Shown piece after piece: positions 1-38,833 of a DNA stretch of 38,833 bases (positions within the stretch are counted from its first letter, which is position 1; each line of letters starts with the position of its first letter). Source of the DNA: Bimuria novae-zelandiae CBS 107.79 (Eukaryota > Ascomycota > Dothideomycetes > Pleosporales > Didymosphaeriaceae); assembly GCA_010015655.1 (NCBI GenBank), contig ML976659.1, forward strand, positions 1,046,058 to 1,084,890. The letters run 5' to 3'. The position numbers were made by a program, and so were the translations under genes. Under the pieces are notes generated by a model. That model was not told the origin of the DNA, ran no database searches, and saw only the letters and a list, made by a program, of their open reading frames with translations.

Positions 1-16
1 GTGCATTGGCTGAATC

Positions 17-35
17 CGTGCATTGGGTGCACGGA
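17..35. repeat. short perfect hairpin at the left edge
   Basis: CCGTGCA and TGCACGG flank a 5-nt loop (TTGGG). Together with the preceding GTGCATTGG it forms a small GC-rich patch exactly where the AT-rich transposase relic stops. It may be the end of another inserted element lying mostly outside the window. Confidence 0.4.
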
Positions 36-45
36 CACGTTATAG

Positions 46-479
46 CGCTCCTTCTCTTAATTAGGTGTTAAAAGAGGTTTCTACCCTAGTCTTTAGCATA
101 AGTAGCTAGCCTTATATATAACATTTTTAAATATAGTTACACTTATTTCTAGTGCAACATCTTTAAAATTGCTATCCTTAATTACCTACTAGCTCTACTT
201 CTCGCGATTGTTGCGTGCAGAGGTGGCAATCGCGATAATGGCATCCTTCTGCTCCTGCGTGAGGATCTCATCTCGACCACGCCCTAGATTGTTCTTGTAT
301 AGTATCTCGTCCCATAAATTGTGTCCTCCTTCTTGCGCTTTTCGTTCAATACGCTGTACGAGCCTTGATAGTCCTAATTGCGTTTGTGGCATGCGTTTTG
401 AGAGGGCATTTGCAGAGGCATATCCATCGCGGGACGCGACGATCGCGCCGACGACAAAGGCGCGCTGTACAGCGCTCAT
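46..479 (-). pseudogene. Tc1-like transposase N-terminal relic, RIP-decayed
   Basis: The minus strand opens with a 94-codon N-terminal region (479 to 195) containing a helix-turn-helix-like stretch (ALSKRMPQTQLGLSRLVQRI) and ends in NNREK followed by stops. The same frame continues from 194 to about 46 as recognisable transposase text (IKD, VIYKASY, KPLLTPN, EKERYN) interrupted by five stops, mostly TAG or TAA where Gln, Trp or Arg codons are expected. This is the pattern left by C-to-T and G-to-A mutation. The DDE catalytic part is absent: at about position 45 the sequence changes abruptly to GC-richer DNA. Tc1/mariner membership is an inference from the motif style. The relic cannot be active. 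Confidence 0.6.
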
Positions 480-1202
480 TTAAGTGCGGGAGGTCTTCAG
501 GGGTTTTATAACTTTATCCTGTTTATATTTATAAGGTTTTCGCCAAGTTATAGAAGCCATAATAAGATGTAGAGGTTAATTATATTAGTCTATCTATAAA
601 GAGTTAATTAAGTTAGTGTTGGCGCGCAATGGCGCACGGGCCTATAACTCAAAAAAAAAACAAGCTTCTTCGTAGGAGGGGAAACGGTGCTGCGTAGCCG
701 CCGGCTGGGAGCGTGCTCGATGGTGATTAGTAGGACGCCCGACCACAATGTTTGGATGCAGTGTAGAGCAGGGGAATTGCAGGATAAGAGGTGAGCTCAA
801 CGATTGGAAAGAGTGTACTCGTGATGCTAGGAAAAGTGGGATGGCGATATCGATATTGCCGCGATAGGCAACGGGGGCGGTTTTGTGTGCTAGTTCGCTG
901 CAAGCCATGGGAGCCATCAACGCAAGGTAGCAGGTGCGTACGCGCGCATTGTGTGCGGCCCCGCGCTGACAGGCGCCTGGGATGGTGTGCGTTGCGCTGT
1001 TGCATAAAAGAGCATTCGCTCCCCGGGTTGGAAACGTCAAGCGGATCTGGATCCACTCCAAACACATTCTTTCCCAACGCCTATTCTTTTTTCCAGGCTG
1101 TGCCTGTCTTCGACTTACCGGTGCTGTGCATCTTTACAACGACTAATAAGACAAACAACTAAATACATCTTACGATCTTAATTATCACCACCCACCGACA
1201 AT
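480..1202. other. intergenic: transposon end, then precursor promoter region
   Basis: 480-640 is AT-rich and looks like the RIP-affected 5' flank of the Tc1-like relic. 641-1202 has normal base composition and leads to the secreted-precursor gene. The overlapping ORFs here show no domain or codon bias. No clear TATA box was seen. The last 60 bases before the ATG are A/C-rich, as is common for fungal 5' UTRs. Confidence 0.5.
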
Positions 1203-1778
1203 ATGCACGCCAGTCTCATCCTCCTCCTTACGTCGCTTGCAGCATCCGTAGTCGCTGCGCCCATGCCAAATGTATCTCCAAGCGAAAGCCCGGTGACGGT
1301 CCGAGAAGTCGACGAAGACGCCATCGTTCCCGCTGTCGAGAATATGAAGCGCGAGATTCTCGAACGATTAGACGCTATCGTCCAACGGTCAACTCCCGAC
1401 GATGACCTACTTGATGCGAACGAGAAGCGCCGACTTGCTTCCGGAGTGATCCCACCTGGATTGAACGCCAGAGACGAAGACAGGCGCGATGCTAATGACA
1501 TCGATGAGGTCGATGTTGAAGAGGTCGAGAAGCGTCGTGTCTACGACCACAGCGGGGTGAACAAGCGTCGGGTCTACGATCACAGCGGCGTCAACAAGCG
1601 TCGGGTCTACGATCACAGCGGCGTCAACAAGCGTCGGGTCTACGATCACAGCGGCGTCAACAAGCGTCGGGTCTATGATCACAGCGGCGTCAACAAGCGT
1701 CGGGTCTACGATCACAGCGGGGTCAACAAGCGCGACGATGATAGCGAGTACACGGCTTCCGAAGTAGACGACGAGTAA
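1203..1778 (+). CDS. secreted Kex2-type tandem-repeat peptide precursor (KEP / UstA-like RiPP candidate)
   Basis: This is a single-exon 191-aa protein. Residues 1-19 form a signal peptide (MHASLILLLTSLAASVVA, then AP). Residues 20-109 are an acidic pro-region with further dibasic sites (MKRE, EKRR, DRRD). Residues 110-175 are six tandem 11-residue units, KR + RVYDHSGVN, closed by KR at 176-177 and an acidic tail. Kex2-like cleavage after each KR would free six identical peptides, RVYDHSGVN or VYDHSGVN if the extra Arg is lost. At DNA level the 33-bp units 2-4 are identical, units 5 and 6 each differ by one base, and unit 1 differs by several. The layout matches known Kex2-processed repeat proteins, including dikaritin precursors (ustiloxin, phomopsin, asperipin), whose cores contain aromatic residues. 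A repellent-like or signalling peptide is an alternative. No tailoring enzyme is adjacent. Gene structure is sure; modification is unproven. Confidence 0.85.
   Translation: MHASLILLLTSLAASVVAAPMPNVSPSESPVTVREVDEDAIVPAVENMKREILERLDAIVQRSTPDDDLLDANEKRRLASGVIPPGLNARDEDRRDANDIDEVDVEEVEKRRVYDHSGVNKRRVYDHSGVNKRRVYDHSGVNKRRVYDHSGVNKRRVYDHSGVNKRRVYDHSGVNKRDDDSEYTASEVDDE
1530..1727 (+). repeat. 6 x 33-bp coding tandem repeat
   Basis: Six in-frame 33-bp units each begin AAGCGTCG and encode KRRVYDHSGVN. Near-identity of the inner units, including synonymous sites, points to recent expansion or homogenisation rather than selection on protein alone. Confidence 0.95.
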
Positions 1779-3678
1779 AGAACGGTTACCGTTTACGGTA
1801 CCCCGGCGTCTGGCGGAGCGGGCGTGAAACCTAGTTTTCACTCTCCTATGGTCGTAGGTGAAGGAATTTGTTTAAACCTTGCTATATATTGATCGTAGCA
1901 TCTGTTTGGCTTTTCTGTGTCACCAATGAGCCTCTCTCTAGTCCCTAGGCTTGATTTGACCTAGAATTTGAAGCAATTCTAAATGTTTTCGTTTGCGACA
2001 TATACTTAGCGCCGGTTCTGCAAAGAGCTTACTAAGAAGAATATTAAATCACGAGGTTAGTAGGCCGATACAGTTCTAAACCTGCATTAATTTATACCTG
2101 ACATATACTAGTGCTTGTACATTCTACATACCATTACCAAAGAATCCGATCTCAAGGAAAAGTCAGGGACATAGTGAAGCACCATTACTTTCCCAATTCC
2201 ACAAGGCCTTGAAACAGAATATCCCCTTCCTACGACGGAGCACACAAAAACCAGCACTTCGCCTCGCGGTTCTGCGCATGATCAGCAACTGCTCACCATA
2301 GCCTCACACGTATACTAACGCGAGTCCCTCATCTATCCTTGCGACTGTCTGGTCCCTCTCGCCCACTCCAAGCTTGGGAGTCGTGACAACCGCCCCATCC
2401 ATTCGCGTCGTCGCTAGTATCGCTGAAACCGAACTTGTTGACATCCGACTAATCGTATAGGAATTTGAACCTGCATTCTGGCCACTCCGTTTCGTACATA
2501 GTCATGATGAGGTGGTATAGGAAATCCGAGCTGGTGATGATGTGGCTGTTCTCGGCTTCCACCTTCATGTCTGCTATCACGCTGGGTTCTGCGATGATGT
2601 GTGGTTGTTTAAATGCCAATCGTATAAGCCTACTGCGACGAAGAAGTTAGGGACGTCGCCTACGCAATGCTCAGTGATCTTCATGGTGAAACTGCAACGG
2701 TTGCCAACGGCTCGCGGAGAACAGCGGTTGCCCTGAAGAGGGAAAGAAGTGGTGAGAAAAGTTTCTTGAACATAGCAGCAGAACAAATGTAGGCTCGTGG
2801 ACTTGCAGGAAAGTGTATGAGTAGGAAGTGACTGGTGTTCTGGCGACTGACCGATGTGCCAAACTCAGGAGCGACAGCTCGGACGACTTCATGAGCAACA
2901 GCGATAACCGGGAGGTTATAAACATATACCCGAACTGTGACTCCAACACTTGAGCCTGCGTTTGGACATCAGAGAAGATTGGATCGCCCTTGAAACGAAG
3001 TGATGTACTAGCTCGACAGGCACTTAGATAGAGGACCAATGTTGTGCCGTAGCTGAGGTCTGTGTACGGCGGGATCCTAAGGTACAACCACTTCGCTAAT
3101 CGGCCCCGCGAGGCACTAGCCGGCGCGCAAACCCCGCGGCGATGCCATAACTTCGTTGATGATGGAATCCTCCTAGCTTTATTGGAGTAAAGAGCTTGTT
3201 CACGGTTGGTTCCGTTCCCTTTTCTTGTTGTAGCCGAATGCTTTGCTGCGCCTGTGGACCTGGGATTGAGGGAGCGAGATGATGTGTATGGCGCTCCAGG
3301 ATTTAGAGAAGGTTGTTAAAGTAGGAGATGGCTCAATCATGAGCGCTCGGGCACGGCCAATGGGATACGTTTCAGGTGCTAGTTCTGGGGCAATATGATA
3401 CCTAAGATTCTGAAGGTAAATTTGGAGTTCGATCTGTGCATGAAGGCGGTGGGAGTATTACGAGCGTGATGTACGCGCGCAGTGGGAGTTCTGTGTCATA
3501 GAATCGTAATTTCCGTCCCATGGCATTGTCCCAAAACGCGTGACAGAAGCTTTTCGCCTCCGAGGTCAAGCCGACCTACTCTCCTGAAGCTGACCGACGA
3601 ATTACTAGGAGTGGAACATGACGAAACACCGTAGGACTGGTCGACAGGAGATTGGATCAATCCCACCACGCCGGTAGT
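1779..3678. other. intergenic, no supported gene
   Basis: About 1.9 kb lies between the peptide precursor and the end of the HET pseudogene. Short ORFs on both strands lack domains. One minus-strand stretch at about 2870-2960 reads smoothly (VRVYVYNLPVIAVAHEVVRA) and could be a relic of a lost gene, but it has no supported start or continuation. A GC-rich patch lies at about 3100-3150. No RNA gene or element ends were found. Confidence 0.4.
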
Positions 3679-5761
3679 CTAATATGTGAAGAGACGGAAG
3701 AAGTACAAGTTTTCAGGCTTATCATCCTCATTGTCGAAATATACGGTATATGGTATCCTGGCAACGGTCTCCCATGGATAATCAGACAGTATTGCTTCTA
3801 CCGAGAGCCTAGGGTTTGCTCCGACACCCCAGACAAATCTCACGAGTGGACCCCGCAGCGTTGCTCGTCCCCCAGAAACTGACCCGGTAGGATTTCCTTT
3901 GTCGTACAGGGTCGTGCTTGCGTTGACTAGCTGGGCGAGCTCTTCGACATTGGAGGCTCTAGAATGTCTTAAAAAATAGATCTGACCCTCGATCGATGCC
4001 CACAACCACGAAGGTGCTAGGTAGCACCTTGTCCACTGAGATGGGCCAGGAGATGTTATTCATGCAAGTAAGCGCACAAATTTCTCTTCCATAGACTAGC
4101 CAAATATATATCCGGGGAGTATCTATGATGAAGAGTTGCTATGCCAGACAAGGCTATAAGCTTATCGGAAGACTTGGTTAAATGACATCCACTGTAGTTT
4201 TCGACAAGACTATATCATCCGAGGTAGGTTTTGTCCACAGCCAGTATATTTTACGGACGTCCTTGATTGCGTTTAGGTTTTGGCGCACTCCTTTTTGAGA
4301 GGAGTCCGTGAAATAATGGTGTTGGGGGTCCGTGAAATGCTGGTTGGGGGAGTCCAGAAGGGAACAATTCGCAAGCTTCGGTCTCGTCACATTCCCAAGC
4401 GATTTATGACGAAGTAAGATAAAGAATATGGCGGCAAAGTATGCGTTCCTGAAGAATCCAGTCTCTTTTATTTATGGGGGTATTAAGTATGAGCGACTTC
4501 TAAAAGTCTGCATCGACGATTTTGGCACTAGCTATTTGGGAGGTGAGCGGGTGTTTAACCTGTGACGCAGAGCATAGATCAGCAGGATGGTTACACATGC
4601 ATGAGATTGTTATTCACCTAAAGGGCAATGGGTACTCAGTTCTTTGAGCATTATCCAGCTTTCAAGAATCCGCGCACCTTCTGTATTGTAAATGGCTGCC
4701 TTCTAAAAGAGCGATCAGATGAGAGGCCATTCTCCAATGCTCGCGTATGAGTATCGAAGATCGTCATCATCGCATTTTGATATACGTCTTTCATCGTCGA
4801 AGCTTCGTGTAGCCAATCTTCTTCCGAATCCTGTATAATACACAAAGAGTCAATCCAGAGGTAGTTGTATCCAAGACCGAGGGTAACACGGGCGGCATCC
4901 AGGAAAGTTTCGGGCAAGGAATTGCTTGGGATCTGCGCTTCAAAGGAAGCTATGTTGCGACTACGAAGTGTTACAATGTCGCATGGGCCCCACCGATGGC
5001 TCAAAGCAAAGTATTCGCCTGTTGGATGTTCGCTGGTGCACTGTACTAAGCGCACATTCATCTCCGTAGTGGCTTCTTCGATTCTCAGAAGTCGCAAAGG
5101 GCACCATTGCTGTGGCTCAAGATTACAAGTAGAATGTTGATTTTGGCAATTGTGGAGCCAATTTCGAGCGAAGTCTAAGCTGTCTGCTAAGCTGGAGTTT
5201 CGCGTTTTCATGACAGAAGACAGCCGACGTTCATGTTCACCTATAATGCGTGAGATCATAGTGACCATCGAGGTTTTCCGAGATAATCCTACCAGACTGG
5301 GCTGTGATCTCTATGCGATCAACCCGTAGCTATGTTTCAAAGATGAACCCTTTGGCTGTGGTAGTAGTCAGGCGGAAGGCGGCCGGCCAGTTGTCCAAAT
5401 CCATTTCAAGATGAGCGATCGAAGACCCTGTATTGCCGTCTGTGATGCCCAGATTTTCCCACCCCAACGCAAAGGAGCTACAAATGTAGCAACCATGCTC
5501 TGCCGATTCTGGTAAATCGCTGATCCGGTCGTAATGAACCCAAACGTTGCGCTTCCCATCAAATATGAGCTCACCAATTTCGCGCGCTGAGAGAAGCATC
5601 AGCTCGCACCTGGTGCAAAGCTGATCCAGGATACCTAGCGATGTGGCTGGGACAGAAAACATGGTAGAAGATGCACCGTAAAACTTCAACAGGCTGCAGT
5701 TGGAGCATGTCAGTTGAATGTGCTTGCCTCGAGGCTGAGCCATAACCCCTGCTAACGGCAA
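3679..5761 (-). pseudogene. HET-domain (heterokaryon incompatibility) gene, broken
   Basis: The minus-strand reading recovers a HET protein in order. The N-terminal part holds CSNC and CTRC motifs (from 5743 or 5761). After a likely 52-nt intron (5241-5292) the HET core follows: FALSHRWG, then TFLDAARVTLGLGYNYLWID, SLCIIQDSEEDW and DVYQNA. Further on come WILQERIL and IAWECDETEA near 4380-4465, then VENYSGCHLTKSSDKLIALSG, and the C-terminal APSWLWASIEG ending at 3679. The frame is broken by stops at 5330-5332, 4651-4653, 4404-4406, 4251-4253, 4215-4217 and 4056-4058, and shifts near 4050. Several stops fit CAA/CAG-to-TAA/TAG or TGG-to-TGA changes, as RIP makes. Intact HET proteins trigger cell death on non-self fusion; this copy should encode none. 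About 190 bp (4465-4650) has no recognisable match. Confidence 0.75.
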
Positions 5762-5959
5762 GTCAGCTAATCAACATCCAAAGCGGCCCACGCCATCATC
5801 CGCACATCTTCCATAAGCCCAGGACAACAGAATCGCCGGTGGCGGGATGGTATTTTACGAACTATTTTAAACATCTCAAAATCATCGGTCTCGAGTTTCA
5901 CGACGACCGATCGGGTGGTAGTACGCTCGCATCATTACAGCCAGAGTACAGTGAAGCGA

Positions 5960-6706
5960 TTATTCGAAATGGCTCGGATCAGGAGCACAATACCCTCTTC
6001 TCAGTAAGAACGTCGCCAATCGATCCTCCATTCTTGCAAACTACTCAACGTTAGCACCTCTCTCCAAACCTCACGCATCAAATACTCACAAAGCTCTTCC
6101 GCTCAATGACCCCATCCCGAATCCAAAACCCATAACTTCCCATCATGTTTGCCATCATGACATCTGTGAACAAACGATCACCCACCACAGCGATCTGGTT
6201 CGGCGAAGTCACGCCAGAATCCGGGTGCTTCTTGAAGTACGACATGACCTCGTCTTTACACCCAGGCTTCTTGGTCGAATGTCGGAGTACCTTCACTCCG
6301 GTGTTCTTCTCTAAGATGGCTGCTTCAGCTTGATTCTTGTCAGAGTCGGTGCCGGCGGTGTTGGAGACTATGAGGAGTCTGGAGCCGGGGTAGGCACGGC
6401 GGAGTTCTTGGAATTTATCCTAGTTGTCGTGAGCACAGAGCACGTGAAGGATAGCGGTGCTCGAAGGCGTGGAGGTGAACACACATGGTATGGCTTATGC
6501 ACTTCATTGGTATGCGGGATAGCAAAGCAGTTGTCCTTGTCAAGGACCACGGCCTTGATGTCTACCTCTTTCTCGCCATCTCTCTTTGGGAAGGCTTTTG
6601 ACAGGGGAATGGGCAGGTGATTGAACGTCGATACTGTGTGCTGAGGAAGGCACAGAGCCGGCTCTTTGATCAGCCGAAATACGTTGAGTGTGCCGGAAAT
6701 GTTCAT
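5960..6706 (-). CDS. GEP4: mitochondrial phosphatidylglycerophosphatase, GEP4-like
   Basis: This HAD-family phosphatase would dephosphorylate phosphatidylglycerol phosphate in the cardiolipin pathway at the mitochondrial inner membrane. Three exons (6706-6485, 6419-6090, 6040-5960) give 210 aa; introns are 65 and 49 nt with GTGTGT and GTGAGT donors, and the second has GCTAAC near its 3' end. The HAD nucleophile motif is VVLDKDNCFA with Asp56 and Asp58. Later motifs are LLIVSNTAG, HSTKKPGC (conserved Lys) and VVGDRLFTD, followed by FWIRDGVIERKS. The start MNISGTLNVF follows the usual GEP4 N-terminus; an in-frame Met 18 codons upstream is less likely. The length is near yeast Gep4 (about 185 aa). 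It is divergent from SmD3, with 208 bp between the two ATGs. Confidence 0.9.
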
Positions 6707-6914
6707 CGGATAAATGGACCAATGCTTGCAGCGAGGTGATAGGTTGAAGACGGTGGGCAAAGGTGAAGCATCGCTGACTAAGCGAAATATGGTCCAAGCT
6801 CCATGCCCTCAACAGGCCCAGGCGTCCAAATTCACTACACGACACCGGCAACGCGACGCGCGTATATCGGAGCGGCAACATACCCCACAATACAACTAAA
6901 TCTACTCTTGCATC
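6707..6914. promoter_or_regulatory. bidirectional promoter between GEP4-like and SmD3 genes
   Basis: Only 208 bp separate the start codons of two divergent housekeeping genes, so both 5' UTRs and core promoters must lie here. No TATA box is evident. Co-expression is an inference from the layout. Confidence 0.6.
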
Positions 6915-7409
6915 ATGACGAGCACGATTGGTATACCGATCAAGCTCCTTAACGAGGCGGCGGTACGTCACTTCCATGTGCAAAGTTTCTGGCGCATCGC
7001 AAGCTAATATGCATAGGGACACATCGTCACTCTCGAGATTACTTCCGGCGAGGTGTACCGTGGAAAGCTAATAGAAGGTAAAATCCCCGCTCTCAATGTG
7101 TATACAGCTGCTAATAAGGTGCAGCTGAGGACAACATGAACGTTCAACTTAAGGATATCACTGTCACCGCCCGAGACGGTCGCGTGTCGCATCTCGAACA
7201 AGTCTACATTCGCGGGTCACACGTCCGCTACTTCATCGTTCCTGACATGTTGAGGTACGTCAGTTCTTAAAGTAGTATGGTTGCAGCATACTGACTAGCC
7301 TAGGAATGCGCCCATGTTCCGATCTCGAGGTACTCGTGGAAGAGGTGTCGGTCTCGCACGTGGTCGCGCCACGGTCAACAGGGCAAGGGGAGCGAGGGGT
7401 GGGCGTTGA
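6915..7409 (+). CDS. SMD3: small nuclear ribonucleoprotein Sm D3
   Basis: Core Sm-ring subunit of spliceosomal U snRNPs. Four exons (6915-6962, 7017-7077, 7125-7254, 7304-7409) code for 114 aa. The Sm1 motif reads [18 protein letters not shown] then [13 protein letters not shown]. Sm2 reads [17 protein letters not shown]. The tail is Arg/Gly-rich ([20 protein letters not shown]), the usual target of arginine methylation in SmD3. The introns are 54, 47 and 49 nt with GTACGT, GTAAAA and GTACGT donors. Exon joints were chosen because they rebuild the Sm fold without gaps. The gene is far shorter than its intron-interrupted span suggests, so single-frame ORF calls miss it. Confidence 0.93.
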
Positions 7410-7874
7410 GCGCATGCACAAGAAAGGGAAATACCACAAACGGCATTCGGCCCATGAAGAAGCGCTCGTAGAGGGCAACCCGGTGTCTACCCGAGGGCAG
7501 CATGCGCGTATTGCAGAGACATCATGAGGAAATTGGGTTGGATTGGATTGACACGGCGCGACAAGGTACGAGGCTCCGGGATAGGATACCCTCAGATTTA
7601 TGAGCTTTCAGACTGAGATCAAAATTCAGAATTTTCAGCCGCTCCGACGCGCAATTTTGCAATCTGTTCGTGATCAAAACCGCATCGGATGAGCAAGAGC
7701 GCGGAGGAATTATATCAGCAACATTTGCTCTCCTCATCTACAGTGATCTTTCGCTCACATATAGCAGCCCTGCGTGACGTGCTAACGTGGGGTGGTCAGA
7801 GGCTAGGACCCCACATGGGAGGCGAGCACCTCCGAAACTCCGCAATTACCTCTTGTCCACCACACACCCCCGCC
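7410..7874. other. intergenic between SmD3 and IRC6-like genes
   Basis: 465 bp with no coding signal. It must hold the SmD3 terminator and the downstream gene's promoter. Nothing else is recognised. Confidence 0.5.
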
Positions 7875-8806
7875 ATGGAGATTCACAACCCTCGGCGCAT
7901 CCTTGCTGTCGGTGCGCCAGATTCAGGCGTGCTCTCTCTGCTCAAGGGTACAGTTCCCGTACTCTGAACATCGGATCTGAAAGCTGATATACGACCTCGC
8001 AGACCTCACAGGTTCCGCCCCCGAGCTCATCACCGATACCACTGCCGGTCTGTCACACGAATGGAGACTCGAGACGAAATACTACACTGCGAAGCTGCCT
8101 ATCTGGATCGACGAGGTTCCGAACGTGACCGAATGGCGCACCGAATTCATGAAGCCCGAAGCCAAGGAAGTCGTCTCAGTCGTTGGAGCTTGGATATACT
8201 GCTTCAAGAAGCCCGTCACTGAAGCCGAAGCCGGCATAATCAAGGAAACGATGCAGGCGGTCGCCCAAGTTATCGAGGCAGCGTGTGGCTATAGCGACGA
8301 CCAGGTGCGCTTTGCTGTCGCCATGCCACAGAGCACGACGCCATATCTGGAAAAAAGCGCCGAAGATTGGGACGAATTGTGCATGGAGCACGGTTTCGAG
8401 TTTGTAGATAGCGAGGCGAAAGGCAAAAATCAATTTGGGGAAGAAACGGGAATCAAGAGGGTGGAGGATGCACTGAAGGCACAAGAATGGGACAGCGGTG
8501 ATGGCGATGACGACTTTGGCTTCGACGATGATGCCTTTGGAGAGGGCCTCGATGCAGAAGAGAGGGAGATGGGCATGGAGCTATTCGGCATGAAGAACGC
8601 CGTGCATGGCCTCGACGATGATGAAGAAGCACAAGTGGAAGAGCTGGAGAGTCTGATGCGCCGCATGGTCACCATCAAAGGTAATTACATTTTTCCTTTC
8701 TCCATCATCTATTGATCTTTGCACAGAAACCAGCGAGGGTATGTCCGAAGCAGAACGCAAACGATTCGCCGCCAAAGCCGTCAACGACCTCATGAAAGAC
8801 CTTTGA
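7875..8806 (+). CDS. alpha/gamma-adaptin-binding protein p34 / IRC6-like
   Basis: Three exons (7875-7947, 8003-8680, 8727-8806) give 276 aa. The start MEIHNPRRILAVGAPDSGVL shows a beta-strand and P-loop-like turn as in the Rab-like N-domain of p34/Irc6 proteins. The middle carries VVGAWIYCFKKPVTEAE. The acidic linker DSGDGDDDFGFDDDAFGEGL is followed by the C-terminal helix LESLMRRMVTIK and SEGMSEAERKRFAAKAVNDLMKDL, which resembles the adaptin-binding C-terminus. In yeast Irc6 works with AP-1 in clathrin traffic, with an Irc6 loss phenotype of raised recombination foci. Family assignment rests on overall pattern, not on a search. The stop lies 9 bp from the stop of the convergent methyltransferase gene. 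Confidence 0.75.
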
Positions 8807-8815
8807 AGCCCATTG

Positions 8816-9624
8816 CTATTTCTTACCCAAGCATAGCAAAAAGGGAAAACCCATCTCCTGTTTTGACTCTCCGTCTTTGCCCTCGACCTCCTTCCGTAGC
8901 TCAAACGCCCGCTCGACACGCACCTCGTTGAACCCCACCCCGTCGATGATATCCAGAATCTCGCCCTTTTTGATTCCATGCCGCTCCACCCCTGGTCGCT
9001 TGCTCTCCGGATGGAACCGTATCGCCTCTTCCCCGAAGTCTTCATAATCCGTCAATGCAATCATACCACCATTCCTCAAACAATCTTTCAGCGTAGCTAA
9101 TAAATCCTCTAATGACGGGATATGGTGCAGTGTTAAATGCGACACGACCAAATCAAAACGATACGGAATATCTTTCCCCGACTCGCCTCGGCGCTCTGCA
9201 AGCGCAGCGCATGCACCTTGCAGATGCGCATCGTCAGCGGACTGCACGAGGACGTTCACAGCGGCTAGGTTGACTTGGGAAGGATCAGGCAGTGCGGCGG
9301 TCTTCTGGTTGAAAGCGTCAATCATGCCATCGGAGGTGTCGACGCCAACGAGGGAGCGGACGTGCGGTGCGAGGAGGAAGGAGAGGAGGCCGGTGCCGCA
9401 GCCTATCTCGAGGACGTCGAGGTCTGGTACGCATTAGAGTAAGCGGCATTGAGCATGTCATCGTAGTGAGGATCACTTTTTGAGCCCCCGTCGGTGAAGT
9501 CGGGTATGTAGCGGGTTATAGCATCGAACCCTTTTTGAACAGATTCTAAATGCTTTTTGTTTGCGTCCCAGGACGCTGCTTCCTGGCTGAAGCGCGAGTT
9601 GTTGAGGTCTTGGTTGCTTGACAT
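8816..9624 (-). CDS. class I SAM-dependent methyltransferase
   Basis: Two exons (9624-9477, 9423-8816) code for 251 aa; the 53-nt intron is GTGATC...CCAG. SAM-binding motif I is DVLEIGCGTGLLSF (about residues 51-64), followed by LVGVDTSDGMIDAF as motif II. Motif IV reads YRFDLVVSHLTLHHIPSLEDLL, then LRNGGMIALTDYEDFGEE. The order fits the Methyltransf_11/25 group of soluble small-molecule or lipid methyltransferases. The substrate cannot be read from sequence. The start MSSNQDLNNSRFSQEAASWD was preferred over a Met 88 codons upstream because the intervening stretch is low-complexity and upstream-like. It is tail to tail with the IRC6-like gene. Confidence 0.85.
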
Positions 9625-10665
9625 GGTTGAAGCGGTACGAGAGTTCGGAACAGAAAAGTAGTGCGAATTGTGTGAGTCGTTTGAGGAAAAGTTCGAGCTG
9701 AGGGGTTTACGGAGCGCACGGGTTGCGCCCTTGCATACGGGCGGGGGTATGCGGGGCCGTACACGAGGGTTGGCAGGGTCGGTTTGAGCCTCATTCTTCC
9801 ACGTTTGGTCCAGTATTAGAACATGAAGGCGAGCACTTGGATGTGGTCCGTTGAGGGTAAACTTCCAATCTGCTTTCAGGCTTGCCACGGAGCGTGGCCA
9901 ATTGGTCTTATAAAAAGATCATATGTCACCTGTAGAAGGCAATTTCTTCCCAGGATACTTTCTACTGTTGAGAAAGCTTGAAGACATGCTCACCAGCACG
10001 TAAACCATCAAGTTACCTGCTGTTAAGCCACTAGTGTCTACACACTCGACCTCCGTTCCTTGCGGTTCTGCCCTTCCAAATCCAGTGCCATTCAGTGCTA
10101 CGTCCACTAGGAATGTTTCTTATTCTAATCAATTGACTCACAAGCTACTTTACCTCACTGCTGCTGTGCCACTTCCTCCTGCGAACCCTGTGTTCGCGGG
10201 CATGACGTCGCACGGTCCTCGAGAAAGTTCGCATGACCTGATTATCCAACCACAGCACGCACAAGGAGGACACCAGCAGGTCACATGTCACGATAGCAGG
10301 TACAGCCCAGCTGAAGTGCCCTCGGAGCAGCGAATCCAAGAAGCAGGCTCGAGTTCGGTGTAGTCGGTGTAGGCGCAGGGCGAACGGGAAGTACCTCCGA
10401 GTTAGCGTGAACGCCGCCTCCCAGTCCCCGCAGTACTCGTGATGCCGGCAGCGTACACCGACATCAGCAAAAAGAACAAAAGCGCAGCAGCAGTACAAGG
10501 AGGAATTATATTGTGAGCCGCCTGCCGGTCCTCTGCCACGCGCTGCCCATGCGATAACCCCACTGAAACGGCGTCGGCCCACGCATCCCTACCGCCACTG
10601 AACCGGAGACGTCGTCCTCGAGAGCCGTCGCAAGCCGACACATTACCCACCCACACCACGTAAAC
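9625..10665. other. intergenic region between divergent methyltransferase and Zn2Cys6 genes
   Basis: 1.04 kb with only shadow or low-complexity ORFs. It should contain both divergent promoters and a long 5' leader for the transcription factor gene, as is common for fungal regulators. No defined site was recognised. Confidence 0.45.
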
Positions 10666-13600
10666 ATGTCGACTGTGTCGGGCGGCGCTTCCAACGCGTC
10701 GCCGAGCCGCAGCACGTCGCAGCAGGCCCCCTCGCAGCACACGCGAACCTACCAAGCGTGCATCCCTTGCCGCCGCCGGAAGGTGCGGTGCGACCTGGGT
10801 CCCGTCGACAATCCCCACGACCCGCCCTGTGTGCGCTGTCGCCGCGAGAGCAAGGAATGCTTCTTCTCCGCCACGCGCCGCAAGAGGAAGAACGAAGGCG
10901 GCGAGCTCGACGAGGACGAGGACTACGAGATCCGCAATGGCAGGAAGCGGGCGTGCACTGTCGAGGCACACCAGCCTCCGCCTCTCCAGCTTAACGGCGC
11001 GAACGGCAACGCATACGTTTCGCAGCCCCTCACGCCAGGCGGCTCCGTAGGGCGATATGAGCCTCTGAGGCGGCCGACGACGTCTTCGCACGTGCAGTCG
11101 AATGACGAGGAGGACCAGAAGCTGAACGACAAGTCGGCGGCAGTGCTGCAGACGGGCGAGATCTACAGCGGCCACGATGCGCTCAATCTGCTATTCGAGG
11201 CCGCTGGTCGCAACGGCGATATCGAGCACCACCGCACCGGCAGCGCCTCGAGCCTCCATCGGCCGTCTATGCTGGGGCCCGGCAGCACGCCCGGCTCGCA
11301 GACAAACTTAGCCAGCCCGCAAGCGACGGCAACACACGCGCGGAATCACTCACGGGCCACTGCAGCAGAGCCGTCGGTGGAGCCGCCCCTCTCGCAACAG
11401 CACACGTCACTGCCTGAGCCGCCGAACGAGGCAGCTTTTGTCGAGGCCCTCAGGGCGTGGACCAAGTTCCGCTTTGTGCGCGCCGGTTGGCTGACGGCGA
11501 GGGAAGCCGTGCGGTACATTGACTACTTCTACACGTACCTCTCGCCCTTGACGCCCATTGTTGTGCCAGATTACCGCGACCATGCGTTGCACGCGAAGCT
11601 CCTCAAAGAGGAGCCTATGCTCGTGATAACATTGTTGACCATCGCGACCCGTTTCCGTACGACCGACTTCCCGCAGGGGCCGGGCGCGATATCACGGGCG
11701 TATTTGATCCATGAGAAGCTGTGGAAGTACCTGCAGGGCATGATTGACCGCATGATCTACGGACAGGAGCAGTTCGGCGGCGGCTTCTGCGGGGCGGGTC
11801 AGCAGCCGGGCTCTGACGTGAACCCTCTGTCGCGCAAGGGTCTCCGAACGCTCGGCACCGTGGAGAGCCTCATGCTTCTTACCGAGTGGCACCCACGTGC
11901 TCTTCATTTCCCACCGGGTGACGATGACGACGAGCTGGTCCTGCCCGATGACTCGATTGAAGCGGAAGCTCCCGCAAACGGGCCGGCATCGGAGCATCTC
12001 AAGGGCGAAAGCGGTCAGCGCATCGATAGCTGGCTCGAGCCGTGCTGGCGAAGCGACCGCATGTGCTGGATGCTGCTTGGCAATGCCGTGTCGCTGGCTT
12101 TCGAAATCGGTGTCTTCGATGAGACGAGCGAGGTCGAATTCGAAGAGGCCAACCAGCATCTCTCCCATGCGACAGTAAAGGCCTACTTCAGGCGCAAGAA
12201 CCACCTAAAAGACCTGCTCATCATCTACGTGACACAAACTAGCGGTAGACTAGGACTTACATCGATGCTGCCTCAGGTCAAGCGTGAGGACTCCGTAGTG
12301 CAGAAGACCCCTCTCGAGCTGTATCATGAACGCGTAGCCCACATCAAAGCCCCTCCACCGCATCAAGGCATGAGGCCGGACGGTCAACGACTTCCACTTG
12401 AATCCGTAGCCACCCAAGAGCGCCATGCAGTCCAGGATCTTGTCCTCGACTTCTGGGACCGTATCGCCAAGATCATGGAGATAGGCAACCTCAAACTCTT
12501 CCCTAATCGACGTAGGACGCGAGACTTGCTAAAGTCTGGGAAATATACAGAGTTGCTCCAGAACTTCCAGACCCCACTGGTGGACTGGAAGCGCGGCTTC
12601 GATGCTGCACCGCAAGGTTCGTATTCCGATGATAAGCTGTGATGTCTTCTCTGACTGTAAAAAGTGCCACCGCAACTTCGCCATGTCCTTGCGATTGAAT
12701 ACGAGTATACGCGCGTCTATGTCAACTCGTTAGCCTTGCAAGCCGTGGTAGAGCGATGCACTCATAACACGCCACAGCAGACGCACGCCCAACCTAACGG
12801 ACTTGGTGCACCTTCGCACGATGCAGGTGGTGCTATTCCCTTTAGCACGCTAACTAGATGGTATGGCAACGATAGGCACCACATTGATGAGGTCGTCAGT
12901 GCGAGTCGAAATGTTTTGAGAATAGTGGTCGAAGGACTGTACCCTGAAGGCTACCTTCGACACGCGCCCGTACGCACCTTCTTCCGCATCGTGTCGGTCG
13001 CCATCATCTTACTCAAGACATTCGCTCTCGGCGCCACAGAGAAGGACGTCGCGCACACTTTAGGCCTACTCGACCAAGCCGTATACGCGCTCCGCACCTC
13101 CATTGTCGACGACGTCCACGTCGGCAACCGCTTCGCCGACCTAGTGGACACGCTCACCCATAGGATTCGTGGGCGCTTCGTCCGCCTCGCAGCAAACGGG
13201 TCGATGGGCAACTCCCGCGGCGTAACACCGCCCCCGCGCACCGGCAGCCGCGCAGAGATGCTCATGGGCCCTCCCAGCGTCTTCTCAACCAACACCCCCA
13301 CCGGCCTGAACGCCAACCCCACCTACCCCTTCGGCCCCTTCACCGGCTTATCCCGCCCCGGCTCCCCCGGCATGCGCGGCGTCACCGCCTCGGGCCGCGC
13401 AACGCCCATCTCGCACCCAGGGTACAACTCCCTCGACGGCATCACCCTGGAGTCCTACGACATCAACTCGAACCAGATCTCGGTGATGCCGCCGCCGAAC
13501 TATTCCAACGGCTTCGGTAGTAAGAACGACGCCAACAGCGCATCTAATGGGTGGCAGAATTGGGCGTCGAATGGAGGTGGTGCTGGAGGGTTTCCGGATC

Positions 13601-13743
13601 AGGATTGGTTGGCGCTGCCGCTGGATCCGCTGCTCGATCAGTGGGGCGCGGATATCAATCAGACGGCTATGGGACCGGATGTGGGTGGCTTGGATATGCT
13701 GGATATCCTGCTGAATATGGGGGGGCCACCGGGGAGCGCGTGA
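10666..13743 (+). CDS. Zn2Cys6 transcription factor with fungal-specific domain
   Basis: 1009-aa nuclear regulator from two exons (10666-12616, 12665-13743). The 48-nt intron GTTCGT...AAAAAG joins Gln650 to Val-Pro-Pro. The binuclear zinc cluster has Cys32, 35, 42, 55, 58 and 65 (CX2CX6CX12CX2CX6C) with a basic loop CRRRKVRC and a following basic run RRKRK. The middle domain contains SPLTPIVVPDYRDHALHAKL, IATRFRTTDFPQGPGAIS, VESLMLLTEWHPRALHFPPG and a WRSDRMCWMLLGNAVSLAFE segment, typical of the Fungal_trans region. The C-terminus is Gly/Ser/Pro/Asn-rich and ends in a likely acidic activation segment (PLLDQWGADINQ, GGLDMLDILLNMGG). It resembles a conserved single-copy regulator group (Aro80/ARCA-like is a guess). 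Confidence 0.87.
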
Positions 13744-14591
13744 GGATGGCGGGGTGTGGTGTGGTGGTGTGGTACTACCATTCTTCATTATGAGATGGGG
13801 ACGAGAAGAGGGGCGACGAGGGGGTTTATCGGGGGTTCATGGATATGTTTCTGTGGGAGTGGAGGAGGGGAATGGGAGGAGAGGTGATATGATGTTCAGG
13901 CGAGTATGATACCCGGACTTTAGTCCATTGATGCGCGTGCACACGGGTGGAGTGTGGCGCTACTTTCTTTCTTTTACCTTTTGAGAAACCCAGACGGTCG
14001 GCGTTCTATCGACGCGTGGCAACTCGGGTGGGAGCTAAGAAAAGCTGATGACTTTTTGGTCGGATGGGAGCGAGACTGACTGCGTCGCGATCGCTGGCTG
14101 CTATGGCAATGACGCCATGAAGCAACGGCTGGATTTGGGCAGGGATAGTGAGAGTATGATGTCATAGGAATGCCATGGTATATGATTCTGCCTCATTTCC
14201 ATTGCGGTGATGTGAGTGTGTTGGTTGAGGTACTAAGGGAGTCGGTGAGTGGTGAGTGCAGGTGGGAGTCATGCCTACGAATTCCTTCGACGCACACACG
14301 CAAGTGTGCTCAGCACAGCGCGGTGTCGCACGAGTACGAAGAGCAGCTTCGTACCGAAATGTCGCCATCGTCTACAAAGTGAGAGAAGGTTGTGGAGAGA
14401 TGTAGTGGTGAGTAAGTCTGCTGGGAAACTATCTCACATTTTCGCGGATGAGGCGCGCGTCGCAGCTAAGCATACGGATCCTTAGCTATACATTCGCCAC
14501 TGCGTAATTATTCTATACGTGTGAGTCTCCGTCCTCGGAGCTCCACCATACGAGTCACAAAACCATCGCATCTGGCGAAGCGTCCTACTCC
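13744..14591. other. intergenic, no supported gene
   Basis: 848 bp downstream of the regulator; the start is G/T-rich, as in a 3' UTR. Overlapping short ORFs on both strands lack domains. No repeat or RNA gene was seen. Confidence 0.45.
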
Positions 14592-15340
14592 ATGCATACT
14601 AATCGCCACTCCTCCTCCTCCTCCTCCTCCTCCTCCTCCTCCTCCTCCTCCTTCACCTCTATGCAAAACCCTTCCTTCTTCTCCAGAGACTCCATCTCCA
14701 CCATACCTCCCACGCCCGCTGTCCACGCTCCCCCTCCAAGCCTCCTAGCAACAGAGACAACCGTTCCGACCACCACTGCTCCGATCAAAATGAAAGAAGA
14801 GAAAGTCTTGCTCTAGGTCTACGCCACCCCCTCCTCCCATCCAGGGCTCATCCTCTCCCCACCCTCGCCCGCGGATTTGCGCACTACGCTTCCCTCTTTC
14901 CCGGGCTTTTCCGCCTGGTGCGTTGGTTTCCGCTGCGTTGGTATGCGAAATTCCTGGAGGAGCAGAAAGAGTTTTATGGCGCGTTTTATGAGAGGCGGGA
15001 AGTGAGTTGTCACGGTAAGTTGTCTTATTCTTGGATTGGGTTGGACTGGGGTGGGGTGGGGAGGTGGATGCGCTGGAGGAGAGTTGATGCGGAGGAGCTG
15101 ATTGTCTGGGTAGTATACGGGGCTGTGCTTAAGATGAGGAAGTTACCCGGGAGAGGAGGCTGCGGGGTGGTGGGCGCGTGGAGAAGATAAGGTATGAGGG
15201 TAGTGGGGGAGAGAGGAGGCGGCTTGTGGAGGATAACGGTGCGGATGAAAATGACACGTGGGAGATTGTTGAAGGTAAGGGAGAACAGGGAGATGAGGAT
15301 TGGTTGAGCGAGGTGTCAAGTGAGGTCGAAAAGGTGTGAA
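14592..15340 (+). CDS. possible multi-exon hypothetical gene with Ser14 tract
   Basis: A plausible but unproven gene. MHTNRH is followed by 14 Ser codons (TCC repeat) and a Ser/Pro/Thr-rich stretch to a TAG at 14815-14817. The same frame then continues as good coding text: VYATPSSHPGLIL, RWFPLRWYAKFLEEQKEFYG and AFYERRE. A consensus donor GTAAGT follows at 15015. Downstream pieces read EELIVWVVYGAVLKMRKLPG and, in another frame, ERRRLVEDNGADENDTWEIV to a TGA at about 15340. The TAG may sit at an intron end (TTGCTCTAG) or be a point mutation of CAG. I could not settle all exon joints. The family is not recognised. Start and stop are tentative. Confidence 0.35.
14610..14651. repeat. (TCC)14 microsatellite
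   Basis: A perfect 42-bp trinucleotide tract. It gives poly-Ser or poly-Pro on the plus strand and poly-Glu or poly-Gly on the minus strand, which creates four overlapping low-complexity ORFs. Confidence 0.95.
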
Positions 15341-15745
15341 TTGGAAGTGCTAGTTGTTGTTTTATGCTGGCGTTGGCCTCGTTGGCGTAGTCGTACATTT
15401 CTTTGTGTTGGAGAAATTAATTGAATGGATCTGGAGGGTTCTTTTATATCAGACTTATGAATAAGAACCACGTCTGGATTTTCAAATGTGCGTATCGGAC
15501 ATGAAGAACTGCCTCTCGCGTTGTACAAGTTGATGTTCTGTCAACGATGTAAAGCGTGAAGAAACATGATGTACTACCACCAATCGTTAATAGAGTAGAA
15601 CGTTGTCAGAGTACGAGTATACGGCGTGAGTTGTCATAGTACAGCTCAGCAGCATGTACTATATGTACCCTCGATTTTCTCTATCGCTTTCTTTCTTACA
15701 ATCCACACATTATCCAACCCTGAATCTACAAGAAAACAAACCGTC
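15341..15745. other. intergenic
   Basis: 405 bp with no coding signal. The 3' half must be the promoter and leader of the next gene. Nothing else is recognised. Confidence 0.45.
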
Positions 15746-16223
15746 ATGTCCGAACCCAACAACTTCAAAAATATCTACTACATAATTTGGACAACCTCTA
15801 AGCAAGGTGTCACCACCGATGCTGCCATCACCCAAGCATGCGAAGAGCGTGGCTGGAAGGTCGAAGTTAAAACCATTGCTGAAGATTTGCTGGACCTGGA
15901 AAAACAAAATCCCGAATATGAAGGCTTCGACGAGGCCACTCAGACGGCTCTCAATCGTAAATAGAGACGACGTATGAGAACAGCGGTGTGGAGTGTTGGG
16001 CGCTAATGATGGAGCCGTGCTTCCCTACAGCCACGGCAAAGAGCTAGGGAAGCCGAGTAAGCCGCCACCAAAGACAAAGCCGAAGCCAAATAATCCAAGC
16101 GTTCCACCACAGCCTAATCCACCGAAGTGGCCTCCGCCTGGTCCGCCCAAACCTGTGCCTCCGAAGAAGCCGCAGGGTCAGAATGAGGGTGTGGAGATGA
16201 CAGAAGAACAGTTTGAGAAGTGA
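15746..16223 (+). CDS. small protein with proline-rich C-terminus, unknown function
   Basis: Two exons (15746-15956 and 16048-16223) joined over a 91-nt intron (GTAAAT...GCTAG) give 128 aa. This joint was chosen because acceptor CTAG at 16044-16047 keeps the proline-rich frame open, whereas the nearer CTACAG leads to an immediate stop. Residues 1-71 are compact and mixed alpha/beta (FKNIYYIIWTTSKQG, ACEERGWKVEVKTIAEDLL). Residues 72-128 are a Pro/Lys tail with many PxxP motifs (KPPPKTKPKPN, PPKWPPPGPPKPVPPKK) ending EMTEEQFEK. The tail could bind SH3, WW or profilin-type partners (inference). An upstream in-frame ATG at 15626 would add 40 residues of leader-like sequence and is less likely. 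No family is recognised. Confidence 0.55.
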
Positions 16224-16399
16224 GAGGGAGATCTAGCATCTTAAGTAGGTTGGCATAATGGCGTGGGATCAGTGTACCGAAGGTAGCTAGATTCTCCCAG
16301 TGACGATGCTCTCCTAGTCATAGAGCTATTTACGATGACGATGTTGTTTTATGAGATTTCCATTTGGGTCTTGGTGCTGGGCGTTACCTCATGTGATGC

Positions 16400-18741
16400 T
16401 TAAGTCATGTTGACCCAGCTCTCGCATTCAAAGTCCATCGAGTCGAGCCACCTCATAAAGTCGCCATCATTGCCCAGGGGCGGTAATGGACTGGTGAGAC
16501 TCGGGTCGCCCATGTTAGGAGCACTGGTGTCGTCTGTCGTAGATCTCATAGGCGGCGGTTCCAGGATCGTGTCCAATATCTTCCTCAAGAATTTTCGCCC
16601 TCTGGAAACACTGTGACTGGTATGTGCAGGCTTGCAGTGAACGCTGTCCAAGCATGCGACGAACACGGATAGTTCTTGGATGGTAGTAGACCGAGGAAGC
16701 GGATTGGCCAATGCTGATGCTGATGTTGGGTTTTGCACTTGGTGGAGTAGCTCTACAGCGATGATTGATGCGCTAGGGATTCCGTCCATGGTAAGCATCT
16801 GTATAATATCAATCTGAAAGTCTCGAAGGATCGACAGGTTGTTGATAAGAAGTACGGCGAAGCTGAACATCTCTTGGGCGATTGCCAAAAGTTTGGAACT
16901 GTCTGCGCCTATCTTCTTGACGAGCGTTCGTTGCAAAAGAAAGTGGTGGTTTAGAGTGTCGAGCCGAATGTATGCCATATACAGGAGTTCTATTGGCGGT
17001 CGCTTTAACTCTTGGAAAGGTCGGTCATCGACACGCAAGAATTCGGGCAAACTCGCATGGAGTTCAATTGCACGTCGCTCGATGTCGGCGGCACGCCCAA
17101 TGATCTCTTCGTGTGGTGATGTACCCAGAGAAATCTCCAATATCTCTTCCGCAAGAAGTGAGTTGTGCATGAACAAGCGTGCAAAAGTGCTACGTTGTAC
17201 TCGTGCTTCTAAATTCCATCCTTCTTCGTCAAGACTTTGCATGGCAAGCTCAAGTTCAGGTCCTTCCGACATGAGTTGTTCGTCGTTAAGGTCGAGGGGG
17301 CACTGCAGCATGCAATATTGTCGGGTGAGTCTTGGCGGTCTCCCGTTGTATATTGCCGAGTACTTGTCGTTTACGTAAGCGCACACGAACAGCCTCTTTC
17401 GCAATTCCGCGATGAAGAACGGTGTATTGTCGTCGACTTTGATCTCTTGATGCAAATTGAAGAAGATCATGGCGGTTGCCAGTATGCCCGATCGCTTCCA
17501 GTTCTCAAAGCTTCCTCTGGTGCGTAGTGAGCAGTACAAAGTGGTATTTTCATAGAGAAACCACAAGTAAAGATCATTGACGATTGCGAAATCCTCGCAG
17601 AACCCAATACAGATCTCTGAAGCATTGTGTGTTCTCAAAATCAGAGTGGCTCGATCTTCGAGGGGCGCATCTTTCGAACAAAAGATCGGATCAACGTCAG
17701 AGAGGCTATCGCAAAGCAACGCCACCAATGTCAACACGATGCCGACGACTTCCCATCTGAGATTTTCGCCCGTGACCGCTGCGCAGAATTCTCGGGGTTT
17801 TGTATGCCTATTGAGTAGCCGTGATACTGGCTTCAACGTGTTCTGCCATATTTTTTCGGACATCCGCCGAAGTTCTTTCAGATTCTGCTCTCTCAGCGTT
17901 TTGCCCCATGTTGCCCATAAGCCTGACGTCCAGATCTGGATCATCGGCTCGACCAGAATGATGCCTCTGCCAAAGGAAAACCACTTGTCTAGGTAGCGCT
18001 GGAATATCGCCGGTTCTTTTAAGAGCGTGAGCACAGCGGCACCTCTCTCGATGTAAAGAGAGGAGACACTGGTTGAATCAGTAGGTCCTTCCGCGTTCGA
18101 TTGCTGTATTCCGATACTTCTTTCATATTCGTCGAGAATAGCAGTGTGGTGGACAAAGCCGGCTGCCGGGAGTCTAAGGATAGAGTCACCCCTAACATGG
18201 GCTACAGGAAGGGGCCGACGAAGCTCCTCGATACTTTGTTCTTCGTAAGTGAGCGCTGAAGGCTGGGCTGGCAACGAGTGTCGGCGGGCTCTGGGTCCTG
18301 TGGCTTGTGAACTGACAACGGGCGCCGGTTGTGATGGTGGGACGCCTACTCTAAGAGACGTCGCAGTCAATGGAGTTACAACAGGCGCGGGAAGAAACCC
18401 CTCCACCGATTGGAGAAGCGGCTGGACAGTATCTGGCGGGCTCGTAGTTTCACTTTCGCTTGTTGGTGTAGGAACGATTGCACGCTTAGTAAGAGGTGCT
18501 GGGTGATAGACACATTGGTTAGCTTTATTACGTCGAGCACAACGCCCGCATGTCGGCGTCATGTGATCGCAGCGTAGTTTCCCTTTCCTGCATGGTTCAC
18601 ATGACTGCAATTTTCCATTCCGCCTGTAGTTTGTATTGAGGGTCCGGTCTCGGTGGCCGGCCTGGAATCGCGCTGGAAAGATGTTTCCCGTCTATGAATG
18701 ATTAGCAATACAACAAAAAAAGACGGGCAATGACTGACCAT
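16400..18741 (-). CDS. Zn2Cys6 transcription factor with ATG-only first exon
   Basis: 764-aa regulator. The zinc cluster has Cys32, 35, 42, 49, 52 and 61 (CX2CX6CX6CX2CX8C): CEPCRKGKLRCDH then CGRCARR. The frame stays open upstream of the cluster to an acceptor CATAG at 18692. The only sensible 5' join is to an ATG at 18741-18739 lying directly before a GTCAGT donor, so exon 1 contributes just the start codon (intron 18692-18738, 47 nt). Exon 2 then starts TGNIFPARFQAGHRDRTLN. A Fungal_trans-like middle region follows (YIERGAAVLTLLKEPAIFQR, LRKRLFVCAYVNDKYSAIYN, GRPPRLTRQYC), and the C-terminus is acidic (GDFMRWLDSMDFECESW). The target pathway is unknown; the neighbours give no hint. Confidence 0.82.
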
Positions 18742-19762
18742 GTCGAGATGCGTTCCCAGATTCTCAAAATAACTGCGTTATCGGACAAGGAAAGGACCCA
18801 ATGAACCATTCCCTACGTTACAAACTCTTGCTACGTGTCTGTAACACTGTATTGCCCCAAATTAGGTAGCACGTGCCCACTTTACACTGAGTTTTAGGCG
18901 TTCTAGTCTTCGAAACGCAAGGTAAGGATTTCGGAGTCGTCGCCGTCTTGTGCTGCCTGGCGCACCACCAACTCATCTGCCAGCAACGCTCAACGCTTGT
19001 GATGACGACTGCGGCAAAAGATGGCCTACCGACTCGTAAGCCGATTCTAATACCGGATTGAAGTTGCCAAAGGCGACGATTCGTGAAATGGAACTTAAAA
19101 TGCAGCCCCCCCAACGCCGTAGAATGTTACGCGGCCTGAATATGTAAGCCGACTGTACGGAGTTTGAGCGCCGGTAATGGGGAACGGAATTCGATTGAAA
19201 TGTCAGCACAGAAAGTGGAGGTTGCTGACTCAGGTAGGCAAATGCGGTGTTCGTGTTCGCTTCTCTGGCCAATTGCAACGCTCTTCTACAGATCAGCCCG
19301 TGCAACTCCGCGTGTATACGGCGTTCCATTCATTGCTATCCTTAAACATTTTCGGCTGACGCATGTCATTATCACAACACCTCATGCAGAGCGCTTTTAC
19401 TCTTGTCCCGATAGCCGCATTCCCTCCTTAAATGCCTCAGCCTGGATAGTGTGATTGGCCAACATGCGGGGCGGCCAATGCAGTCTCCATACATTAAACG
19501 GTGAGCACTACGGGTGGTAAGGCAGCAACTTATGTACCTTGTAGACGTGGACAGTAGACATGTCAAATAGACCTCTAATTCCGCTCCCTAAAGTTCGGGC
19601 ATAAATACGTGCTTTGGTCTCACTCATTGTTTGCATTATCGTGATCTTCTCTCTTCTTCCATATCTTCAAAAGACATTTATACATAGTCCGTAGCCAAGC
19701 AAGGACCCTACAACATCATCTTTATCCATCGCAAAAGATCTCGAAGTCTCCACTTCTTCGCA
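18742..19762. other. intergenic between divergent genes
   Basis: 1.02 kb with no supported gene. It would hold the regulator's promoter and that of the gene starting at 19763. The stretch before 19763 is rich in CTTC/TCTT pyrimidine tracts, common just upstream of fungal start codons, with ATAAATA near 19600 as a possible TATA-like site. Confidence 0.45.
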
Positions 19763-20213
19763 ATGGCGTCCAACAGCAACAACGCAAACTACTGCACGAC
19801 ACAATCGGAGAAGGACAAACTGCCGCTCTACAATCCTTCTTCGCGGCCTTCGACGGACTCGACCAGATCAACAGACGCTCTGATACAAAAGGACTCAAAG
19901 AAGGGTTCGAATGATAAGGACAAGGTGTCCGCTAAAGCGATCCTCAATGGTGAGTACCTTAGCAAGCCTGCAAGGAACAGAATGTTGATAGTGAGAAGCT
20001 GCACACAAGAACTCGTTCCAGATGTCGATCTAAGCAACGATTCCTTCCGATTATACACGGGCGACCGCACGATGGATACATCGGACATGGGAAGGGAAGG
20101 ACAGATCGAGGTGCCAGTAGTCGTCAGTGTGCAAATGCCGGCCGTAGGTGAGCCTAAAAATGCCACTGCGCGTTGTTTTGGGAATGGAGAGCTTGGTGTT
20201 CTGGTGTCATTTT
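19763..20213 (+). CDS. hypothetical protein, weak
   Basis: A 150-codon ORF with a pyrimidine-rich leader, a good start context (CGCAATGGC) and a hydrophilic Ser/Asn/Lys-rich N-terminus (MASNSNNANYCTTQSEKDKL), then RNRMLIVRSCTQELVPDVDL. A GTGAGC donor-like site at about 20149 after PVVVSVQMPAV suggests the last codons may be intron and that the gene continues in another exon, possibly joining at ATTAG near 20233. No domain is recognised. The stop may therefore be wrong. Confidence 0.35.
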
Positions 20214-20517
20214 GATCTCTCAACTGGATTAGGTGTGTGCGGGTGTTTGTCTCAGACTTATTTGCTTTATCTTGCCAGAATACATCCACTTAGTACCCAT
20301 GCTGGGGTGACACAAGACACTTTTGAGGTGCCTCGCATACATGGTAGTTCTAATTTGGTGTTTGTGGTGCTGCTAGGTCCACATGATTGCGCGTAATGCG
20401 CGTCGAGAGCGCGCTAGCGCCCTGCAAACAACTGGGAGCGGCCATGACTTGCCCCACCTTCACTTCCACACTCCACAGCCTCTACCTCTACAATCCACTT
20501 CCAACGGCGGGGCAATC

Positions 20518-21650
20518 ATGGCTCCGCCACAGAAGAACCCGAGGGTCGACAAGACAGCTGCTGCTACCGGCCACGAGGATACCCAGGTTACCCGTAGCAA
20601 CGGCGGCACTGACGGCGGCACTGACGGTGGCACTGACGATGGCATTGATGTCGGCACTGATGGCGGCACTGATGGCGGCACTGACAGTGGCAATGCTACC
20701 TCCGGTTACAACGAGGACCAGATTTGCGAGAGGTAAGTTGGTTCTGGCTGGACTTGGCTGGACTTGGTTGACGAAGCTAACAGCGAAGGTATCGGTCGGC
20801 GCCCCAGATCTTCAGATTCATGGATCTTCCAGCTGAACTCCGGGTACGGATCTACGATTACACCCTACACAACGAACACGGCCTTGTGTGGAAGTGGACT
20901 CCCCCTTGGAAGAAGCCTCACGTCGGCTACTTTGAGGAGCTGCGCCCAAATGGTCCAGACCTAGCTGCCATCGCTCGCACCTCAAAGCATATATACCGCG
21001 AAACACACGGCATTGTCTTCAGAATCAACACCTTATGCTTTCCAGATCATTGCTGGTCACCACTTGGGGATAATTCACACGACCTCGACCTTTGGACGAC
21101 AGCCTTGTACAGTTCCTATGGACGGAACTCCGAGTTTCCTACTGCGTGGTTGGACTATCAGTATTTCAGAGCACACGCCATGTCCATCGTCCCAGCTTCC
21201 ACTCTCTCAATTAAGCTTGTGCTTCGGTATGGAGACGGACTCGTGGCGGCTCTACTCAAGGGTCTACGGGACAGTCCAAGCGAATTGCAGACCGCTGAAT
21301 TCAGCGTGGTGATAGCCGACTGGAGACTATACGGAACGATGAGCGACGATCCGGCAGATGAGAACACGATATTGATATTTTGTGAATGTGTCTTGGAGGA
21401 CTTTATCAACAACAACCATCGTTTGAAGAAGATTGTCAACGGCGTCGAGTATCCTGGACATGATCTGTTCAAGTTGCTGTTAACGAAAGAAGGAAAGCTC
21501 GTTAAGTTTCCTGCTTCATCACTTCGCCTCCGCTTGTTTCCGAACACCGAATACCTGTCGAACTACGTGTTTGACAAAGAGGTTCCGGAGGCCGATATTG
21601 AGCTATTCAAGGACTGGGCTACCAATGGCATGGATCTGCAGGGCTGTTGA
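20518..21650 (+). CDS. 2EXR/F-box-like protein with Gly-Gly-Thr-Asp repeat
   Basis: 358 aa from two exons (20518-20732, 20789-21650); the 56-nt intron GTAAGT...CGAAG joins Glu-Arg to Tyr-Arg-Ser. The N-terminal third is low-complexity, with seven tetrapeptide units (GGTD-like) followed by NATSGYNEDQICER. Directly after the intron comes IFRFMDLPAELRVRIYDYTL, the signature start of fungal 2EXR and F-box-like domains. Then follow AAIARTSKHIYRETHGIVFR and a weakly conserved C-terminal body. Such proteins are numerous in Pezizomycotina and their roles are mostly unknown; substrate recognition is possible. Met at 20518 was chosen because it leads straight into the spliced frame; an upstream in-frame Met at 20383 is less convincing. 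Confidence 0.72.
20602..20685 (+). repeat. 7 x 12-bp coding minisatellite
   Basis: In-frame 12-bp units of GGCGGCACTGAC type encode GGTD with drift (DGID, VGTD). It lies in the N-terminal region of the 2EXR-like gene and is likely to vary in copy number between strains. Confidence 0.9.
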
Positions 21651-21928
21651 CTGCGGCACGGATATTGCATTGCCATATAGCAACCAGATTGGGGGCCAAG
21701 TCACCCGCCGATCCCGTATCAAAAAAGCTGAGCATCGTACCGGGAAGTGGGCGATTTGGATGGAGGGGCACCATCACGTCACAGCTAGAATGTGGGACTC
21801 GGGGCGCAGTTCTCCGAGGATATAGATTAGCAGTCCAAAATGAAGCTCTCTAATGCTATCAAGTCATGCTACGAAACACTATCCTATCTATCACAGACCT
21901 TTCCCTGATTGAAAACTTATAGACTGTG

Positions 21929-22712
21929 TCAAATAAGATACCTTCTCCGCCCGAGACCTCCTTCCTCCGCCAGGTCATCATCCCCTCCAGCGTCCTTCTC
22001 AGCGGGCGGTTTGTCGACAGTACGGTTTCCTTCCTCATCCACAGCTCTAACAACAATCGCATCCTCCGGCAATAACTTCCACTCCTCGGCCGCAGCGGCG
22101 TACAGCGTCAAGGTACTACTTGTGCAGTACTCATGGGAATCGGCAGATATATAGCGCCACACACGGGGGATCGGGGCTTCGCGATTCTGTTCGGCTAGAC
22201 AAAATTTCATCTAGCAATATATGTTAGCATGCGTAGACTCTACAACAGTATTGAGAGTAGAGAGTCAATCGACTCACCTCATAGCCAAGAGTCACAGGGC
22301 TCTTCGAATAGGCACCCCAGTTCACCAGCCCGGTGTTCACATTGAAAGTGCTCAACAGGAAGTCCAAGTTGAGCCCGACAAGCAAAACCAACAGTGTGTA
22401 ACCTAATAGGCCGAGAATGTCGAAGCCGTTCCGTACGCGTTCATCTTCTTCATAGGCTTCGCCGTCGTCTTCATTCGGGTCGTAATGATCGAAGAAACCC
22501 AGCTGCGATTCTTCGTCCACATCATCGTCCGTGTCGGCGTCTTCAGGTATGCGTGGCAAAGGCGGAGCTCTCGAGCAGTGCTTGCTATACGGTGGCGGTG
22601 GGCGCTGACGGTAGCTGTTAATACGTCGCGTCGATGAATTGCCAGACCGGAAGTAGGTGAGAAAGGAGCCGCGTGGCATTGCGTCCATGACATTCGAGCG
22701 GCTGGTTGACAT
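21929..22712 (-). CDS. single-pass membrane protein, unknown function
   Basis: 238 aa from two exons (22712-22278, 22211 boundary, 22210-21929); the 67-nt intron has a GTGAGT donor and GCTAAC before CTAG. The N-terminus is basic and Ser/Arg/Pro-rich (MSTSRSNVMDAMPRGSF, RQRPPPPYSK), then very acidic (EDADTDDDVDEES, DPNEDDGEAYEEDE). One hydrophobic helix follows (ILGLLGYTLLVLLVGLNLDF), then a C-terminal domain with FNVNTGLVNWGAYSKSP, EMKFCLAEQN and VWRYISADSHEYCTSSTLTLY. A cytosolic N-terminus and lumenal or extracellular C-domain with paired Cys is likely (inference). It lacks the HxxHC motifs of UstYa proteins, so there is no support for a RiPP role. No known family is recognised. Confidence 0.65.
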
Positions 22713-23328
22713 GGTGGGGTAGCAGTTTGTAATTTCTTTCAGCGGTATTGTAGATGTATATAATGTGCACGATATTATGCTTTCCGATGTGATGCTCAAG
22801 GATGAGTGCACTTTTGTAACGCGCCCGAGGTGTATGCGGGCGTGGGCGGGCGCGTGTGTGAAGTGATAGCGGGCGGCATTGCGGTCGTTATTTTGGTGCG
22901 CTTTCTTGGGGGCCTTCGAAAGCGGAGGTGCGGTGGATGGATGCGGAAAGTGAGAGAGGTCGGGTACGACAGGGCCCGAGGAATGTGTGTGTGGTGCCTT
23001 ATTGCAAGGAATGCGCACTTGTGTAACGTGGGAAAGTGCAACCACAATGATGCTCTGCGAGTATTGTACCTTCAAAGCCCTTCTTTAGGCTATTACTACC
23101 ACGCAAAAGCGAGAGTTATTACACGAAGAAGAGCCAGATGGGAAACACATCTCTGAATGGGCTTGAAGACGTGTTTTCAATTGATAACAAATTTATGAAC
23201 ATGACAAACACCCAAGAACGCTACTTCCTACCACGAGAGTAGATTCAAAGCGACATGCCTCATTTCAAATCTACCTGCACGGCCTATGTGGCCGACTCGG
23301 AACTCATCGCCCGCGGACAACGAAATCC
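22713..23328. other. intergenic
   Basis: 616 bp with no supported gene. It contains the promoter of the membrane-protein gene and the 3' region of the BTB gene. The overlapping ORFs are shadows. Confidence 0.45.
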
Positions 23329-24340
23329 CTACTCGTCGAAGAGTGCAGCGGCAATCTTCGCATCCCGCAGAGCCTCCAAGAACACCATGGACAGCTTGTT
23401 GAACTCCGGAAGATTCGCCTCGATCTCAGGGTACTTGTCCAGATCGCAGTAGTACCATTTCTTGAAGCACTCGGCGACCAGATCACGAAGTGCGCGCTTG
23501 TGTGCCATAGTCGTATTATGAACAATCCCAACCGCGTCGACGAAGTCCTCGGTGCCGAGGTGATGTTGGCCCAGGCAGCTCTTGAATTTCTCAGTGGCTA
23601 GATCACATAGGCCTCCCACGCCATACTTCTCGCCGACGGAGAACATTGTGGCGTGCGTCGAGAGAGGGTCCAGGCAATAATGCATGGGCCCGTAGAGCTC
23701 AGTTCCCCAGACGTCCCAAGATGCTGCAGATGGGTCCGGGTCCTGCTTCGTGGGAACATGGCAGGCACAGCTGTAAGAATGGCTCGGAATATTCAAGTGC
23801 GGTGGATAAGGCGCCACTTTTACCGCACCGTCATCGTCACCGCAAGCCAACTTGACGCATTGCAAGTCCTTGCAATAGAAATGCCCGGTTGGGTCGTAGT
23901 CAGCGGCGTACATGAATACGATCATGCGGCGGATCATGTCTGGATCATCCTCAGGGAAGTCCACGTGGTTATCCTGAGCTTCCTGTTTCGTGGTTAGAAG
24001 GAGAGGACCACTTTGTGAAAAAAAAAAAAAAAACACTTTGCCAACCGGAAAGCGCACAGCTGCCTGTAGAAAGCTGGAGGCGGAGCAGACAATGGCTTTA
24101 TGAACATGCCAGGTTTGATTCCCACAAGTGATGCGCAAGTCGGAATGTGCACCTGTGTTGATGGCACTGTAAAAATCCGGGTTAGCTAGATGTTGTTTGT
24201 AAGAATATTGGAGCTACTTACATGAAAGGCGCGTAATTGGGAGGCATTCGGGGAGGATGTTCGAGTCGTGGCGCCATTGGTGCAGGTGTTGATACTCGAC
24301 CGAGGGCGTTGGTGCCGGGTATATGGCGTGGGCGAAACAT
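23329..24340 (-). CDS. BTB/POZ-domain protein
   Basis: 300 aa from three exons (24340-24222, 24166-24037, 23982-23329). The introns are 55 nt (GTAAGT...TTACAG) and 54 nt (GTGTTTTT...AAACAG, with a 15-T tract). The BTB core reads SDLRITCGNQTWHVHKAIVC then SASSFLQAAVRFPVGK, joined after the second intron to EAQDNHVDFPEDDPDMIRRM and IVFMYAADYDP. The C-terminal part holds MFSVGEKYGVGGLCDLATEK and a helix-rich tail. BTB domains mediate dimerisation and often Cul3 adaptor function; most fungal paralogs are uncharacterised. The second intron is a multiple of three with no stop, so its retention would insert 18 residues into the domain. The Pro-rich N-terminus (MFRPRHIPG) is the best upstream start. 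Confidence 0.82.
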
Positions 24341-24905
24341 CTTTATGACTCGTAGGTGCGTGGATTATAGTTGCGTGCTGATGGTCATCAGTGTGGAGGG
24401 AGAGGGTCCAAGCAGTCTCATTGCAGCTCGCCTTTCACTGTCGGAACTAGACGTTACCCAGGTGGGCATAGTGCTGCGTACGCCCTACTAGAATCCACTG
24501 TGCACGAAATGGATCCAAGCTTTCTCTTTGCAGCACGCTTCAACTGACAGGACTTTACGTTGGGCAAAATATTGCGTCCGCCTTACTGGATTCTCTCACT
24601 AGCTGATTACACCAGGACAGGAATCCAAGCGTTTCTCTTACCATTCAACCAATGACCTAGGAAAGTGACCTTTAGTACACCTTCAAAAAACCCATGCAAA
24701 TCAAGATGCGCTTCTAGACTCTTCCAAGGTTACTCACCAAAGTCTTACTGCCATTCAACCGCGCAAGAAACTCGTCAACCTCTGAAACCGAGCGTCGCTT
24801 CCAAGCACACGTGCCGGGGTATCTCTTTAATAAAAATAATGTGTGCTATATAGCTATACCGTATAGTACTAAAGAGCGGTTTAACAAGCGCAGCGAATAT
24901 TAAAC
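24341..24905. other. intergenic with degenerate ~110-bp tandem copies
   Basis: 565 bp upstream of the BTB gene and before the copia element. Three diverged copies begin TCCAAGC(A/T/G)..TCTC.T near 24408, 24514 and 24626, spaced about 106 and 112 bp. They share blocks such as TTGCAGC and GCGT(A/C)CGCC.TACT. No coding signal was found. Confidence 0.4.
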
Positions 24906-25022
24906 TGTAAGCCCAGGACACCTACGGTCATGTGGTTTACCACTGATTAATCAGTCCTCTCCCACATGTATATTAGGCTCGCTATAGACACACAGAATAC
25001 ACACAGAACGATACTTCTTATA
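24906..25022 (+). repeat. 5' LTR of the copia element
   Basis: 117 bp, identical to the 3' LTR at 112 positions by eye. Of the five differences two are T for C, as RIP would give. The LTRs are far less mutated than the interior. Confidence 0.93.
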
Positions 25023-25122
25023 GTTATAAGCCTAGATTATTCCTCACTTACATTTATACCTTAACTATTTACTTATCTACAAATAAGCTAGTCGATCGTC
25101 CCTATTATTAATATATAAAAAA

Positions 25123-26250
25123 ATGTCGTTTATTCTAATATTATTCTTAATAGCTAAGGTAACTAAAAGTTTTAAATCTTTATTATTAAATGTATTGCTA
25201 AAGCAGATAACGTATAGGAATATATTAACCTTAACTAGCCTTATTACCCTCTTTAAAAGCCTTAGAAGCCTATTTAGCCAGCGCCTATTATTTATCCTAA
25301 TAGTCCTTAACCTAGCCTACTTAATATAATCCTATATAGTATAATTAGGACTTTAGCATCTACTACTAAGAAATTAAAGAATATAAATAGCTATAAGACA
25401 AGGTAGGCTATGTTAAAGCGTATATTACTAAAACTATCTACTAGGATCTACTTTACTACATTAAAGATAAGCCTACTATATATAATTAGATAAAGACGCT
25501 TTAAGCTCTTTACTCCTCTATAATAGCTAACTAAGAATATTACGTCTAAAAAGCTTATAAATTAGCAAAGGTCCTACACGCTTAACAATCTAATATAAAG
25601 TATTAGTATAATAACTTTTTACTACTTATAATTAGGCGAAGTAACTTAACTTACTAAAAGTATATAGCTTTCGCACTTATAAGGACCTAGTTTAAGCTAT
25701 TAAGTAAATTAACATAGCCTACGCTGCCTCTATTTTACTTATTATCTTTAAAGCTAAGGAAACGTAGAACTTAAATCGTAACGTACCTATACAAAACTAG
25801 TCTTAGCTATCTATAATCCTAGGGGATTTTGTACGCTACTATCGTACAACACATTTAAAAAAGACAAATATTTATAGAGGTGTTTTTAGAGCGACACTAA
25901 ACTAAGAGAAATTTCCGTATAGTAGAAAGAGGTCGAGAGACAATGCAAAACCAAGAAAGCCTTGCCTTTATAAAGATAATTACTTCTAGGGCTAATACGC
26001 ATACATTAACACAGCGCTCTATCTAAGTAGATTTATTAAAGACCTTAAAAAAGCTAAGAAGATTACTAAATATAAAGCTAAAAACTAGAAAGGCGTACTA
26101 AATAAAATTTAAAAAAAGAATAAATACTTTAAGAAGCATAAAAATAAGGGTACTAAAGTTAGAAGCTATAGGTTAGAACCTAATTTAATAAAAATTAATG
26201 CTAGTAATGCGCCTATAGACTAACTTCTTTATAAAGCCTATGCTATCCTT
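25123..26250 (+). pseudogene. copia gag remnant
   Basis: A likely gag start at 25123 (MSFILILFLIAKV) is followed by heavily mutated sequence. Near 25940-26130 readable text appears (AKPRKPCLYKDN, INTALYLSRFIKDLKKAKKI), which fits the end of copia gag around the nucleocapsid zinc knuckle. Stops are everywhere. The frame is cut off by the pogo element inserted at 26554. Confidence 0.5.
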
Positions 26251-26739
26251 TATCTATGTTTAGTCTTTAGCTACCTGCCTCTGCATATCCGCTTCGCTAT
26301 TCATAGATGCTAGATCTAGCCACGGACATCCATGTTAAGATCCGTTAAGATCTAACATAACGCAGGGCGGGGCATAGACACTTATCCGTATAACTAGCTA
26401 AGATTCCTAACTTAGTTACAAATTACGTAATTAGTTAAGCGTCCTAGAAGTATCGGGCATCCTAGAAGTATCGGGCGTCCTAGAAGTATCTTAGTATATA
26501 AGACTTTAGGACTCCTAGGACTCTTAGGACTATTAGGATTTATAAAACAAGTTAACATGTTTTATAAGCGAGTCGCGAATATAAGCGAGTCGCGAATATA
26601 AGCGAGTTGTAAGCCCTACTAACTTTTTATACCTTTATAACTTATAACTACTATTTTTCTACCTACTACCTTTTAAATATCTTTAAATAAAGCAGACCTT
26701 TAGCTTATAATCTTAACTATTAATAAATTATAAATTTTA

Positions 26740-28660
26740 GCTATTAATCGTGCTATAGCTATTTATAATATTTCTAAGGCAACGCTATGCGACTAACGCG
26801 CTAAAAAGCCTTTATAACATAATTATTAGCCTAACTTAAAGAAGCTTACCTAGCGAGATAAGGAGGTAATTGTTAGATATATACTTAACTTAGATACATG
26901 TGGATTTGCGCCTACGTACGTAACTATACGTGATATAGCTAATAAGCTACTAGCTACGCGCGGCGCTAGTCAGGTTAGTATTTATTAGCTACGTAACTTT
27001 ATTAAGCGTATAAATAGTTTTATAACGCGTTTTAATTAAGCGTATAATAGGTAAAGAGCTCTATATAAGGATTCTATATTAATTAAAGCTAGTTTAAGCT
27101 TATAAAGGAGATAAAGACTAAGTATAGCATCTATAATAATAATATCTATAACTTTAATAAGGCTAGCTTTATAATAGGCAAGATCATAACTTAGCTTATT
27201 ATAATAAAATTAGAAAAGAGAGGTTAGCTAAAGACTATTTAGCCTAGTAACTATAAATAAGTAATAGTAATTACTACTATTAACGCTACTAGCTAGTTAG
27301 TCCCGCTATTCCTTATTTTTGCTAGCTAGTATTACCTATCTACCTAGTATAAGGAGGACATCCCACACGACTAGGCAATCGTAGTAAGTAATAATAGCTA
27401 AATAAATAATAAACTAAGAGTAGAGTAGCTAAAGTACTTTAATACTTATATAAAGACTTATATTATTAGTGCGCGCCGCCTGCTTATCCTTAATAGCTAT
27501 AAGAGCTACTACTCTCTTAAGTTGTAAAAGCTCTATAAGGAAAATAATACCTACACGCATTATATGCCGCTTTACTTATCTTACCTATTATTACTACTTA
27601 ATATTAATTACTTTTTGCTATTAAAGCGCGCGTATAGCTATAAGATTAAAAGCCTAATCTACTACTATATTAATTATATTACTAAGCTTAAGTTCTTACT
27701 AGCCTTTAAGATAGTATTTAATTAATTATTTACTTTAACTAATATTTGTATCGGCGCAGGTCACTTAAAGGATCGATATTAGCGTATCTCTTAGCAGAGG
27801 CATATAGGAGTGCGTGTATAAGAATATAGCCTCGAATGAATTAAGTGCCTATAGGCCTGGTACGAAAGGATACAGAAAAGGTACTAAACTATAAAGGCCC
27901 TAAGCTCCTCTAAATACACCTCTTCCTAAATAGCTAGCTAGCATATAACTGTTATAGGTTGCCCGTCGGTCTGATGGATCCGAAATAGGTCCGAATCGGA
28001 TCCGTAGTTCCCCATCGGTCTGATAGATCCGAAATTGGTCCGATACGGATGAGTGTCGGTTTTCGGATGATCTCGAATCCTGTCTTGACTGGCCAAGGGT
28101 TCTCGTGTCGACGAGCGATTGTTCCTGTTACAATATTTACTTAGCTTTTTAAGGCGCAGGCCTTGTGTCTCTCTAACTAAACGTTATACTATTAAAGCTT
28201 AACGGGTAGCTGGGTACACCTACTCTAGCTACTTTACTAAAGGCTCTCTAGGAGGCCCGTATGCTAAGCAACGTACGTAAACTTAAAACTTAATTAATAT
28301 TAATATATAATTACCTGCGATAGTATAAGAGCTTATTACTAGTTTTAATTATTAAAGTAATTAACTAGCTTAAGAAGGGTGCTAAGGTAATAATACTCTT
28401 AGTTACGCTAATACGTAATTAAATTACTAGTCTTAAAAAAGCTAATAAGTTAGTATTAGCGCGTAAACAGTATAAAAAAAAGCGTATATAGTAGCGTGGG
28501 GTCTTAATAAAGGGAGCTAGAGAGGATATACTTGCTTATAAAGAGCGTTAAATAGGAGAGCGATTAGGCCGTAGCTACTAGGCTCTAGCGCGCTGCAAGA
28601 GGTGCAGAGAGACTAGGCATAACTTACGCACGTGCAAAAAAGATACTTTAGATACTACTT
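26740..28660 (+). pseudogene. Fot1/pogo transposase, catalytic residues destroyed
   Basis: Readable order: an HTH region (VIVRYILNLDTCGFAPTYVT, IRDIANKLLATRGAS), then the DDE domain, ending in a zinc-knuckle tail RCRETRHNLRTCKKD. The usual first motif (FDETGF) reads FNKASF. The usual LDGHESH reads LNSYKSY. The third Asp, before the LKRAYS motif, is also Asn (LLNINYF, LLLKRAYSYK). All changes are explained by C-to-T or G-to-A. Many stops are also present. The reading frame is interrupted by an insert at 27748-28131 and resumes at GAGLVSL near 28155. Confidence 0.85.
27748..28131. mobile_element. unclassified 384-bp insertion inside the pogo transposase
   Basis: It is bounded by a direct repeat AATATTT (27741-27747, 28132-28138), possibly 8 bp if one transition is allowed, and removing it restores the transposase reading. 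The ends show no clear terminal inverted repeat. The right half is GC-normal with two direct copies, 49 bp apart, of a unit starting CGGTCTGAT.GATCCGAAAT (27967 and 28016). It could be a MITE, a SINE-like or an LTR-type fragment; hAT-type 8-bp duplication is possible. Confidence 0.6.
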
Positions 28661-28959
28661 AATCTATTGTATGGATATCTCTATACCAACTCTTAATATG
28701 GTTGAGATATACGTCTATAGAGGCGTAGAAATTTGGTGGGACTCCCGACTCGCTTATAAAACATGTTATATATATAGGAACGCAATAGTAACCTTTTACT
28801 ATCGTGTTTAACTTATTTACTAATCTGTTATTTAGATTCAACTTAGGCTCTCTTGTTAATTTAATTATGCTATATATACCTTTAATACTAACACCTAGTT
28901 AATACGCGTAAGCTATTAATACCCCTTACCTATATTACTAACACTCTTGCCCGAGAACT

Positions 28960-31900
28960 AACCCTTACCCCTTTAGGACCAGCTACCTCGAAGGGCTTAA
29001 CAATCCACATCTGTAATAATCCCGCCAACTTCTAATAGAAGGCACTAGTAGCTAATAACGACACTATACTAGCTAGTAGTTCTAAGATATTTATTAAAGC
29101 ATAGGGAGAAGTTAAAATACTACTCTTAACGCTAAATAGCATTAAAATAATAATGTTGAAGTAAATAGCCCTTATTTTATTCTTTTTTACTAGCCTAGTC
29201 GCGCTATTACGCCTTAAATTGTCCTATATTTACTTTAATTTAGGTCAAAACGTGCTCTACCACGCAAGGAAGCCTTACTAAGACGTAGTAAATTTTACCT
29301 AATTAAGTAGTTAGTAATTAGTTATTTATTAGACTAAACCTCTATTACCCCTAGCGCACTATACGGCATTTGCCACTAATTAATATAGACTATAATACTT
29401 AGCTTTACTACTAAAGCCTTAATCTCTAATAAAGCTATAACTTTATATACTTATGAAACACGCAGGTAGTAATACGATTAACTAATTATTAACTAATATT
29501 AATAGTATTTAGTTACTTACTAGCTCTATACTAATTATAATTAATTATAAATAATGCTTATAAAATAAGATATATTAAATTATTTCCTATAAGGCTAGAC
29601 ACGAACTAGGGGCTTCATGACTATTTAAAACTATTACTATTAATATTATTAAGCTTAACGTAGTTAAATATAATAGCGATTAATACGTGTTCTATAGATT
29701 TAATCTATACACTAAGCTAAACTTCGTCTATATAATTCTAAAACGCGATAAATTAATACTACTAGGTGTCTTAAGACGCCTAGATAGATCTATTAAATGC
29801 AAGTTTAATACTATAGTAATATTCTTAATTACTAATAATAAATAAGAATATAGACTTATAGACAATTTCGCGTAAGCGTACTACTATTAAGAAGAAATTT
29901 AATTCTAGATTAAAGTACCGCACACTAAAGAGCAAAATAGCTTAGTAAAGTAATTAAGTAATCTTAATTTATATAAGTTACGTCAAACCTACCATTTATA
30001 CTTACTTTAGAAATCTACGTTACTATAGCCTATCTACTTAACCGTACACTAACGCGATTAATTAGCTAAAAAAACTTCTTTTAAAATGGCGTATAGTAAG
30101 AAACCTTCTATTACTTACCTAAAGCTCTATAGGTGCCGCGCATACGCACTTTAGAAGTAGATACTAAAAGGTAATAAACTAACTCCGCGCGCTTTTATTA
30201 GATACCTTATTAAATATAATACTTTAAATATCTACTAAATTTAGCTCCTAAAGGCAAAGAGCCGAGCACATTAGGGAAAGGTAATTTAAATACGTAATAT
30301 TATGTTTAAGGAGAATCTATACTATTAGGATAATAATAAGTTAGATTCTCTACTACCTATTATAGAACTAGTAGAATTATCTATAAACTTTATATTCTGT
30401 CTTTATAAAATATATACGACTTATTAGAAGTCTTTTCTAAGGATAAATTTAATCCTATTTTAGGATTTAGCTAGGACGTATAGAGCCTGCCTATAGATAG
30501 CTATAGGAAACCTTAAAATTCTTATAGCTAATTACCTTTTTACTAACCTTAGCGAGCATAGCCTCTCCTTAACTAAATACTTTGCTATATTACTCTAATT
30601 AAGCTTTATTAGCTACATATAGTTATAACCCTACACTAGACATTTATCCTTTTATTTAAGCATTAAGGAAGCGAAAAAGACATAAATTTATTAATTTAAG
30701 TAACTTAAACTCTATATAGAACTGCGAGCTTATTAATAGTAGTCTATACTAATTATATATCCTCCCTAAAGAATTAGTAAGAACATAAAAGCTATCTTAT
30801 AAAGGAAATAGCTTCTTTATTAATAAATACTAATTAACCTTTATAGCTACGTCTACTATAGCACTAAAAACGTAATTCTACTTTACTAATTTACCTATTA
30901 AGCCTTAACTTTGCTAGGACGTAATAAAACTTCTAGTGCCTTATAAGTAAGGCTTTATTATAGCTATATAACGTAAAATAAGCAATGTTAAACGCAAGAA
31001 CACCTACGAGAAAATTATATAAAAAGACCTTAACGCTTAAGATAATAAAGTCCTACCACTACTCTAGGTGTTTAAGCACAAACTAGAGAGCAAAGGCTAC
31101 TTAACAAAATATAAGGCTAGAATCTGCGTACGGGACAATCTTTAGACCATAGCTAAAGAGACGTACGCCGCCACACTCGCTATCCGCGTATTTTAAGCCT
31201 TAATAGCTATTACAGCCTACTTTAATATAGTGATTTAATAATATAATACTATTAATATTTTTATAAATACTTATCTTACTTCTTTAATATACTACTACTC
31301 GCCAGAGGGTTTCTCTAACTTAAATTATTTATAGAAGCTATACCGTGCGCTTTACGGCCTTAAGATCTTACCTTTACTTTAGTATAAAAAGCTTACTAAA
31401 TTCCTTAAAGAACTTATGTTATAAAAGGTTAAGAATATACTATATCTTTAGAAGAATAATAAGCTTCTTATATTCTTCTACGTTAGTATTATTATTATTT
31501 TAGCTAAGCTAGCACACATTACTACTCTTAATAACTTTAAATATAAGCTATTATAGCGATATAAGATTTAGTTATTAAAAAAACTATTAACCTTTTATAG
31601 TATCTAAATCTATTATAAATAACCTATTACAGCGATATAGCTATTTTAGATAGTATACCTAGATAAGATTGCTCTTAAGTACTTATTACTAAAGCTATCT
31701 AATTAATCTCTAGCTACTCTGCTTCCCCTCGAGGAACTACTTCCTTTAGATAATCTAATAAACAACGCTAATATATATTAATACGCCTAGCAAGTTAAAT
31801 TAATTAGCTATACTACTATTACTATCTAGTCTAATATTATTAAAACTTATTTAAAATTAGCGGAGTTCCTAATTAGCCTATTACAATACTATATCAATGC

Positions 31901-32480
31901 CGCATACTAAACTCTTAAATATTTATATTATATAAAGGATTAATTACTATACTACAACGCCTTTATATCCACCAATACTATATATATTATTAATTAAGAA
32001 GAGCAAGACTTCTTTAGTGCCACAGATGCTTTGTACGCTAACTATAAGGCCACGCAAAAGAGCTTACAAGACTATATCTTCTTTCTCTTTAGTAGCCCTA
32101 TTAATTAGAAAGCGACACTCTAACGATGCGTTACTAAATTAACTATAAAGCTAAGCTAATTACCGCATCTACTACTAGTACTAAGCTACTTTAGTAGTAG
32201 AGACTTTTTAAAGACATTAAATTTAATTCGCATAATAAATAGATACTATACTATAATAACTAATAAATAATCTAATTAGTAACTATAGCTACACCACGTC
32301 TTAAACATTACTCTGGCACGTTAATATATATTATTACTAGCTACGTTAGGAAGCTTAGTAAAATAATATTATTCTAAATTACTTACTAACTAACTGTTAG
32401 CTAGCTAACGGTCTTACTAAACTATTACCTTATTAGAAATATTAAAACTAGGTATTATTTTTACATTTCTAAGTATTTCT
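28960..32480 (+). pseudogene. copia pol remnant: PR, IN, RT, RNase H
   Basis: Plus-strand text survives between stops. Protease region: LTIHICNNPANF near 29010. Integrase: VPHTKEQNSLV then a KKPSITYLKLYRCRAYAL block (about 29910-30150), the usual end of the integrase core. Reverse transcriptase: KARICVRDNL, TYAATLAIRVF, FINTYL, YYYSPEGFS, LYRALYGLKILPLLWYKKL (about 31105-31395), then FFYVSIIII where the YVDD box belongs. RNase H: TDALYANYKATQKSLQDYIF and SSPIN near 32020-32110, then a C-terminal LTK.LPYQKY-like stretch at about 32410-32440. The YVDD aspartates are lost. Domain limits are approximate. Confidence 0.8.
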
Positions 32481-32504
32481 TATAAATAAATAAGCTTTAT
32501 AAAG

Positions 32505-32930
32505 TGTTACGGTCCAGAAGTCGACGGTGGGACGGCGAGCCTTATGACGGCATCCGGGCCCCACCTCAGGCTTACGTAACGTCCCAGGCCGTTCCAGACG
32601 CCAAGACCATGGGACACCGTGGGACCACGTGACCCCGATCACGTGACGTCACAGGAAATCCCATGGGATCCCACGACGCCAGGGTATGGGACATCGTGGG
32701 ATTCTATGGGACAAGGAGGGTATATATACAGGACGGTTTCCTTTATATACTCCTTGTAGTTAACTTACATATCTTCTGTGCGAGTACGTTCTCCTATATA
32801 GACTAATAGTTATCTTATTTTATTATAAGATTAGATTATTTAGCCTCGCGCTAAGTGTCGCATTGACTTATACTACTAAATAATTTATAAAGCACTATAA
32901 TACCTTACCGCCCTAACCCGGATCGGAACA
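32505..32930. mobile_element. probable solo LTR (gypsy-type), little RIP
   Basis: 426 bp begins TGTTACGGTCC and ends GGATCGGAACA, which are imperfect inverted termini. It holds a TATA-like box (GGGTATATATACAGG at about 32719) and a strikingly GC-rich first half full of TGGGA/TCCCA words (GTGGGACC, CCATGGGATCCCACG). It lies in the 3' untranslated part of the copia element. A flanking 5-bp duplication could not be identified, so the exact ends are uncertain. Its low RIP load suggests it came after the copia interior was mutated. Confidence 0.65.
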
Positions 32931-33324
32931 AGGTGTGAGAGCCTTATAATATAAAGTATAGTACTCTTCCTGGTTTCTCCTAAGTAGTTTTTACAGGTTT
33001 AACAAGGCTATACACCTTATTTAGCTTAATACTATTATTTTTAGCTATATGCTTTCTTATATTGCAGGGATACTATTAACCTCTATATAGAACATAAAGT
33101 AGTTAGGACCTTAGTGCTAGCTTTAAGAGACGTCTAACTATTAGGGACGCCTATAGTATAGAGCGAGGTCTACTAACACCGCAATAGCAGACAATCCCTA
33201 CCTAGCACTACTCTAACTAAGTGGCTACCCACCACACTTAAACAAGTAGCTCTGCCCCTATACAGGGCAGAGGGTGGCCTACGATCACATCAGCTTCTAC
33301 ATACGTTCGAACCTGAGGGGGGTG

Positions 33325-33441
33325 TGTAAGCCCAGGACACCTACGGTCATGTGGTTTACCACTGACTAATCAGTCCTCTCCCACATGTATATTACGCTCG
33401 CTCTAGACACACAGAATACACACAGAACGATACTGCTTACA
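33325..33441 (+). repeat. 3' LTR of the copia element
   Basis: 117 bp; it ends GCTTACA, the inverse of the TGTAAGC start, and is followed by TAAAC. It is preceded by the G-rich polypurine tract. Confidence 0.93.
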
Positions 33442-34480
33442 TAAACTATTTAGCGGTATAGCTGTACCCTATTATCTATTTTTCTCGACGGAGCCTACAG
33501 TCCATAACTTAACGGGAACAGCATAATATACCATAAACACTCTTATACTCTAGCCGCGCCGTTGGTCTTAGCTTCTAATTTCAATTTGCTAGAGGCTATA
33601 GAATGCATTTTACTCAACACTTTCGTACATCGATAATATAATTCGTAGGCGAAGACCAACGGCGCAGCGGAAGTACGCCAATATTTATGATATGAACATG
33701 ATTGCAACCTTCCCAAACAAGGGCATTGGTCACGCTAGTTGGTTTGCTGAACAGCCCGCAAGCCACGTTCCTGTTTTCTCAACCCAAGCTCTTCATCAAA
33801 GCACGCTACCGCTTCGACACTTCCGCCTCGCGCTCACGCGCATTAAGCCCTACTCAAGTGTCCTCTTTGGTAGGCCTCAGCCTTACACACCGTACATACC
33901 ACCCCCCAATAATAAAAGCAGCCTCGCAGGACAAAAGACACCAGCAATATTCTCCAGCCACGCCATTTCTGCATCGTCACAACGCGTAGGGAGAATATCT
34001 AACCAGTTGCACTCGGCGACGCATCAATACTACAATGTATAAATCAGAATTTGCTCTATACCAGATCTAAACGCTGTGTTAGAATCACTGCTATCAGTCT
34101 TTATTATGTTGGATGAATCTTGATGTCGTCTGCAGCTTCTCGAAGCCCGAGCCACAACAGAACAAAGTATAAAGACGCTATATTTTTTCAAAACGTAAAA
34201 GATTTAAAAGTTAAGACTTGGCGGGTGGACCACAGAATCAGTCTATTACAATGGAAGTTAATGCTGAGCGTTAGAGTGTTGAGGATCCGTTGCTCTCACA
34301 CCACTCGCTTACTTATCTTCTAGCCCACCCCACTAAGCCTAAAGCCCAAGCCCCACTCACCCACTCGTCCCACTTGGTCAAAGCGTCCCCTCCATAACCT
34401 TTTCTCTCGCCCAACATTGCCAATATTGTGTGTGTATATATATTTTGAATTTGCTTATTCCGTCATCAACAACATCTCCA
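33442..34480. other. intergenic with a long-arm hairpin and two weak ORFs
   Basis: An inverted repeat (CCGCGCCGTTGGTCTT at 33553-33568; AAGACCAACGGCGCAGCGG at 33652-33670) encloses about 85 nt. Two overlapping plus-strand ORFs follow (33692-34042, 116 codons; 33702-33989, 95 codons), neither with a domain; at most one could be real. The later part is AT-rich and precedes the tRNA gene. Confidence 0.4.
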
Positions 34481-34568
34481 GCGGCGGTAGCTCAGTGGTA
34501 GAGCAGCGGGCTGCAGTCCCCAAACTCGTGGTTCCTGAAGGTCACCAGTTCAATTCTGGTTCGCCGCT
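34481..34568 (+). tRNA. tRNA-Cys(GCA) with a 16-nt intron
   Basis: The acceptor stem GCGGCGG pairs with TCGCCGC, followed by discriminator T. The D arm is GCTC..GAGC (A box TAGCTCAGTGGTAGAGC). Anticodon GCA lies at 34513-34515, with an intron after position 37 (34517-34532). The T arm ACCAG TTCAATT CTGGT carries the B box GTTCAATTC. Four of five anticodon-stem pairs form, one as G-T. The mature length of 72 nt suits tRNA-Cys. A T-rich Pol III terminator follows at about 34576-34590. Confidence 0.88.
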
Positions 34569-34965
34569 TTCATTTTGTTTGTTTTTGGCGCCCTCTTAAC
34601 CCTAATCAAGCACTCACAGTATCTCGCACAGTCGTGCGTCCTACTGCGTAAAACCGATCTTCTTTATCATTGCGTGGTAGGTGGTAGAGGAAGAAGTTTA
34701 TCATATCTTAGCTTGGCGCAATTATCGTCGTTTGCTTAGTGCGCGGGTGAAATAGTTTGTCATTTACTGTCTTTAACAACCTTAAAAAAAATAATGCAAC
34801 ACACAGCAACTAAGAAACACATAATGATTCAAGCGAGCTAGCCCGTAATCACGAAGTACTCTAATGCAAATTTACACTAACGTACTCTACAGGCTTTTAG
34901 GCCACCTATGTTACTAACGTAGTTGCGCTTTTCGTCCTCCCTAAGTAGTATATCCTTAAGTATAT
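34569..34965. other. intergenic
   Basis: 397 bp between the tRNA terminator and the piggyBac-like element; no gene was seen. Confidence 0.45.
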
Positions 34966-37267
34966 CCCATGCACCGTCAATATGTGCCGCACACGGACCA
35001 CCTCTTGATGGCCAATCGGAGACTTTCGCCTCAGCTGCCTGAACACCAAAAGAAATGCGATTTGGGTGTGGATTTGTATGGAGACTTCATTTATGATGGT
35101 TTCGAGATAACTTTACATAATAGATGAGCTTGCTTTTGTATCTGTTGACTTGGCTGTTCGTGTGCGCCGTAGATGCTCCTGCCAGCACTCAGGAGAGACT
35201 TCTGGACTACAGAAAGGCAGACGACAGAGCGTACAGCCATATAAGGAGCGCGGAGTACGCTGAGGTCTCTTGCAATTGCCAGAAGTAGGCTGGAGAGGTG
35301 TTTTGTGACGTGGAGACTTGTACTTTTGACGCCCAGATTCAGCACAAGCAACACAAGTCTTTGCTTCTACGAACAGCCTTATAGGCTTATAATAGCTCTC
35401 CTTATTAATAGAGGCGTACTTGGCAGCGTTATTAAGTTTCTAATATTTACTAAATTTATTATAAAGTTATCCTCCGCGCTTAAATAGCTACTTAATAAGG
35501 GTGTATAAGAACTTCTTATAGCCGCTACGTTTAGCAAAGTTAGTGGAGGAGTATAAGGAGAACCTATAATAGTTATTAAGTATTAGATCTAGTAGAAAGT
35601 ACTAGAGAGGCTTTTATATATAATACTTAACTTACTAGATAGAGTAGTAGCTTTTTATTTAATTAATGCAATCCACCTTGCTCTTATACCTATTATAGTT
35701 ATCTATTATTTTAGGTATATTTAGTAACTTAATAGGCTTACTACTAAAGGCTTTCTTAAAAATCTTTTTATTATTTTAAGCTATCTTAGAGCGTTAGCAG
35801 AGTTTTATAATAACTTAAATAGTTAAGTAGTAACTTTTATTAGTTTAGTCTTAGTATAATATTAAGGATAAAAACTTATGCTTAGTAATAGTAAAGGCAA
35901 AAAGAATAACCTAATTATCTTTTTACGCTATCTATAGGACTTATTAACTCTTTAATAGTGCCTAATATATATTTCCCTACTCTATCGTACGCGTAAACTA
36001 CGCCTTAAGCTTTATAAAGTTAGAGTTAAAATGCTTTTTTATTAACTTCTAGTGCGTACGTTTTATAATAATAGGTACCTTTACTTTTATCTTTACTTTT
36101 ATTATTACGTTGAATCTCTTCTTAATTATTATTTTTATTATTTTAATAGTCCCTGTGCAGCCTACGCCTTTAGATTTTAAATATTTAAGTATAAGGATAG
36201 TATTAAAGAGATTATTATCTTATATAATATAGAGATTTAGTAAAAATAGATAATAGCTAGTAGTGTCCTTAGTAAGTATAAGAGTAATAAGGACTAACTT
36301 TATAAGAGTAAAAATAGGCGCCTTAGCGTTTATAAGTGTTAGTAAGTTAATAAGTCCTTAGTTAGCACCTCTAGCATAAAATAACTAATTTAGTATTACT
36401 TTATTACTTACTAAATACTATATTTTAGAGCCTTATAGTATAGGTTTTATTTTAATTATTACAACCTTAGCCGCGTAGCCTATAAATTTAGTAATTATCT
36501 TATTAACGTAAAGGTGCTTATTAGGCGCTTAGTACTTAAGCGCGCGCTCGTAGAGCACCTCTAAAAAATCCTAGATATAACTAAAAGGCGACTTAAAGCT
36601 TTGCCTAACCTCTATATAATATAAGTATTAATCTAGCTGCTCCCAGTGCGTGTTTAACATGTAACGATTGAGCTTATGCGTAGGCGCCACGCCGTGAAGT
36701 CTCACCCAGTACTCCTCTAGCGAAGGCTCTCGGTGTAGACCCATATAGACAACAATCGCGAAGTAGGTATATAGCTTGGCCGGCGAGGTAGGTTTCCAGC
36801 ATTAAGAACTAGCTATTAAAAACTTAAGCTACTTATTATAAAGCTTCTTAGCAAGCTAATTTATATAGTATATAATTTAATTAAGGACGCTAGCGTTAAA
36901 AAATAATTTAAATAAAGTAATAAGAAAATTAATATTAATACTTTTAAGTAAGAAAGCTTCTTTAAAAGTACGTAGATTATTAATTCTAAGTAATTCTTAG
37001 GCAAGTAGCAGTTTACGTAGTAAATTAAATAAAATACTAGCTTTTTTTTAAGTACTTTATGTATTTTACGAAGTTAGTATTGTTACTTAATAGCTCTACA
37101 GTTTTTAGCATGTTTATATATACTAGAGATTTTAAAAAAAAATTGTATTTTAGCTAGTAATTAATAATTACTAACATTATAATACACGTCTTAGTGTTTT
37201 TGCAATTAATTATCTGATTAGCTATTAAGAGGTGGTCCGTGTGCGGCACATATTCACGGTGTATGGG
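34966..37267 (-). mobile_element. piggyBac-like transposon, patchily RIP-mutated
   Basis: Inverted termini of 47 bp (34966-35012 and 37221-37267) match at all but four positions; both begin CCCAT and share AATATGTGCCGCACACGG. Three of the four differences are A for G in the right arm. Terminal CCC is typical of piggyBac, but the flanks are ATAT and ATAC instead of TTAA; a C-to-T change would make them a 4-bp duplication. The minus strand encodes a decayed transposase. The size of 2.3 kb is normal for the superfamily. Confidence 0.78.
35114..36850 (-). pseudogene. piggyBac-type transposase (DDE_Tnp_1_7), decayed
   Basis: On the minus strand a well-preserved block at about 36800-36630 reads KLYTYFAIVVYMGLHREPSL, EEYWVRLHGVAPTHKLNRYM, LNTHWEQLD, the N-terminal signature of piggyBac transposases. 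It then falls into stop-rich AT sequence with readable pieces (FLEVLYERALKY, KIITKF, NLYIISI). The last ~270 bp (35385-35114) is again clean: a Cys-rich C-terminus with CVACAESGRQ, YGCTLCRLPFCSPEVSPECW and QEHLRRTR, ending in TAA. Such a C-terminal cysteine domain is usual in piggyBac proteins. The central catalytic region is ruined. Confidence 0.75.
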
Positions 37268-38644
37268 ATACGTACCTGTCTAATACCGGCATCGATCGAG
37301 TGGATTTGAGGGTGGGGGAACCGCAGCAAACCCCGCCTGACTTGGAAGCGCCAAGTCTCACCCACACGATCGCCTCCGCATGCACGGACATCGAGGATAA
37401 TAATCAATCACCGTAGCGCCCCTATCCGCAACAGCAGCAGACAAATCTATCTTCAACATACTGCGTCGCGCTCCCACCACGATCACTCTCACCTCCGCAG
37501 ACTTGCTCCCCTGGAGATTTACGAAGCCAACCGCCAACGCAAAATTTAGGAGCAGCAGCAGCAGCAGCAGCAGACAACTGCCCCCTCGTCCAGCTCCTCT
37601 CAAAGGCGAAAGGCGTCTAAGAACACTCTAACGACGCTACGGATCGTTGTATCGACGCCGCTCCCGCCGCAGTCCCCGCCGCAGGAGGAGGAAGAGCAGT
37701 AGGAGTAGGGCAGACGGGTGGGCGGAACCTGGGTTTGCGACAGCTCAAGATTCCTCTGCCGACCTGCGCCCGTCCACCCACCCGTCCACCCGTCGCAACC
37801 CCCACCACACCCACCACTCCCACCACTCCAGCTATAGCAGCACCCACCGCAGCACCCCTCCCCTTCTCACTCCTCGTCCATTTCACTAGCTTTTGCCGAG
37901 TCGAGACCGAAGGCTTGGGGAGTTGTCAATATCAATCTGGGCGTTCTGTCGCTGAGGGCTGATGCGGATTATCGCTAAGTTACTAGTTAGGAAATCGTTT
38001 TAGGGATAGGAATTGTTTTCTTCGCGGAAATATCATATTTGAGAGTTAGTGACTGTAACCATTCCGGCGGCACGAAGAAATGAAACAATATTCTTAGAAT
38101 CCTCCCAGTAACAATCAAAGGTTAATGTGTGAATGAGGAATGCTCCGCCACGCCCTTTAGCCTCTGTTAGCTTAGAACCGACAGCATCATTTCGCTGTCG
38201 CACCGGTGTTCGGTAAACCGGGAACATGAGACCAAGTGGAACAATCGCGTGCACACCAAGGTGCTGGAGCTGGCGTTGGGAAATGGTGAGACGAGTGTTG
38301 GGTTCCGAAGCGTGTAAGGTCAATCCCGGGGTTGCAGGACGCACGGTGTTATGGGACAAAACATGGGTACTTCGACTTTAGGAGACAATAGTCTTTCCCA
38401 TATTCAAGCCTTACACCTTGTCACATTAACTCGTAGTTTTTCATCGTGCGATTTGATTATATGCACCAATCATTAAGCCATACATCTGGTCATTCTGCAT
38501 TTGTCTATGATTGAACCCCCTCGAACATCTCCAAGGTGGCAATCTGGAAAGAAAACCGCACGCGCCCTGATTACATTGCTTGGAATTTGAGGGTTTCAAT
38601 CATCAGTTCGTGGCACTAGCAATAACGGACAGACTTAACAACCT
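37268..38644. other. intergenic, low-complexity, no supported gene
   Basis: 1.38 kb. It contains an (AGC)n tract (37551-37573) and Arg/Pro/Thr-rich overlapping ORFs at 37617-37960 without domains. A minus-strand ORF of 108 codons (38359-38033) has no recognisable family. The part before 38644 must include the 3' UTR of the repeat-peptide gene at the edge. Confidence 0.4.
37551..37573. repeat. (AGC)n microsatellite
   Basis: About 7.7 perfect AGC units. The minus strand would give a poly-Leu run, which makes a spurious signal-peptide-like ORF. Confidence 0.9.
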
Positions 38645-38833
38645 TTAGTCATCGTTGCCTTGGACCTCAGGATCAGCCTCGCGACGTTCGTTACTTGGAG
38701 GACCGGTGCTAGGTAGGGCATCAGGATCCGCCTCGCGACGCTGGTTGAACCGCAGAGTGTCGCGCTGGTTGAACCGCAGAGTGTCGCGCTGGTTGAACCG
38801 CAGAGTGTCGCGCTGGTTGAACCGCAGAGTGTC
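38645..38833 (-). CDS. tandem-repeat peptide precursor, 3' part only (runs off the window)
   Basis: The minus strand is open from the right edge to a TAA at 38645-38647 (62 codons, no Met inside the window). From the edge it encodes four copies of DTLRFNQR. Then come READPDALPSTGPPSNER and READPEVQGNDD before the stop. The RR junctions (NQRRE, SNERRE) are possible Kex2-type sites, and the READP spacers resemble the dipeptidyl-trimmed spacers seen in fungal alpha-pheromone precursors. The 24-bp units are perfect copies. An alpha-pheromone precursor, a KEP/RiPP precursor or another repeat protein are all possible; the start and signal peptide lie outside. It is a real coding frame, judging by period and codon phase. 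Confidence 0.65.
   Translation of the reverse strand, partial: DTLRFNQRDTLRFNQRDTLRFNQRDTLRFNQRREADPDALPSTGPPSNERREADPEVQGNDD
38739..38833 (-). repeat. 4 x 24-bp coding tandem repeat, cut by the window edge
   Basis: Perfect 24-bp units containing CTGGTTGAACCGCAGAGTGT on the plus strand; each encodes DTLRFNQR on the minus strand. The number of copies beyond the edge is unknown. Confidence 0.95.

Follow-up and report, generated by a model that had tools for sequence, protein, structure and literature searches.

The closest described systems to the gene analysed here are the fungal Kex2-processed repeat proteins (KEPs), precursors with at least three identical or nearly identical repeats bounded by dibasic sites. 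The main text of one survey counts 7878 KEPs, 74% of which have neither a UstYa neighbour nor a pheromone annotation (PMC7329392). In the surveys of this class (PMC7329392 and PMC6339444), strains with several paralogs of a single KEP type occur. A similar layout is seen in the dikaritin precursors (UstA, PhomA, asperipin) and the epichloecyclin precursor GigA, which combine a signal peptide with KR-bounded, often Tyr-containing repeats, and in the ascomycete alpha-factor or alpha-pheromone precursors, where X-Ala/X-Pro dipeptides after KR are the signature of Ste13 (PMC6339444). The main text of the same survey describes the peptides of the Kex2/Ste13 pheromone route as unmodified, and does not predict Ste13 to process the ustiloxin and phomopsin precursors. 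In the consulted part of PMC9769878, linear KEP peptides were detected by mass spectrometry, kep knock-outs were without phenotype, and KEPs were also expressed in a laboratory strain of Pichia.

We analysed a window, a continuous stretch of 38,833 nucleotides, from the 1,612,603-base contig C4 of Bimuria novae-zelandiae, whose genome comprises 77.4 Mb in 191 contigs. A precursor gene in this window resembles the KEPs without UstYa neighbours in its signal-type start, pro-region, identical KR-separated repeats and lack of a nearby UstYa match. It is unlike the surveyed KEPs in that the Bimuria family has a leader and cores of its own and one upstream block common to its five copies. Neither Bimuria nor Lentithecium, another host of the family, is named in the main texts of PMC6339444 and PMC7329392; Paraphaeosphaeria, a further host, is named once in the main text of the latter, under a mostly UstYa-linked type (45 of its 49 KEPs have such a neighbour). 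No description of the family was found in the open-access literature and the main texts of the surveys; the survey supplements may list individual members. Within the same literature no related paper was found for the core strings VYDHSG, YSGPSANY and VFAPKGND, nor any linking B. novae-zelandiae to RiPPs, and the consulted part of PMC7902709, a paper on this fungus, holds nothing on the window gene.

The precursor and its relatives

The gene occupies positions 1203-1778 of the window (+ strand) as one uninterrupted ORF of 191 amino acids with its own stop. It opens with a signal-peptide-type N-terminus, MHASLILLLTSLAASVVAA (1203-1259, +; cleavage site set by eye), recognized by its hydropathy (mean Kyte-Doolittle value 2.45 over residues 5-19) and by its conserved start, the first seven residues being invariant across an alignment of eight precursors. 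The N-terminus of P0008, a relative from Paraphaeosphaeria minitans, reads MHAGLIF, and two gene models, P0010 and P0011, are without the signal part. Alignment and charge count delimit an acidic pro-region with KR at its end (1260-1535, +), residues 21-111 containing 25 D/E against 13 K/R. Comparison with the paralogs picks out within it a conserved single segment after KR, RLASGVIPPGLN (1431-1466, +), which has a closing KR in the paralogs on contigs C27 and C28 and is not cleanly closed in the window copy. Then come six RVYDHSGVN-KR units of 33 bp apiece (1536-1733, +; starts at 1536, 1569, 1602, 1635, 1668 and 1701), the peptide being the same in 6/6 despite some synonymous differences; Tandem Repeats Finder reports the 33-bp unit in 6.2 copies at 1530-1732 with 95% match. 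As units 2-4 are identical in DNA, part of the array is young. The gene closes with an acidic 14-residue tail, DDDSEYTASEVDDE, of which eight residues are acidic and none basic, and the stop (1734-1778, +). When residues 21-191 were shuffled 20,000 times, no shuffled sequence contained even two identical dibasic-bounded segments of 4-12 amino acids. The ORF analysis thus agrees with the original prediction of a signal-type start, an acidic pro-region, six KR-bounded copies and an acidic tail, and its KEP-type assignment is supported by the six repeats and the signal-type start. Its description of the product as a nonapeptide is right for RVYDHSGVN between KR sites and wrong for VYDHSGVN, which is an octapeptide.

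Four paralogs lie on four other contigs, giving five family loci in the genome, which we denote by their contigs as C4 (the window gene), C28, C27, C160 and C49. No sixth locus was found in B. novae-zelandiae when the best candidates from searches with the relatives P0006, P0008 and P0011 were scored: P0006 and P0008 each recovered the five known loci and one weak match (E 0.97 and 0.59, respectively), and P0011 gave weak matches in 2/5 loci alone (best E 0.18). In the protein database a single-sequence query gave six matches and a query with the eight-sequence alignment gave 11, the window gene's own protein counted (7996 candidates scored). The named hosts are B. novae-zelandiae, Lentithecium fluviatile, P. 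minitans, P. sporulosa, Didymosphaeria variabile and Paraconiothyrium brasiliense, joined by two more assemblies (proteins P0005 and P0006); all named hosts belong to the Didymosphaeriaceae, with the sole exception of Lentithecium (Lentitheciaceae). Four paralogs and relatives in five other named species support the gene at 1203-1778. No Pfam model reaches its curated cut-off on the window precursor, six matches being sub-threshold, and a sequence search of solved structures returned none at E up to 1. To the extent that Pfam provides no match above cut-off, the suggestion of a candidate new family has so far been borne out.

The homologs with variable cores that the original prediction proposed to look for exist, with a conserved leader and repeated cores that are unlike. 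The eight-sequence alignment has 24 invariant columns, all of them in residues 1-65 of the window protein; an alignment of 12 sequences, in which two of the added models (P0010 and P0011) have no start, has three. RVYDHSGVN is present in six units at C4, three in L. fluviatile and one at C28, and single units read RTYDGKGVN in D. variabile and RFYDHDKVN in P. minitans. R[EQ]YSGPSANY accounts for five units at C27 and four at C28, the P. minitans version having I or F in place of S. There are five [VI]FAP[SL]AN[DE] units at C160 and nine VF[AN]P[SK]GND units at C49, with two VFAPKGND units in P. sporulosa, while R[NG]L[IV]SPTSNY units occur in P0005 and KGYAGSVYD-like units in P0006 and P. brasiliense. 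P0008, with 308 amino acids, combines in one chain units resembling four core types that are found apart elsewhere, a mix that would be in keeping with separate later amplification of the units of an older, mixed precursor. Because C28 holds one RVYDHSGVN unit together with four R[EQ]YSGPSANY units, we infer that the released peptide changes between paralogs mainly through the amplification of a different unit, not through gradual drift of one.

Selection on the repeats and their predicted processing

The nearly fixed repeat sequences are under strong purifying selection, and the short peptides are what selection keeps. For units picked by amino-acid likeness, strongly diverged ones not being counted, dN/dS between repeat units lies at 0.00-0.10 over the five arrays. 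The means between units are pS 0.31, pN 0.000 and dN/dS 0.00 at C4; pS 0.33, pN 0.017 and dN/dS 0.04 at C27 (0.06 with the spacer included); pS 0.43, pN 0.021 and dN/dS 0.035 at C28, which holds further, unlike KR-bounded segments beside the counted units; and pS 0.64, pN 0.051 and dN/dS 0.04 at C49. At C160 the final 8 codons of each unit give pS 0.56, pN 0.072 and dN/dS 0.07, and the whole 13-codon unit gives pS 0.69, pN 0.167 and dN/dS 0.10. The RVYDHSGVN unit of C28 differs from each of the six units of C4 by 5-6 synonymous and 0 non-synonymous changes per 9 codons. In neutral simulations with the number of changes kept as observed, no run gave an equally conserved outcome, neither among the 20,000 made for each of two C4/C28 unit pairs nor among the 5,000 made for each of three pairs of C49 units. 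Copying of DNA between units would erase synonymous differences as well, so it is selection that keeps the peptides alike. The leader is likewise under purifying selection, with dN/dS of 0.12-0.46 over ten paralog pairs.

The paralogs also bear on the N-terminus of the mature peptide, which the original prediction had left open on account of the extra Arg after each KR. At C28, RVYDHSGVN stands as KR-DA-RVYDHSGVN-KR, and the decapeptide repeats of C27 and C28 take the form KR-(DA, EA, EPEA or EAEA)-R[EQ]YSGPSANY, with KR or RR behind them. Spacers of the same type occur in P0008, and one C27 unit has EAET, which Ste13 might not trim. The window array itself has no Ste13 spacer, so that the argument draws on the paralogs; the repeats of C160, C49, P0006 and P0011 are also without X-Ala/X-Pro spacers. 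Ste13-type trimming in C28 would leave Arg as residue 1, and this favours RVYDHSGVN over VYDHSGVN as the likely product of the window gene. The calculated [M+H]+ values are 1046.5014 for RVYDHSGVN ([M+2H]2+ 523.7543) and 890.4003 for VYDHSGVN, and, for candidate peptides of other members, 1142.5225 for RQYSGPSANY and 1100.5847 for RPVFAPKGND. The matter of the N-terminus is thereby largely answered by the C27 and C28 spacers, with Arg first, the processing step being a predicted one. The genome encodes members of the proprotein-convertase and DPP-IV families: one gene has both Peptidase_S8 and P_proprotein, and there are three matches to DPPIV_N, of which two, scanned further, come with Peptidase_S9.

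We consider it probable that the window gene is one of five paralogous precursors that are secreted and cut by Kex2 and Kex1 to six copies of a likely linear, unmodified RVYDHSGVN. The precursor would be exported via its signal peptide and cleaved by Kex2 and Kex1 into the six copies; in the paralogs a Ste13-type dipeptidyl peptidase would trim the X-Ala/X-Pro spacers, C28 thereby yielding the same peptide. RVYDHSGVN would stay linear and unmodified, and the peptides may act outside the cell as signals, received by the fungus itself or by a partner organism. That selection keeps them nearly fixed suggests that they are likely unmodified peptide signals. Secretion, cleavage, lack of modification and a signalling role are all read from sequence. 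We class the family not as a RiPP but as a putative new KEP family, which would work in the manner of KEPs of the linear, pheromone type.

Alternative readings of the repeated peptides

The peptides could instead be effectors aimed at a host or competitor (plant-peptide mimics or antimicrobials) and not signals among the fungus's own cells; this departs from the explanation given above in the target alone, the two overlap, and we regard it as unlikely while giving it some weight. It would accommodate both the confinement of the named matches to the Didymosphaeriaceae and Lentithecium and the unlike cores of the paralogs. There is also a likeness to plant SGP peptides (PIP, CLE, IDA), in that RLASG opens the pro-region segment and SGPS lies within RQYSGPSANY. 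PIP-like plant peptides have a C-terminus of the SGPSxxGxGH type, which is absent from RLASGVIPPGLN. What this segment shares with plant AtPIP1, RLASGPSPRGRGH (as given in the consulted part of PMC10704477), is RLASG and 7/12 ungapped positions only, a match that was spotted by eye among many possible peptides and may be due to chance. Furthermore, the segment is not KR-closed in the window copy and departs in P. minitans (RLAYG). The fungal precursor layout and the different C-terminus set the family apart from the plant SGP peptides.

It is improbable, in our assessment, that the window gene is a dikaritin-like RiPP precursor, with UstYa oxidases from other parts of the genome cross-linking its Tyr cores. 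Apart from the KEP layout, such a fate would suit the Tyr of RVYDHSGVN and R[EQ]YSGPSANY; Tyr is also present in the C160 unit (GYPVFAPSAND), but the repeated core of C49, DGGRPVFAPKGND, is without it. According to the main text of PMC7329392, Tyr occurs in 65.6% of repeats when the KEP has a UstYa neighbour and in 38.2% when it has none. A dikaritin would be expected to have a UstYa (DUF3328) gene beside its precursor and, as for ustiloxin and phomopsin, a tyrosinase gene within the cluster. Exon-wise searches, which could miss an intron-split gene, yielded 53 UstYa (PF11807) and 32 tyrosinase (PF00264) matches in the genome, and UstYa enzymes from this set could act in trans. None of the UstYa matches is on C4 (the whole 1.61-Mb contig, although part of the flank left of the window could not be read), C28 or C160, and the nearest are about 360 kb away on C27 and about 279 kb away on C49, while tyrosinase matches number 0 on the five family contigs. 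No locus has a UstYa match closer than 278 kb, so that the dikaritin-type RiPP of the original prediction is not supported, and the search for UstYa and tyrosinase genes that it had suggested for the contig gave no supporting match nearby on C4 or on the four paralog contigs. As about 50 UstYa matches are spread over 77 Mb, five loci with none close by would be expected by chance; this absence counts against cluster membership but is silent on enzymes acting in trans. The Ste13-type spacers of C27 and C28 are a further point of difference from UstA, PhomA, asperipin and GigA.

As a positive control, 30 UstYa loci from among the 53 matches were scanned for KR-bounded repeats over about 1.5 kb on either side, and at 2/30 a KR-repeat ORF unrelated to the family lay no more than 1.5 kb from the match, so that other repeat ORFs of the same genome, unlike the family studied here, do adjoin UstYa matches. 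These two ORFs, L008:3309-3635 (+) on C13 and L013:2919-3308 (+) on C6, lie ~1 kb from the UstYa matches, have the repeat units GGSYFRSEGVPVGFKTN and EGFSKIIY, and are candidate dikaritin-type precursors of B. novae-zelandiae. The UstYa frame at L008 is confirmed by Pfam; the longest frame at L013 has no Pfam match, UstYa being indicated there by the genome search only. In the same searches, UstYa matches on C184 and C149 and tyrosinase matches on C162 and C170 have equal or nearly equal scores, as if each pair had a duplicated stretch in common.

We think it very unlikely that the family comprises alpha-type mating pheromone precursors. The pro-region, the KR sites and the DA/EA/EPEA/EAEA spacers are like those of alpha-factor (PMC6339444, main text), although the Ste13 dipeptides after KR precede the repeats of C27, C28 and P0008 and not those of the window gene, C160 or C49. 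Unlike alpha-pheromone precursors, none of the 12 family proteins contains the Pleosporales core PYG[LM]P[IV]G given in the main text of that survey, and a single genome carries five paralogs with unlike cores. Finally, a meaningless expanding minisatellite within a secreted protein, as might be imagined from a 33-bp tandem repeat with three DNA-identical units, is extremely improbable against the many synonymous and few protein differences between units, the retention of the same peptide at C28 and the constraint on the leaders.

Evolution of the loci and biological meaning

Genome search and an identity profile delimit a conserved upstream block of 430 bp, presumably the promoter region (673-1102, +), which has five copies in the genome, each ~100 bp upstream of a family member's start codon and, outside the window, 91-96% identical to the window copy. 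In a multiple alignment, pairwise identity is 92-98% in the upstream region against 79-98% in the first 165 coding bases. Upstream site patterns group C27 with C160 by 13 sites, all other pairings together having 6, and the leader groups C28 with C27 by 6 sites and C160 with C49 by 8. C4 and C49 share 99-100% identity over two steps, from about -118 to +18; over the 70 columns beyond, identity falls to 74%. The conflicting site patterns and this drop fit an exchange between copies, by gene conversion or crossover, whose boundary lies close to the start codon; regulatory conservation may add to the likeness of the upstream block.

At C27, C28 and C49 the KEP gene is followed downstream by a DUF3176 match, and C160 has a short match to that block; the block was therefore duplicated as a segment. 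We rejected DUF3176 as a partner of the KEP since it is not beside the window copy, the nearest on C4 being about 53 kb away; it appears to be a passenger of the duplicated block. At C27 a DDE_3 transposase ORF lies between the KEP gene and the DUF3176 match. The first 668 positions of the window (1-668) are the right end of a ~18.75-kb insertion with TA at its junctions and inverted ends (CGAAGAAGCTYGTTTTT...). The insertion is present at C4 and lacking from the four sister loci; its end is 534 bp upstream of the ATG, and it leaves the conserved upstream block untouched. A 94-aa ORF at its right edge, which is the left edge of the window, gave no match in a Pfam scan; it is reminiscent of a Tc1-type transposase. 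Elsewhere in the window are a HET-domain ORF at 4651-5268 (-), which is the Pfam-matched ORF closest to the KEP gene on its right side, a tRNA-Cys (gca) predicted by ARAGORN at 34480-34569 (+), and a perfect 24-bp tandem repeat in four copies from 38739 to the right edge at 38833, one frame of which reads VSRWLNRR.

The leader of the L. fluviatile protein (P0002) is identical to that of the window protein at 88/91 positions, and its core peptide is the same; the corresponding values are 43/59 for D. variabile (a model without start) and, for the paralogs from the same genome, 59/91 for C28 and 59/89 for C27. A transcription-factor gene in the window shows 88% identity to its D. variabile and 84% to its P. 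minitans counterpart, and no Lentithecium sequence appears among the matches listed for it (best 120 of 1141). Transfer or contamination is a possible source of the likeness between the Lentithecium and Bimuria leaders.

It is conceivable, though we put it forward as a doubtful proposition, that the family operates as a swappable cassette, in which promoter and leader would be kept alike at the five loci by exchange with a breakpoint at the start codon, and amplification of a different pre-existing unit would swap the payload. The resulting lineage-specific, sequence-fixed linear peptides would serve as recognition signals or plant-hormone mimics. What is new here, and well supported if modest in kind, is a set of short, strongly selected peptides that come with one leader and one upstream block and with changing payloads. 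Thousands of KEPs have been surveyed, most of them without known function; in this case the DNA itself shows that the peptide is under selection. Comparison of the paralogs favours one mature N-terminus and so narrows the products to a handful of exact candidate peptides, and the family allows the change of payload to be studied apart from leader and promoter. The case also speaks against treating every Tyr-containing KEP as a cyclic RiPP.
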